A DNA stretch of 64,000 nucleotides from Bacteroidaceae bacterium (GTDB lineage Bacteria > Bacteroidota > Bacteroidia > Bacteroidales > Bacteroidaceae). A program made the translations under genes and the position numbers. The notes beneath the pieces are model-generated. The model saw only the letters and a program-made list of their open reading frames with translations, did not search any database and had not been told where the DNA came from. The DNA lies in NCBI GenBank assembly GCA_017520935.1, contig JAFXEF010000035.1, positions 1-64,000 on the forward strand, in the 5' to 3' direction. The first letter of the stretch is position 1, and the number at the start of each line of letters is the position of its first letter. This document shows, one piece after another, positions 1 through 64,000 of the stretch.

Positions 1-131
1 ATATTAATATATATAATTAATAATATTACCTCCTATATATAGAGCCTCCCGTGCCGGCTCCTACAAAATAAAAAAACAAGTGAGTTTACCGCGTTGACCG
101 AGTTTACCTTGATTAGGGAGACCTACTCTAA

Positions 132-149
132 CTCTCCCTAAGGGGAGAG
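132..149. repeat. Small GC hairpin
   Basis: A perfect 7-bp stem (CTCTCCC / GGGAGAG) with a TAAG loop lies in an otherwise AT-rich, gene-free left edge (1-160). It resembles the two palindromes found inside uvrA at 33730-33852. No T-run follows on either strand, so it is not an obvious terminator. Confidence 0.5.
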
Positions 150-160
150 AACCCCTTGAA

Positions 161-219
161 TTTATTGCAGGTCAAAAGACCCGGATACTCATTGACGGCG
201 GATAAGATATCCGCCGTGA
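161..219. repeat. 59-bp direct repeat, copy 1
   Basis: This 59-bp segment matches 1053-1111 at 58 of 59 positions. It holds two hairpins: GGTC-AAAA-GACC and CGGCGGAT-AAGAT-ATCCGCCG. It lies just downstream of the PIN toxin gene, and the second copy lies upstream of the antitoxin promoter, so the pair brackets the toxin-antitoxin operon in direct orientation. It is probably a dispersed intergenic repeat of this genome. Confidence 0.9.
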
Positions 220-250
220 CGGAAATTGTGCGGCATCCATCAAACGACGC

Positions 251-658
251 TTACATTATTTGGCTTGCAAATTCTTCAATTGTCACGACCTGTACTTTTG
301 GCCAATCAATATCCTTGAGTACACTGAAATGGGCGTCATTGGTAACAATATATTCTGCACCAGCTGCAATCGCGCAGTCCACGAATTTATTATCATCTAC
401 ATCCTTCTCAATCAGTCCAAAATGGATATAAATCTCCTGAAATTCCGTTGTATGTAATCTCGCAATGGCTTCCACCACGTTATGGGCAATCTCTCGCGTC
501 ATCTTCAGTGCAAGGATTTCTTCGTATTCATGCAAGATTTCAGTATTAACACACAGATGAACCTTCCCGCTCAACACATCTTCCCATACGTTGTGATATG
601 GGCTACGGGTAGGAAGCACCTGCAGCAGGCAATTGGTGTCAAGAACGACGCGCCGCAT
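251..658 (-). CDS. PIN-domain toxin, putative toxin-antitoxin RNase
   Basis: A 135-residue PIN-family protein, predicted to be a Mg2+-dependent RNase acting in the cytoplasm as the toxin of a type II module. The N-terminus reads MRRVVLDTNCLLQ, giving the first acidic metal ligand at Asp7. A conserved Glu lies in ILHEYEEIL, and the C-terminal half carries DDNKFVDCAIAAGAEYIVTND with the remaining acidic residues. The frame is open upstream to 796, but the ATG at 658 was chosen because it begins directly at the PIN strand 1 motif and overlaps the upstream partner by 20 bp, a usual arrangement for toxin-antitoxin pairs. The target RNA cannot be read from sequence. Confidence 0.85.
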   Translation of the reverse strand: MRRVVLDTNCLLQVLPTRSPYHNVWEDVLSGKVHLCVNTEILHEYEEILALKMTREIAHNVVEAIARLHTTEFQEIYIHFGLIEKDVDDNKFVDCAIAAGAEYIVTNDAHFSVLKDIDWPKVQVVTIEEFASQIM

Positions 659-869
659 AACGGTAAGGTGTACGCATATGTTCCGTACCCCATTGTTTGA
701 TAGTCTCTTCATTGATGCCCCCTTCATCCCATAAGGCATCAATCTCCTTCTGTGCTTTCCGTGCAAAGAAATGCGCGACCAAATCTTTGAACTCATTCAA
801 TTCGGCCTCTGAACTGATGTTATTCAAAGCATTCAGCAATTCCAGTTGTGCAATTTCCCGGTACGACAT
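639..869 (-). CDS. Putative antitoxin partner of the PIN toxin
   Basis: A 76-residue acidic, helix-rich protein starting MSYREIAQLELLNALNN. It lies immediately upstream of the PIN toxin, overlaps it by 20 bp and is transcribed first, as expected for an antitoxin. No clear DNA-binding fold (ribbon-helix-helix or AbrB) is recognisable by eye; the role is inferred from position and size. The frame is open to 1028 upstream, but the ATG at 869 sits about 23 nt after a well-formed promoter at 899-929, so the longer forms are unlikely. The C-terminus (RTPYRYAARRS) is basic and is encoded in the overlap with the toxin gene. Confidence 0.7.
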   Translation of the reverse strand: MSYREIAQLELLNALNNISSEAELNEFKDLVAHFFARKAQKEIDALWDEGGINEETIKQWGTEHMRTPYRYAARRS

Positions 870-898
870 AGTCTTTCTTTTTTTACATTGATGCGTTG

Positions 899-929
899 CA
901 AAAATAGCGAATATCCAACAAACAACAAA
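899..929 (-). promoter_or_regulatory. Promoter of the toxin-antitoxin operon
   Basis: On the minus strand TTTG (929-926), exactly 19 bp, then TATTTTTG (906-899) match the Bacteroidetes -33/-7 consensus. The antitoxin ATG follows about 30 nt downstream of the -7 box. Confidence 0.75.
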
Positions 930-1052
930 GAAAAACACAGAGTTTCTTGGTGCCAAGGTGGAGAATTGAGTTAAATTTACGTGAGTTCGATGTAAGAAAC
1001 TATTATTTATACCTACCAAACTTCTCAAACAAACGATTGGTCCTCACGAATA

Positions 1053-1111
1053 TTTATTGCGGGTCAAAAGACCCGGATACTCATTGACGGCGGATAAGAT
1101 ATCCGCCGTGA
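1053..1111. repeat. 59-bp direct repeat, copy 2
   Basis: Second copy of the repeat at 161-219, differing only at one base (G for A at 1061), which extends the first hairpin stem to GGGTC/GACCC. It lies between the toxin-antitoxin promoter and the 3' end of the next lipoprotein gene. Confidence 0.9.
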
Positions 1112-1155
1112 TGCGGTTAAAAAACCACTCTCTTTTAATTAGAATCAATAAAATG

Positions 1156-3252
1156 CTACTTTTTGGGGGTATAAATGGTATCTGTTATTTCAAAATAAAC
1201 AGGATGTCCTAAATAATCACCTTTTATTATATGTTGATAGATTTTTCCGGGGCCACGAGTTTCTGAACCAGCATAATCAATAAACCCTTCTGTTTTTTCA
1301 AGTTTTGGCCTAAACTCTTTAAAACCAATAATCGTATCATCAATGCATAAAAAACGATCATAATATGACATCACCAATGCATAACCTCTAAATTGAAAAA
1401 TTTCTCCATTTTTAACATAACTTAGCTTTTTTTCGTTATAATAAACATCATTAAACACATACCAACCATCAGTTGGATCATCTGGATTAAAGTTATAGTC
1501 TTTCAATTGTGCAGAATATGATGAATTATAATCTTCATTATATTTAATCACAATTATAGAATCGACAACAACATGTTCAAAATCTGGAATTTGTGTACTT
1601 GCTCTAGCATATCGACACGTTCCCTCTGTCGCTGTACCCATCTCTTTATCCCAATACTCTTGAAAATTTCCATAAACGACTGTTAAATTATCTGAGAAAC
1701 TAATAATAGTATCACTAGGATATATAGCCTTATCATTCATTCCCATCGCCACAACACTTTCTACCCACATCCAAGGAGCATCATAAAACTCATCCGTTTC
1801 AACATGTCCATCAGAATAATGTCTATCACGATAAACTTCGCATTGAGAAGCGGGCAACAAATTATCATGCCCTGCATAAAACACTTGGTTTTTACGATAT
1901 GTAATATTCACAAGCTCAACAACCTCGGTCGCATTTATAACACCACCTACATAATTAACCTCAAACTCTAATGTATTGACAAGTTCATCACTAACATTAA
2001 CACCATTGAGCTCAACTGCAAACTTGGCTTTCACATCGTAATACACAGTATCATACACAAACCCTCGAGTCGTGGCATCCTTTTTCTGCTCTGTAACTTC
2101 TATTCCAATGCATTTGGGTTCACCAATCATCAAATATGGCATCTCATCACCACTTTGAGCAGTATACACCTCATACATCGTTTCGAACAGGAACTCTTGC
2201 GATGATGTTGCAAAAACTTGTTCATACAGATTAGATGTAGGATTTTCACCCTCACGAGAGGTTTTAGGCTCTTCAGTCTCAATAAGTGCAGATAAAAGCT
2301 CGTACTTCTCAACAAAGGCTGTGTCATTCTTTACCTTTAAGCTAATAGTAGCTTTGGGCTCAAATGAATAAACAGCTGTATCTGCCAAGGCATACGTACT
2401 CTCCTCTTTAATCTCCAATAAAAGCGTATCCGCACCATTGACCACAAACGGAGACTTCACCTCCCCATTCTTGTCATTAATCGTATAAGCCACACTTCCA
2501 TACAGCTCTGTAACGTTTTCTACCACACCAACATAATGAACATTAAACTCTAATGTCTCCTTGTTTTCGCTCTTGGTATTAACGCTTTCAAGCTCAAGAT
2601 TAAACTTTGCACTCACCTCAAATATCAAAGAATCTGTAACACTAGCTCTAGTCAAAGATAAAGCTCTTAATGTAACAAAAGGAGAAGAATTTCTTGTCCC
2701 TTTATCACCTTGAGAAACATTACCATTACCAAATTTGGCCTTATTCACCTTAACATAGGGCATTTCAATTACATTCGACAATGAGTTAACATACGAATAA
2801 ACCTCATGGCCTAAATCAAAGACAACCTCCTGCTCCCCAATCATAAACTTTTGGTTTATGGTATACAAAACAGGATTCGTTCCACTTTGAGCTGTCGTTA
2901 CCTCTGCATTTTCATTGATGTTTAATAACGTTTCAATGTCTTTCGCATAAATCGTATCTACTGTCGCATAAAGCTCTATCGTAGCCTTGGGCTCACAGGT
3001 AAATACCGTACCATCAGGGTCAGTGTAACTGCTCTTCTGGCTAATGGTCATGCTGAGTGTGTCACCTTGCGCGACGGCAAGTGGTGTGCCGGCACCGATG
3101 CTGTCGCCTCTGGCAGAGAGGACAAAGTGAATGTCTCCCTCGGTGGGGTAATCGGTGGGGGTGGTGATGGTGATGTCTTCGTCGCACGCTACGGTGATAC
3201 CACAGAGCAGGGCGGCCAGAAGGTAGATGCAGAGGGAGTAGTGCTTTCTCAT
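1156..3252 (-). CDS. Large lipoprotein with duplicated module
   Basis: A 698-residue protein I do not recognise as a named family. The N-terminus has a lipoprotein signal ending at Cys23 (GITVAC), followed by acidic residues DED, which in Bacteroidetes can favour surface display. Residues about 62-255 and 272-465 are two copies of one module: both contain a GDTL/ADTL start, a CEPKATIEL or FEPKATISL strand, an EMPY motif and a final LEFNVHYVG or LEFEVNYVG strand. The rest (about 465-698) is unique. Codons for the first about 80 residues are GC-rich like the neighbours, whereas the remainder is markedly AT-rich, suggesting a chimeric origin. Promoter at 3279-3286. Function unknown; a surface adhesin or binding protein is possible. 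Confidence 0.85.
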   Translation of the reverse strand: MRKHYSLCIYLLAALLCGITVACDEDITITTPTDYPTEGDIHFVLSARGDSIGAGTPLAVAQGDTLSMTISQKSSYTDPDGTVFTCEPKATIELYATVDTIYAKDIETLLNINENAEVTTAQSGTNPVLYTINQKFMIGEQEVVFDLGHEVYSYVNSLSNVIEMPYVKVNKAKFGNGNVSQGDKGTRNSSPFVTLRALSLTRASVTDSLIFEVSAKFNLELESVNTKSENKETLEFNVHYVGVVENVTELYGSVAYTINDKNGEVKSPFVVNGADTLLLEIKEESTYALADTAVYSFEPKATISLKVKNDTAFVEKYELLSALIETEEPKTSREGENPTSNLYEQVFATSSQEFLFETMYEVYTAQSGDEMPYLMIGEPKCIGIEVTEQKKDATTRGFVYDTVYYDVKAKFAVELNGVNVSDELVNTLEFEVNYVGGVINATEVVELVNITYRKNQVFYAGHDNLLPASQCEVYRDRHYSDGHVETDEFYDAPWMWVESVVAMGMNDKAIYPSDTIISFSDNLTVVYGNFQEYWDKEMGTATEGTCRYARASTQIPDFEHVVVDSIIVIKYNEDYNSSYSAQLKDYNFNPDDPTDGWYVFNDVYYNEKKLSYVKNGEIFQFRGYALVMSYYDRFLCIDDTIIGFKEFRPKLEKTEGFIDYAGSETRGPGKIYQHIIKGDYLGHPVYFEITDTIYTPKK

Positions 3253-3278
3253 ATTTCAGTATAAATGTGTTTGCTGCG

Positions 3279-3286
3279 CAAAGGTA
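3279..3286 (-). promoter_or_regulatory. -7 box for the duplicated lipoprotein
   Basis: TACCTTTG on the minus strand, 27 nt before the ATG at 3252. The upstream element is weak (TTGA about 20 bp away). Confidence 0.55.
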
Positions 3287-3436
3287 GTAAAAACGAGCGA
3301 GAAATATCAAGCTCACCTGAATATTTTCGACCTGCACGATTGTCTCAGATGACTCGCGAAGGTGATTTTCCCCCCGGGCAGTCAGATAGTCAGATAGTCA
3401 GTTGTTTTATTTTTCAGTTTGCTGATGGGGTAGTTG

Positions 3437-3961
3437 TCACTCATGTGCCACGACGTTTCCACGATAGTCGTAGTGTAGCGAGTCGCCACCGGCGGTGGGC
3501 ACAACGAATCCGTCGCGATGGATGCGGGCATCGGAGATGTCGATGAATCTTCGTAGGCGGGGGAAGTAATAGTAGGAGTGCTTGTAGGCGGTGGCAATGT
3601 AGTAGGCAGTCTCGATGCTGTCGTTCCACTGCAGGCGGGTGAACGAGTCGTAGAGCCGTCCGCCGATGGAGCGGCCCCGATGCGAGTAGGCCATGATGCG
3701 CCCGTCGGGCAGGGTGGCCCGGATGACGAACGTGTCGGCATCGACCTTGGTGAAGCGCTGCGGGCCGACGAGCGTGTCGCCCGTGAGACGGTGGCGTATG
3801 CCCGTGAGCGTGGTGGTGTCGCCGGGCATCATAGTGGTGAAGGTTTCGAGGTTGCCCCACAACGGGCGCGTGTGCTCCGCATGGCGGGCACAACTGCCCA
3901 GCAGGCACAGCAGCACTGCGCAGACAAGGCAGCCGGTGGTGCGTGATATTCGTTGTGGCAT
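3437..3961 (-). CDS. Hypothetical lipoprotein
   Basis: A 174-residue lipoprotein with signal peptide and lipobox LLGSC (Cys24). The mature part is mixed beta, with a run IETAYYIATAYKHSYYYFPR and a C-terminus HYDYRGNVVAHE, but no family is recognised. It is GC-rich, and two other long frames overlap it (3382-3741 and 3441-3908); this frame was chosen because only it has a signal peptide and a -7 box (4021-4028) upstream. It is monocistronic, with convergent or unrelated neighbours. Confidence 0.75.
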   Translation of the reverse strand: MPQRISRTTGCLVCAVLLCLLGSCARHAEHTRPLWGNLETFTTMMPGDTTTLTGIRHRLTGDTLVGPQRFTKVDADTFVIRATLPDGRIMAYSHRGRSIGGRLYDSFTRLQWNDSIETAYYIATAYKHSYYYFPRLRRFIDISDARIHRDGFVVPTAGGDSLHYDYRGNVVAHE

Positions 3962-4020
3962 GGCTCCAGTTTTTTATAGGGAGTGATAAGAATCTGCAGG
4001 TACTTCAACTATCTAAGTGG

Positions 4021-4028
4021 CAAAGGTA
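4021..4028 (-). promoter_or_regulatory. -7 box for hypothetical lipoprotein
   Basis: TACCTTTG on the minus strand, about 60 nt upstream of the ATG at 3961. No clear TTTG at the usual distance. Confidence 0.45.
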
Positions 4029-4166
4029 CAACATAATTTCGGATTACGATTCACTAACGGTTGATTATTTGTTACCCTGAACGCACCGTTTCACTCGGGC
4101 AGAATCAAAAACATCCCGCAATTACTTATTTTTGGCAAAAACTGCGCTTTTATCGCATAAATTCTT

Positions 4167-4174
4167 TAATTTTG
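4167..4174 (+). promoter_or_regulatory. -7 box for the tsaB operon
   Basis: TAATTTTG 30 nt before the tsaB ATG, probably driving the + run that begins with tsaB. No good -33 element at 19 bp. Confidence 0.5.
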
Positions 4175-4203
4175 CAGACTATTCTTTTAAATCGGTATAG
4201 AAA

Positions 4204-4896
4204 ATGGCTTGTATACTACATATAGAGACCTCTACAGATGTATGCTCGGTGGCACTGAGCGAAGACGGAGCAGTGCTGTTCTCAAAGGAGGACTTTGACG
4301 GCCCCCAACATGCAGTGACGCTGGGCGTGTATATCGATGAAGTGCTCTCGATGGCCGACAGCCACGCCAAGCCCATCGATGCTGTAGCCGTCAGCTGCGG
4401 TCCCGGTTCGTACACGGGGCTACGCATAGGAGCCTCGATGGCTAAAGGCATTTGCTACGGACGTGGCATACCACTGATAGCCTTACCCACACTGAAGGTA
4501 ATGAGCGTGCCCGTGTTGCTGATGGATACGCTGCCCGAAGATGCGCTACTGTGCCCGATGATAGACGCACGCCGCATGGAGGTATACGCCGCCATCTACG
4601 ACCGCGCACTGAATAGCGTAAAGGAGGTGAGTGCCGACATCATCAATGCCGACAGCTATACCGAATACCTGGAGCAACATCCCATATACTTCTTCGGCAA
4701 CGGAGCAGCCAAGTGCAAGGAGGTCATCACACACCCCAATGCAAAGTTCGTCGACGGCATACAGCCCTTGGCACGCTGGATGTTTCCTCTTGCCGACAGG
4801 CAATACCTCGACGGCACATTCCAGGACGTAGCCTATTTTGAGCCTTTCTACCTGAAGGAGTTCGTAGCTACGGTAGCGAAGAACAAAGTTTTATAG
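4204..4896 (+). CDS. tsaB: tRNA t6A biosynthesis protein TsaB
   Basis: A 230-residue TsaB/YeaZ protein. It partners TsaD and TsaE in transferring threonylcarbamoyl to A37 of ANN-decoding tRNAs in the cytoplasm. The ASKHA fold is shown by the N-terminal ILHIETSTDVCSVAL strand-loop, the conserved Q-H-A in DGPQHAVTLG, and AVSCGPGSYTGLRIGASMAKG, the hallmark of the family. Length matches the usual 220-240. First gene of a + run; DUF4290 follows after about 20 bp and the same order of tsaB and DUF4290 fits a Bacteroidetes housekeeping context. The ATG at 4204 follows a TAATTTTG box. Confidence 0.95.
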   Translation: MACILHIETSTDVCSVALSEDGAVLFSKEDFDGPQHAVTLGVYIDEVLSMADSHAKPIDAVAVSCGPGSYTGLRIGASMAKGICYGRGIPLIALPTLKVMSVPVLLMDTLPEDALLCPMIDARRMEVYAAIYDRALNSVKEVSADIINADSYTEYLEQHPIYFFGNGAAKCKEVITHPNAKFVDGIQPLARWMFPLADRQYLDGTFQDVAYFEPFYLKEFVATVAKNKVL

Positions 4897-4915
4897 AAAA
4901 TCATTATTATTGTCA

Positions 4916-5518
4916 ATGAAATACAATACGCAAGAAAAAAGACTGCCGATGCCCGAGTATGGACGTGCCGTGCAGAAGATGGTAGACCATGCCGTAACAA
5001 TAGAGGATCGTGCCGAGCGCCAATGTTGTGCCAACACCATCATCGCCGTGATGGGCAATATGTATCCACAGTTGCGCGACATGCCCGACTTCAAACATAA
5101 GCTATGGGATCATTTGGCTGTGATGGCCGACTTCAAGCTTGACATCGACTACCCTTACGAGGTAGCCGGCCCCGAGGCGCTGCACGCTGTACCCCAACGC
5201 ATAGAATACCCCAAAGGCAACATACGCTACCGCCACTACGGACGCTGCGTGGAGGAGATGATGAAGAAGGCGTGCGCCATGCCCGATGGCGAGGAACGCA
5301 ACCAACTGTTACACCTCATCGCCGCCCAAATGAAAAAGGAATACATCCTATGGAATAAGGAGAGCGTAGAAGACAGCAAGATCGTGGAGGATATCAAGGA
5401 GTATTCTGACGGAGCCATCTGCCTGAACGAAGAGAAACTTAATCTGGGTATATACCACGCCCCAGCCAACCCATACGGCAACAACGGGAAGAACAAGAAG
5501 AACAAGAAGAAATACTAA
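4916..5518 (+). CDS. DUF4290 family protein
   Basis: A 200-residue soluble protein of the DUF4290 family, found in Bacteroidetes and of unknown function. Visible landmarks are YNTQEKRLPMPEYGR at the N-terminus, a Cys-Cys pair (ERQCCANTIIAVM), YGRCVEEMM and a very basic Asn/Lys tail (NGKNKKNKKKY). An in-frame TTG lies at 4910, but the ATG at 4916 is preferred. It follows tsaB by 19 bp and precedes murA by 18 bp, so co-transcription is likely. The basic tail may contact nucleic acid, but that is inference. Confidence 0.85.
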   Translation: MKYNTQEKRLPMPEYGRAVQKMVDHAVTIEDRAERQCCANTIIAVMGNMYPQLRDMPDFKHKLWDHLAVMADFKLDIDYPYEVAGPEALHAVPQRIEYPKGNIRYRHYGRCVEEMMKKACAMPDGEERNQLLHLIAAQMKKEYILWNKESVEDSKIVEDIKEYSDGAICLNEEKLNLGIYHAPANPYGNNGKNKKNKKKY

Positions 5519-5536
5519 TCATAACCATTCAAGACA

Positions 5537-6847
5537 ATGGCATCATTCATCATCGAAGGCGGGCATCGCTTACAAGGAGAAATCACTCCCCAAGGTGCCA
5601 AGAACGAGGTCCTGCAGATACTATGCGCCACACTGCTCACCTCTGAGAAGGTGGTGGTGAACAACGTTCCCGACATCCTGGACGTAAACAACCTTATCAC
5701 CATGCTGCAAGCTATGGGGGTCAAGGTCGATCGCCTCAAGGAAGGAAGTTTCAGTTTCTGTGCCGAGAGCATAGACGAGGACTACCTGCAAAGCGATGAG
5801 TTCTTGAAGCTCTGCTCCAGCCTCCGCGGTTCGGTGATGCTTATGGGGCCGCTACTGGCCCGCTTCGGGCGTGCTCTTATCAGCAAGCCGGGCGGCGACA
5901 AGATTGGCCGTCGCAGGCTCGACACCCATTTCTTGGGCTTGATAAAGTTGGGCGCTTCCTTCTCCTACAATGAAGGCCGCGGCATATACGAGCTTGCCGC
6001 CAAGCAACTCAACGGTACCTATATGCTACTTGACGAGGCCTCGGTAACGGGTACAGCCAATATCATCATGGCAGCCGTCTTGGCCAAGGGTACCACTACT
6101 ATCTACAATGCTGCATGCGAGCCCTATATACAGCAGCTTTGCCGCATGCTCTGCAGCATGGGTGCCCAGATTGAGGGCATCGCCAGCAACCGCCTCGTCA
6201 TCCATGGCGTTGAACAACTTGGAGGATGTGAGCACACGGTGCTACCTGACATGATTGAGGTGGGCAGTTTCATCGGCATGGCAGCCATGACCCGCAGCGA
6301 ACTCACTATCCGCAACGTATCGTTGGAGAATCTCGGTGTTATCCCCGACAGTTTCCGCCGTCTCGGCATTACCGTCGAGGAACGCGGCGATAACCTCTAC
6401 ATCCCCCGTCAAGAGCACTACCAGATAGAATCATTCATCGATGGCTCCATCATGACCATTGCCGACGCTCCGTGGCCAGGCCTCACACCTGACCTGCTGA
6501 GTGTGCTGCTCGTCACAGCTATACAAGCTAAAGGTAGCGTACTCATACATCAAAAGATGTTCGAGAGTCGCCTCTTTTTCGTGGACAAGCTCATCGAGAT
6601 GGGAGCACAGATTATTCTTTGCGACCCACACCGTGCCGTGGTCAATGGGCACGACCATGCCATCAGCCTCCGTGGCCGCACCATGACCTCACCCGACATC
6701 CGTGCCGGCATTGCCCTGCTCATTGCCGCCATGAGTGCCGAAGGTACCAGCCGTATCGACCGCATCGACCAGATCGACCGCGGATACCAGAACATTGACG
6801 AGCGCCTCAACCGTCTCGGTGCCCGTATAACCCGTGTAGAACTATGA
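5537..6847 (+). CDS. murA: UDP-N-acetylglucosamine 1-carboxyvinyltransferase
   Basis: A 436-residue MurA catalysing transfer of enolpyruvate from PEP to UDP-GlcNAc, the first committed step of peptidoglycan synthesis in the cytoplasm. The EPSP-synthase fold is evident: N-terminal [20 protein letters not shown] with the conserved Lys22-Asn23, [16 protein letters not shown], and near the end [15 protein letters not shown]. The loop that normally carries the catalytic Cys115 reads KPGGDKIG here, so Asp121 takes the Cys place (codon 5897-5899). This change is known to keep MurA active while removing the fosfomycin target. It overlaps rimM by 4 bp (ATGA). Confidence 0.97.
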
Positions 6848-7362
6848 TACGCCCCGAAGAGGTATACTGCATAGGCAAGTTCACCCGTACCCACGGCGTG
6901 CAGGGTGAGATGGCACTGGCATTCACCGACGACGTGTTCGACCGCACCGACTGCCCCTACCTTGTGTGCAACATGGATGGCATCCTTGTTCCTTTCTTCA
7001 TCGAAGAGTACCGTTTCAAGAGCGACAGCGTGGCACTCATCAAGTTTGAGCGCATCGACACCTCGGAGGCTGCCTCCATCTTCACCAACAAGGAGGTCTA
7101 CTTCCCCAAAGACTATGCCGAGCAGGCCGAAGACGGCGAATACAGTTGGCAATACTTTGTAGGCTTTGACACCGAAGACGCCACGCATGGTCATTTGGGC
7201 GAGCTGGTGGCCGTTGACGAAAGCACCATCAACACGCTGTTCGTAGTGGAGCGCCCCAATGGTGAGGAACTGCTCATCCCTGCCCAAGAGGAATTTATCG
7301 AAGGACTCGACCACGACAAACGTATAATAAAGTTTAATTTACCTGACGGATTGTTAGAATAA
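6844..7362 (+). CDS. rimM: 16S rRNA processing protein RimM
   Basis: A 172-residue RimM, which binds ribosomal protein S19 and helps maturation of the 30S head domain. The N-terminal RimM barrel starts [20 protein letters not shown], the typical IG+I.. THG.+GE signature; the C-terminal PRC-barrel covers roughly residues 95-172 with [20 protein letters not shown]. Length is normal. Its ATG overlaps the murA stop codon, indicating translational coupling. Confidence 0.95.
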
Positions 7363-7396
7363 CCCGAATAAAGAGAGTGCGTACCGCTTTTTTTAT

Positions 7397-7404
7397 TATA
7401 TTTG
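7397..7404 (+). promoter_or_regulatory. Possible -7 box before the M23 gene
   Basis: TATATTTG 18 nt upstream of the ATG at 7422, in the 59-bp gap after rimM. It has no TTTG at the expected distance and the gene may also be read through from murA-rimM. Confidence 0.35.
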
Positions 7405-7421
7405 CCAGCAATGCATAGCCT

Positions 7422-8285
7422 ATGAGCAAGAGGAAGAAAAAGAAGGAGGGTTTTTGGCAACAGTACTTCCGCCGCTACGATGTAGTGTTCACGCAGCGCG
7501 GAGGCCACGATGTGGAGCATCGTGTATCTACATCCCGCTTCATTGTATCCTTATATATACTCGCATTGGTGATAGCGGTTGCCGCCATCACTGCAGTATT
7601 GCTATTCTACTCACCGCTCAAGACACTCATGCCCGGTTACGTAAATCCCATGATGCGCAAACAGATTGTCGAGTCATCGCTCCGTATCGACTCCCTGAAC
7701 GAAGCCGTCATGCGTCATCAGCAATACGTGACAAACATCCAAAGTATCCTTCGGGGCGACCTTAAGGTAGACTCCATAAACACCTTAGACTCACTCACCG
7801 TATTGCGTAGTGCCGACCTCGTCGAACGTACCGAACGCGAAACAGAGTTTGTGCTCCGGTACGAGAATGAAGAGAAATACAACCTCACGGCACCCGTGCA
7901 GAAGAATGAGATGGACAAGCTCCACTTCTCCCCCCCCCTGCGCGGCATGGTAGTCAACCCCTTTGCCCCCAGTCGTCTGAACTTCGGTGTCGATGTGGCA
8001 AGCACCAATGAGCACAATGTCAATGCCGTCCTTGACGGCACCATCCTGATGAGCGGCTACACCGCCAACAACGGCTATGTGGTCATCATACAGCATGCCG
8101 GTAACCTTGTCACCGTATACAAGCATCTTGACAGCATTCTCAAGCGCGAAAGCACCAAAATAAAAGCAGGCGAGGCAGTGGGTACCATAGGCACCAAAGA
8201 CAAGGCACAGGGCGACCCGTTTCTCCACTTCGAACTTTGGCACAAAGGCACAGCACTCGACCCGGCACAATACATCTCTTTCTGA
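7422..8285 (+). CDS. Membrane-anchored M23/LytM-like protein, likely inactive
   Basis: A 287-residue protein with a lysine-rich cytoplasmic N-terminus, one membrane span at about residues 40-62, a coiled region (about 75-150) and a C-terminal LytM/M23 fold (about 165-287). The fold is clear from NFGVDVAS, GYVVIIQHAGNLVTVYKHLD and PFLHFELW. Active M23 enzymes use His and Asp in HxxxD and two His in HxH; here the first is Asn187 (Asp191 kept), His235 is kept, and HxH is Phe267-Leu-His269. With one zinc ligand and one catalytic His missing it is probably a non-catalytic regulator of wall hydrolases, in the manner of EnvC or NlpD. Lies between rimM and dxr. Confidence 0.88.
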   Translation: MSKRKKKKEGFWQQYFRRYDVVFTQRGGHDVEHRVSTSRFIVSLYILALVIAVAAITAVLLFYSPLKTLMPGYVNPMMRKQIVESSLRIDSLNEAVMRHQQYVTNIQSILRGDLKVDSINTLDSLTVLRSADLVERTERETEFVLRYENEEKYNLTAPVQKNEMDKLHFSPPLRGMVVNPFAPSRLNFGVDVASTNEHNVNAVLDGTILMSGYTANNGYVVIIQHAGNLVTVYKHLDSILKRESTKIKAGEAVGTIGTKDKAQGDPFLHFELWHKGTALDPAQYISF

Positions 8286-8296
8286 CACGAAACACT

Positions 8297-9484
8297 ATGA
8301 ACGCACAGCACAATCATAACAACCCCAAACGACAGATTGCCATCCTCGGCTCTACTGGCTCCATAGGCACACAAGCCCTACAGGTGATAGAGGAGCATGC
8401 CGACCTTTATGAGGTGTATGCCCTCACCGCCCATAACAATGTAGGTCTGCTCATCGAGCAGGCACGCCACTTCCAACCCGATGTGGTGGTTATCGCCAAT
8501 GAAGCCCACTATACGACACTGAGCGATGCGCTTGCCGACCTTCCTATCAAGGTGTATGCCGGCAGTAATGCACTCAACGAAGTGGTGGAAGCCGAACCCA
8601 TTGATATCGTGCTGGCTTCGATGGTAGGATACGCAGGTTTGCGCCCTACAATGAACGCCATCCGTGCAGGCAAGGCCATTGCCTTAGCCAACAAAGAGAC
8701 GCTCGTGGTAGCAGGCGAGCTGGTTACCCAGCTGGCCATTGAGCACCGCGTACCCATCTTGCCGGTCGACTCCGAGCACTCGGCCATCTTCCAATGCTTG
8801 GCCGGTGAGGCCCACAACCCGATAGAGAAGCTGTTGCTCACCGCATCGGGCGGCCCATTCCGCACCTGGAGCATGGAGCAACTGCAACATGCTACCCGCG
8901 AGCAGGCACTGAAGCATCCCAACTGGGACATGGGCGCCAAGATTACCATCGACTCCGCGTCCATGATGAACAAGGGGTTCGAGGTCATCGAGGCCAAGTG
9001 GCTCTTCGATGTCACCCCCGAACAGATCGAGGTGGTGGTGCATCCACAATCAGTAATACACTCCATGGTGCAGTTTGCCGACGGCTCGGTGAAGGCACAG
9101 CTCGGCACACCCGACATGCGCCTCCCCATCCAGTACGCATTCAGCTACCCGCAGCGCCTGTCGCTCAGCAGCCAGCGTCTCGACTTCTCCACCCTCTCAT
9201 CGCTCACCTTCGAGCAGCCCGACCCCGTGCGTTTCCGTAACCTCGCCCTCTCGTTCGAGGCCTTGGCGAGTGGTGGCAATATGCCCTGCATCCTCAATGC
9301 AGCCAACGAAGTGTGCGTAGCCGCCTTCCTCAAGGAGCACATCGGATTCCTGCAGATGAGCGATGTGATAGAACAGACGATGCAGCGCACCAGCTTCATC
9401 AAGTCACCCACCTACGACGACTACGTGGCTACCGATGCCGCAGCACGCCGCATAGCAGAAGAACTCATAACTCAAAACTTATAA
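8297..9484 (+). CDS. dxr: 1-deoxy-D-xylulose-5-phosphate reductoisomerase
   Basis: A 395-residue Dxr, which rearranges and reduces DXP to MEP with NADPH in the non-mevalonate isoprenoid pathway. The nucleotide loop is ILGSTGSIGTQAL; the metal and substrate residues lie in PVDSEHSAIFQCLAG and in TASGGPFR; NKGFEVIEAKWLF and HPQSVIHSMVQF are also family hallmarks. The open frame runs back to 8237 inside the M23 gene, but the ATG at 8297 gives the normal start 11 bp after the M23 stop. rseP follows by 9 bp, an order (dxr-rseP) shared with many bacteria. Confidence 0.97.
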   Translation: MNAQHNHNNPKRQIAILGSTGSIGTQALQVIEEHADLYEVYALTAHNNVGLLIEQARHFQPDVVVIANEAHYTTLSDALADLPIKVYAGSNALNEVVEAEPIDIVLASMVGYAGLRPTMNAIRAGKAIALANKETLVVAGELVTQLAIEHRVPILPVDSEHSAIFQCLAGEAHNPIEKLLLTASGGPFRTWSMEQLQHATREQALKHPNWDMGAKITIDSASMMNKGFEVIEAKWLFDVTPEQIEVVVHPQSVIHSMVQFADGSVKAQLGTPDMRLPIQYAFSYPQRLSLSSQRLDFSTLSSLTFEQPDPVRFRNLALSFEALASGGNMPCILNAANEVCVAAFLKEHIGFLQMSDVIEQTMQRTSFIKSPTYDDYVATDAAARRIAEELITQNL

Positions 9485-9493
9485 ATCAAAACA

Positions 9494-10828
9494 ATGTCCG
9501 TATTTCTGATAAAACTCATTCAAGTGATCCTCTCACTGACCATCCTTGTGGTCATCCACGAGATGGGACACTTCATCTTCGCACGCCTCTTCGGTGTGCG
9601 CGTCGAGCGCTTCTCGCTCTTCTTCGGTAAACCCATCCTGCGCTACAAGCCCAAGCGCAGCGAAACGGAATATGTAGTAGGCTGGCTCCCCTTCGGCGGC
9701 TATGTAGAGCTGTCGGGCATGATCGACGAGAGCCTCAACTTAGAACAGATGAAGCAGCCACCCCAGCCCTGGGAGTTCCGCACCAAGCCCGCTTGGCAAC
9801 GCCTCCTCATCATGGTGGGTGGCGTGTGCTTCAACCTCATCCTTGCCTGCTTCATCTACGCCATGGTGCTCTTCACCTGGGGCGATGCCTACACACCGCT
9901 CAACAACAGCAAGTACGGCATGGAGTTCAACGAGCGTGCCGAAGCCATCGGTTTCCGCGACGGTGACGTACTCGTGAGTGCCGACGGCAAGGCCTTCGAC
10001 CGCTATGGTGGCGACATGTTGCGTGCCATCGTAGCCGCCGATGAGGTTACCGTATTGCGCGACGGCAGCGAAACCGTCATCGCCATGCCCGAAGACATGA
10101 ACCTGCTCGATTTCAACAAGGACGTACAGCCCTTCGTGGCCTTCTATATGCCCATGACCATCGACAGTGTGATGCCTCAGAGCGGTGCAGCCCATGCAGG
10201 GCTTGCGTCGGGCGACCATATCATCAGCGTCAATGGCACCCCCACCAGCACGTGGACAACCTTTACCACTGCTCTCAGCCAGTTGCAGTTGCGAGAGAAG
10301 GAGGGCGATATCGTCAACCACGACATCAGCATCGTGTATGACCGTGCCGGTGTGCTCGACACTATCACTGTAGCCACCGATGCCAACTTCAAGATGGGCG
10401 TCACCGTAGCCCTCCCCTATGAGCCTGCCGTCAAGGAGTATGGCTTCTTTGCCTCCATTCCCGCCGGCATCGCCTACGGATGGAACACCCTGAAGGGCTA
10501 TGTAAGCGACTTCAAGTACATCTTCACCAAGGAGGGAGCCACCTCGCTCGGCGGCTTCGGCACCATCGGCAGCCTCTTCCCAGCACAGTGGAACTGGTAT
10601 AGCTTCTGGATGATGACAGCCTTCATCTCCATCATCCTCGCCTTCATGAACATCCTGCCCATACCCGCCCTCGATGGCGGTCACCTGATGTTCCTGCTGT
10701 ATGAGATGATTACCGGCCGCAAGCCCAGCGACAAGTTCATGGAGTATGCACAGTACATAGGCATGGGCATCCTTCTTGTCTTGATGGTATACGCCAACTT
10801 CAACGACATCATCCGTTTCTTCTTCTAA
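9494..10828 (+). CDS. rseP: Site-2 protease RseP
   Basis: A 444-residue intramembrane zinc metalloprotease. The first membrane span holds HEMGH (residues 22-26) with the zinc-binding His pair and catalytic Glu23; the distal LDG motif is in NILPIPALDGGHLMF. Between them are PDZ-like regions, one with SGDHIISVNGTPTSTW, in the periplasm. It presumably cleaves membrane-anchored anti-sigma factors after a first site-1 cut, releasing sigma factor in envelope stress. Located 9 bp after dxr and 7 bp before birA. Confidence 0.95.
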   Translation: MSVFLIKLIQVILSLTILVVIHEMGHFIFARLFGVRVERFSLFFGKPILRYKPKRSETEYVVGWLPFGGYVELSGMIDESLNLEQMKQPPQPWEFRTKPAWQRLLIMVGGVCFNLILACFIYAMVLFTWGDAYTPLNNSKYGMEFNERAEAIGFRDGDVLVSADGKAFDRYGGDMLRAIVAADEVTVLRDGSETVIAMPEDMNLLDFNKDVQPFVAFYMPMTIDSVMPQSGAAHAGLASGDHIISVNGTPTSTWTTFTTALSQLQLREKEGDIVNHDISIVYDRAGVLDTITVATDANFKMGVTVALPYEPAVKEYGFFASIPAGIAYGWNTLKGYVSDFKYIFTKEGATSLGGFGTIGSLFPAQWNWYSFWMMTAFISIILAFMNILPIPALDGGHLMFLLYEMITGRKPSDKFMEYAQYIGMGILLVLMVYANFNDIIRFFF

Positions 10829-10835
10829 GGACGCC

Positions 10836-11630
10836 ATGCATCCCGAGATACATCGCATCCATCTACAGGAGACCAACTCCACCAACAACATAGCCAAGAG
10901 CCTCCTGTTGCAGCAGGAGGCTCTCGGTGCACAGAAAGGGATACTTCTGGTCACCACCGACTACCAGACAGCAGGGCGAGGCCAACGCGGAAACTCTTGG
11001 GAGGCCGAGCGTGGCAAGAATCTGCTCTTCAGTCTCTCCTTAGTTCCCAGTGAGATAAGGGCATCGCAGCAGTTTGTCCTCTGTGAGCTCATCTCCGTAG
11101 CGCTCTGCGAGGTGCTGAGCTGCTATACCGACGGCATACGCATCAAGTGGCCCAACGACATCTACCACCGCGATCACAAGCTGAGCGGCATCCTCATTGA
11201 GCACGACATCGAAGGCACACACATCGCCCGTACCATCATCGGCATAGGCCTCAACGTCAACCAAGCGCACTTCGCCAGCGATACCCCCAACCCCATATCG
11301 CTCAGCCAGATTCTCGGGCACGAGATTGACCGCGAGGCACTGCTCACCGAGACATGCGACACTTTTGCCGCGCACTATCATGACATGCTCACTGCCCCTG
11401 ACAGCACCCTGTGGCGTAACACGCTGCACCAGCGCTACACCACCCTACTCTACCGCCTCGGCATTCCCGCGCTATACCGCGATGCCCAAGGCACCTTCAG
11501 CGCCATCCTCCACCACGTAGAGCCCGACGGCCGCCTCCGCCTCGAAGATGAGCAGGGCACACTGCGCAGCTATCTATTCAAGGAGGTTGAATATATTTTC
11601 CCCAATAGGGAATTCAATCATTTAATCTAA
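10836..11630 (+). CDS. birA: Biotin--[acetyl-CoA-carboxylase] ligase
   Basis: A 264-residue biotin protein ligase that makes biotinyl-AMP and attaches biotin to carrier lysines. Visible are YQTAGRGQRGNSWEAE (the GRGRxGxxW biotin/ATP loop) and IKWPNDIYHRDHKLSGILIE with the catalytic Lys of KWPND. The N-terminal HTH seen in E. coli BirA is absent, so it is a class I ligase without repressor activity. Last gene of the + run; the minus-strand DUF4488 gene converges 14 bp away. Confidence 0.93.
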   Translation: MHPEIHRIHLQETNSTNNIAKSLLLQQEALGAQKGILLVTTDYQTAGRGQRGNSWEAERGKNLLFSLSLVPSEIRASQQFVLCELISVALCEVLSCYTDGIRIKWPNDIYHRDHKLSGILIEHDIEGTHIARTIIGIGLNVNQAHFASDTPNPISLSQILGHEIDREALLTETCDTFAAHYHDMLTAPDSTLWRNTLHQRYTTLLYRLGIPALYRDAQGTFSAILHHVEPDGRLRLEDEQGTLRSYLFKEVEYIFPNREFNHLI

Positions 11631-11644
11631 AAACAGGTAAAAGT

Positions 11645-12082
11645 CTATTTAGCTATCCCTTTCGCAGAAATACGCAGCCACATTTCACGGAATACGGACT
11701 TGCCTGCTCCATTTTCAAATTCGAGGATAAGCACCTCCTTGCCATCATCAGCAAAGCGGTATTTGATAGGCACAGTCGTCCCCTCTTGACTACGGATAAA
11801 ATGGTTCGTAATGGTTTCTTTATAAATGCTGTCGTTCATGATTTTGTACGTTCCTATTTGAGTCATCCTACCGCTTGAATTACCACTGTAGACAAACATA
11901 GTAGAGAACGTTCCGTCAGCATCGATGATTTTCAATATAGGCCTTGTTTGTAGCTTCCCGTCCATAGTTCCGGCTTGTTGCCACACTCCCACAAGGTCGC
12001 TCTTTACTTCCTTACGTTTCTTCGCACTCACGCTGCCAAACCCTATGAACAGGGCTACCAATACCAATAAAATTCTTCTCAT
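11645..12082 (-). CDS. Small secreted protein, DUF4488-like
   Basis: A 145-residue exported protein: signal peptide MRRILLVLVALFIGFGSVSA, then a single lipocalin-like beta domain with LVGVWQQAG, DGTFSTMFVYSG and a C-terminal MWLRI. This matches my memory of DUF4488 proteins in Bacteroides and Prevotella, of unknown function. The frame is open to 12124, but the ATG at 12082 starts the signal peptide and follows a TATATTTG box at 12129-12136. Monocistronic. Confidence 0.75.
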   Translation of the reverse strand: MRRILLVLVALFIGFGSVSAKKRKEVKSDLVGVWQQAGTMDGKLQTRPILKIIDADGTFSTMFVYSGNSSGRMTQIGTYKIMNDSIYKETITNHFIRSQEGTTVPIKYRFADDGKEVLILEFENGAGKSVFREMWLRISAKGIAK

Positions 12083-12128
12083 AATATCGTTTAAAAGTTC
12101 AACAAGTTGTGTGTATCTTTTCACGCTG

Positions 12129-12136
12129 CAAATATA
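12129..12136 (-). promoter_or_regulatory. -7 box for the DUF4488-like gene
   Basis: TATATTTG on the minus strand, 47 nt before the ATG at 12082. No clear -33 element. Confidence 0.45.
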
Positions 12137-12285
12137 TACATTCGCGTAATAATATCCTACTATTGCGACTTACAAAATAGTTACAATTTCTCGACTACGA
12201 TGAAATCGGCGTTTTTTGCATATCTGATAGGCAAAAGAGGCCCTTTATCTATGGCGAAAGTTCATAAGGATTGGCAGAGATGGCA

Positions 12286-13416
12286 TTACTTTATCTCTGG
12301 CTCTATCACTATTTCGTCCAGATTGTAGGAGATGTCCACTACACCCTCCTGCTGGGGAAGTTGCAGGGTGTAGAGGGCTGCTTCCATACGGCGCAGAAGG
12401 TCGCGCTTGAGCGATTCGGGAGCGTAGATGAAGGCTTCGGCTACGACAACACGGCCATTCGCCTCGTCCACCCGGGAGTGCGATACGAAAGGGCCTCCCA
12501 TACGGTCACCCTGGACGCGCCAGAGGCCACGGGCAATCTGTGCATACTTGCCACGCACGGTGCCATCTTCCACGTATACATAGTCGTGGTTGGTAGTCAT
12601 GTAGCTTCCCTTGGGGCCACCGGGGATATTGGCCTTCATCACCGAATCGCGCTTCTGGAGGAAGTAGTCGAGCGTGAAGGTGTTCTTGTCGGTGTAGGGA
12701 TAGGAATAGAGTACGAGGTTCATATCCTTCTTGCCCACGTTCGTCGAGGCCCACAGGAAGTCCTTGCCCTTCTTGAACTTGTTGAGTTCCCAAGGTACCC
12801 ATATATCGACGTCGAGTATCTCCTCGGCCAGGCGCGACACATCGGGATTGTGGCGATCGCGGAGGTTCTCAATCTCGCGGTTCATCTCGGCCTTGGTGAA
12901 GAAGTCGATGATGGACTGCCGGTTGTTGTTGATGTACTCTGTCAGACTCTCCTCGTCGGGTGCCTGCAGGGTCATGATCATCTGCGGATAGGAGTATACG
13001 TTGCGGGCAAACTTAAATTTGGGCTGCGTATAGATGTCCTGAATATCCACCCTGATGACGTTGCGCATAATCTTGAACATGTTGCTGTTGAAGCCGTCGG
13101 GGGCTACACGCGAGATGCGGAACGAACGCTCCGACTGAGGCAAGCCCGGCACATCAGTATCGAGCACGTTGAACACGGCACGGCCCAAGGGACGGTCCCA
13201 CTGGGCATCGTCCATCACCACCAACATCTCGTAGGGCAGACCTGTAGCATTGGGCATGAGTAGAGGCTTCTTCTTTTTCGAGGTTTCCATCTTCGTGGTT
13301 GTCTTCTTCACGTCCTCCTTCTTGGTGCCTTCCTTGGCTGCGCCCTCCTTGTTGCCACAACTGGCTATGCTGAGTGCCAGAGCGAGTGCGGCGATGCAGA
13401 ATAATGTTTTTTTCAT
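12286..13416 (-). CDS. DUF4837 family lipoprotein
   Basis: A 376-residue lipoprotein. Signal peptide with lipobox SIASC (Cys20), a Lys/Glu-rich linker to about residue 50, then the DUF4837 body beginning NATGLPYEMLVVMDDAQWD and including RNVIRVDIQDIYTQP and LDVDIWVPWELNKFK. The family is confined to Bacteroidetes and has no established function. It is 23 bp downstream of the membrane HTH regulator and probably in the same transcript. A long antisense frame (12271-13263) is a shadow caused by GC-biased codons. Confidence 0.88.
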   Translation of the reverse strand: MKKTLFCIAALALALSIASCGNKEGAAKEGTKKEDVKKTTTKMETSKKKKPLLMPNATGLPYEMLVVMDDAQWDRPLGRAVFNVLDTDVPGLPQSERSFRISRVAPDGFNSNMFKIMRNVIRVDIQDIYTQPKFKFARNVYSYPQMIMTLQAPDEESLTEYINNNRQSIIDFFTKAEMNREIENLRDRHNPDVSRLAEEILDVDIWVPWELNKFKKGKDFLWASTNVGKKDMNLVLYSYPYTDKNTFTLDYFLQKRDSVMKANIPGGPKGSYMTTNHDYVYVEDGTVRGKYAQIARGLWRVQGDRMGGPFVSHSRVDEANGRVVVAEAFIYAPESLKRDLLRRMEAALYTLQLPQQEGVVDISYNLDEIVIEPEIK

Positions 13417-13439
13417 CTTTATGTAGTTTTATAATTATT

Positions 13440-14738
13440 TCAATTCTTCGCAAACACCCACTCAAACACATCCTTCGGCAGTTTGTCCTTGAGGCGGCTC
13501 TTGCGGGTTTGTACCGCTTCGGGCGAACTGCCGAGACAGGCGCCTATCACCGTAAGCGGACAGCCAAGCATGGCCAGCAGGCAGCAGCGCACATCATCGT
13601 TGGTCAGACGGCCTTCGCTGCGAAGGTTCACATTCACTTGTATGAAGCACTCGTCAAGCGCCTTTGACAGGTGCCCGCGCTCATCGGCACCCAGCATCAG
13701 CATATCTGCCTGAAGCGTAGCGCTCATCTTCTCCAACCGTTGCGGCCAACCACTGAGACGGAACTGCTCGCGGCTGAGGGCAAAGTTGTCACGATAGAGG
13801 GCTACGACCTCCTCGCGTGTCAAGGGCTGCTTTTCAGGCTCCTCCTCCGACAACTCTTGGGCGGTAACGAGCTGTGCCTGATTCTTCTGCAATGCCTCGT
13901 ACATACGCAGATAGTGGCGCTTGCGGCGATAGTCACGCAGCACGAAGAGGATGACCACCAACAGCACTACGGATATGGCTATCAACGCCGTACGCACGAC
14001 AAAGGCGCGATGCTCCTCGGCAGTAATCGGCTCGTCCATCGCCTCCATCGACACCATGCGTCCCTCCTCAAAGACTATCCTATATACAGGCTCCTCGACC
14101 CAGCACAGATAGGTGCGCATATCTTCGGGGCTCTTGTTGGCAGAACTCCACTCTTTCGGGCGCGGAGCGAGGTTGCGCTGCTTGGCAAACACGGTGCCCG
14201 AAACAATGGGTAGGAACATGCGCCCGTCAACGAAACGGCAGTCTGTGAACTCCTCCATACGCATCCATATCGCATCTTGAGGCACGGCAAGAGTGTCGGC
14301 AAAGCGACCCTTATGTGCTTTCGAATCATGGATACGCAGCCATTCTATATACTTTATCTCCATCAAGCAAAGGCTATCATCAACGACTTGCAGGCGACAC
14401 TTCCAGGGGTTACGTTGCTTATTGGCCACATCGCCCCAGAAAGCGGTAAAGTTGAGCCCTTCCCACGAAGAGAGCAGTCCGTCATACATTTCATAATAAC
14501 GTCGCTTTCCACGGATAAGTTCGAGTGGCGAGTAGGCTGTCATGTACTCCACGCCGTCGATGATAAGGATGTCAGCATTGTGCGACATGTCAAAGAGCAG
14601 CGTCTCCTTGTCTTGAGCTGTAAGCCAGTCTTCGTAGGCCAAGCGGGGATAGAAGCTGTCGCCGTCATACCATGCCGATGCAGCCAACGAGACCATCGAC
14701 ATCAGCAGCAATAGGGAATATCTTATGTGCGTATTCAT
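13440..14738 (-). CDS. Membrane-anchored HTH regulator
   Basis: A 432-residue protein with a signal peptide (MNTHIRYSLLLLMSMVSLAASA), a periplasmic domain of about 225 residues, one membrane span (about 252-272, ISVVLLVVILFVL), and a cytoplasmic tail ending in a LuxR/sigma-70 region 4-like HTH: LTNDDVRCCLLAMLGCPL then GSSPEAVQTRKSRLKDKL. Similar one-component regulators with periplasmic sensors occur in Bacteroidetes, often with TPRs, which are not seen here. The ATG at 14738 was chosen for the signal peptide and the TATATTTG box upstream. Target genes are not evident; the following DUF4837 gene is a candidate. The ligand is unknown. Confidence 0.75.
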   Translation of the reverse strand: MNTHIRYSLLLLMSMVSLAASAWYDGDSFYPRLAYEDWLTAQDKETLLFDMSHNADILIIDGVEYMTAYSPLELIRGKRRYYEMYDGLLSSWEGLNFTAFWGDVANKQRNPWKCRLQVVDDSLCLMEIKYIEWLRIHDSKAHKGRFADTLAVPQDAIWMRMEEFTDCRFVDGRMFLPIVSGTVFAKQRNLAPRPKEWSSANKSPEDMRTYLCWVEEPVYRIVFEEGRMVSMEAMDEPITAEEHRAFVVRTALIAISVVLLVVILFVLRDYRRKRHYLRMYEALQKNQAQLVTAQELSEEEPEKQPLTREEVVALYRDNFALSREQFRLSGWPQRLEKMSATLQADMLMLGADERGHLSKALDECFIQVNVNLRSEGRLTNDDVRCCLLAMLGCPLTVIGACLGSSPEAVQTRKSRLKDKLPKDVFEWVFAKN

Positions 14739-14760
14739 CGTATATATATTAACAACGATG

Positions 14761-14768
14761 CAAATATA
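14761..14768 (-). promoter_or_regulatory. -7 box for the membrane HTH regulator
   Basis: TATATTTG on the minus strand, 23 nt before the ATG at 14738. Confidence 0.45.
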
Positions 14769-14914
14769 CACTTTATCGCACAATAAAGCATAAAAAAGGG
14801 ACTTACAAAAAACTTACAATTTATATTCCTCAGATATGCAACAAGATACAAAAGCAAAAAGAGTCCCTGCAAATGCAAAGAACTCCAAAATCAGATGAGA
14901 TAAGAGAGAGGAAT

Positions 14915-15124
14915 CTACTCCTTGTCCTCTCGCTTGTGGCGCATTTTCTCGCGATATTGCATAGCAAACCAAAGGGCGACGACGAGTGCGTAGGCTACGA
15001 TGACAGTAACGGTCTTCTCGGTAGGTGACATCTCTTGGTTGCGCGGAACAAAATAGATAGCCATCCCTGTGACATAAGCCAACAGGGCAAGGCACATCCA
15101 AAGGGGTTTCTTATATATCTTCAT
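14915..15124 (-). CDS. Small two-span membrane protein
   Basis: A 69-residue protein with two hydrophobic segments (about 8-26, CLALLAYVTGMAIYFV, and 38-55, VTVIVAYALVVALWFAM) and a charged tail (EKMRHKREDKE). No family recognised. It has its own TACCTTTG box only 8 nt before the ATG, hinting at a very short or absent leader. It is divergent from pyrH. Confidence 0.65.
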   Translation of the reverse strand: MKIYKKPLWMCLALLAYVTGMAIYFVPRNQEMSPTEKTVTVIVAYALVVALWFAMQYREKMRHKREDKE

Positions 15125-15132
15125 AACAGGGG

Positions 15133-15140
15133 CAAAGGTA
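15133..15140 (-). promoter_or_regulatory. -7 box for the small membrane protein
   Basis: TACCTTTG on the minus strand, 8 nt before the ATG at 15124; CAAA (TTTG on minus) lies 22 bp further upstream. Confidence 0.5.
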
Positions 15141-15200
15141 CGGATTATTCCGTTGATAGATACAAACCAACAGTTTTTTTAACGAAATATAAGTCTTGCG

Positions 15201-15231
15201 TTGTATTTTCGGACAAAAAGCATTAGCTTTG
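15201..15231 (+). promoter_or_regulatory. Promoter of pyrH
   Basis: TTG (15201-15203), 20 bp, then TAGCTTTG (15224-15231), 50 nt before the pyrH ATG. Confidence 0.6.
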
Positions 15232-15281
15232 TCATCCATAAGTGAACTATCACAAATAGAAAAACTCAACAATTTACAGAT

Positions 15282-15992
15282 ATGGCAAAGTTCAACAGAA
15301 TCCTTCTGAAGCTCAGTGGCGAGAGCCTGATGGGCGAGCAGCGCTACGGCATCGACGAGAAGCGCTTGGGCGAATATGCAGCCCAAATCAAAGAGATACA
15401 CGACATGGGTGTGCAGATTGGTATTGTAATCGGTGGTGGAAATATCTTCCGCGGACTCACTGGAGCAGGCAAAGGTTTTGACCGTGTAAAGGGTGACCAG
15501 ATGGGTATGCTCGCTACCGTCATCAACAGCCTTGCACTGAGTTCTGCACTTACAGCCATCGGTGTGAAAGCCCGCGTACTCACCGCTATCCGCATGGAGC
15601 CTATCGGTGAGTTCTACACCAAGTGGAAAGCTATCGACAGCATGGAGGCAGGCGAGGTAGTCATCCTCAGCGGCGGTACCGGCAACCCCTACTTCACCAC
15701 AGACACGGGTTCATCGCTCCGCGGCATCGAGATCGAGGCCGACGTGATGCTCAAGGGCACCCGCGTTGACGGCATCTACACCGCCGACCCCGAGAAGGAT
15801 CCCACGGCCACCAAATTCAGCGAAATCACCTACGACGAGATCTACAACCTCGGCCTCAAGGTGATGGACCTCACCGCCACCACCATGTGCAAGCAGAACA
15901 ATCTGCCCATCTACGTATTCAACATGGATGTGGTGGGCAACCTGAAGAAGGTGATCGACGGCGAGAATATCGGTACCTACGTGCACAACTAA
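15282..15992 (+). CDS. pyrH: UMP kinase
   Basis: A 236-residue bacterial-type UMP kinase phosphorylating UMP to UDP. Amino-acid kinase fold: FNRILLKLSGESLMG, GVQIGIVIGGGNIFRG, DQMGMLATVINSLAL, GEVVILSGGTGNPYFTTDT and the acidic TAADP-like loop here YTADPEKDPTA. Length is normal and it would act as a hexamer in the cytoplasm. It is followed by a nadX-like gene after 18 bp. Confidence 0.97.
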   Translation: MAKFNRILLKLSGESLMGEQRYGIDEKRLGEYAAQIKEIHDMGVQIGIVIGGGNIFRGLTGAGKGFDRVKGDQMGMLATVINSLALSSALTAIGVKARVLTAIRMEPIGEFYTKWKAIDSMEAGEVVILSGGTGNPYFTTDTGSSLRGIEIEADVMLKGTRVDGIYTADPEKDPTATKFSEITYDEIYNLGLKVMDLTATTMCKQNNLPIYVFNMDVVGNLKKVIDGENIGTYVHN

Positions 15993-16010
15993 CAGTAGGC
16001 ACAAACCATA

Positions 16011-16802
16011 ATGGCTAAGAAAAAGACACTTACGATTGTAGGCTGCGGCAAACTGGGCGGCATTGTGGCCGATGCCGTGGCCAAAGGTATACTGACCGAG
16101 TATGAGCTGATAGGGCTCTACTCGCGCTCGCACGACAAGGCCGAGGCATTGGCAGCACGCATGCCGCAAGCGCCGAAGGTGTGTGGCTGCATCGAGGAAC
16201 TGATAGCGCTAAAGCCCGACTATGTAGTAGAGGCAGCCTCTCCCGCTGCCATGCGCGAACTGGCACTGCCTGCCCTGCGAGGCGGCAGCTCGGTGGTGAC
16301 ACTCTCCATCGGAGCCTTTGCCGACGATGACTTCTATGCCGAGGTGATGACCACGGCCAAGGCTTGCGGCACACGGGTATATGTGGTGTCGGGAGCCACA
16401 GGTGGCTTCGACGTATTGCAGACAGCCACGCTAATGGGTGGTGCCACGGCTCGCTTCTTCAACGAAAAGGGTCCCAATGCCCTGCGCGGCACAGCAGTAT
16501 ACGATGACTCCTTGCAAAGTGAGCAACGTACCGTATTCACCGGTACGGCAAAAGAAGCCATCGCCCTATTCCCCACGAAAGTCAACGTCACGGTAGCCGC
16601 CTCGCGTGCATCAGTAGGCCCTGAGCAGATGCAGGTGACCATGCAGTCTACACCCGGTTTTGTGGGCGACACGCAGCGCGTAGAGATAAGAAACGAGCAG
16701 GTACACGCCGTCATCGACGTATATAGCGCCACGGCCGAGATTGCCGGATGGTCGGTAGTAAGCACACTGCTCAACATAGCAGCACCCGTATGCTTCATAT
16801 AA
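16011..16802 (+). CDS. nadX: Aspartate dehydrogenase-like protein
   Basis: A 263-residue protein of the L-aspartate dehydrogenase family, which with NAD(P)+ converts aspartate to iminoaspartate for NAD synthesis in place of NadB. Evidence is the Rossmann start TIVGCGKLGGIVADAV, VVEAASPAAMRELALPAL, SIGAFADDDFY, and the family block VSGATGGFDVL. The catalytic His region is less clear, so substrate should be treated as tentative. No nadA or nadC is adjacent; it lies 18 bp after pyrH and 28 bp before a large secreted protein. Confidence 0.75.
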   Translation: MAKKKTLTIVGCGKLGGIVADAVAKGILTEYELIGLYSRSHDKAEALAARMPQAPKVCGCIEELIALKPDYVVEAASPAAMRELALPALRGGSSVVTLSIGAFADDDFYAEVMTTAKACGTRVYVVSGATGGFDVLQTATLMGGATARFFNEKGPNALRGTAVYDDSLQSEQRTVFTGTAKEAIALFPTKVNVTVAASRASVGPEQMQVTMQSTPGFVGDTQRVEIRNEQVHAVIDVYSATAEIAGWSVVSTLLNIAAPVCFI

Positions 16803-16830
16803 CGAAAGCAACCTATTCCTAACAGCAACC

Positions 16831-19800
16831 ATGAATCTATTTAACAAAAGACTGAAAATGAGAAAAACACACTTGGCAACACTGATTGCCTCCCTTCTGA
16901 TGGGCAGCACCTTAACAGCCCAAACGGTTACAGATGTAGACCGTAGCAAATATCCCGACTATTCGGAAAGGTTCAACCCAGACTACTCGCTCGTAGCTCC
17001 CGTTCGGGATGCCTCAGCCCCTGGCCGCAGCCGCGCTGCCAGCGGACGTCCCGACCATGTGAACAATGCCGACACGCGCCACTTCCCACCCGTATTCAAC
17101 CAGGATGGCGGTTCGTGTGGTTCGGCCTCGCGCATCTGCTATATGTTCAGCTATGAGCTGGCAGCCTATCGCGACCTCGATGGTTCGAAGGCTGAGAACT
17201 ATTACCCCTCACACTTCGTATGGCTGCACACCAATTCGCCCACCGGCATCACCGACCAAGGCAAAGACGCTTTCGTGACCAAGGTGGGTGTACCTTCTGC
17301 CGCAACCTATGGTGGACAGACCTACTCGTCGCTTTTCGGCTATCAGGATTGCAGCGATAAAGACTTCGGTTGGATGCAAGGTTATGACAAGTGGTTCGAG
17401 GCCATGCACAACCGTATGCTCAAACCAATGCATTTTCCCCAAAGCATAGCTACCGAAGAGGGACGCGAAGCAGTGAAGAACTGGCTGTGGAACCACAATG
17501 GCGACAATTCGTTCGCTGCCGGAGGTATCTGCGGAGTAGGTGTGGCCTCGGGAGGTGTATGGGACGATATCCCAAAGACCGACACCAATGATGAGATAGG
17601 CGTTACAGGCATGTCTTACGTACGTGAATGGGGCACTCAGGTAGACCATGCGCTCACCATTGTGGGCTATGACGACCGCATCGAGTTTGACCTCGATAAG
17701 GACGGCATCATCGGTGAACCCGATGCCGATGAGCTGGGTGCCTGGATCATTGTCAACTCATGGGGTGCCTGGGAGAACGACGGATTCATCTATTGCCCGT
17801 ATGCCTTTGCAGGCAGCGCCTTCAAGAACGATGGCAATCCGGGCAACCGTACGTTCAACGGAGACTTCTGGTGGCCCGAAATCTATAAAGTGCGTAAGGA
17901 CTATCGTCCACTACGTACCATCAAACTGGAGATGGACTATAGCCACCGCAGCGAGATAGCCCTGAGTGCAGGTATCAGTGCCGACATCAATGCGAGCGAG
18001 CCGGAGAAGACTATCCCGTTCGTACACTTCACCTACGCCGGTGACGGCAACTACGGAAACAGCAACCCGGCACCCAAAGTGCCCATGCTGGGAAAATGGG
18101 CCGATGGCAAGCTGCACACCGAGCCTATGGAGTTCGGATATGACCTTACCGACCTTACCGACGGCTATGACATGAACCGTCCGCTCAAGTACTTCTTCAT
18201 CGTCGACACCAGGGCATGGGCACAGGGCAAGGGAACCATACACCATGCCTCCATCATGGACTACCAGTATGACCTGCAGGGAATAGAGACCCCCTTCTTC
18301 ACAAACGAAACTGTAGAAATCAAGAGTGCCGGCAACAAAACCATTATCTCTGTAGTGGTTTACGGAAGCAGCTATCATGCACCACAAAACGCATCGTTTG
18401 ATGGCACTACACTCAGTTGGCAGGCTCCGCAGCGTTCGGCTATGGAGGTGATGGCCTATAATATTTACCGCAACGGCATGCTTGTAGCCCACCTTCCCGC
18501 CACCACGTTGACTTACACCCCCACGACATCTCTCACCTCAGGCGAATATGCCGTGACCGCCATCTATGCCGGTGACAATGAATCGGCAATGGCTACAGCC
18601 AAGGTGCCAATGAGCCTGTCGACACCCAATATGGGTGTCAACTTCGCCCAAGGCGGATTCACCATCCCCGGTGTGTTCGCCTCAAAATATGCCCAAGCCA
18701 CCATCGAATACTGGATAAAGCCAACCTCGCTTATAGACTGGAATCAGAGCGGAGGTCCGGGATGGGGCAACTTCATGTTCCATGCCAATGCCAACGGTCA
18801 GTTTACTGCGGGTTGGGATACCTCAAATCGTCTCAACACCAGCGTTTCGCTCAAAGTAGGCAAATGGACTCACGTGGCCATCGTTGTCAACAACAATAAA
18901 ATGACCGTTTACCTCGATGGCGTGAGTCGTGGCAGCGTGACCTCATCAAGCTATAGTGGTCTAGGCGGATTCGGTGACCTCATGCTCTCAGCAAGTGGCA
19001 ACGGTGCCCAAAACGCACAATACGACGACATACGCATCTGGAATACTGCACGCACCGCCGATGACATCAAGGCCTACAAGGATGTGGAGTTCACGGGTAG
19101 TGTTGCGCCTCACGGACTCATCGCCTATCTCAAGGGTGATCTGGCGACCGACAACAGTGCTTCACAAGTACTCTACGACTGCATAGGAGGCCACCATGCC
19201 ACATTGAGCGGCACCTACACTGCTGTGACCGAGGATGTGCCACAGCTGGGTATGGCCACCGAAGCTCCCACTGCCAGCATCAATATGCCTCAGGGCACCA
19301 TATATGCAGGTATCCCTGTGACTTTCACGGCCACCTGTAACGCTGCCACCAACAAACTGGAGTGGACAGCCGAAGGAGCAGGTATCAACAATCTGGCTGT
19401 GACGGCTCCTACAGTAACCTTTGCCACAGCCGGCACACACACCGTTACGGTGACAGCCACAAGTGCCAATGGAACCACGGTGACAGCCACCTGCGACATC
19501 ACAGTAGAGCCCTCTCCCACGATTGATGCCACTTTCACCAAGACGGCAAGCAATATCCCTGCAGGAGAACGCGTCACCTTCCTCGCCAACACTCCTCTCA
19601 TGGGCTATATCTACGAATGGAGTATGCCTGGAGCCGATATCGAGAATGCCGCCTCAGTGAACGCAGCAGCCAGCTATCAGAGCAAAGGAACCTATACCGT
19701 GACCCTCACCGTGACAGCTCCCGATGGCAGCCAGAAGAGCCATTCTGAACAGATTGAGGTGCAAGAGGTAGCTCCCGAGGCAGCCTTCAGCATATCACCT

Positions 19801-22602
19801 GCCGTAGCAGTCAAAGGCGAAGAGGTCACCCTCAACGACGAGTCGCAGTATGCACCTACCCGCTGGACATGGCAAATCAGCAGTGCCAATGCCAACTACG
19901 TAGCCTATGACCAGCACAGAAGTCTTACCATTGACAAACCTGGCGTGTACGATGTGGCACTCAGTGCATCCAACGATGCCGGTTCCAGCAAGGCAAGCCG
20001 CGAGCGTGCCCTTATCGTAGTCAATGCCGACAGCAAGAACGGACTTCTCTTCTCTAACGATGCAGCTACCGTCACAAGCAATACCGTGCCCCTCGCAAGC
20101 GGACAGACTGACCTCACCATCGAATGGTGGATGAACAGCGGATGGCCTGTGAGCTATTGCAACGGTATAGGCGACACGGAACAGACCCTGCAACTCAAGA
20201 GCAATGCAGGCAAGCAGATGCTCCTCTTCGTAGGAGGCAAGAAGGCAACCTCCGCTGCCGACTACCTTATCCCCGGCGAGTGGCACCATTACGCAGTCAC
20301 TTATAGCAAGGGAGCCGTCAAGTTCTACCGCGACGGATACTTGCACTCATCATCTTCTATCTCTGTCAACAAGCTCCCTGCATTGAAGGCCTTCCGCTTA
20401 GGAGGTTCCGAAGTACCTTTCAAGGGTAGCATAGACGAGCTGCGTGTATGGGGCAAAGCGCTCACCGAGAGTCAGCTCCGCACCTATGCCAATGCTCCCA
20501 TCGAAGATGTGGCTGCAGCTGAAGCAACCGACATGCTGACCCTCTACTACAACTTCAACCAGAGTGGCGGTGATGTGCAGGATGCTACTTCTAACGCCAA
20601 TCATGGTGTGCGGACGAGCTTCGGCCCCGATGGTGACGCATGGGGTCTGTCAAAGGGAGTCTTCTGCCTCAACTTCGACGAGAGTGCGAGCACCGATGTC
20701 ACAGCTACCTACCTCACCAACTATGCCAAGCCCTTTGCCAGCACGACAACATGCACCAACCCCAACCTCCCGTCGCGCGCCTTTGCCCTTCAAGGCTGGA
20801 TATTGGAAAACACCCATGTGAACAGCACCATCATCACGGGTGCCCATGTCGACAAGAACAAGAATACATGTTTCACCGTGACCACGGGATGGGACGGATT
20901 CGGCACGCTTACCGATCATAAGGTATTCCAAACCGTAACCTTGCCTGCCGGAAGCTATGCCTTCGAGGCTCAATATGACGAGAAATACGAAGGACAGTGC
21001 GGCAACAGCTATATCGTGGCTGCTGCAGCAAACACACTGCCTACAACCAGTAACCTCGGTCAAGCACTTGCCTATACCGCCATGAAGCCTAAAGGGCAAA
21101 CTATGAGCAATAAGGTAGAATTTGTGCTTACCGGAGAGACCACAGCAAGCCTCGGTCTGGTAGTCAACATAAACGGCATGAGCTGTATGACCCTACAGCG
21201 CTTCACGCTCACACGCAGCGAAGTGGAGATACTGCCGCAGGCATCAGACATCGTCACCTCACCCGACAAGTTCAGCAACGAGCGTATCTATCATATATCA
21301 TTGCCCTACCACACGGCAGGCCTTACCGCATGGGCTGTAGCAGAGGGAGGCGACAGGCTGACATCGACCCAACAACTTGGCCTTGAAGTAGCCAAGGACA
21401 ATACGGCCCAGCAATTTGCCTTCGTCAGCAACGATGATGGTGCCACTCGCTACCTCTACCACGCGGCAACAAAGAAGTTTGTCAACAAGGACGGTTCACT
21501 CTCCGATGCCCCCACCGATGTGCTCCACTTCAAGGAAGGTGCCTACGACACCACCTTCGTGGCCTACTTCGATGATGCCCACTACATAGCTATGGATGCC
21601 AACCGCCAGCTTGCCATCACAGCTCAGGGCGCACCCGATGCAGGCAATTCGTGTGCAATATACCCTGCAGGCAAGTTCAATCCTCGCGAGGTTATCGCCA
21701 AACTCCCGACAGTACCTGTCACCGAGATCACACTCAGCCATAGCGAGGCCACCCTACAGGCAGGCAATACCCTCACCCTCACAGCCAATGTCGTGCCCCA
21801 CTACGCCACCGACAAAACCGTGGTATGGACGACCTCCGATGCCAACATAGCCATTGTGGTCAAGGGTGTGGTGACAGCTATCGCTCCTGGAACCGCAATC
21901 ATCACTGCCCGTGCCGATGACAAGGAGGCCACCTGTATCATCACTGTAGAGCAGCGCACAATACAGGTCAGTGGCATCTACCTGGATCAGACAAAGGCTA
22001 CCGTCACCGAAGGTGAAACACTTACCCTCACAGCTACAGTCACTCCAGCCGATGCTACGGACAAGACCATAACATGGAGCACCTCCGACCCCTCTGTGGC
22101 CACCGTTGCCAATGGCGTAGTGACAGCTATCACTCCTGGAACCGCCACCATTACTGCCCGTGCAGGCAATAAGGAGGCCACTTGCGTGATTACCGTCGAG
22201 GAACGCTATATACCACTTACCGACATCGTACTCGACCCCACTGAAGTGACCATCGAAGTGGGTGCTCTATTCACCATCACCGCCACACTGCTACCTGAAA
22301 ACACTTCAGAGAAAACAGTATCGTGGACAACATCTGACCGAAAGATAGTCACCGTACGACGTGGTGTCATAGAAGGAAAGGCTCCCGGCACAGCCATCAT
22401 CACAGCCAAGAATGGTGACATCGAGGGCACTTGCGTGGTTACAGTAACTCAGGCTGGTGGTATAGAGCAAGCAACCCAAAACACCGTCAAGGTAGACATC
22501 TACGATGTCACTGGACGCCCCATTCGTTTAGGTGCGACATCTACCAGCGGACTCCAACGAGGTATCTATATCATCAACGGACGCAAGACCATCGTAAAAT
22601 AA
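16831..22602 (+). CDS. Secreted multidomain C1-type peptidase-like protein
   Basis: A 1923-residue exported protein. Signal peptide (either ATG 16831 or 16858), then a papain-like domain at about 80-360: FPPVFNQDGGSCGSAS with candidate nucleophile Cys96, VDHALTIVGYDD (His273), and IIVNSWG (Asn309). An EF-hand-like loop DLDKDGIIGEPD (287-298) sits between the last two. Downstream are an Fn3-like region (about 515-595), a LamG fold (about 600-760), PKD-like domains (about 825-1080), a second LamG fold (about 1085-1240), a galactose-binding-like region, and three Big_2 repeats (about 1628-1875). The last 45 residues (VDIYDVTGRPI ... GIYIINGRKTIVK) resemble a T9SS sorting domain. Probably cell-surface proteolysis or adhesion. 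Confidence 0.88.
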   Translation: MNLFNKRLKMRKTHLATLIASLLMGSTLTAQTVTDVDRSKYPDYSERFNPDYSLVAPVRDASAPGRSRAASGRPDHVNNADTRHFPPVFNQDGGSCGSASRICYMFSYELAAYRDLDGSKAENYYPSHFVWLHTNSPTGITDQGKDAFVTKVGVPSAATYGGQTYSSLFGYQDCSDKDFGWMQGYDKWFEAMHNRMLKPMHFPQSIATEEGREAVKNWLWNHNGDNSFAAGGICGVGVASGGVWDDIPKTDTNDEIGVTGMSYVREWGTQVDHALTIVGYDDRIEFDLDKDGIIGEPDADELGAWIIVNSWGAWENDGFIYCPYAFAGSAFKNDGNPGNRTFNGDFWWPEIYKVRKDYRPLRTIKLEMDYSHRSEIALSAGISADINASEPEKTIPFVHFTYAGDGNYGNSNPAPKVPMLGKWADGKLHTEPMEFGYDLTDLTDGYDMNRPLKYFFIVDTRAWAQGKGTIHHASIMDYQYDLQGIETPFFTNETVEIKSAGNKTIISVVVYGSSYHAPQNASFDGTTLSWQAPQRSAMEVMAYNIYRNGMLVAHLPATTLTYTPTTSLTSGEYAVTAIYAGDNESAMATAKVPMSLSTPNMGVNFAQGGFTIPGVFASKYAQATIEYWIKPTSLIDWNQSGGPGWGNFMFHANANGQFTAGWDTSNRLNTSVSLKVGKWTHVAIVVNNNKMTVYLDGVSRGSVTSSSYSGLGGFGDLMLSASGNGAQNAQYDDIRIWNTARTADDIKAYKDVEFTGSVAPHGLIAYLKGDLATDNSASQVLYDCIGGHHATLSGTYTAVTEDVPQLGMATEAPTASINMPQGTIYAGIPVTFTATCNAATNKLEWTAEGAGINNLAVTAPTVTFATAGTHTVTVTATSANGTTVTATCDITVEPSPTIDATFTKTASNIPAGERVTFLANTPLMGYIYEWSMPGADIENAASVNAAASYQSKGTYTVTLTVTAPDGSQKSHSEQIEVQEVAPEAAFSISPAVAVKGEEVTLNDESQYAPTRWTWQISSANANYVAYDQHRSLTIDKPGVYDVALSASNDAGSSKASRERALIVVNADSKNGLLFSNDAATVTSNTVPLASGQTDLTIEWWMNSGWPVSYCNGIGDTEQTLQLKSNAGKQMLLFVGGKKATSAADYLIPGEWHHYAVTYSKGAVKFYRDGYLHSSSSISVNKLPALKAFRLGGSEVPFKGSIDELRVWGKALTESQLRTYANAPIEDVAAAEATDMLTLYYNFNQSGGDVQDATSNANHGVRTSFGPDGDAWGLSKGVFCLNFDESASTDVTATYLTNYAKPFASTTTCTNPNLPSRAFALQGWILENTHVNSTIITGAHVDKNKNTCFTVTTGWDGFGTLTDHKVFQTVTLPAGSYAFEAQYDEKYEGQCGNSYIVAAAANTLPTTSNLGQALAYTAMKPKGQTMSNKVEFVLTGETTASLGLVVNINGMSCMTLQRFTLTRSEVEILPQASDIVTSPDKFSNERIYHISLPYHTAGLTAWAVAEGGDRLTSTQQLGLEVAKDNTAQQFAFVSNDDGATRYLYHAATKKFVNKDGSLSDAPTDVLHFKEGAYDTTFVAYFDDAHYIAMDANRQLAITAQGAPDAGNSCAIYPAGKFNPREVIAKLPTVPVTEITLSHSEATLQAGNTLTLTANVVPHYATDKTVVWTTSDANIAIVVKGVVTAIAPGTAIITARADDKEATCIITVEQRTIQVSGIYLDQTKATVTEGETLTLTATVTPADATDKTITWSTSDPSVATVANGVVTAITPGTATITARAGNKEATCVITVEERYIPLTDIVLDPTEVTIEVGALFTITATLLPENTSEKTVSWTTSDRKIVTVRRGVIEGKAPGTAIITAKNGDIEGTCVVTVTQAGGIEQATQNTVKVDIYDVTGRPIRLGATSTSGLQRGIYIINGRKTIVK

Positions 22603-22632
22603 AATACCACGTAGCGAACATTCCGCTACACA

Positions 22633-22671
22633 AACCAATAAAGGACTGCTTGAGGCAGTCCTTTATTGGTT
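22633..22671 (+). terminator. Terminator after the C1-like gene
   Basis: A perfect 17-bp stem (AACCAATAAAGGACTGC and its complement) with a 5-nt loop, 31 bp after the stop codon. The T-rich arm lies on the 3' side for + transcription; the symmetric stem could also stop minus transcription. Confidence 0.8.
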
Positions 22672-22798
22672 AACATATTATTGGTTCCGATAGACTTTTT
22701 AATCGAGCACCAATATTAACATATACGCTCCTAAACACTTAACTTGGTGAAAAGGGGTTTCCTAAACCTCCGCCCTCTTTGCCTCTATCTCATACCTT

Positions 22799-23485
22799 TT
22801 ACATAGGATAGGCATACACGGTATCTCCTTTGTCGTAGAGGTTCACTACGAAGCGCAGGGTGTCTCCCTGCCCCAGAGAATCCCTGAAAGGGGTGAGAGG
22901 AATGGATCCGTATAATTTCTGGCGATACGACTCCACATCATCAATTACCTTATGGTAGAAGGTGAACTCCTTACCATGCATTCCCTCAGGTGTAGTGTCG
23001 ACAAAAGCAATGCTGTGCTTGCCGTTGAGTGCCTTCACCTCAAGAACAAAGTTGAGATAGCCTTCCGATAGCCAAATGCTCTGCAGGTACACGGGGTCTT
23101 GAATCAGGCTCTCACCTTCAGGCAGACGGGCGGGTACTGATGAGATGATGCTGCCCAAGGCGTAGAGGTAGGCGACAGTATCGTTCTGATCAGTGCCTAC
23201 CAATTCATATACACTGATAAAGCGATAAAGCGTGTCGCGCTTGTAGGTAGGTTCGTGATCATAGGCCTCAAGGAAATCCCTGGTGAGATGCACGCGGTAA
23301 CAGCCTCCGTCATCAAGCAGCAGGTGCTCAATCTTTCCCTTACTATCGGTGGCTATGCGGGTAAAATCGGTACGAACCGAGGGGTAGCGGTAGTCATCAC
23401 CACTATCCTCACAGCTGCACAATAGTATGAGGACAGGAAATAACAGAAGTATCGTCCGTATTGCTTTCAACCCTTCACTCCTCAC
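22799..23485 (-). CDS. NigD-like lipoprotein
   Basis: A 228-residue lipoprotein with lipobox LLCSC. The segment YPSVRTDFTRIATDSKGKI followed by a DDGGCYRVHL strand and a second beta domain (EFTFYHKVIDDVESYRQKL) resembles NigD-type proteins (OB-like N-domain plus beta C-domain) of Bacteroidetes, whose exact roles are largely unknown. The start is GTG at 23485 or TTG at 23470; no ATG precedes the signal peptide. It overlaps the upstream acyltransferase by 11 bp, so the two are translationally coupled. Confidence 0.75.
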   Translation of the reverse strand: MRSEGLKAIRTILLLFPVLILLCSCEDSGDDYRYPSVRTDFTRIATDSKGKIEHLLLDDGGCYRVHLTRDFLEAYDHEPTYKRDTLYRFISVYELVGTDQNDTVAYLYALGSIISSVPARLPEGESLIQDPVYLQSIWLSEGYLNFVLEVKALNGKHSIAFVDTTPEGMHGKEFTFYHKVIDDVESYRQKLYGSIPLTPFRDSLGQGDTLRFVVNLYDKGDTVYAYPM

Positions 23486-24638
23486 TTTTCACTCTTAACT
23501 GATTCAATGCCGGATTAGCATACATCTCCAATATCTTGGTACGGAGGAAGGCCTCATCCTTGCCCGGGAGCTCGATCTTCTGCAACTGACCCGTAAGGTA
23601 TTGCTCGAAGGTAGCACGTTCCTCTTCCGTGTAGCGGTCGGCATAGGTATTTCCCCCTTTCAGGAGGTCTGCTGCCACGAAGTTACCCGGGTAGAGACGA
23701 TAATTGCTGTAGATGCGTCGGTCAATCTCCGTAGCGATGGCCGCAAAGAAATCGTTCTTCGACATGTCAGCAGGCAGGGCAGCAATGAAATCGTTCATAC
23801 ATTCTGCCACCTGATAGTGTACACGTCCCTTGTAACCAAAGATGCCGGTCTTCATGTTCATGAGGTCATCGGCCTGCGACTTCTTATATTCTGGATTGTC
23901 ACGCTTGAGCTGGAACTCGAGAGCTTTGAGCCAGTCGCACGGGTCATACTCATATGAAATGGCAAGCGGAGCCATGTTAAGAGCGATGAGGCGTTCAGCA
24001 GGAGTGCCCTCACCACCCATGGCAAACATCTTCAGGATACTCTCCTGTGTGTGGTCGGTAGAGTCCTTGGAGCGGCCTTCACGCTGGGCTATCCACACGG
24101 GGGCTTTCTTCTCGCCAATGACATAGTGCATATAGGAGGACAGACGAATGCTCGACTGCAACATCTCGCGGATACCTCCCTTGCGAGTGACGATGAAGCT
24201 GCGGTTGATGCGCACCAGCGTCTTTATCCACGGATAGATGAGCAGGTTGTCACCGATGGCAATCTCTACGGTATTGAGTCCCTTCTGTGCAAAGAGAATC
24301 ATATCGAGCAAGCCCGAGTCGAGCACGATATCGCGGTGATTGGAGATATAGGTATAGTTCTCCTTTTCCTTTGAGGGGCTGATACGGGTGAAGTCTTCAG
24401 TGAGTCCGGCAGTGCACTTCTTGATTATGCCATCGAGCAGCGGGCGGATAAAGGTGTACTGAAACTCGAGACAGGTCTTGCAACCGTGCATCATCGGCCC
24501 CAATGCCTCGGCGGGGATTTGTGGCATAACCATGCCTACTACTGCACGGAACGCGGAATCGTTCAGCAGACTGTCATACGCTGCGGGCAACTCTTCGGGT
24601 TCAAACGGACGCATGTCCTTAAATTCTTCGGGAATCAT
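23475..24638 (-). CDS. Glycerophosphate-type acyltransferase
   Basis: A 387-residue PlsC/GPAT-superfamily protein. Block I reads YISNHRDIVLDSG (an H-x5-D variant rather than H-x4-D), and block III reads REGRSKDS, comparable to EGRxKDG of glycerol-3-phosphate acyltransferases. It would acylate glycerol-3-phosphate or lysophosphatidate at the inner membrane, but the exact acceptor cannot be read. No transmembrane span is obvious; association is probably peripheral. It is the first gene of a pair with the NigD-like lipoprotein and lies 78 bp downstream of ddl. Confidence 0.82.
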   Translation of the reverse strand: MIPEEFKDMRPFEPEELPAAYDSLLNDSAFRAVVGMVMPQIPAEALGPMMHGCKTCLEFQYTFIRPLLDGIIKKCTAGLTEDFTRISPSKEKENYTYISNHRDIVLDSGLLDMILFAQKGLNTVEIAIGDNLLIYPWIKTLVRINRSFIVTRKGGIREMLQSSIRLSSYMHYVIGEKKAPVWIAQREGRSKDSTDHTQESILKMFAMGGEGTPAERLIALNMAPLAISYEYDPCDWLKALEFQLKRDNPEYKKSQADDLMNMKTGIFGYKGRVHYQVAECMNDFIAALPADMSKNDFFAAIATEIDRRIYSNYRLYPGNFVAADLLKGGNTYADRYTEEERATFEQYLTGQLQKIELPGKDEAFLRTKILEMYANPALNQLRVKSEE

Positions 24639-24716
24639 AATTATTTCAGTTTGTTAGTCTTTTTCTATTTTTGTCGGAGAACTCGGAGACTCTGAGAATC
24701 CCCGAAACCGCTCTTC

Positions 24717-25706
24717 TTAATTCTCAAAGCTCTCCTCAATAATCTCGGTGAGCACATCCTTGATGTCGAGCCCTGCGGCACGCACCTGCTGGGGGATGAA
24801 GCTGGTGGCTGTCATGCCTGGCGTAGTGTTTATCTCCAGCAGGTTAAGTTTGTTGCCCTCGGTAATGATATAGTCAATGCGGATGATGCCGTGGCAGCGT
24901 AGGATATCGTAGAGCAACGAGGTGAGTGTGCGCACACGCTCGGCAACGCTCTCGTCAATACGTGCCGGAGTAATCTCCTCCACCTGACCGTTATACTTGG
25001 CATCATAGTCGAAAAACTCGTTCTTGGCCACCACCTCTGTAATGGGGAATACAACGCTCTTAGCCCGCGTCTTGTAACATCCACAGGTAATCTCGGTACC
25101 CTGCATGAAGGCCTCTATCATCACCTCGTCGGCCTCGCCGAAAGCAGCCTCCACGGCAGGCAGCAGCTCCTCGGGAGTCTTCACCTTGGTCGTGGCACAG
25201 CTGGAGCCACCGCAAGTAGGTTTCACGAAACAGGGCAGCCCCACCGCCTTCACGACATCGTCCACGGTAATGACATCCTGACGGCGTAGCGTGAGCGACT
25301 CGGCCACACGTACACCAAGGCTACGCAGATACTGGTTGAGTACAAACTTGTTGAACGTCATCGCCGAGATGAGTGGCGGACAGGTGGAGTAAGGCATGCG
25401 GATAAGCTCGAAGTAACTGCCAAGCAGGCCATTCTCGCCTGGTGTCCCGTGAATAGTGATGTAGGCGTAGTCAAACCTTATGTGTTCGCCGTTGTAGATG
25501 AAGCTGAAGTCATTACGGTCGATAGGTGCAGTAACGCCTTCGGGCAGTTGCACGTGCCAGTCCGTGCCACGGATGATAACGGTATATACTATATAGCGTT
25601 CCTTGTCGAGGAAGGAGGTGATGCCCTCTGCACTGCGCAAAGATACTTCGTATTCGCCAGAGTCCCCTCCGGCCACGATAGCTATGATGCGTTTGCTTGT
25701 ATTCAT
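24717..25706 (-). CDS. ddl: D-alanine--D-alanine ligase
   Basis: A 329-residue ATP-grasp ligase joining two D-Ala for the peptidoglycan stem. Landmarks: AGGDSGEYEVSLRSA, ITIHGTPGENGLLG, FVKPTCGGSSCATTKV, and LNLLEINTTPGMTATSF near the C-terminus. The omega-loop reads KNEFFDYDAKY, so Phe232 stands where E. coli DdlB has Tyr216. The frame is open to 25784, but the ATG at 25706 starts the fold and is 27 nt downstream of a TATCTTTG box. Confidence 0.95.
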   Translation of the reverse strand: MNTSKRIIAIVAGGDSGEYEVSLRSAEGITSFLDKERYIVYTVIIRGTDWHVQLPEGVTAPIDRNDFSFIYNGEHIRFDYAYITIHGTPGENGLLGSYFELIRMPYSTCPPLISAMTFNKFVLNQYLRSLGVRVAESLTLRRQDVITVDDVVKAVGLPCFVKPTCGGSSCATTKVKTPEELLPAVEAAFGEADEVMIEAFMQGTEITCGCYKTRAKSVVFPITEVVAKNEFFDYDAKYNGQVEEITPARIDESVAERVRTLTSLLYDILRCHGIIRIDYIITEGNKLNLLEINTTPGMTATSFIPQQVRAAGLDIKDVLTEIIEESFEN

Positions 25707-25732
25707 TGTATGGTGTAATTTTAATTCGTCTG

Positions 25733-25740
25733 CAAAGATA
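25733..25740 (-). promoter_or_regulatory. -7 box for ddl
   Basis: TATCTTTG on the minus strand, 27 nt before the ddl ATG; TTG lies 20 bp upstream of it (25763-25761). Confidence 0.6.
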
Positions 25741-25989
25741 ATCATTAGCGAGTGAAAAGCCAAGCTCGCTTGAGCTTTTTGCAACGAGCGTGATTTCCTT
25801 CAGTGGCACAGTCACCAAAGACACGAGCAAACGGGCGAGAAACAGGAAGTTTTCTTGGCGCAACCCTACACACATCAAAGACCTTAAAAATCCGTAAGAG
25901 CCACACATTGTGGTTTGCATGGAGGAACATTTGGCAACAAGGCATTGTTACTGATGAAACTTAACCCTAAACCTTAATTTATTCAATTT

Positions 25990-27408
25990 ATGGAACGAAC
26001 AGATTTCAGTACCGATGTTTTCGGGTCGAAGGAGATGCTACAACCTTCGCCCACAGACAGGATCCCCCAACAAGGCACGCGCCCCGACATTGCCTACCAG
26101 ATGGTGAAGGACGAGACCTTCGCGCAGACGCAACCGCGCCTCAACCTCGCCACCTTCGTCACCACCTACATGGATCCCTATGCCACACGCCTGATGAACG
26201 AGGCCATCGCCCTCAACTACATTGACGAGACGGAGTATCCTCGCGTGGCGGTGATGTGTGCCAAGTGTATCAATATCATGGCCAACCTATGGAACTCGCC
26301 CGAGAAGGCGCAGTGGAAAACGGGCGCACTGGCCATAGGTTCATCGGAAGCCTGTATGCTGGGCGGTGTGGCCGCCTGGCTGCGTTGGAAAGAGCGCCGA
26401 GAGGCACAGGGCAAGCCCACCGACAAGCCCAACTTCATCATCTCTACAGGCTACCAGGTGGTATGGGAGAAGTTTGCCGACTTGTGGCAGATAGAGATGC
26501 GCACCGTGCCCCTCACCCTCGACAAGATAACGCTCGACCCCAAACAGGTAATCGAGCTATGCGACGAGAACACCATCTGCGTGGTACCCATCCAAGGTGT
26601 GACATGGACAGGACTGAACGATGATGTGGAGGCACTGGATGCCGCGCTCGATGAGTACAACGCCCGCACAGGGTATGACATCCCCATCCACGTGGATGCC
26701 GCCTCGGGCGGCTTCATCCTGCCCTTCCTGCAACCCGAGAAGCGCTGGGACTTCCGTCTCAAGTGGGTACTCTCCATCAGCACCTCAGGCCACAAGTACG
26801 GCCTCGTATACCCGGGCCTCGGATGGGTCGTATGGAAAGACAGAAAGTACCTGCCGGGCAAGATGTCATTCTCGGTCAACTATCTTGGTGCCGACATCAC
26901 ACAAGTGGGCCTCAACTTCTCCCGCCCCGGGGCACAGGTACTGGGTCAGTACTATCAGTTCATCCGCCTCGGATTCGAAGGCTACCGTCAGGTACAGCAC
27001 AACTCCATGGAGATAGCCCGCTACCTGCACACGGAGATTGGCAAGATGCGCCCGTTCGTGAACTACAGCCAGGACATAGTGAACCCGCTCTTCATCTGGT
27101 ACATGTGCAAGGACTACAGCAAGACTGCCAAGTGGACACTCTTCGACCTGCAGGACAAGCTGAAGCAGAGCGGATGGATGGTACCTGCCTATACCATGCC
27201 GAAGAATATAGAGGACAGTGTGGTGATGCGCATCGTCGTGCGCCAAGGCTTCAGCCGCGACATGGCCGATATGCTCTTGGACGATATACGTGCCGCCATT
27301 GCCGACTTCGAGAAGCTGGAGTACCCCACCCCATCGCGCATGGCGTATGAGAAACAACTACCGGTAAAAGCCTCCATATTTACCCACACGGGGCATAAAC
27401 AGCACTGA
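25990..27408 (+). CDS. gadB: Glutamate decarboxylase
   Basis: A 472-residue PLP enzyme converting glutamate to GABA plus CO2, consuming a proton. The PLP lysine is Lys269 in STSGHKYG; IHVDAASGGFILPF supplies the conserved Asp; GSSEACMLGG and NFSRPGAQVLGQYY are typical GadA/GadB segments. The C-terminus, IFTHTGHKQH, resembles the His-bearing tail that closes the active site of E. coli GadB at neutral pH, so pH control is plausible. No glutamate/GABA antiporter gene is adjacent. No clear TAnnTTTG box was found. It converges with porW, ending 5 bp from its stop. Confidence 0.95.
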   Translation: MERTDFSTDVFGSKEMLQPSPTDRIPQQGTRPDIAYQMVKDETFAQTQPRLNLATFVTTYMDPYATRLMNEAIALNYIDETEYPRVAVMCAKCINIMANLWNSPEKAQWKTGALAIGSSEACMLGGVAAWLRWKERREAQGKPTDKPNFIISTGYQVVWEKFADLWQIEMRTVPLTLDKITLDPKQVIELCDENTICVVPIQGVTWTGLNDDVEALDAALDEYNARTGYDIPIHVDAASGGFILPFLQPEKRWDFRLKWVLSISTSGHKYGLVYPGLGWVVWKDRKYLPGKMSFSVNYLGADITQVGLNFSRPGAQVLGQYYQFIRLGFEGYRQVQHNSMEIARYLHTEIGKMRPFVNYSQDIVNPLFIWYMCKDYSKTAKWTLFDLQDKLKQSGWMVPAYTMPKNIEDSVVMRIVVRQGFSRDMADMLLDDIRAAIADFEKLEYPTPSRMAYEKQLPVKASIFTHTGHKQH

Positions 27409-27413
27409 CGCCC

Positions 27414-30215
27414 TTAATACTCGAAACGTATCTCGTCGAGTGAGCCACCCTCCTCGACATCCGGGAGCGTAGTGAAATGCTGCTCATAGAACTCGGTATA
27501 CTCGTCTATACTGTAGTACTTGAGCAGCAGCTCCATATTCTCATCAGAGATGAGCAGGGCACGTATGCCATGGAGCTTGGACGCCATCTCCGGCTCGGCA
27601 TAGAGGCGATGCATGTACTGATAGGCTTCGTCGAAACTCATCAGCCCCTTCACGTACAGCATGCCGATGCCACCCTGCTTCGAGGTGGTAATCTCGAAGT
27701 TGCGCACCATGAACTTGCTGAAGTTATAGCGGGCAATCTCGAAGAGCAGCTGGTTCTCGTTCAGCGTACCATCCTCATAGGCGAGGACGAAGCTGTACGG
27801 AGCCAGACGCTCGGTGCTGAAGGGCTGGCGCAGGCTGTCAGCAACAATGGCCTCCTCAGTGGATGCCAAGCGTCGGCTCCAGATGGTACCCAATGAACCA
27901 GAGGTTAGCAGTCGGCCCTCCTGCAGACCTTGGGCAATGAGACCCGCCAGTTCGCTGATTTCGTTTTGCGGATACTTGCTTACAACCTCTTTCAGTTGGT
28001 CGAGGAAAGAGGACTGGTCGCCCTGCTGCAGGTCACTCATAGCGTTGAGGAACATGAACTTGGGACGATGTGCACCCAGCGGATACTTCTCGCCCGACAA
28101 AGTGGCATTGGTCTCCACCTCGCCATGCCGCCCCTCCATATAGGCGGTGTAGGTGGCAGCATAGAGCGAATCCTCGATATGCTTGCCATAGATGGCATTG
28201 GTGGCATAGTCAGGGTCACTGATGGTGAGCGTGTAGTCGCTGTAGGGAAATTCGGTGAGCAGCAACTGGCGATAGCGCTCGGCATCGTCCCACCGCTTCC
28301 AGCGCGAATACATGAGGTACATGTTGTAGTAGAGCTCGTCGGTGCGCTCAAAGTCGGGGAACTGTGTATTGAGGCGGTTCAGCGTACGCTCGGCCAGCCC
28401 GAAATCCTCCAACTTGTCCTTATAGATGATGCCGGCATTGAAAAGTGCCTCTTGCAGTATAGCGTTCGACTCTATCATCTGCTCCTCGGTGAAGGGTATC
28501 TGCTGCAGGTAATAATTGGGGTCGTGGGGGTCGGTGACGAGGCTGTCAGGCAGCGCCACGGCCGTGCTATCCGAGGCGATGGAGTCGGTAGCCATCTCCT
28601 CCTCATCGTAGTTGACCTCCTCGAACGACTCGTCGGCCAACACCGACTTGTTGGCCCTACGCCAGTTGTCCTCCAGTTTACGGCGACCCCATTTCTGCTG
28701 GAAGTCCTTCTTTCCTTGTGCCACGAGCTGCGTGTTGTAGAAGTACCACGAGTTATCGCCCGTGTTCATCGTGCCAGGCGTGTTCATCTGCGGCCCTTTG
28801 GCTTGTGCTGCACCCAGAGCCTCTTCGCGCTGTGCCATCAAGGCAGCCTCCTCCTCGGCCTTCTTGGCCTCCTCCTCTTGGCGTATGACCTCGGCGATGA
28901 TGTTCTCTATCACCTTGTTCAGCTCCGCTTCGGGCAGTGTGGCGAGATGTTGAAGACTGTCCTGCAGGTCGATGGCCACGGTGTGCTCTACCAGTTCGTC
29001 AAGGATGGTCGAGCGCAGGTTCACCATATCGTAGTCCTTATGCTCCTTGTCGACAAGGCCTATGGCCTCACCATAGCAACGCTGTGCGTCTACATATTGG
29101 GTGCGATCCCAGTATATCTGTCCCAGCTGGAGAAGCAGAATACCCTTCTCTACACCGTTGCGGGTGCTCAGTTCCGCGCCCTTCTCATATTGTGCGATGG
29201 CGTTCACCGTATCGCGCTGTGCCAGAAAGATATTACCCATGGCATAGTGCACCTGATCCAGGTAGTCTTTGTTGTTGGGATCCTTGGCCATGCGTTTCAG
29301 CGTCTTCAGCATCTTGGGTGCGGTGCTGCCGCTCACCGTCTCGGTTTGCTGTATGCGGGCGTTGAACTCCAACTCATAGGGAGGGTTCTGCTTGATGGCC
29401 TTGCCGAATGCCTCGTAGGCCTGCTGCTTATTGCCCAGATACTTGTGTATCTGCCCTAACAGGTAATACTCGCGAGTCTTCTGCTTCTTGGTGCGTCCCG
29501 AGCGTTTCACCGCCTTTTCCAGGTGCGGCAGTGCCTCGGCAAAACGCTCCTGCCGTAACAAATGCGATGCCATGATGGCATCGTATTCCTCAGCCAGCTG
29601 GTAGGGTATACTGTCGCGTCCCATCTGAGAGAGCAGGTTGTCGGCTTCGTAGTTCCACTCTAATTCAGCATAGCATTGCGCCATACGCATGCGTGCCTCA
29701 GCCACAATCTTGGGATCCTCGCTGTAGAGGCGGGTGATGTACGAGAAGGTGCTGGCAGCCTCCAGAAACTCGCCCTTCTGAAACTGCGCCTTGCCCATCA
29801 GGAACCACGCATTGTGCAGGAAGGGGTTATATTCTTTCTTGGCATACCACTGCTTGTCCTCCTCGGTGAGCATGCGGCTCGCCTTCTTCTTGGGTTTCTG
29901 CTTGATGGAATGCAGCTTGATGGCCTTCTGCGACTTCTCTATGGCCTTGTCGAAACTTCCGCCCCCCGCACTACGTGTGCTCTCCTTGCTCACAGGGAAG
30001 AGCGGGATTATCTCCATGTAGTTGTCCTTGTGCGACTTCTCCTGTGCTGCCAACCCCTCCTTGTAGGCTTCGCTACCATTGTGATATACGTTGAAGCGGG
30101 TAATAAACGATTGGTAGAACCGCGACTGTGCCGTGTTCACCTTCGTGGAGCCACATGCCGTGAGCAGCAGCACCACCACCAATATCGCCAAACTATATGT
30201 ATACCTCCTGCGCAT
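27414..30215 (-). CDS. porW: T9SS TPR lipoprotein PorW/SprE
   Basis: A 933-residue TPR-rich lipoprotein (lipobox LLTAC, Cys20) matching PorW/SprE. The N-terminal signature FYQSFITRFNVYHNGSEAYK, then a basic linker and tetratricopeptide repeats through most of the length, are characteristic. PorW/SprE is a periplasm-facing lipoprotein needed for type IX secretion and links the PorL/M motor side to the outer-membrane machinery. The longest frame begins at TTG 30221; the ATG at 30215 is preferred because it starts the signal peptide. A long Glu/Ala-rich insert occurs around residues 455-500. A 509-codon antisense frame (27930-29459) is a shadow. Confidence 0.88.
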   Translation of the reverse strand: MRRRYTYSLAILVVVLLLTACGSTKVNTAQSRFYQSFITRFNVYHNGSEAYKEGLAAQEKSHKDNYMEIIPLFPVSKESTRSAGGGSFDKAIEKSQKAIKLHSIKQKPKKKASRMLTEEDKQWYAKKEYNPFLHNAWFLMGKAQFQKGEFLEAASTFSYITRLYSEDPKIVAEARMRMAQCYAELEWNYEADNLLSQMGRDSIPYQLAEEYDAIMASHLLRQERFAEALPHLEKAVKRSGRTKKQKTREYYLLGQIHKYLGNKQQAYEAFGKAIKQNPPYELEFNARIQQTETVSGSTAPKMLKTLKRMAKDPNNKDYLDQVHYAMGNIFLAQRDTVNAIAQYEKGAELSTRNGVEKGILLLQLGQIYWDRTQYVDAQRCYGEAIGLVDKEHKDYDMVNLRSTILDELVEHTVAIDLQDSLQHLATLPEAELNKVIENIIAEVIRQEEEAKKAEEEAALMAQREEALGAAQAKGPQMNTPGTMNTGDNSWYFYNTQLVAQGKKDFQQKWGRRKLEDNWRRANKSVLADESFEEVNYDEEEMATDSIASDSTAVALPDSLVTDPHDPNYYLQQIPFTEEQMIESNAILQEALFNAGIIYKDKLEDFGLAERTLNRLNTQFPDFERTDELYYNMYLMYSRWKRWDDAERYRQLLLTEFPYSDYTLTISDPDYATNAIYGKHIEDSLYAATYTAYMEGRHGEVETNATLSGEKYPLGAHRPKFMFLNAMSDLQQGDQSSFLDQLKEVVSKYPQNEISELAGLIAQGLQEGRLLTSGSLGTIWSRRLASTEEAIVADSLRQPFSTERLAPYSFVLAYEDGTLNENQLLFEIARYNFSKFMVRNFEITTSKQGGIGMLYVKGLMSFDEAYQYMHRLYAEPEMASKLHGIRALLISDENMELLLKYYSIDEYTEFYEQHFTTLPDVEEGGSLDEIRFEY

Positions 30216-30354
30216 TATCAATATAAACGCGCAGATAGCATATTTATTGTGTCGGTGCCACCTCTTCTATCCAGGTCGCACTCTTATCTTCAAGAGAAAC
30301 ACAGCCACTCTGGTTTATACAGCCTTTATCTTCTCGGAACCAAATCCTTATGCC

Positions 30355-30513
30355 ATGAACGGATGCACCTATGACGAGATAGTGGAAGCCCTTAATTCCT
30401 CGAAGCCTCTGAAGCAATCAAGGAAAGACTATGTCCGTCACATGATCGATGACAACGAGTCCTTACAAAATTGGTTGGAGACCTATATTGCCGGACAACA
30501 GACCGGCCATTGA
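30355..30513 (+). CDS. Possible small helical protein
   Basis: A 52-residue open frame (MNGCTYDEIVEALNSSKPLK ... QTGH) with amphipathic helical character. No family recognised, and no TAnnTTTG promoter seen. It lies between the divergent porW gene and the repeat-rich gap; it could be a truncated remnant instead of a gene. Confidence 0.3.
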   Translation: MNGCTYDEIVEALNSSKPLKQSRKDYVRHMIDDNESLQNWLETYIAGQQTGH

Positions 30514-30537
30514 AGAAAAACAACTTCACGAAGAAAA

Positions 30538-30585
30538 TTTTGTTTCTACGCGATGAAAATTTTGTTTTATCGCGTAGAAACAAAA
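30538..30585. repeat. 17-bp perfect inverted repeat
   Basis: Arms 30538-30554 and 30569-30585 (TTTTGTTTCTACGCGAT and its complement) are perfectly complementary with a 14-nt loop. The left arm and loop also repeat GAAAATTTTGTTT directly. No long T-run follows, so a repeat element or protein-binding site is as likely as a terminator. Confidence 0.8.
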
Positions 30586-31201
30586 ATCGCCTATTTTACA
30601 AGTGAAACAGTACAGCCCGTGAACTGTCCGCGGACAGCCGGTAGCGGGCGGACCAATGTTGGCAGATATGTGAAATGCCTATATCTTTGTATTTGTTATC
30701 CGAGCTGTATATCCACCGTAATGGGATAAGGCATATCCCGCTGTGGAAAGAATCAAGGAGTCATTAAATGCTTCTTCCCATCAATGATTATTATGTCAAA
30801 CAGGTTATATGGATGAGAAGTTCCTTGAATACCTGAAAGCTTAGTCTCAACATATTTCTTGAAGGTCTTACAGATTTTACCCCTCAATCGATTAACAACA
30901 GTAACAAATCAATCTCATGGAGACTCCAGCCCATCAGTTTTCACCCCGATACCGTAGAGGTAGGGGACTTTCCCCTTTGTCTTCTCGGAGCACAGACCCT
31001 TATACCCAGGGACGGCCGATTGCAAATCAGCCGTGACTGGATTATTTTCATGTTTTAGGACTGTCAAAATGAACACCTCCATAAAAGCTATATTCCAAGT
31101 CTTGAAATATAGAACAGTACCTGTATGGTGTCGGAGGTGTTCTGTCGTATAGAAGAAGGTTTACCGAAGGAGAGGGGTGAAAACAGGGGCAAGCAATACA
31201 G

Positions 31202-31307
31202 CCCTCTACAGGTCTTATTTTGAAAGACCTATAGATGATAAAATTAAAGACCTGTAGGTGATAAGAATAAAGACCTATAGATGCCTAAATTTACCATCTG
31301 TAGAGGG
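31202..31307. repeat. Three 23-bp tandem repeats inside a 10-bp inverted repeat
   Basis: Units at 31223-31245, 31246-31268 and 31269-31291 share AAAGACCT(A/G)TAG(A/G)TG followed by an AT-rich spacer, with an exact 23-bp period. The array is bracketed by CCCTCTACAG (31202-31211) and CTGTAGAGGG (31298-31307), a perfect inverted pair that itself resembles the unit core. Confidence 0.8.
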
Positions 31308-31450
31308 GGTATCGAAAAGCCACTGAAAAAGAACAAAAAATTATAGGTGGTTCTATCAATGTTCCGTAACCAGTGAATGAAATTTACTTGAGCCCAATGC
31401 GAAGCGTAAGTGAAGCCTAACTTCGGTCGTCACTGATGCCCGACACTTGC

Positions 31451-31484
31451 CATCACTGATGACCAAGCCTGCTCATCAGTGATG
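31451..31484. repeat. 12-bp hairpin downstream of uvrA
   Basis: CATCACTGATGA (31451-31462) pairs perfectly with 31473-31484 across a 10-nt loop; another CACTGATG occurs at 31430-31438. It is 60 bp past the uvrA stop but has no T-run in that direction, so terminator function is uncertain. Confidence 0.6.
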
Positions 31485-31544
31485 ATAAAAATCAAGACCT
31501 TTGGGAAGGGAGTGAAAGAGGATGTTACTGAAGTCCTGATTCGA

Positions 31545-34397
31545 TTAGCTCAACTTCTCACGTAAGAACTGGCCTGTATAAGAGGTTTCACACAATGATA
31601 CCTCCTCAGGGGTACCACAAGCGACGAGCTGTCCGCCACGGTCGCCCCCTTCGGGACCGATGTCTATGATATGGTCAGCACATTTGATGACCTCCATATT
31701 GTGCTCGATGATAACAATGGTGTGACCACGCTGGATGAGTGCATCGAACGCCTCGAGCAGCTTCTTGATGTCGTGGAAGTGGAGACCTGTAGTAGGCTCA
31801 TCGAAGATGAACATCGTGGGAACTGTCTTCTCCAGACTAAGGTAATAGGCAAGCTTTACACGCTGGTTCTCACCACCCGAGAGAGTCGATGAGCTCTGTC
31901 CCAATTTCACGTAGCCGAGTCCCACATCCTGCAGAGGCTTGAGACGGCGCACCACCTTCTTGGCTCCGTGCTCGGCAAAGAACTCTACGGCCTGATTGAC
32001 AGTCATCTCCAACACATCGTATATATTCTTGCCGTGATAACTCACGAGCAACGTGTCGGCCTTGAAACGCTTGCCGTGGCAGGCCTCACACTCAAGCACA
32101 AGATCGGCCATGAACTGCATCTCCACGGTGATGGTGCCCTCGCCTTTACACTCCTCGCAGCGACCTCCCTCACTGTTGAAGGAGAAGTATCCTGCCGTGT
32201 ATCCCATCTGCTTGGCCAGAGGCTGATCGGCAAAGAGTTTGCGTATCTCGTCGTATGCCTTGAGATAGGTGACGGGATTGGAACGGGTAGACTTACCTAT
32301 GGGATTCTGGTCGACAAACTCCACAGCACGCAACATACGAATGTCGCCTTTCAGCTCCAAATGCTCACCCGGGCGTTCGCTTCCTTCACTATACTCGCGT
32401 TTGAGTGCATTGTACAGCACATCGCGCACGAGTGAGCTCTTGCCGCTTCCGCTGACACCGGTGACTACGGTCATCACGTTGAGGGGAAATTTTACATCGA
32501 TACCCTTGAGATTATGATGGCGGGCACCGCGGACTTCGATATAGTTGTTCCACGGACGACGGCTCTGGGGCACAGGTATCGTCTCCTCACCCAACAGGTA
32601 ACGCACTGTGTGGCTCCCTGACCCCTTCTGCAAGTCGTGCATATCGCCCTCATAAACAATCTGTCCGCCAAGACGGCCTGCCTGCGGACCCACATCGATG
32701 ATATAATCTGCCGCACGGATAATCTCTTCATCGTGCTCCACCACAACAACGGTATTACCTGCCTGCTGGAGTTGGCGGAGCACACGGATAAGCTTATCGG
32801 TATCGCGGCTGTGAAGCCCTATGGAGGGTTCGTCAAGGATATACAGTGAGCCTACAAGCGGACTGCCCAATGAGGTCACCAGATTGATGCGCTGACTCTC
32901 ACCCCCCGAGAGCGTATTACTGAGACGGTTGAGCGTGAGGTAGCCTAACCCTACATCGAGGAGGAATTGCAGTCGACTGTTGATTTCTATGAGCAGGCGC
33001 TTGGCAATAGCCGCATCGTGCTCGTCGAGCGTGAGTTGTGCAAAGAAGCGCTGCAGATCAGTCACCGGCATATCCACCAGTTCGCAGATACTGCGTCCGC
33101 CAACCTTCACATAGGTGGCCTCTTTCTTCAGGCGTGTACCATGGCAGGTGGGGCACATTGTCTTACCGCGATAGCGTGCCAGCATCACACGGTACTGTAT
33201 CTTGTATTGGTTCTCCTCAAGCATCTTGAAAAAAGAGTCGATGCAGGGTTTTGTCCTCGGCCCGTGCCACAGATAGTCCTTCTGTGCTTGCGTCAACTCA
33301 TAATAAGGAGCAAAGATTGGAAAATTGTCCTTCGCTGCATAGCGGACGAACTCGTCACGCCAAGCACTCATCTTCTCACCACGCCAGCAGACCACGCAAC
33401 CGTCATACACGCTCTGCGCTGTATTGGGCACCACCAACTGCTCGTCGATGCCGATGATGCGGCCAAAGCCCCCACATTCTGGGCAAGCCCCCATAGGCGA
33501 GTTGAAGGAGAAAAGCTGCTCGGTAGGCTCCTCGTAAGCAATGCCGTCGGCCTCGAAGCGTTTGCTGAACGTATGCAGTATGCCTGCCGGATAAAAGCGC
33601 AACATACACGTACCACCCCCTTCATAGAAAGCAGTCTCGGTGCTGTCTATAAGGCGGCTTACCGTCTCCTTACTGTCGTCTACGCTGAGACGGTCGATGA
33701 CGAGGTAGATAGAGGAGGCCTCCTCTTTACCTCTCTCAAGGAGAGGTGACTCTGCCATAGCAGTCAAATAATCCTCTATACGCATGATCTCCCTGCCAGC
33801 TACAGCCGTTGCTGATCCAGCCTTCTCTCCTTGGGAGGGGCACGGGGAGGCTATCTCCACACGTCCAAATCCCTGCTGCAGGCACACGGAGAGTTGCTCC
33901 TCAATCGTACGTCCGTCGCGCACCACAAGCGGAGCCAATACTGTGAAGCGGGTACCCGTGCTATATGAGTGCATGCAGGCCACGATGTCTTCCGTGTCGT
34001 GCTTCTTCACCAGTTCTCCCGTCACGGGCGAGTAGGTCTTGCCTACACGGGCAAAAAGCAGGCGCAGATACTCGTATATCTCGGTCGATGTGCCTACTGT
34101 AGAACGCGGATTTCGGCTACTCACCTTCTGCTCTATAGCGATGGCGGGGGGAAGCCCCTTAATGAAGTCACACTCAGGCTTCTTCATACGTCCGAGAAAC
34201 TGGCGTGCATACGAAGAGAGGCTCTCCACATAACGTCGCTGCCCCTCGGCATACAACGTATCGAAAGCAAGCGAACTCTTGCCCGAACCAGAGAGTCCCG
34301 TTACCACCACCAACTTGTTACGTGGGATATTGACCTCGATGTTCTTCAGATTGTTCACACGCGCCCCTTTGACGCTGATATATTTCTCCTCACTCAT
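31545..34397 (-). CDS. uvrA: Excinuclease ABC subunit A
   Basis: A 950-residue UvrA, the damage-sensing ATPase of nucleotide excision repair that loads UvrB. Two ABC modules are clear: Walker [10 protein letters not shown] (Lys40) and GVSGSGKSS, signatures LSGGESQRI and LSGGENQRV, and zinc-finger cysteines in [22 protein letters not shown] and CEACHG. Between residues 184-200 and 213-228 are two segments ([18 protein letters not shown] and [14 protein letters not shown]) that I would not expect in the family; their DNA resembles small GC palindromes. The ATG at 34397 follows a TATCTTTG box. Confidence 0.97.
33730..33852. repeat. Two palindromic insertions within uvrA
   Basis: Segment 33819-33852 has AGCCT/AGGCT ends around an inner CTCC-TTG-GGAG; segment 33730-33746 is CCTCTC-TCAAG-GAGAGG. 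Both look like the 132-149 hairpin. They encode residues 184-195 and about 218-223 and keep the uvrA frame open. Confidence 0.5.
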
Positions 34398-34437
34398 TGT
34401 CGTAACAGATTAGCAACTACAATTATTGCAGTTACTG

Positions 34438-34445
34438 CAAAGATA
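34438..34445 (-). promoter_or_regulatory. -7 box for uvrA
   Basis: TATCTTTG on the minus strand, 41 nt before the ATG; no good TTTG at 19 bp. No SOS-box-like palindrome was noticed. Confidence 0.5.
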
Positions 34446-34486
34446 CGTTTTTTCCCCTTACAATGTATCGATTTTTGCAATCTTTA

Positions 34487-35926
34487 TTACTGCTGTCGCT
34501 GCTTATATCCGCGTATCCATACAGCAAACCACACAATGGCCACGAGCACTGCCAAACCACCAATGGCATACGACACCTGCTGAGGCAATTGGAAGCCCTC
34601 GGGAGCTATGCAGATATAGGTAACACTGACGCAGGTCATGAAGAGGGCAGGCAACAGTGTCACCCAATAGGCACGTTTTTTCTGTTGCACCAAGTAGACG
34701 GTGATGGCCCAGAGGGTGAAGACTGAAAGTGTCTGGTTGCTCCATGCGAAATAGCGCCATATAATCTTGAAACCATCGACATCGGCCAAACTGTAGATGA
34801 GCACACCCATCGTGACCAAGAACAGGGGGATGCAGATGTATAGACGGCGACGGATGCTTTTCTGCTCTATATGCAGGATATCAGCCAGGATAAGACGTGC
34901 CGAGCGCAATGCCGTATCGCCACTGGTAATGGGTGCTGCTACGATACCGAGGATGGCCACCACGCCACCGATAGCACCGAGCCAGTCTTTCGAAATCATC
35001 GTTGCCACTTTGGCACCACTGTAGGGGATGCCCGTAGCAACGTCTACCGTGCCGTGCTCGCCAAAGAACCACGTAGCGGCAGCAGCCCAAATAAGAGCCA
35101 CGATACCCTCAGTTACCATCGCTCCGTAGAAGATGGGACGGCAGTGGCGTTCACTCTTCATGCACCGCGCCATAAGGGGCGACTGCGTGGCATGAAACCC
35201 GCTGATGGCACCGCAAGCGATGCTCACAAACATCATGGGGAAGATGGGGGCAGGGTCGTATTTGGTGCCGAAGCCATCCCACATCTCGGGCAACTCGGGC
35301 GATTTCACAAACAGCATGATGAGCACGCCGAAGGCCATAAACAATAGGGCAATAGCAAACACGGGATAGATACGTCCAATAATCCTGTCAATGGGCAACA
35401 ACGTTGCCAATATATAATATAGAAAGATGACCACAATCCAAAAGTTCACGTCCAACGTCTCGGGTGTCATGCCCGCCAGCAACTCAGCAGGCCCCGACAC
35501 GAACACCGCTCCCACGAGCACCATCAGCACAATGGTGAAGACATTCATCACAGCCTTGGTGCGATTGCCGAGGTACTTGCCTATGAGTTCGGGCAGGTTG
35601 GCTCCGTTGTTACGGATAGAGAGGCAGCCCGAGAAAAAATCGTGCACAGCACCGGCAAAGAGCGTTCCGATGACAATCCACAGATACGACGCCGTACCGA
35701 ACTGTGCCCCCATGATGGCACCGAAAATAGGGCCGAGACCCGCGATGTTGAGGAACTGAATCATGAAAATCCTCCACGTGGGCATGGGGATATAGTCCAC
35801 ACCATCGTTCACAGCCACGGCAGGAGTCTTACGCTTGGGGTCGGGACCAAAGATACGGTTCACAAAACCACCATATACCATATAGCCGATGATGAGCAGG
35901 ACCAGTGCTACCGAAAATGTTACCAT
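34487..35926 (-). CDS. cstA: Carbon starvation protein A family transporter
   Basis: A 479-residue polytopic inner-membrane protein of the CstA family, known from E. coli for peptide or pyruvate uptake under starvation. Family segments: PTWRIFMIQFLNIAGLGPIF, AVHDFFSGCLSIRNNGANLP, SGFHATQSPLMARCMKSE and GIVAAPITSGDTALRSARL. About 12-14 spans are visible. It is the short form, lacking the C-terminal part of the 700-residue enterobacterial proteins. The frame is open to 35968, but that start would lie inside the promoter; the ATG at 35926 is preferred. Confidence 0.93.
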   Translation of the reverse strand: MVTFSVALVLLIIGYMVYGGFVNRIFGPDPKRKTPAVAVNDGVDYIPMPTWRIFMIQFLNIAGLGPIFGAIMGAQFGTASYLWIVIGTLFAGAVHDFFSGCLSIRNNGANLPELIGKYLGNRTKAVMNVFTIVLMVLVGAVFVSGPAELLAGMTPETLDVNFWIVVIFLYYILATLLPIDRIIGRIYPVFAIALLFMAFGVLIMLFVKSPELPEMWDGFGTKYDPAPIFPMMFVSIACGAISGFHATQSPLMARCMKSERHCRPIFYGAMVTEGIVALIWAAAATWFFGEHGTVDVATGIPYSGAKVATMISKDWLGAIGGVVAILGIVAAPITSGDTALRSARLILADILHIEQKSIRRRLYICIPLFLVTMGVLIYSLADVDGFKIIWRYFAWSNQTLSVFTLWAITVYLVQQKKRAYWVTLLPALFMTCVSVTYICIAPEGFQLPQQVSYAIGGLAVLVAIVWFAVWIRGYKQRQQ

Positions 35927-35965
35927 AATATAACTATTACCTATTGTGATTTTTGAAAAACGTCG

Positions 35966-35973
35966 CAAAAGTA
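35966..35973 (-). promoter_or_regulatory. -7 box for cstA
   Basis: TACTTTTG on the minus strand, 40 nt before the ATG at 35926. It is back-to-back with the GHL10 promoter, 22 bp apart, so the two may compete for RNA polymerase. Confidence 0.55.
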
Positions 35974-35995
35974 CAAATTATTTCACTAAAAGGAG

Positions 35996-36003
35996 TACCT
36001 TTG
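35996..36003 (+). promoter_or_regulatory. -7 box for the GHL10 gene
   Basis: TACCTTTG ends 4 nt before the ATG at 36008, which would place the transcription start at or next to the start codon. Confidence 0.5.
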
Positions 36004-36007
36004 TAAC

Positions 36008-37507
36008 ATGAAATTATATTTCCAGATACTTTTCGCATCTATCATACTGCATTCACTGCCAGCATTCACACAAGCCCAGTTCATCCACCCCCCCAAGCGG
36101 GAATACCGAGCCGTCTGGCTCACCACCATCAAGGGACTCGACTGGCCCAGAGAAGAGCACAAGGGCGACTACGCCACCCAGCGTGCTCACCTTTGCACCA
36201 TTCTCGACAGCCTGCAAGCCATCCACATCAACACCATACTGCTGCAGACCCGCATCCGCGGCGATGTCATCTACCCCTCAACGATTGAGCCCTTCGCACC
36301 CGTATTCAGCGGGCAGCACGGCGTGGCACCCGATTACGACCCTTTGGCCTTTGCCATCGAGGAATGTCATCGTCGGGGTATGCAGCTTCATGCCTGGCTT
36401 GTCACCATTCCTTTGGGCGATGCAACCTATGTAAAGGGTCACGGGCGGCAGTCGCTACCCACGAAGAAGCACAACCAGTGTACTCGCTTCAAGGGAATGT
36501 GGTATATGGAGCCGTCGCACCCCGGCACTGCGCAACATCTCTGCACACTCATCGATGAGATAGTGACACGCTACGATATAGACGGCATACACTTCGACTA
36601 CATACGCTACCCTGAGGGAAACCAGTCATATCCCGACGGGGGCACCTACAACAAAACGAAGCGATGGGGGCAAAGCAAGGATGAGTGGCGCCGTGCCAAC
36701 ATCACCGCCCTCATGCGCACCCTCTACGCCAAGGTCAAGAGTATCAAGCCATGGGTATGCGTGAGTGCCGCCACGCTGGGTAAGCATGCCGATGTGTCGC
36801 GCTACAGCAGCTACGGATGGAATGCCTACCACACCGTGCACCAAGAGGCTCAGGAGTGGATGCGACAGGGCATCGTGGATGCCCTCTTCCCTATGCTCTA
36901 CTATGCAGGACACCACTTCTACCCCTTCGTTACCGACTGGCACGAGCATAGCTACGGGCGCCATGTCGTTGCCGGCATGGGCACCTACCAGCTCCATCCC
37001 GACGAGAAGGACTGGAACTTGGAGGAGGTCGTCCGCCAGCTCCATGTGGTGCGTGCCCACCCCGCCGGTGGAGCAGCGCTGTTCCGTTCCAAGTTCGTGA
37101 CCGACAACACCAAAGGCGTGTACGACTACCTGCACTACTTCTACCCCACCCCCGCACTCGTGCCAGCCATGCCGTGGCTCAATACCACAGCCCCCACCGC
37201 TCCCTCACTGACCGAGGTGTCCATCGACCGCCACACCACTACACTCACCTGGCAGTCCATAGGCGACAGCATCAGGTATAACGTATACAGCAGCAGCACC
37301 TATCCCGTAGATACCGACGATGCCACCAACCTGCAGCGTGCCTATCTCCGCGAGCCCTGCTACACGGAGCCCACGGCGAGCATCGCCCGTGCGCGCCACT
37401 ATGCCATCACCGCCATCGACCGCTACGGCAACGAAAGCGAACCCCTGCAGTGGAAGAACACCGTGATAGTCCCCGTCAAGCCCCGTCAGCACTGCCCCAC
37501 AAAGTGA
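36008..37507 (+). CDS. GHL10-family glycoside hydrolase-like protein
   Basis: A 499-residue exported protein with signal peptide (MKLYFQILFASIILHSLPAF). The GHL10 (DUF187-type) TIM barrel begins KREYRAVWLTTIKGLDWP and continues with INTILLQTRIRGDVIYPS, RRGMQLHAWL, YDIDGIHFDYIRYPEG and VDALFPMLYYAG; the acidic residues in IHFDYIRYPE are likely catalytic. The C-terminal about 110 residues form an Fn3-like domain. Related E. coli DigH acts on denuded peptidoglycan glycans at the septum, so wall glycan cleavage is a reasonable guess. Divergent from cstA. Confidence 0.85.
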   Translation: MKLYFQILFASIILHSLPAFTQAQFIHPPKREYRAVWLTTIKGLDWPREEHKGDYATQRAHLCTILDSLQAIHINTILLQTRIRGDVIYPSTIEPFAPVFSGQHGVAPDYDPLAFAIEECHRRGMQLHAWLVTIPLGDATYVKGHGRQSLPTKKHNQCTRFKGMWYMEPSHPGTAQHLCTLIDEIVTRYDIDGIHFDYIRYPEGNQSYPDGGTYNKTKRWGQSKDEWRRANITALMRTLYAKVKSIKPWVCVSAATLGKHADVSRYSSYGWNAYHTVHQEAQEWMRQGIVDALFPMLYYAGHHFYPFVTDWHEHSYGRHVVAGMGTYQLHPDEKDWNLEEVVRQLHVVRAHPAGGAALFRSKFVTDNTKGVYDYLHYFYPTPALVPAMPWLNTTAPTAPSLTEVSIDRHTTTLTWQSIGDSIRYNVYSSSTYPVDTDDATNLQRAYLREPCYTEPTASIARARHYAITAIDRYGNESEPLQWKNTVIVPVKPRQHCPTK

Positions 37508-37567
37508 GCAAGTGAGGCTTTTCACAAATCTTTGTCAGGTAAATGTCTTTTTTAATAAAAAAAGCCG

Positions 37568-37575
37568 TACATTTG
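37568..37575 (+). promoter_or_regulatory. -7 box for mutAB
   Basis: TACATTTG, 51 nt before the mutA ATG; -33 element not clear. No cobalamin riboswitch fold fits in the 118-bp gap. Confidence 0.5.
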
Positions 37576-37625
37576 CATTGTATTATAGCAACACAATTTT
37601 ATAAATCATAATCAAACGAAAAACT

Positions 37626-39479
37626 ATGGCAAATAGTAAAGAAAAACTCTTCAGTGAGTTTGCGCCCACCACCACCGAAGCGTGGAAGGAAAAGGCCGTT
37701 GCCGACCTCAAGGGTGCCGACTACGAGAAGAAGCTGGTATGGAAGACCAACGAAGGTTTCGCCATACAGCCCTTCTACCGTCGTGAGGACATCGCCTCAC
37801 TGGCTACCACCAACGCACTGCCGGGCGAGTACCCCTTCGTGCGCGGTAACAAAAAAGATAATAATGAGTGGTGTGTGCGTCAAGACATCGAGGTGACCGA
37901 CTATGCCGAGGCCAACGCCAAGGCTTTGCAGGTGCTTGATCGCGGTGCCGACTCGCTGGGTTTCAAGATTAAGGGCAAGATGCTCTCTGCCGAAGGCATC
38001 GAGACACTGCTCAAGGGCATCCGTGCCTGCTGCGTAGAGCTCAACTTCATTACCTGTCAGGGCAAGTGCGTGGAACTCGCTAATATCCTCATCAACTACT
38101 TCACCGCCAAGAACTACGACCTGAGCGTACTGCGCGGTTCTATCAACTATGATCCTCTGAACAAGCTCGTCGGCAAGGGCAAGGAGATAGGCGAATATGC
38201 CGATACCTTGAGAACCCTCGTAGAGACCATGCAGGCACTGCCCGGCTACAAGTGCGTGGCAGTGAACGCCCTCTCGATGAACAATGCCGGCTCGTACATC
38301 AGCCAGGAGCTGGGCTATGCCCTCGCCTGGGGACACGAATACCTGCACACCCTCGTGGAGACTGGCCTGCCCGTAGGCGTGGCTGCCAAGGCCATGAAGT
38401 TCAACTTCGGTATCTCAAGCAACTACTTCATGGAGATTGCCAAGTTCCGCGCTGCCCGCATGCTGTGGGCCACCATCGTAAAGCAGTATGAGCCCAAGTG
38501 CGACTGCGCTTGCAAGATGGCTGTACATGCCGAGACATCGACCTTCAACCTCACTCTCTTCGATGCACACGTAAACCTGTTGCGTACTCAGACAGAGGCC
38601 ATGAGTGCCGCCATTGCCGGTGTGGACAGTATCACCGTATGCCCCTTCGACAAGACCTACGAGACTCCCGATGAGTTTGCCGAGCGCATTGCTCGCAACC
38701 AGCAACTCCTGCTCAAGGAGGAGTGCCATTTGGACAAGACCGTAGACCCTGCAGCTGGTTCATACTACATCGAAACCCTCACCGCCTCTATCGCCAAGCA
38801 GGCATGGGAGCTCTTCCTCGCTGTGGAGAACGCAGGCGGCTTCCTTGCCGAGGCCAAGGCCGGCAATATCCAACGTGCCGTAAACAAAAGTGGCGATACC
38901 CGCCGCGAAGCCGTATCGAAACGTCGCGAGATCCTGCTTGGCACCAACCAATACCCCAACTTCACTGAGACAGCCGGCACCAAGCGCCCCTTGGCACAGA
39001 CATGCTGCTGCGGTGGTGAGTGCGAACCTACTTACGAGAAGCTCGACCAGAGCCGTCAGGCATCGGCCTTCGAGGCATTGCGTCTCGAGACCGAGGAGAG
39101 CGGCCGCCGTCCCAAAGCATTCATGCTCACCATCGGCAACTTGGCCATGCGCCAAGCTCGCGCACAGTTCTCATGCAACTTCCTCGCTTGTGCAGGCTAT
39201 GAGGTGATCGACAACCTCGGCTTCGCCACCGTAGAGGAGGGCGTAGAGGCCGCGATGGCTGCCAAGGCCGATATCGTGGTGCTCTGCTCAAGCGACGACG
39301 AATATGCCGAATATGCCGTGCCCGCCTTCAAGGCCGTGGATGGCCGTTCCATGTTCATCGTAGCCGGCGCTCCCGCTTGCATGGACGACCTGAAAGCTGC
39401 AGGCATTGAGAACTTCATCCATGTGCGTTGCAACGTGCTGGAAACACTGAAAGAGTATAATGCTAAACTGTTGAAGTAA
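37626..39479 (+). CDS. mutA: Methylmalonyl-CoA mutase, small subunit
   Basis: A 617-residue non-catalytic beta subunit of the adenosylcobalamin-dependent mutase. It has the TIM-barrel half ([35 protein letters not shown]) and a B12-domain-like C-terminus, but there the DxHxxG cobalamin motif is absent ([15 protein letters not shown]), as expected for MutA. It pairs with MutB, whose gene starts 3 bp after the stop, and together they interconvert succinyl-CoA and methylmalonyl-CoA for propionate formation or use. Confidence 0.95.
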
Positions 39480-39481
39480 TC

Positions 39482-41626
39482 ATGAGAAAGACATTCAATA
39501 ATATCGATATCTTTGCTGGTATTCAAGCTCAGAATGGTGCCGAGTGGCAGCAAGCAAATGGCATCACAGCTAACTGGAAGACTCCCGAGCTGATTGATGT
39601 GAAACCCGTATACACCAAGGAAGACCTCGAAGGCATGGAGCACCTCGACTATGCAGCCGGTCTCCCTCCCTATCTCCGCGGTCCCTACTCGGTGATGTAT
39701 GTGCTCCGTCCCTGGACCATCCGTCAGTATGCAGGATTCTCTACCGCCGAGGAGAGTAACGCCTTCTATCGTCGTAACCTTGCCAGCGGGCAGAAGGGGC
39801 TCTCTGTGGCCTTCGACCTCCCCACACATCGTGGTTACGACCCCGATCACGAACGTGTAGTGGGTGACGTAGGTAAGGCTGGTGTATCTATCTGCTCATT
39901 GGAGAACATGAAGGTGCTCTTCGAGGGTATCCCCTTGAACAAAATGTCCGTCAGCATGACCATGAACGGCGGCGTGCTCCCCGTGATGGCTTTCTACATC
40001 AATGCAGGATTGGAGCAGGGTGCCAAGCTCGAGGAGATGGCAGGTACCATCCAGAACGACATCCTCAAGGAGTTTATGGTGCGCAATACCTACATATACC
40101 CGCCCGCCTTCTCCATGAAGATTATCTCAGATATCTTCGAGTACACCTCGCAGAATATGCCCAAGTTCAACAGTATCTCCATCTCTGGTTACCACATGCA
40201 GGAGGCTGGTGCCACGGCCGACATCGAACTGGCCTACACCCTCGCCGACGGTCTCGAGTATCTCCGTGCCGGTGTCAACGCCGGTATCGACATCGATGCT
40301 TTCGCACCCCGCCTGTCCTTTTTCTGGGCTATCGGCATGAACCACTTCATGGAAATCGCAAAGATGCGTGCAGCCCGTATGCTGTGGGCCAAGATCGTGA
40401 AGCAGTTCGGCCCCAAGAACCCCAAGTCACTGGCTCTGCGTACCCACTCGCAGACCTCAGGCTGGAGCCTCACCGAGCAGGATCCCTTCAACAACGTGGG
40501 CCGCACCTGTATCGAGGCTATGGCTGCAGCATTGGGTCACACCCAGTCGCTCCACACCAACGCCCTCGACGAGGCCATCGCGCTGCCTACCGACTTCTCG
40601 GCACGTATCGCGCGTAACACACAGATCTATATCCAGGAAGAGACCTACGTATGCAAGAACGTAGACCCCTGGGGCGGTTCATACTACGTGGAGGCACTCA
40701 CCAACGAGATTGCCCACCGTGCTTGGGAACATATCCAGGAAATCGAGAAGTTAGGCGGTATGGCCAAGGCTATCGAGACTGGCCTGCCCAAGATGCGTAT
40801 CGAGGAGGCTGCTGCCCGCACACAGGCACGCATCGACTCAGGCGCACAGACCATCGTAGGCACCAACAAGTATCGCCTCGAGAAGGAAGACCCCATCGAC
40901 ATCCTCGAAGTGGACAACACCGCCGTACGCCTCGAGCAAATCGAGGGTCTCAAGCAACTGCGTGAAAAGCGCGATGAAGCTGCCGTAGTGGCAGCCCTCG
41001 ACGCTATCACCAAGTGTTTAGAGACTGGCGAAGGCAACCTTTTGGCACTGGCCGTAGAGGCAGCCCGTGTGCGTGCTACCCTCGGAGAGATTTCTTATGC
41101 TTGCGAGAAGATCGTAGGCCGTTACAAAGCAGTAATCAGAACTATATCAGGCGTGTATTCATCAGAAAGCAAGAAAGATGCAGACTTCGAGCGTGCATGC
41201 GCACTCACTGAGGAGTTTGCCAAGAAGGAGGGCCGCCGCCCCCGTATTATGGTAGCCAAGATGGGGCAGGACGGTCACGACCGTGGTGCCAAGGTTGTAG
41301 CCACCGGCTATGCCGACTGCGGATTCGACGTGGACATGGGTCCTCTCTTCCAGACACCTGCTGAGGCAGCCCGTCAGGCTGTGGAGAACGACGTGAACGT
41401 GCTCGGTGTATCATCACTCGCAGCCGGACACAAGACCCTCGTCCCCCAGGTTATCGACGAGTTGGCCAAACTGGGTCGCGAAGACATCATGGTCATTGCC
41501 GGCGGTGTAATCCCCGCCCAGGACTACGACTACCTTTACAAGGCCGGTGTAGCAGCCATCTTCGGCCCCGGCACCAACGTAGCCCAGTCGGCATGCAAGA
41601 TTGTAGAGCTGCTGTTGGAGGCGTGA
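39482..41626 (+). CDS. mutB: Methylmalonyl-CoA mutase, large subunit
   Basis: A 714-residue catalytic subunit. The barrel shows [45 protein letters not shown] and the [12 protein letters not shown] segment; the cobalamin-binding domain has [14 protein letters not shown] with axial His599. Length matches the family (about 715). It follows mutA directly, and a strong hairpin (41651-41690) ends the transcript. No epimerase or MeaB-type chaperone gene is next to it. Confidence 0.97.
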
Positions 41627-41650
41627 TGCTTTCAACTTACTCCCTCTAAT

Positions 41651-41690
41651 AACGCAAATGGGGTGGCCAAACGGTCACCCCATTTACGTT
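41651..41690 (+). terminator. Terminator after mutAB
   Basis: An 18-bp stem with 2 mismatches around AAATGGGGTG/CACCCCATTT and a 4-nt loop, followed by ACTTTT, 24 bp past the mutB stop. Confidence 0.7.
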
Positions 41691-41728
41691 ACTTTTCCGC
41701 ACTTTCTACTCACGATCCCGACATATTT

Positions 41729-41751
41729 TATATTCCCACCGTGGGAATATA
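41729..41751. repeat. 23-bp perfect palindrome
   Basis: TATATTCCCAC, a central C, then the exact complement. The near-zero loop makes a hairpin less likely than a dimeric protein site or a repeat. It lies in the convergent mutB/argB gap, where no promoter is expected. Confidence 0.75.
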
Positions 41752-41905
41752 GAATGGCACCCGCAAGCTTTGAGACAAGTCAAACCCTATTCTTGCTTAT
41801 ATCCGTTTCCTGTGGTGAGGGAAGCATGAGTAGGTTGAACGAAACGACGTTGTCCTTTGCGCAAAACGACGGGTAAATCCCCGAAAAGATAAAGGGACAG
41901 AGACA

Positions 41906-42676
41906 TTACTTCACGATGCGTGTCTCCAGCTCGTTGTCGAGATTGTCGGCGTGCTTGATGACTACGCACCTGACACCGCCATCAATGGCGCGGAAGGCAC
42001 CCTCAATCTTGGGGAGCATGCCCTTGTTGATAGTGCCATCGATACGGAGTGTGGCGAAGCTCTCACGGGTGATGGTGGGGATGACACTGCGGTCGTCATC
42101 CACATCGGTGAGCACACCGTTCTTCTCGAGGCAGAAAATGAGGTTAGTGGGCTGTATCGTCGAGGCGGCTACGGCCACGGCCGAGGCTACACTATCGGCA
42201 TTGCTGTTGAGCAGCGAGCCCTGCTCGTCGTGTGTGATGGCGCAGAAGACGGGTACGATGCCTTGCTCTACGAGCGAAGCCAGGAAGGGTACGTTCATGC
42301 GGTCAGGGATGATGTCGCCTACGTAGCCGTAATCGATAGGCTTAGGGGCACGGCGCACGGCCGGAATCACATTGGCATCGGCTCCCGATAGGCCTATGGC
42401 CTTACAGCCGAGGGCACAGAGGCGTGCCACGATCTGCTTGTTTACCAATCCGGCATATACCATTGTTACCACATCGAGCGTCTCACGGTCGGTCACACGG
42501 CGCCCGTCAATCATCTGTGTCTCTATGCCGAGCTGTGCGCTCAGGCGTGTTGCGAGCTTGCCCCCTCCATGGATGAGCATCTTAGGACCCTCCATAGCTG
42601 CGAACTTCTCTAAAAAACGGCTCAGTGCCTCGGTATCGTCTATGACGTTACCGCCGATTTTTACTACTTGGATCAT
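41906..42676 (-). CDS. argB: N-acylglutamate kinase
   Basis: A 256-residue amino-acid kinase phosphorylating N-acetyl- (or here perhaps N-succinyl-) glutamate. Landmarks: VVKIGGNVID with the first Lys, LIHGGGKLATRLSAQLGI, GLSGADANVI, LNSNADSVASAVAVA and DGGVRCVVI. Its ATG overlaps the argF' stop codon (ATGA), so it is translationally coupled and is the last gene of the arginine set in this window. Confidence 0.95.
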   Translation of the reverse strand: MIQVVKIGGNVIDDTEALSRFLEKFAAMEGPKMLIHGGGKLATRLSAQLGIETQMIDGRRVTDRETLDVVTMVYAGLVNKQIVARLCALGCKAIGLSGADANVIPAVRRAPKPIDYGYVGDIIPDRMNVPFLASLVEQGIVPVFCAITHDEQGSLLNSNADSVASAVAVAASTIQPTNLIFCLEKNGVLTDVDDDRSVIPTITRESFATLRIDGTINKGMLPKIEGAFRAIDGGVRCVVIKHADNLDNELETRIVK

Positions 42677-43632
42677 GATTCTAGCCCTTCAAGCAAGCGT
42701 TTCAGTACTACCGTTGCCGAAATCTCGCGGTTGGCAGCCTCGGGGATGACAAGGCTGGTAGGTGCCTCGATAACCTCGTCGGTGACAATCATATTACGGC
42801 GCACGGGGAGGCAGTGCATGAAGAAGGCATTGTTGGTCAAGGCCATCTTATCGGCACTCACTGTCCATGAACGGTCGCGAGAGAGCACTTGTCCATAGTT
42901 GGGATCCTCATAGGCCGACCAGTTCTTGGCATATACGAAGTCGGCACCACGCAATGCTTCGTTCTGGTCATGGGTGACGATGGCCTTGCCCACGAACTCG
43001 GGTGCGAGGTCGTAGCCCTCGGGGTTGGCTATGACAAACTCATAGTCGGTGGCATTCATCCACTCGGCAAACGAGTTGGGCACGGCCTGCGGCAATGCCT
43101 TAGGATGCGGTGCCCAGGTCATCACTACCTTGGGGCGTGCGGTGCGTTTGTGCTCCTCAATGGTGATGAGGTCCGCAAAGCTCTGTAGCGGGTGGCGTGT
43201 GGCAGCTTCCATGCTGAATACGGGGCGACCCGAGTAGCGGATAAACTGCTCGATGACACGTTCCTCATAGTCGTCGGCCTTATTGGTGAGCCCGGCAAAG
43301 GAGCGCACGCCGATGATGTCGCAGTATGAACCCATCACGGGGATAGCTTCGAGCAGGTGCTCGGCCTTATCGCCGTCCATGATAACGCCTCGCTCGGTCT
43401 CGAGCTTCCAGGCACCCTGGTTCACATCGAGCACGATGACGTTCATGCCTAAGTTCATGGCTGCCTTCTGTGTGCTCAGTCGGGTGCGCAGTGATGAGTT
43501 GAAGAATATCATCATCAACGTCTTGTTGCGACCCAACTCCACGTGGGCAAACCGGTTCTTCTTGATGGCGAGTGCCTCGGCTACTGCCTCTTGCAGGTTG
43601 CCTATGTCTTGTACGCAAGTGAATTTCTTCAT
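42673..43632 (-). CDS. argF': N-succinyl/N-acetylornithine carbamoyltransferase
   Basis: A 319-residue transcarbamylase of the Bacteroidetes/Xanthomonas type that acts on N-acylornithine, not free ornithine. It closely follows the B. fragilis enzyme as I recall it: FFNSSLRTRLSTQKAA binds carbamoyl phosphate, and MEAATRHPLQSFADL and HCLPVRRNMIVTDEVIE complete the active site. Residue 90, which selects the acyl group (Pro for succinyl, Glu for acetyl), is Ala here (codon at 43365-43363), favouring N-succinyl substrate. Coupled to argB. Confidence 0.95.
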   Translation of the reverse strand: MKKFTCVQDIGNLQEAVAEALAIKKNRFAHVELGRNKTLMMIFFNSSLRTRLSTQKAAMNLGMNVIVLDVNQGAWKLETERGVIMDGDKAEHLLEAIPVMGSYCDIIGVRSFAGLTNKADDYEERVIEQFIRYSGRPVFSMEAATRHPLQSFADLITIEEHKRTARPKVVMTWAPHPKALPQAVPNSFAEWMNATDYEFVIANPEGYDLAPEFVGKAIVTHDQNEALRGADFVYAKNWSAYEDPNYGQVLSRDRSWTVSADKMALTNNAFFMHCLPVRRNMIVTDEVIEAPTSLVIPEAANREISATVVLKRLLEGLES

Positions 43633-43653
43633 TCTTATGGTGATATACGGTAA

Positions 43654-44781
43654 TTATTCAGTGATTAGTTCCTTGAATGCAGCAAGGAAAACATCGGCCT
43701 GAGCCTTGCTGATGCCGAGGGCGGGCAGCAGGCGTACGGTCGACATACCGGCACCGCCAGTAAAGATATGTTTCTCGAAGAGCAGGCGCTTGCGGAACTC
43801 CGAAGCCGAGCCCTCAATCTCGATGCCTATCATAAGTCCGCGTCCGCGCACTTCCTTGATCTGGGGTATCTGTTTCAGCTCCCTGATGAGGTATGCACCC
43901 ACCTCGGCGGCATTCTTCACGAGGTGTTCCTCGGCAAAGACATCGAGTACGGCAATGGCGGCGGCACATGCCAGATGGTTACCGCCGAAGGTGGTACCCA
44001 GCATGCCGGGCCAGGGCTTGAAGTGGGGTGCTATGAGTACACCGCCAATGGGGAATCCGTTACCCATACCCTTGGCCATAGTGATGAGGTCGGGGCGAAT
44101 GTCAGCTATCTGATGGGCAAAGAACTGACCTGTGCGTCCGTAGCCCGACTGTATCTCGTCCAGTATGAGCGACACGCCGTATTGCGTAGTCACCCCGCGC
44201 AAGGCCTGCAGGAATTCTGCCGTGGGGCAATGGATGCCTGCCACGCCCTGTATGCCTTCGATGATGACGGCACAGAACTCGCCTGTCCGTAGCTTCTGTT
44301 CCACGGCTTCGATATCGCCCAGCGGCACGAACTCCACATTCGCCGTGCGGTTGAAGGGGGCATTGATCTTGGGGTTGTCCGTGGCGGCCACAGCACCCGA
44401 GGTACGTCCGTGAAAGGCCTTGCCGAAAGCCAGCACCTTGGCCTTGCCGTTGTGGAACGAAGCCAGCTTGATGGCATTCTCGTTGGCCTCGGCACCCGAG
44501 TTGCAAAGGAAGAGGCAGTAGTCGTCGTATCCGGAGAGGCGACCCAAGCGGTCGGCCAATTGCTGTTGCAGGCTGTTCTCCACAGAGTTGGAGTAGAAAC
44601 CCAGTCGAGCCACTTGCTCGCTGATCATCTGCACATAGTGCGGATGGGCGTGGCCGATGGAAATGACGGCATGGCCGCCATAGAGATCCAGATACTCGGT
44701 GCCTTGGGCATCGTATACGTAGCTGCCCTTGCCGCGCACGGGTTCTACGGGGTAGAGGGAATATACGTCGAAGAGAGTCAT
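43654..44781 (-). CDS. argD: N-acylornithine aminotransferase
   Basis: A 375-residue class III PLP aminotransferase converting N-acylglutamate semialdehyde to N-acylornithine. Landmarks: GKGSYVYDAQGTEYLDLYGG, FLCNSGAEANENAIKLA, ILDEIQSGYGRTG and the PLP lysine in ITMAKGMGNGFPIGG. argF' follows after 21 bp; argC lies 170 bp upstream. Confidence 0.95.
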   Translation of the reverse strand: MTLFDVYSLYPVEPVRGKGSYVYDAQGTEYLDLYGGHAVISIGHAHPHYVQMISEQVARLGFYSNSVENSLQQQLADRLGRLSGYDDYCLFLCNSGAEANENAIKLASFHNGKAKVLAFGKAFHGRTSGAVAATDNPKINAPFNRTANVEFVPLGDIEAVEQKLRTGEFCAVIIEGIQGVAGIHCPTAEFLQALRGVTTQYGVSLILDEIQSGYGRTGQFFAHQIADIRPDLITMAKGMGNGFPIGGVLIAPHFKPWPGMLGTTFGGNHLACAAAIAVLDVFAEEHLVKNAAEVGAYLIRELKQIPQIKEVRGRGLMIGIEIEGSASEFRKRLLFEKHIFTGGAGMSTVRLLPALGISKAQADVFLAAFKELITE

Positions 44782-44786
44782 ACGAG

Positions 44787-44807
44787 TTGAAAATTGAAAA
44801 TTGAAAA
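44787..44807. repeat. Three TTGAAAA heptamers before argD
   Basis: Three exact tandem TTGAAAA units directly upstream of the argD start, within the 170-bp argC-argD gap. A CAATTTTC complement lies about 50 bp further upstream. Could be a slippage tract or a regulator site. Confidence 0.6.
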
Positions 44808-44951
44808 TTCTTCCTCTGGATGAGACTTCTTGTCTGAAGGATGCTTATCTAATTCAATTTTCTTGATTCTGAATACTATTCTTTTTGTTTTTTATGATTG
44901 ATGCCAGAAGGCAATCAATTCTTTATTGTCGTTGTAAAGAGAATTCTCAAT

Positions 44952-45944
44952 CTAAAATGCGTTCGCTTTGAGGCCAAGTCCACAGCGTTCATCAATGCCG
45001 AACATCAGGTTCATGTTCTGCACTGCCTGCCCTACGGCACCTTTGAGGAGGTTGTCGATGATGCAGGTGATGACAGCCTTGTTTGCAAACTTGTCAATGT
45101 GTACGAGTGCCTTGTTGGTGTTTACCACCTGCTTGAGGTCGAGCGCCTTGTCCACATAGTGTGTGAAGGCCGCATCGGCATAGAAGGTTCGGTACATCTC
45201 GGCCAGCTGCTCGGCAGTGGGGTTAGTGGGTGTGCCCTCCTCACCGTCAAACTTTACCACTTCGGTACAGAAGATGCCGCGGGCAAAGTCGCCACGGTAG
45301 GGGATGAAGTCGATGCTTGCCTCCAGTGTGCCCTGCAGTTCGGTGAGCGATTGGCGTATCTCGTGTAGGTGCTGGTGGATAAATACCTTGTAGATGCTCA
45401 TGTTGTCCGTCCGCCAACTGAAGTGGGTGGTGCTCACAGGCTTCTGTCCGGCACCCGTAGAGCCGGTGATGGCGTTCACCGCTACATCGTGGGTGAGCAG
45501 TCCTGCCTGTGCCAATGGCAGCAAGCCAATCTGTATGCAGGTAGCAAAGCATCCGGGGTTGGCCAGGTGCTGGCACTCTCTGATTTGCTCACGGTGTATC
45601 TCGGGCAGTCCGTACACATAGTCGTGCGTAGGAGCTGCTATGCGGAAGTCCTGTGCCAGGTCGATAATCTTCACGTGGGCGGGGATGGCGTGTTCTTGCA
45701 AGAACTGCTCGCTCTTGCCGTGGCCGAAGCAGAAGAACACCACGTCTACCTCCTCGAAGGGCATGGCATCGGTGAATTTCAAATCCGTGTCGCCCAACAA
45801 GCCCTCGTGTACATCGGCCACAAGGTTGCCTGCATTGCTCTCGCTGTTGGCAAAGACAATCTCTGCCTCGGGATGGTTTGTCAACAGGCGGATGAGCTCT
45901 CCGCCGGTGTAGCCGGCGGCACCAAGTATTCCTACTTTAATCAT
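44952..45944 (-). CDS. argC: N-acyl-gamma-glutamyl-phosphate reductase
   Basis: A 330-residue NADPH-dependent reductase. Rossmann start VGILGAAGYTGGELIRLL; catalytic Cys in LANPGCFATC; GSTGAGQKPVSTTHF and the C-terminal DNLLKGAVGQAVQNMNLMFG are typical. Start overlaps the PspC gene by 8 bp. Confidence 0.96.
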   Translation of the reverse strand: MIKVGILGAAGYTGGELIRLLTNHPEAEIVFANSESNAGNLVADVHEGLLGDTDLKFTDAMPFEEVDVVFFCFGHGKSEQFLQEHAIPAHVKIIDLAQDFRIAAPTHDYVYGLPEIHREQIRECQHLANPGCFATCIQIGLLPLAQAGLLTHDVAVNAITGSTGAGQKPVSTTHFSWRTDNMSIYKVFIHQHLHEIRQSLTELQGTLEASIDFIPYRGDFARGIFCTEVVKFDGEEGTPTNPTAEQLAEMYRTFYADAAFTHYVDKALDLKQVVNTNKALVHIDKFANKAVITCIIDNLLKGAVGQAVQNMNLMFGIDERCGLGLKANAF

Positions 45945-46152
45945 TCTTGAGATAGCGGTTGGGTGCTTCAGGAATCAAGAGCACCAAGATAAAGTATACG
46001 ACAAGTCCGCAAAAAGCGGTAAATACGGTAAGCAACGTATATACTACACGTACTACGGTCACATCAATGTTCGCATAGTTGGCAATGGCAGCACATACGC
46101 CTGCCAGCATACGTCCTGTACGAGGACGCTCCATTTTCTTTGGTTCTGACAT
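45937..46152 (-). CDS. PspC-domain membrane protein
   Basis: A 71-residue protein with a basic start (PRTGRMLAGVCAAIANYANID, the PspC signature) and one long hydrophobic span VVYTLLTVFTAFCGLVVYFI. Single PspC domains are linked to envelope-stress responses. It sits inside the arginine cluster between argG and argC, overlapping argC by 8 bp, so it is probably co-transcribed; a link to arginine synthesis is not obvious. Confidence 0.88.
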   Translation of the reverse strand: MSEPKKMERPRTGRMLAGVCAAIANYANIDVTVVRVVYTLLTVFTAFCGLVVYFILVLLIPEAPNRYLKND

Positions 46153-46257
46153 CTTGTTATTTTATTTTCTATTTAGCGATTTACGATTTATTGGCGGTTT
46201 GATTTTTTACTGAAACTCGCGTTGCCGAAATTGTACATGGCTAAATAATCATTAATT

Positions 46258-47463
46258 CTATCTCTCTTCGTCGGGGTGGCAGGCATAGTAGGCACGCAGG
46301 GCGGTAGAGTTCACCTTGATGAATCCTTTGGCCTCTTCGGCTGTCCATCCCTTCTGTGTTTCGCCGTATTCGCCGAATTTGTTCTTTACGAGGTCGTCCT
46401 TGGAGTCTACACCTACGGTTTGGAAGCCGAGCGGACGGAGTTCGAGCGTCACCACACCGTTCACGTTGCGCTGCGAACTGGCGAGCATGGCCTCGATATC
46501 GGGCATCACAGGCTCCAGATATTGGCTCTCGTGAAGGAACATGCCATACCAGTTGGCCACCTGATCCTTCCAGTACTGCTGCCACTTGGAGAGAGTATAC
46601 TTCTCTAAATAGCGGTGAGCGGCAATGATGAGCATAGGCGCTGCAGCTTCGAAGCCTACGCGACCCTTGATGCCGATGATGGTATCGCCCACGTGGCAGT
46701 CGCGACCAATACCGTATGCGGCACCAATCTCTTCAACTGCCTGTATAGCCTTGATCTTATCGGTGTACTCCACACCATTGACAGAACAGAGCTCACCCTT
46801 GCAGAAACCGAGTTTCAGTAGTTCGGGTCCCTCCTTGGTGGGGTGTTTCAAGTAGGCCGACTCGGGCAATCCCTGATTGGAGTCGAGCAGTTCGCCACCG
46901 CAGATGCTGGTGCCCCAGATACCTACGTTGTAGGAGTACTTGAGCTTGGCAAAGTCGGCATTGAAGCCATTGGCGTTGAGGTAGTCTACCTCCTCCTTGC
47001 GGGTGAGGGTCTTGTCGCGGGTGAGGGTGATGATCTCTATGCCCGGAGCCATCACGAGGAAGGTCATGTCGAAGCGTATCTGGTCGTTGCCTGCACCGGT
47101 AGAGCCGTGGGCAATGGCATCGGCACCAATTTCCTTGGCATAGCGTGCGATGGCCAGTGCCTGGAAGATACGCTCCGAGCTCACCGAGATGGGGTAGCAG
47201 TTGTTGCGCAATACGTTGCCATATACCATATATTTGAGGCTCTTTTCGTAATACTCTTGAGTAACATCGAGTGTCATATATTTGGTCGCGCCCAGTTTGT
47301 AGGCGTTCTCCTCATTGGTGCGGAGCTGCTCGTCGCTGAATCCACCTGTGTTGGCACACACAGCGTGCACCTCATATCCCTCCTCCTTGGCGAGATACAT
47401 CACCGTATAGGAGGTGTCAAGTCCACCACTGAAGGCGACTACTACTTTTTTCTTCTGTTCCAT
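46258..47463 (-). CDS. argG: Argininosuccinate synthase
   Basis: A 401-residue enzyme joining citrulline and aspartate with ATP. The ATP loop is VVAFSGGLDTSYTVMYLA, and AHGSTGAGNDQIRFD is the conserved second motif. Citrulline requires removal of the N-acyl group, for which no gene is present here. Followed by the PspC gene 105 bp away; GNAT gene 82 bp upstream on the same strand. Confidence 0.95.
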   Translation of the reverse strand: MEQKKKVVVAFSGGLDTSYTVMYLAKEEGYEVHAVCANTGGFSDEQLRTNEENAYKLGATKYMTLDVTQEYYEKSLKYMVYGNVLRNNCYPISVSSERIFQALAIARYAKEIGADAIAHGSTGAGNDQIRFDMTFLVMAPGIEIITLTRDKTLTRKEEVDYLNANGFNADFAKLKYSYNVGIWGTSICGGELLDSNQGLPESAYLKHPTKEGPELLKLGFCKGELCSVNGVEYTDKIKAIQAVEEIGAAYGIGRDCHVGDTIIGIKGRVGFEAAAPMLIIAAHRYLEKYTLSKWQQYWKDQVANWYGMFLHESQYLEPVMPDIEAMLASSQRNVNGVVTLELRPLGFQTVGVDSKDDLVKNKFGEYGETQKGWTAEEAKGFIKVNSTALRAYYACHPDEER

Positions 47464-47545
47464 ATTGTTGTTTCTTTTTTATTATTAGGGAGATTAAGGG
47501 TAATTAAAGTCTATAAGTCCTAAACTCTAAATCCTAAACATTCAT

Positions 47546-48172
47546 TCACTTTTTATTCTTCAGATGTAACATCTTGCGTAGGCGATTTTGCCATTTAGAC
47601 ATGGTGGGCACCTCCTCGTCCGGATCAATGGGAGTTACTCCCGGGTCAAAGAGCATACCGGTGCAAAGGCAACGCACACGGTCATTACGCTGAAGTATGT
47701 CGTAGTTCTTACAACCCTCACAACCTTTCCAGAACTCTTCATCTTGTGTGAGTTCAGTGAGTGTAACAGGTACGTAACCCAACGAGGTGTTGAGTTTCAT
47801 GACGGGCAGTGAGGTGGTTATACTGAACAGTTTTGCATAGGGGAAGCGTTCACGTGCCAAATCAAATGTCTTTTTCTTGATTCGGCTTGCCAATCCGAGA
47901 CGACGATATTCGGGATCAACGATGAGACCTGATGTGGCTACAAAGTCGCCATGACTCCAACTTTCAATGTAACTGAATCCGACTAACTTGTCACCATCAA
48001 GTGCCACTACTGCTTTTCCACCATTGATTTTTTCTGCTACATATTCGGGAGAGCGTTTGGCAATACCTGTGCCGCGTTGCAGAGCCGATTCGTATATCAA
48101 TTGGCAAATACGTTCGGCATAAACTGCATGCGAGGCATTGGCATATTTTACTACAATATTGTTAGCATCCAT
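47546..48172 (-). CDS. GNAT acyltransferase, likely N-acylglutamate synthase
   Basis: A 208-residue GNAT-fold protein: KAVVALDGDKLVGFSYIE, then the acyl-CoA loop VDPEYRRLGLASRIKKK. The C-terminal part carries a CEGCKNYD ... RCLCTG cluster of four cysteines, possibly a metal site. From its place at the head of the arginine genes, and my memory of genetic work on a similarly placed Bacteroides gene, it is probably the enzyme making N-acetyl- or N-succinylglutamate. The frame is open to 48271, but the ATG at 48172 is preferred because a -7 box lies at 48249-48242. Confidence 0.75.
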   Translation of the reverse strand: MDANNIVVKYANASHAVYAERICQLIYESALQRGTGIAKRSPEYVAEKINGGKAVVALDGDKLVGFSYIESWSHGDFVATSGLIVDPEYRRLGLASRIKKKTFDLARERFPYAKLFSITTSLPVMKLNTSLGYVPVTLTELTQDEEFWKGCEGCKNYDILQRNDRVRCLCTGMLFDPGVTPIDPDEEVPTMSKWQNRLRKMLHLKNKK

Positions 48173-48241
48173 AATGTGTTCGCTTAGTTTCGAAACAATC
48201 TTAATTACCTGAAAACTTGTACCTATCTTTTTATGTGGCTG

Positions 48242-48272
48242 CAAAATTACATAAAAAAGAAATACCCACAAT
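48242..48272 (-). promoter_or_regulatory. Promoter of the arginine cluster
   Basis: ATTG (48272-48269), 19 bp, TAATTTTG (48249-48242) on the minus strand, about 70 nt before the GNAT ATG. Confidence 0.65.
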
Positions 48273-48408
48273 GGTTTTTGCCAATTATTATTCGTTTTTT
48301 ATACCAATTTATTTCCTCTTATGCTTTTTACATTCACAGACAATGCATAAACGCACCCCATCTTCTGTTTATTTATGCAATAATCATGCAAGTTATTTGT
48401 GTATTGAT

Positions 48409-48451
48409 GAGATATAAAAAGCCTCCCGATATGGGAGGCTTTTTATATCTC
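48409..48451. terminator. Bidirectional terminator after rplS
   Basis: A perfect 19-bp stem (GAGATATAAAAAGCCTCCC and complement) with a 5-nt loop. A/T-rich arms give a T-tract on both strands. It lies 15 bp past the rplS stop on minus. Confidence 0.85.
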
Positions 48452-48466
48452 GTAACACGTAAGTGA

Positions 48467-48832
48467 TTACTTGGAGATGACAACTCGTTTTTCTTTGATA
48501 CGAGCCTTCTTGCCGGTAAGAGCACGCAGATAGTACAATTTAGCGCGACGAACCTTACCAACCTTGTTCACTACGATGCTGTCGATAGCCGGTGAGTTGA
48601 TGGGGAAGATACGCTCTACACCTACAGTACCGGACATCTTACGAACAGTAAAACGCTTGTTGTAGCCGTGTCCTGAAATCTTGATTACTACACCACGGTA
48701 GAGCTGTACACGCTCCTTGTTACCCTCGACAATACGATACGCTACGGTTACGGTGTCACCTGCCTTGAATGCGGGAACTTGACCCTCCTTACCGGTAGCA
48801 AATGCTTCTTCAGCAATTTTAATTAAATCCAT
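48467..48832 (-). CDS. rplS: 50S ribosomal protein L19
   Basis: A 121-residue L19, at the 30S-50S interface. [52 protein letters not shown] and [22 protein letters not shown] are diagnostic. Monocistronic with strong promoter (48919-48949) and terminator. Confidence 0.98.
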
Positions 48833-48918
48833 TTCTTTTTAATTATTAATTGTTATATCGTCCCAACGCAACATATCAAGTTACTCTTCCTATGACAGCG
48901 ATTGCGCGAAAGCGGCGA

Positions 48919-48949
48919 CAAAGGTACTGCATTTTTACAATACAGCAAA
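48919..48949 (-). promoter_or_regulatory. Promoter of rplS
   Basis: TTTG (48949-48946), exactly 19 bp, TACCTTTG (48926-48919) on the minus strand: a full match to the Bacteroidetes consensus. The leader of about 80 nt is long for this window and could hold a control site. Confidence 0.75.
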
Positions 48950-49024
48950 ATAAACATGATTTTTTTTGCGATTCCGGCCAGATCTATCGTGTTTTCAGTC
49001 CTTTTTGCTTTACAGGCATAGGGA

Positions 49025-51319
49025 CTAAAACTCATAACCGAAACTGAAGTAGGCACCGAAGCGGTGGTGCATGTCGTTCCAATGTCCGTAGAGCGAAAAG
49101 GGGCCTACCGTAGTGTTGTAAATCAATCCGCCACCAAAGCCCCACACGCCATCTCCCTCAAGTGTACGGCTCAGATTGTTGCGGCTGTAAGCATAGTTGG
49201 CAATCCCCGATAGGTACAGGTCGGAGCTAAGTTGCTGCCGCAGTTCCACACGCAGCACGGCTAACTGGCGCTCAGTGAACTCGCACCCTGTGATTCCCAC
49301 GAAGGGAATCTGTTGATGGGTATAACGCCCTGCGAGGTATCCACCTATATTATTGCCATAGACGAAGGGTACCGACTCGCCAAACAGCAGACGCATATAG
49401 GCTGCTGGCTGCACTACGGTGGTATTGCCCAAGGGAATGACGGCTGAGGCATTGCCCTGCAGTGCCCAGAAATTGCTTCCTTCGCGGCTCCGATTCTTTA
49501 TGTTGTACACAACTTCCAACCCATAGGCATAGCCCGAAGTGGGCAGGTAGGCCGCATTGAAGAGGTTATTGCGAATCGAAGCGTAGAGCGCTACGTAAGA
49601 ATCGTGGTTCTCGGTGTCGGTGTAGCTGCGTTCGGGCAGTTCCTCGCGGTAAAGGTCGTGCACGAGAAAATAATCGTAGCGGGCTCCGAGACGTAGGTCG
49701 TAGTTGCGCGAGAAGATATTTGAGAGATAGAGGTCGCTGCCGTAGTAGTGATAATTGAAGGCGTGGTTGCTCTTGTTGTAGAAGCGGTTGACATCGGAGA
49801 ACCAGTATTTCAGCGTTGCGTTCACTTGGGGCCATTTGCGCCAAGCGTAGGCCGCATGTCCTTCTACCCAGGGGTTGATGCTCAGTCGGGTGGTGAGGTC
49901 AAGTTTGGGGCCTGTCAGCTTCAGGCGGTTGATGCCTATGCTGAACAGGGCTGCAGCCGCGTCTTCGGAGTCGATCCGCAACCCCAGTTCCACCTGATTG
50001 AGCGGATTGCTTGTCACCTGCATCTCCAGTGTGTAGGGACCCTCTCCCAGCAGGTGATACTGCACCGAAGAGAAGGTGCCGAGCCCATAGATGTGTTCCA
50101 CTGCCTCGGTGAGCATGGTTTCATCAAAAGGGGCACCTTCCTTGATGCCATATTGAGCCAACAAGGTAAGCATATCATCGCGGTCGGTGCCAGAGATGAT
50201 GATGCGTGACAACTGGCAGTTGCTCTTTAGTGCAGCCGGGTTCTTGCCATGGAGTTTCAGCTCATCTCCTCCCTGCGCAGATAGCCGGTCGCTCAATGCC
50301 TCCAACTGCGGCCTGCTCTGCTGTGCCGTGTGGTAGCCAATCTCTACCAGCTGGCTCAGGCGTGTGGTGTCGAACCCCATTACAGGAAAGTCGCCCACCT
50401 TGGGGGCGATGAGGATGTCGGTATCTTCAATGTTCTTTTGACGTAGCTCAGAACCCATCGTGCCTATGAGGCGTTCAAAGATACCCGTGAACGAATGCAG
50501 CTCGCTGGCAGTCGTAGTGCCCGTATTCAGATCCACCCCGATGACGATATCCGCTCCCATATCGCGGGCCACGTTGACGGGGTAGTTGTTCACCACCCCG
50601 CCATCGACCAGCACCATGTTATCCTTATATACGGGATAGAATACGCCTGGGATGGACATGCTGGCTCGCATGGATTCGGCGATGAAACCATGGTCGAGTA
50701 CCACGGCATTGCCGGTGACCATGTCCGTAGCAACACAAGCGAAAGGTCGTGGCAGGCAGCGGTAGCTCACCGAGTCATGGTAAGCGATGGTAAGGGTGTT
50801 GAAGGTGTTGAGCAGGTTTTGTCCGTCGATGAGGCCTGGGCGTGCCAACACCTTGGGAAAGGTGCGCTCACTGCTACGGCGCACCCTGATGCCGGCATCG
50901 CGGTAACGGGTTGTGCCCTCCGTGCGCACATTGTTTGTGTAGGGTACGTTCACTTGGTAGCGTTGCTCGGCCATGCGTTGCGTGTAGGGCAGCATTGCGC
51001 GTGGCACATTGTTGCTCAGCAGCATCTTCCAGTCTTGTGCCATAAGCAGCGAATCCATCTCGTCGGCCGTGTAGCCTATGGCATACAGCGCCCCTATGAT
51101 GGCTCCCATGCTCGTGCCCGCCACGTAGTCGATGGGTATCTGCATCTCCTCGATGAGGCGTATCACCCCCACATGTGCAGCCCCTCGGGCACCGCCACCA
51201 CTCAGTACAAGAGCCACTTTGGGACGCTCTGCCACAGTTGTCTCTACCCGCTGCTGTGCATGGCACACTGACACCATGCACAGCCACATCAAAAGTATGA
51301 TTAGTCGCACTCCATTCAT
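49025..51319 (-). CDS. Patatin-like phospholipase fused to outer-membrane barrel
   Basis: A 764-residue protein with signal peptide (MNGVRLIILLMWLCMVSVCHA), a patatin domain at about 34-290 with SGGGARGAAHVG, nucleophile Ser70 in GTSMG and catalytic Asp239 in VDGGVVNNYP, a POTRA-like linker (about 310-400), and a C-terminal 16-strand barrel ending GAYFSFGYEF. This is the PlpD / RssA-with-D15 layout: a type Vd-like autotransporter or outer-membrane phospholipase A1. The frame opens to 51400, but the ATG at 51319 begins the signal peptide. Confidence 0.9.
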   Translation of the reverse strand: MNGVRLIILLMWLCMVSVCHAQQRVETTVAERPKVALVLSGGGARGAAHVGVIRLIEEMQIPIDYVAGTSMGAIIGALYAIGYTADEMDSLLMAQDWKMLLSNNVPRAMLPYTQRMAEQRYQVNVPYTNNVRTEGTTRYRDAGIRVRRSSERTFPKVLARPGLIDGQNLLNTFNTLTIAYHDSVSYRCLPRPFACVATDMVTGNAVVLDHGFIAESMRASMSIPGVFYPVYKDNMVLVDGGVVNNYPVNVARDMGADIVIGVDLNTGTTTASELHSFTGIFERLIGTMGSELRQKNIEDTDILIAPKVGDFPVMGFDTTRLSQLVEIGYHTAQQSRPQLEALSDRLSAQGGDELKLHGKNPAALKSNCQLSRIIISGTDRDDMLTLLAQYGIKEGAPFDETMLTEAVEHIYGLGTFSSVQYHLLGEGPYTLEMQVTSNPLNQVELGLRIDSEDAAAALFSIGINRLKLTGPKLDLTTRLSINPWVEGHAAYAWRKWPQVNATLKYWFSDVNRFYNKSNHAFNYHYYGSDLYLSNIFSRNYDLRLGARYDYFLVHDLYREELPERSYTDTENHDSYVALYASIRNNLFNAAYLPTSGYAYGLEVVYNIKNRSREGSNFWALQGNASAVIPLGNTTVVQPAAYMRLLFGESVPFVYGNNIGGYLAGRYTHQQIPFVGITGCEFTERQLAVLRVELRQQLSSDLYLSGIANYAYSRNNLSRTLEGDGVWGFGGGLIYNTTVGPFSLYGHWNDMHHRFGAYFSFGYEF

Positions 51320-51410
51320 CGTCGTATACACACATTGTCCACGGATAACAACGATGGTGTACTGAATGTTTTTCGCCTGCTCACACTTTTCTGCAAGCAT
51401 CTGTCTGGAT

Positions 51411-51444
51411 AAAAAAAATATCCGTGGGACGCATCCACGGATAT
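51411..51444 (-). terminator. Terminator of the Gate-domain gene
   Basis: On the minus strand, ATATCCGTGG-ATGCGTC-CCACGGATAT (10-bp perfect stem, 7-nt loop) is followed by eight T, 24 bp past the stop at 51468. Confidence 0.85.
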
Positions 51445-51467
51445 ATAAGCAATAGGCATATCAGTAC

Positions 51468-52619
51468 TTACAGCACACTATACAGTACAAACAGCCAGTG
51501 GGCGACGATGGCCGCCGCGATGCCGCCGATGGTGTGAGCGATGATGGCCTTCGAGGTCAGCCGGCGGTAACCTAATGAGTCGAGCATGGCGGTATGGGTA
51601 CTCAGGTAGCCGCTCCAGCACATGCCGATGGCGGTGAACACGGCAATAGCGTTGCCATCGACCCAACCCTCGGCGATGAAGTTAGGCACCAGCCCCAAGG
51701 CGGCCCCCACAGCGCCCAGCGCGGTGATGGGGAAGGCGATGAGGTGCGGGTCTTCGAATCCGAAGAGCCAGCGGAAAAGGAAGCCTATCTTCTCGCCCAC
51801 CCAGGGCAGCAACTCGACACCCTGATAGGCCGCACCGGTATAGGTACCGTCGGCCGAGGGGCCGAAGGTGAGTATCATCACCAAGGTAGAGATGATGAGC
51901 ACGCCGGGGATAATGGCAATGCCCACATCCACGCCCGTACGCCCACCATCGAGCAGTGAGTCCAGTATACGCTGGAACATGGGCTTACGGTAGCTCTTGT
52001 CCTCGGCCACCTCCACTATGGCCTCCTCGTAAGCATTCTCATCGAGGAAGTGGGGATAGGCTTTCAGAACGGCACGTTGCATCAGACGGGTCGATACGAT
52101 GCACCCGACAAATGCCCCGGCAAGCCCGATAAGCGGCTCCATATAGTAGCCTTGTCCCACCATGAAGACGATGACGAGTAGACCCATACCGAAGGCAGTA
52201 CCGAAGTTGGTGAGCGAGATGAACTGGTATTTCTTGAAGTAGGAACCGAAGCGCCTGTCCTGTGCCAAGGAGATGATGGCCGGATTGTCGGACAGGAAGG
52301 TGAGCACGGCACCGAGTGAGGCCACACCGGGCAGGTTGAAGAGCGGACGCATGAGCGGACGCAACAATTTTTCCAGGAGGCTCACCACGCCAAACTCCAC
52401 AAACACCTTGCCTAACGCACCCGTCAGCACGCAGATGGCCATCAAGTAGAACACCGTATTGAGAAGCAGGTCGTGGGCGGTATTCATCACCGTATTGAGC
52501 ATGTTGGGCGTGCCCATCTTATGTCCGAGGTAGCCGAACAGGGCGAATACGACAAGCAGGCAGATGATGCCCGAGGGGATGGCATCGTAGCAGCGACGCA
52601 GGATATTTCTCTTTTTCAT
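51468..52619 (-). CDS. Gate-domain (nucleoside-recognition) membrane protein
   Basis: A 383-residue polytopic membrane protein with two Gate-type regions: TALGKVFVEFGVV...LMRPLFNLPGVA-like N-half and VGIAIIPGVLIISTLVMIL C-half. TFLSDNPAIISLAQD is a notable conserved loop. Relatives include SpmA/SpmB and the CD0519/CD1768 group; the transported molecule is unknown. Promoter TATCTTTG at 52691-52684 and a hairpin terminator make it a single-gene unit. Confidence 0.8.
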   Translation of the reverse strand: MKKRNILRRCYDAIPSGIICLLVVFALFGYLGHKMGTPNMLNTVMNTAHDLLLNTVFYLMAICVLTGALGKVFVEFGVVSLLEKLLRPLMRPLFNLPGVASLGAVLTFLSDNPAIISLAQDRRFGSYFKKYQFISLTNFGTAFGMGLLVIVFMVGQGYYMEPLIGLAGAFVGCIVSTRLMQRAVLKAYPHFLDENAYEEAIVEVAEDKSYRKPMFQRILDSLLDGGRTGVDVGIAIIPGVLIISTLVMILTFGPSADGTYTGAAYQGVELLPWVGEKIGFLFRWLFGFEDPHLIAFPITALGAVGAALGLVPNFIAEGWVDGNAIAVFTAIGMCWSGYLSTHTAMLDSLGYRRLTSKAIIAHTIGGIAAAIVAHWLFVLYSVL

Positions 52620-52677
52620 GGTATGCGGGATGGAATCAGGATTTATAAGTTAACGTAAATAGCCGTTTTTTACATAA

Positions 52678-57159
<4,482 letters not shown>

Positions 57160-57385
57160 CCTCGAATATGGCACGCGGATGACGCAGATTTTCATTGATT
57201 TAATTATCAAGCGCTCATCATAAAGCCGAAGCTTGAGAGTGGGCAGAGCCCTTGTGCGTGGCCGCGTTTTTCAGATAGATAAGGAAAGGCCAGGATAGAA
57301 GCGGCCTCCTTCAAGCCTAATATGTATGTAATCTCGACAAACAATTGCAAAGTATTGTCATATCTGTAAATAATCAGTCAAAGAT
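57160..57385. other. Gene-free gap before serC
   Basis: About 225 bp with no gene. It begins with GCACGCGGATGACGCAGATT, a form I associate with dispersed repeats in Prevotella-type genomes (memory only), and contains several GGCC-rich short palindromes. No terminator for the GH2 gene was recognised. Confidence 0.45.
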
Positions 57386-57416
57386 TTTGTCAAATAAGTC
57401 AAAGTCCTTACTTTTG
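57386..57416 (+). promoter_or_regulatory. Promoter of serC
   Basis: TTTG (57386-57389), exactly 19 bp, TACTTTTG (57409-57416), 40 nt before the ATG at 57457: one of the three full matches to the consensus in this window. Confidence 0.75.
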
Positions 57417-57456
57417 TCAAACGAATTATGGTTATTAACAACAAAAACGATTTGTT

Positions 57457-58524
57457 ATGAAGAAGCATAACTTTAATGCAGGACCATCTATCCTGCCACG
57501 CGAAGTGATTGAGCAGACGGCTCAGGCTGTATTGGACTTCAATGGCTCAGGTCTTTCCATCTTGGAAATCAGCCATCGACATAAGGATTTTCAGGCTGTG
57601 ATAGACGAGGCTGTAGCACTCTTCAAGGAGGTTCTGAATATCCCCGAGGGATACTCGGTGCTCTTCCTCGGTGGTGGTGCCAGCATGCAGTTCTGTATGG
57701 TTCCTTACAACTTCCTGGGGAAGAAGGCTGCCTACATCAATACCGGTGTATGGGCGAAGAAGGCTATCAAGGAGGCAAAGAACTTTGGCGAAGTGGTAGA
57801 GGTGGCTTCATCGGCCGACACTACCTATAATTATATCCCGAAGGGTTACACCGTACCCGACGATGTGGACTACTTCCACTACACCTCCAACAATACAATC
57901 TATGGAACGGAGACCCGTATCGACCCCGAGGTGAACGTGCCGCTGATTGCTGACATGTCATCGGACATCTTCTCACGCCCCATCGACTTCAGCAAGTATA
58001 TCTGCGTGTATGGTGGTGCGCAGAAGAATCTGGCTCCCTCAGGTGTGACCTTCGCTATCGTACGCAATGATGCGCTGAACAAGATGGAGCGCACTATTCC
58101 CACCATGCTTAACTATCAGACTCACGTGGATGGCGGCTCAATGTTCAACACACCTCCCGTGTTGCCCATCTACTCGGCTATGCTCACCCTGCGCTGGATC
58201 AAGGCCAACGGTGGAGTAGAGGAGATGGCTCGCCGTGCCAAGGAGCGTGCCGACCTGCTGTATGGTGAGATCGACCGCAACAAGCTGTTCCGTGGAACCT
58301 GTGCCGTAGAGGATCGCTCATATATGAACATCTGCTTCGTACTCAAAGATGAGTACAAGCATCTTGAGCCCGAGTTTATGGCATTTGCCCAGGAACGTGG
58401 CATGGTGGGTATCAAGGGACACCGCTCTGTAGGTGGTTTCCGTGCATCGTGCTACAATGCTATGCCGCTCGAAAGCGTACAGGCACTGGTAGATTGCATG
58501 AAGGAGTTTGAGAAATTACACTAA
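57457..58524 (+). CDS. serC: Phosphoserine aminotransferase
   Basis: A 355-residue PLP aminotransferase making 3-phosphoserine (and acting in pyridoxal phosphate synthesis). [15 protein letters not shown] at the start, [48 protein letters not shown] and PLP Lys190 in [10 protein letters not shown] are diagnostic. serA follows after 108 bp. Confidence 0.97.
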
Positions 58525-58534
58525 ATTATAATTC

Positions 58535-58614
58535 TGAATCCTGAATTTTGAATTCTTCACCATCATTTGGTCGTTTTGAATGGGGGTACATGATAATTCA
58601 GAATTCAGGATTCA
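58535..58614. repeat. Inverted repeat in the serC-serA gap
   Basis: TGAATCCTGAAT (58535-58546) pairs perfectly with ATTCAGGATTCA (58603-58614); pairing extends imperfectly on both sides. Both arms contain GAATTC-like AT-rich words that recur before DUF1015. Confidence 0.65.
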
Positions 58615-58632
58615 AAAATAAGAATTCTTGTC

Positions 58633-59553
58633 GTGAAAGTTTTAGTAGCAACAGACAAACCATTTGCCAAAGTAGCGGTAGATGGTATCCGTGAAGTGAT
58701 TGAAGGTGCAGGGTTCGAACTGGCCCTGTTGGAGAAATATGGTGATAAGGCTAATCTGCTGGCTGCCGTGGCCGATACTGATGCCATCATCATCCGTAGC
58801 GATGTGATTGATGCCGAGGTGCTCGATGCTGCCAAGCAACTGAAGATTGTGGTTCGCGCCGGGGCTGGCTACGACAACGTAGACCTCGCTGCTGCAACGG
58901 TTCATGGCGTGTGTGTGATGAACACACCCGGACAGAACTCCAATGCTGTGGCCGAGCTGGCTCTTGGCATGATGGTATATGCCGTGCGCAACCTCTACAA
59001 TGGTACCTCGGGCGGAGAACTCAAGGGTAAGAAACTCGGTATTCACGCCTACGGCAATGTGGGGCGCAACGTGGCTCGTATCGCCAAGGGATTCGGCATG
59101 GACATCTATGCCTACGATGCCTATTGCCCCGATGAGACGATGACCGCTGATGATGTCACTCCCGTAGCTTCAGCCAAGGAACTGTATGAGCAGTGCCAGA
59201 TCGTGTCGCTCCATATCCCCGCTACTCCCGAGACTAAAGAGTCTATCAACTACGCCCTGCTGAAAGACATGCCCAAGGGTGCCGTGTTGGTGAACACAGC
59301 CCGCAAGGAGGTCATCAACGAAGCCGAGCTCATCCAGCTCATGGAAGAGCGTACCGACTTCAAGTACATGACAGACATCATGCCCGCTGCCAACAGCAAG
59401 TTCCTCGAACTCTTCCCCGAGCGATACTTCTCTACTCCCAAGAAGATGGGTGCGCAGACCGCCGAGGCCAACATCAATGCCGGCATCGCTGCAGCTCACC
59501 AGATTGTAGGGTTCTTGAAAGAGGGATGTGAAAGATTCCGCGTAAACGTGTAA
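58633..59553 (+). CDS. serA: D-3-phosphoglycerate dehydrogenase, short type
   Basis: A 306-residue dehydrogenase oxidising 3-phosphoglycerate, first step of serine synthesis. It lacks the regulatory ACT domain. NAD loop: GIHAYGNVGRNVARIAKGF; substrate loops RAGAGYDNVDL and VNTARKEVIN (Arg224). The usual catalytic-His segment TPHxGA reads TPKKMGA (Lys270-Lys271), and the usual Glu segment reads YMTDIMP. This matches the divergent type also described for Entamoeba. Start is GTG at 58633; no ATG is available. It is co-directional with serC and DUF1015. Confidence 0.92.
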   Translation: MKVLVATDKPFAKVAVDGIREVIEGAGFELALLEKYGDKANLLAAVADTDAIIIRSDVIDAEVLDAAKQLKIVVRAGAGYDNVDLAAATVHGVCVMNTPGQNSNAVAELALGMMVYAVRNLYNGTSGGELKGKKLGIHAYGNVGRNVARIAKGFGMDIYAYDAYCPDETMTADDVTPVASAKELYEQCQIVSLHIPATPETKESINYALLKDMPKGAVLVNTARKEVINEAELIQLMEERTDFKYMTDIMPAANSKFLELFPERYFSTPKKMGAQTAEANINAGIAAAHQIVGFLKEGCERFRVNV

Positions 59554-59560
59554 TCTTCTA

Positions 59561-59599
59561 ATTCTGAATTCATATCGTATATAACTCAGAATTCATATC
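59561..59599. repeat. Paired repeats before the DUF1015 gene
   Basis: ATTCTGA (59561-59567) and TCAGAAT (59586-59592) form an inverted pair, and GAATTCATATC occurs directly at 59566-59576 and 59589-59599, the last copy ending at the ATG. Confidence 0.6.
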
Positions 59600-60847
59600 A
59601 TGGCTATAATCAAACCATTCAAGGGCATACGCCCCCCAAAGGCTCTTGTTGAGAAGGTACAGAGCCGCCCATACGATGTGCTTAACTCTGACGAGGCACG
59701 TGCGGAGGCCGAAGGCAATGAGATGTCGCTCTATCATATCATCAAACCCGAGATTGATTTTCCAGTAGGCACCGACGAGCACGACCCACGTGTATATGAG
59801 AAGGCCGCCGAGAACTTTGCCCTCTTCCAGGAGAAAGGCTGGCTCGTGCAGGACGAGAAGGAACAGTACTACGTATATGCACAGACGATGAACGGCAAGA
59901 CCCAATACGGTCTCGTGGTGTGTGCCTACGTTGATGACTACCTCAACGGTGTCATCAAGAAGCACGAGCTCACCCGTGCCGACAAGGAGGAGGACCGCAT
60001 GAAGCACGTGCGCGTGAACAATGCCAACATCGAGCCCGTCTTCTTTGCTTACCCCGACAACGCGGAGCTTGACGCACTCGTGGCCCGCTACACAGCCCAG
60101 GCTCCCGAGTACGACTATGTGGCTCAGGGTGACGGTTTCCGCCACCAGCTATGGGTCATCGACAACGAGGCCGACATGGCCGCCATCACCGCAGCATTTG
60201 CCCAGATGCCTGCTCTCTACATCGCCGATGGCCATCACCGCTCGGCTGCAGCAGCTCTCGTAGGTGCCGAGAAGGCACGCCAGAACCCTAACCATCGCGG
60301 CGATGAGGAGTACAACTACTTCATGGCTGTATGCTTCCCTGCCGGACAGCTCACCATCATCGACTACAACCGCGTGGTGAAAGACCTCAACGGCCTCACC
60401 CCCGAGGAGCTGCTCGCCAAGCTCAGCGACAACTTCATTGTAGAGCCTAAGGGCACGGAGATATATAAACCCGTAGCGCTTCATAACTTTTCCCTCTACG
60501 TCGACGGCCAGTGGTATAGCCTTACCGCCAAGGAAGGCACATACGACGACAACGACCCCATCGGTGTGCTCGACGTGACCATCTCGTCAAATCTCATCCT
60601 GCACGATATCCTCGGCCTTGGCGACCTGCGCAAGGACAAGCGCATCGACTTCGTGGGTGGTATCCGTGGCCTCGGCGAGCTGAAACGCCGTGTCGACAGT
60701 GGAGAGATGAAGATGGCCTTGGCCCTATATCCCGTATCGATGAAGCAGCTGATGGATATTGCCGACACGGGCAACATCATGCCGCCCAAGACCACGTGGT
60801 TTGAACCCAAATTGCGCTCAGGCCTGGTGATACATAAGCTTATGTAA
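59600..60847 (+). CDS. DUF1015 family protein
   Basis: A 415-residue cytoplasmic protein of the DUF1015 (SerB2-associated in some genomes) family. IKPFKGIRPPKALVEKVQSRPYDVLNSDEA opens the family; ALYIADGHHRSAAAALVG and the C-terminal VGGIRGLGELKRRVDSGE are conserved blocks. The biochemical role is unknown; frequent linkage with serA and serC in Bacteroidetes suggests serine metabolism. It starts 46 bp after serA. Confidence 0.9.
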   Translation: MAIIKPFKGIRPPKALVEKVQSRPYDVLNSDEARAEAEGNEMSLYHIIKPEIDFPVGTDEHDPRVYEKAAENFALFQEKGWLVQDEKEQYYVYAQTMNGKTQYGLVVCAYVDDYLNGVIKKHELTRADKEEDRMKHVRVNNANIEPVFFAYPDNAELDALVARYTAQAPEYDYVAQGDGFRHQLWVIDNEADMAAITAAFAQMPALYIADGHHRSAAAALVGAEKARQNPNHRGDEEYNYFMAVCFPAGQLTIIDYNRVVKDLNGLTPEELLAKLSDNFIVEPKGTEIYKPVALHNFSLYVDGQWYSLTAKEGTYDDNDPIGVLDVTISSNLILHDILGLGDLRKDKRIDFVGGIRGLGELKRRVDSGEMKMALALYPVSMKQLMDIADTGNIMPPKTTWFEPKLRSGLVIHKLM

Positions 60848-60932
60848 ATCAAGCGTGTGGTTACTCACAAATAGAATAGGAGGGTGTGTCAAAACGATGG
60901 TGCTGAAAAAGTCCCTTCACTCTCTTTACTAT

Positions 60933-60970
60933 AATTGGGAGGTTGAGATTCACTACTCAACCTCCCAATT
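60933..60970. terminator. Hairpin at left end of the IS
   Basis: A perfect 15-bp stem (AATTGGGAGGTTGAG and complement) with an 8-nt loop just inside the left inverted repeat, perhaps blocking read-through from DUF1015 into the transposase. Confidence 0.6.
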
Positions 60971-61032
60971 TAATTTATAGAGATTTGTATATCTTCTTCT
61001 TTTTCTGTAAATTTACTACAAATAAGAAGGAT

Positions 61033-62068
61033 CTGCTGAACATTCAATCACAGTTGCAATTTAGTGCCCATCGTTCACTTTATGACATATTGATACCAGC
61101 AGACAGCAAGTTTCGTCAGTTGAATGAACTGATAGATTTCTCTCTAATCAGGAATCAATCATGAGCTTTACACGAGACTTCCCAGGGTACCGGTTTCCGA
61201 AGAATCAAACATGATGGTTGGATATGCCCAGTCTCTGCTCACAACCAGAACTGATATGGGCATTGGTATTAGTGCAGGTATTCAAGAAAAGATGAATTAC
61301 CTTCAAGAAGTACTTGATGACATGGCTGTCCGTGCTATGGTGTGCAAGGATACTGATGTCCGTTATGGGCATAAGTCAACCAACAAACCGTTTACTGGTT
61401 ATAAAATACATATATCAGAAACAGAGGACGGTTTCATAACAGCTGCAATCGTAACTTCCGGAGAGAAGGGGGACGGTGCAATCTTGCCCTTGCTGATAGA
61501 AAAGACGGAAGAGAATGGACTGGATGACATTGAGGAGGTTATAGCTGATACGGCCTATTGTACAAAAGAAAACATAGAGACATGTGACACTAAGGACATA
61601 AAACTCGTAGCCCCCTTACACCCTTCGATCAATGGATTTAGAGATGAAAACGACGGTTTCATTTATAATAAGGATGCACAGAGCGTAACATGCCCAGCTG
61701 GCGAGTTGGCTGTAAAGAAGAGTTTCAAGAAGGCAAATCCTAAAAAGAAGAACAATGCCCACTATGACTATTATTTTGATGTAAACAGTGCCCGCTGAAA
61801 GACGGATGCTATAAAGAAGGGGCGAAACACAAAACATATTCTATCCGGATTCCCTCGGAAGAGCATCAGAGGCAAAAGGAATTTCAAACGACCCAGAATT
61901 TAAACGGGATATAAGGATACGAAACAGAATTGAAGGAAAGAATTCGGAACTCAAAAATAGGCATGCATGAGGACAACCATATCTTTTGGATTAAACAGCA
62001 TGGAAATACAAACTGCTGTTGCCTTATTTTATGTAAACCTCAAACGAATTATGAAGCTAATGTCATAA
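61033..62068 (+). pseudogene. Transposase of IS1182 type, decayed
   Basis: Three pieces of one transposase. The N-terminal part (about 61033-61164) reads FSAHRSLYDILIPADSKFRQ and ends in a stop. The middle (61211-61798, 195 codons) has DVRYGHKSTNKPFTGYKIHI and VIADTAYCTKENIE, with DDE-type acidic residues. The C-terminal part first reads CPLKDGCYKEGAKHKTYSI in another frame, then RIRNRIEGKNSELKNRHA, then after a further shift GLNSMEIQTAVALFYVN. At least two frameshifts and a deletion of roughly 200 residues between pieces one and two mean it cannot be active. Confidence 0.85.
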
Positions 62069-62117
62069 CCAGAGGATTTAAGGAATCGTTTCTGTAACCA
62101 GAAGGTGTAAATAAACA

Positions 62118-62173
62118 ATAAAAACAGGAAGGGATATTCCAATTATTGGAAATCTTTCTTCCTGTTTTTATTT
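62118..62173. terminator. Terminator at right end of the IS
   Basis: AATAAAAACAGGAAG and complement form a 15-bp stem at the outside of a loop that itself pairs (TTCCAA/TTGGAA). A T-run in the right arm allows termination after the transposase. Confidence 0.7.
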
Positions 62174-62317
62174 TGTAAAAAGGTTAGTGGCTAAATGACT
62201 ACTTTTTTTAGCACCATAAAAACGACACACCCCCTTCTTATAGAAGTCTTATCCTATTCTTTACTTGTTGCTCTAAAGAGGGAAAAGAAGACCTGAGAGT
62301 CTGAATCTGTTAGCGTG

Positions 62318-64000
62318 TTAGCGTCTAAAGAACTTCTTTCCACCAGTGATAAATACTCCCTGTGTGCCACCATTTGCGGCCAGACGGCCATCAATGGTGT
62401 ACACCTTGCCACCCTTCTCAAGGGTGGTCAAGGTATGAATGTGTGAAGATTCAACGGTGTAGTCAATCACTACGGTGCTTCCCTTGGCGCAGGGGATAGT
62501 GGCAATGCCATGCTCATCGAGGTTAACGCCCACCTCGGTACCGTCGACGGTAATCTTGGCCTTGGCGATGTCCATGGCACCACGCTTGCAACGTACACGG
62601 AGTTCGGCACCTGCATTGCTGATGATCGTAACCTTCTGGCACTTACCCTCGCTCCAGTTGAAGTCTACGGTAAAGTTACCCATGGCCTTCATGCCGGTCA
62701 CCTTGCCGGTCTTTTCCCAAACTGCGGGCAGGGCAGGAAGCACGTTGATGTAGCCATGTGCACTCTGCATGAGCATCTCGGCAATACCGGAGCATACACC
62801 GAAGTTACCGTCAATCTGGAACGGAGCGTGCGAGTCGAACAGGTTGTAGTAGATACCGCCTGCACCGGCATTGGTGCCATACGAAGTAGAGTGTTTCAGT
62901 GCATTCTTGATGATGATGTGGGCGTGGTCGCCATCCTGAGCACGTGCCCAGAGGTTCACCTTCCAACCCATTGACCAGCCGGTAGCGGCATCGCCACGGA
63001 GCTTGAGTGAGTTCACGGCAGGCGTGAAGTACTCGCTCTCGGGAGTAATCTGGTCCATGGGGAAGAGAGCCATCATGTGCGACATGTGGCGGTGACCGCG
63101 GTCGTTGGAGATATCAAACGGCGAATACTTCCACTCGCGGAGCAGCTTCTCGCCCTTCTTGACACCGTTATAGGTGGCACCCCAAGAGCCGGTATAGGTC
63201 TCGGTATGCAAGCCTTGGTCGGTCTTTTCGAGGTAAAGGTCAAGCTTGGCAATGTCCTCATCGGTGAGGTTCACGGCCTCCTTGCCACCGAGGATGTCGA
63301 TGGCCTCCTTGATATTGGTAAAGAGGTAGTAGATCATCTGCTGAGCATGGGCAGTACCGTCTTCGGTCTGGTTGTCGTGCTGCTCGGCACTGAACTCATT
63401 AGGAGCAACAAAGGTGCCGTCGGGCTCAAACTTGTAGGCCGGTGAGTAGTTTCTGACTCTCTCCTGTTCGTCTTTGGTGTTATCGAAACCACGATCCTCG
63501 ATGAGACGGTGGAACCAGAACTCGGCAGCACTCCACATCACGGGGAAGGCCTCTTTGAGGAACTCCTTATCCTGCGTGTAGCGCCAGTGTGTCCATAGGT
63601 GGCTGGTATACCATACATTGGCCACGAGATAGTTGTCACCCCAGGTACTCATGCTGTTGTAGAGCGATGATTCGGTGAGCACGCTCCAGCCATGGCCATT
63701 GTTGTATTCCTTGCCGACCTCTTTCCAACCTGCGCTCTGTGCACCACGGATGATGAAGTTCACGTAAGGTTTGTGCAAGTCACTGAGGTTGGTAATCTCG
63801 GTGGGCCAGTAGTTCATCTGGATATTGATGTTGGTGTGGATATCAGAGTTCCAGGGTGAGTCGGTGCCACGATCGTTCCAGATACCCTGCAGGTTGTTGG
63901 GTGCTGCTATAGGCTTGCGGTTCGAGCTGATAGCCAAGTAACGTCCGTAGTGGAAGTAGAGCTGTTCAAGGAACAGGTGGTCGTTTGCCTTGCTGTCAGC
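62318..64000 (-). CDS. GH95 alpha-L-fucosidase, N-terminus beyond the window
   Basis: 560 codons are visible, open to the right edge; the apparent start at 63937 is a TTG coding Leu within YFHYGRYLAISSNRKP, so the gene begins beyond 64000. GH95 hallmarks: NNLQGIWND, HTNINIQMNYWP (the two Asn of the fucosidase site), RGHRHMSHMMALFP, GWSMGWKVNLWARAQDGDHA and FQIDGNFGVCSGIAEM with the conserved Asp. Acts on fucosylated host or plant glycans. The C-terminus KVYTIDGRLAANGG followed by GVFITGGKKFFRR resembles a short T9SS sorting tail. Confidence 0.92.
   Translation of the reverse strand, partial: ADSKANDHLFLEQLYFHYGRYLAISSNRKPIAAPNNLQGIWNDRGTDSPWNSDIHTNINIQMNYWPTEITNLSDLHKPYVNFIIRGAQSAGWKEVGKEYNNGHGWSVLTESSLYNSMSTWGDNYLVANVWYTSHLWTHWRYTQDKEFLKEAFPVMWSAAEFWFHRLIEDRGFDNTKDEQERVRNYSPAYKFEPDGTFVAPNEFSAEQHDNQTEDGTAHAQQMIYYLFTNIKEAIDILGGKEAVNLTDEDIAKLDLYLEKTDQGLHTETYTGSWGATYNGVKKGEKLLREWKYSPFDISNDRGHRHMSHMMALFPMDQITPESEYFTPAVNSLKLRGDAATGWSMGWKVNLWARAQDGDHAHIIIKNALKHSTSYGTNAGAGGIYYNLFDSHAPFQIDGNFGVCSGIAEMLMQSAHGYINVLPALPAVWEKTGKVTGMKAMGNFTVDFNWSEGKCQKVTIISNAGAELRVRCKRGAMDIAKAKITVDGTEVGVNLDEHGIATIPCAKGSTVVIDYTVESSHIHTLTTLEKGGKVYTIDGRLAANGGTQGVFITGGKKFFRR

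Follow-up and report, generated by a model that had tools for sequence, protein, structure and literature searches.

Does a papain-like domain whose nucleophile loop departs from the usual form still make an active peptidase, and if so with which cysteine? The question is raised by a very large gene in a 64,000-nucleotide stretch of Bacteroidaceae DNA (the window; positions 1 to 64,000 of contig JAFXEF010000035.1, assembly GCA_017520935.1). The sequence-only reading of this gene had proposed either a shifted active site under calcium control or a pseudopeptidase scaffold. The loop NQDGGSCGSAS and the residues that it singled out (Gln91, Cys96, Ala99, His273 and Asn309) are all found in the sequence at these numbers. 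The features of the gene are the following, numbered from the first nucleotide of the window.

16831–22602, + strand: whole gene, secreted multidomain protein of 1923 amino acids (open reading frame from ATG; full-length homologues in many genomes)
16858–16920, + strand: signal-peptide-like N-terminus MRKTHLATLIASLLMGSTLTAQ (from sequence only; homologues begin MKKT... or MKH... here)
17047–17901, + strand: papain-fold (C1-like) peptidase domain, residues ~73–357 (AlphaFold2 model, cathepsin S superposition)
17101–17103, + strand: Gln91, predicted oxyanion-hole residue (invariant in readable rows; counterpart of the Gln in other bacterial C1 proteins by alignment)
17116–17118, + strand: Cys96, predicted nucleophile, equivalent to papain Cys25 (114/114 rows; first residue of a model helix)
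17647–17649, + strand: His273, predicted general base (114/114 rows; first residue of a model strand)
17689–17733, + strand: EF-hand-like loop DLDKDGIIGEPDADE, residues 287–301, in a hairpin between the His and Asn strands (conservation; canonical EF loop in the relative L030)
17755–17757, + strand: Asn309, predicted His-orienting residue (114/114 rows; directly after a model strand)
17866–18399, + strand: second conserved domain, a beta-sandwich, residues 346–523 (AlphaFold2 model, pLDDT 89)
18691–19071, + strand: Laminin_G_3, best stretch of two in the protein (Pfam, E 2.4e-34)
19546–19746, + strand: PKD, best stretch of three in the protein (Pfam, E 1.5e-15)
20716–21156, + strand: DUF5013 (Pfam, E 7.2e-26)
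21967–22182, + strand: Big_2, best stretch of three in the protein (Pfam, E 7.1e-29)
22486–22599, + strand: degenerate T9SS type A-like sorting tail ending GIYIINGRKTIVK (TIGR04183 below cut-off; pattern common to homologues)

Alignment with the homologues indicates that translation probably starts at Met10 (ATG at 16858). The LamG, PKD and Big_2 domains named earlier are all present with strong Pfam scores, and DUF5013, missing from that list, has to be added. The Pfam Peptidase_C1 match is weak and confined to the half of the domain that holds His273 and Asn309, and no recognised propeptide was found in the 1923 residues. The draft genome carrying the window (2.9 Mb) was found to hold a single copy of the family. 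It also encodes a second C1-type protein (L001), located on another contig.

Sampling of 151 genomes from the window's taxonomic family gave 37 that encode a relative of this protein, among them the window's own genome. A scan of species genomes gave 172 confirmed stretches, of which 80 were retained; these are mainly MAGs of gut origin (ruminant and other), and also include Prevotella, Paraprevotella and Alloprevotella. When the family profile was run against 296 genomes of the phylum, only ordinary C1 proteins were found besides the window's gene, with matches falling mostly in the His-Asn stretch. One of them (L113) gave a match across the length, although its spacing is Q-x5-C. The family thus looks confined to Bacteroidaceae in the broad sense, within the genomes sampled. 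Conservation was assessed on an alignment of 114 rows, which includes the window's protein and contains a few genomes twice, and on a non-redundant version of 65 rows. It continues past the catalytic domain, through residue 520 and further. The gene neighbourhood is not conserved: of the seven flanking genes, pyrH alone was found, at one of 80 loci. Some genomes carry several copies, with five in genome G096 and six in another genome, where three adjacent paralogues form an array (L185, G125:C34:16000-29500). In this array one paralogue reads QAGPSC and another QDQGSC, both retaining Q-x4-C. Shorter relatives of about 470–550 amino acids (L029-L031, L176-L182), with GGSCAQA and C1-type His and Asn motifs, are devoid of the LamG/PKD tail and mostly devoid of the calcium loop. 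They seem to form a second branch within the family.

The AlphaFold2 model of the peptidase domain (pLDDT 91.4) shows a two-lobe papain-like fold. Cathepsin S superposes on it with Z 17.1 and an rmsd of 2.6 Å over 200 of 219 residues, and cathepsin S, chymopapain and papain all superpose at Z 16–17. In papain, the helix starts at the catalytic Cys, the strand starts at the His, and the Asn follows a strand. The same arrangement is seen here: Cys96 is the first residue of the long central helix (model residues 36–54), His273 is the first residue of strand 213–225, and Asn309 comes directly after strand 242–248. The block containing Gln91 to Cys96 (model residues 31–40) has a confidence of 84, lower than its surroundings. 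The description of the protein as C1-like is therefore borne out by the fold, the superposition on cathepsin S and the C1-type His and Asn motifs. Its sequence is nevertheless remote from the Pfam model PF00112, against which the window's domain scores 18.3 bits, under the gathering score of 20.7 bits; 64 of the 65 family members match this model at E up to 1, the best at 1.3e-7. A sequence search of the PDB with this domain alone gave no match, and the family profile was required to retrieve Cwp84 as the best one (E 1.6e-6, His-Asn half only).

The point at which the domain departs from papain is the distance between the Gln and the nucleophile. The earlier remark that Cys96 lies nearer to the Gln, by one residue, than Cys25 does in papain is right: the spacing is Q-x4-C in 65 of 65 non-redundant rows, while Q-x5-C is typical, although not absolute, in C1. 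The spacing is retained in distant relatives of about 28–35% identity, which read QxGGSCAQA (GGSCAQASG). In HMM alignment with ordinary Bacteroidota C1 proteins, Gly-Ser-Cys96 falls on the Gly-Ser-Cys of the nucleophile, with a single gap after the Gln. Almost all other Bacteroidota C1 proteins examined have Q-x5-C. The exception, L153, lies outside the family, reads NQQGGTCW, belongs to Pfam C1 (E 8.2e-18) and has apparently undergone the same contraction by one residue. Because this C1 member has Q-x4-C, the contraction is, as far as alignments go, unusual but already known within C1, and it does not move the nucleophile. By the same alignments it marks a Bacteroidaceae/Prevotellaceae family.

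Two readings would deprive Cys96 of its role. If GSCGS(A) is aligned with the GSCGSC of papain, a superficial match, Cys96 becomes papain Cys22, and Cys103 or a residue near Ala99 would take the place of Cys25. We consider such a displaced site extremely improbable, since no more than 33 of 114 rows have Cys at position 103, 113 of them have Ala at position 99, the helix begins at Cys96, and profile alignments set Cys96 on the nucleophile. The equation of Ala99 with Cys25 is ruled out by the alignments, the conservation and the AlphaFold2 model; it reflects one conceivable alignment, which is not the right one, and what had been taken for a shifted site is only a Gln-Cys loop that is one residue shorter. 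Neither does the domain look like a scaffold that binds without cutting, even if its nucleophile loop is atypical and papain-fold proteins without catalytic cysteine exist (2b1n, for example). Cys96, His273 and Asn309 are identical in all 114 rows, and Gln91 in all 112 readable ones; the 65-row alignment shows no change at any of the four. With this conservation the motif is not a chance occurrence. Such invariance among relatives down to about 28% identity is unlike the pattern of a dead enzyme, and on this ground the pseudopeptidase was rejected as very unlikely. Cys96, which is invariant, starts the model helix and aligns with the GSC of bacterial C1 proteins, is the likely nucleophile, as first suggested.

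The insert between His273 and Asn309 had been described as looking calcium-binding, and as a sequence pattern this is supported: D-x-D-x-N/D-G...E is conserved in the giant proteins. The loop DLDKDGIIGEPD (residues 287–298) has acidic or amide residues at positions 1, 3 and 5 (D287, D289, D291) and Gly at position 6 (G292), as in an EF-hand. D287 is found in 114/114 rows, residue 289 is Asp, Asn or Glu, residue 291 is Asn or Asp in all, residue 292 is mostly Gly, and E301 is present in 113/114. The 12th residue, D298, is Asp or Glu in most rows but not all, and the near-invariant Glu stands at position 15 (E301). L030 holds DCNGDGVIDEDE at the same place, a textbook 12-residue EF-hand loop. 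Calcium binding by the loop is thus plausible as a prediction. A literature search for a calcium-binding bacterial C1 family returned nothing specific.

Whether calcium would control catalysis is another matter. An ion bound at 287–301 could bring His273 or Asn309 into position, which would restrict activity to the calcium-rich exterior. The loop does connect the strands of His273 and Asn309 in the model, and its ligands are conserved. The CHAP domains of LysK and LysGH15, which have the topology of papain, bear an EF-hand-like calcium site close to the active centre that is required for activity, and in LysK mutations of calcium ligands near the cysteine abolish it (PMC4126393). However, the LysK ion sits elsewhere and its authors assign it a structural role (PMC4126393); both CHAP domains have the site N-terminally, ahead of and surrounding the nucleophile, unlike the loop described here, and these endolysin domains have no sequence match to the window's protein. 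In L029 and L176-L182, moreover, a short turn that lacks the ligand pattern takes this place, yet Gln, Cys, His and Asn are retained. The hairpin linking the His strand to the Asn strand therefore appears to carry the loop as an optional extra, and the absence of the loop from relatives with a full active site argues against a general calcium requirement. We regard the calcium switch as rather unlikely; a structural hairpin or one forming an exosite for substrate binding would be more economical. Hairpin insertions in a papain fold have a parallel in the haemoglobin-binding arm of falcipain-2, which sits between the catalytic His and Asn. This beta-hairpin is a substrate exosite (PMC12617615). 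That work does not present it as an EF-hand loop, and no kinship with the sequence of our insert was shown. A papain-fold enzyme could also catalyse a different reaction, as an amidase, a transpeptidase or by acyl transfer. The remoteness of the sequence from characterised C1 enzymes (under the Pfam cut-off, and aligned with Cwp84 in the His-Asn half only) leaves room for this idea, and the gene neighbourhood offers no clue to the substrate. The best structural matches, however, are endopeptidases of the cathepsin/papain type, and the His motif HALTIVGYDD and the Asn motif WIIVNSWG are of C1 type, so that a change of reaction seems unlikely.

Among known systems, the domain is closest to peptidase family C1A (papain, cathepsins S/L/K; PF00112), with which it shares the fold, the Gln-Cys-His-Asn order and the VGYDD and NSWG motifs. 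It differs from this family by a Gln-Cys spacing shorter by one residue, by the lack of the second cysteine of GSCGSC and of the Trp after the nucleophile, by the EF-like loop between His and Asn, and by its score below the Pfam gathering score. Cwp84 of Clostridioides difficile (PDB 4ci7, 4d59) resembles the whole protein in being a secreted, multidomain surface protein in which a C1A peptidase precedes a beta-sandwich. Its spacing is Gln110-Cys116, and its calcium ion is in the lectin-like domain and not in the His-Asn hairpin (PMC4089489). The second domain of our protein (residues 346–523) is strongly conserved, is recognised by no Pfam model and gave no confident fold match with Foldseek and VIA-align: the best hit was PLAT/C2-like at Z 7.4, below the trust level. 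Its identification with the lectin-like domain of Cwp84 was dropped, as neither program gave a confident match or listed Cwp84 among its matches. Identity with the Paraprevotella trypsin-degradation proteins 00502 and 00509 is also improbable by description: 00502 has a WD40 domain and Ig-like domains, and protease activity is described for neither protein (PMC9477747).

The C-terminus reads YDVTGRP...GIYIINGRKTIVK, with a KTIVK-type pattern common to the relatives, and matches TIGR04183 with E 0.008 and 16.1 bits, under the curated cut-off of 23 bits. The short YDLxGRxV...GIYIINGKKVVVK tails of this protein and its relatives resemble degenerate T9SS signals under the cut-off. T9SS machinery is present in the genome as PorV (E 5.1e-122) and a partial SprA corresponding to its C-terminus (E 3.5e-42), together with 14 T9SS tails over the curated cut-off. 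With these components and other T9SS cargo in the genome, export of the predicted cargo by this system is likely.

From the computed fold, alignment and conservation we infer, with good confidence, an exported and most likely active papain-fold peptidase with Cys96 in its normal place and a probable calcium-binding hairpin that would not switch catalysis. The nucleophile would be Cys96, in its usual position where the central helix begins. Gln91 would reach the oxyanion hole through a loop one residue shorter, His273 would act as base and Asn309 would orient it. The hairpin predicted to join the strands carrying these two residues would probably bind one calcium ion, the likely ligands being D287, D289, D291, the backbone at 293 and the acidic end E301, perhaps with help from E296 and D300. 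The bound ion would probably stiffen the hairpin or shape a substrate exosite. A probable function of the LamG, PKD and Big_2 domains and the beta-sandwich is to bring the enzyme to glycans or glycoproteins as substrates; the type IX system is the probable export route. Peptidase activity is thus probable for this predicted C1-type enzyme, which departs only modestly from a well-known one and is, on this reading, neither dead nor relocated. A bolder view is that of a distinct Bacteroidaceae/Prevotellaceae gut C1 family, combining the contracted oxyanion loop with the EF-hand-like site, in which calcium sets activity or specificity. To this we give only a small chance.

Surface proteins of Prevotella-like gut bacteria can alter the protease balance of the host, as illustrated by Paraprevotella and trypsin (PMC9477747). 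No study of this giant exported protease family was found in the literature searched. Such proteins can be missed in annotation, since the window's member scores under the Pfam C1 cut-off. The family can serve to examine how short the oxyanion loop of papain can become, and what role a calcium loop would play next to the His-Asn pair.
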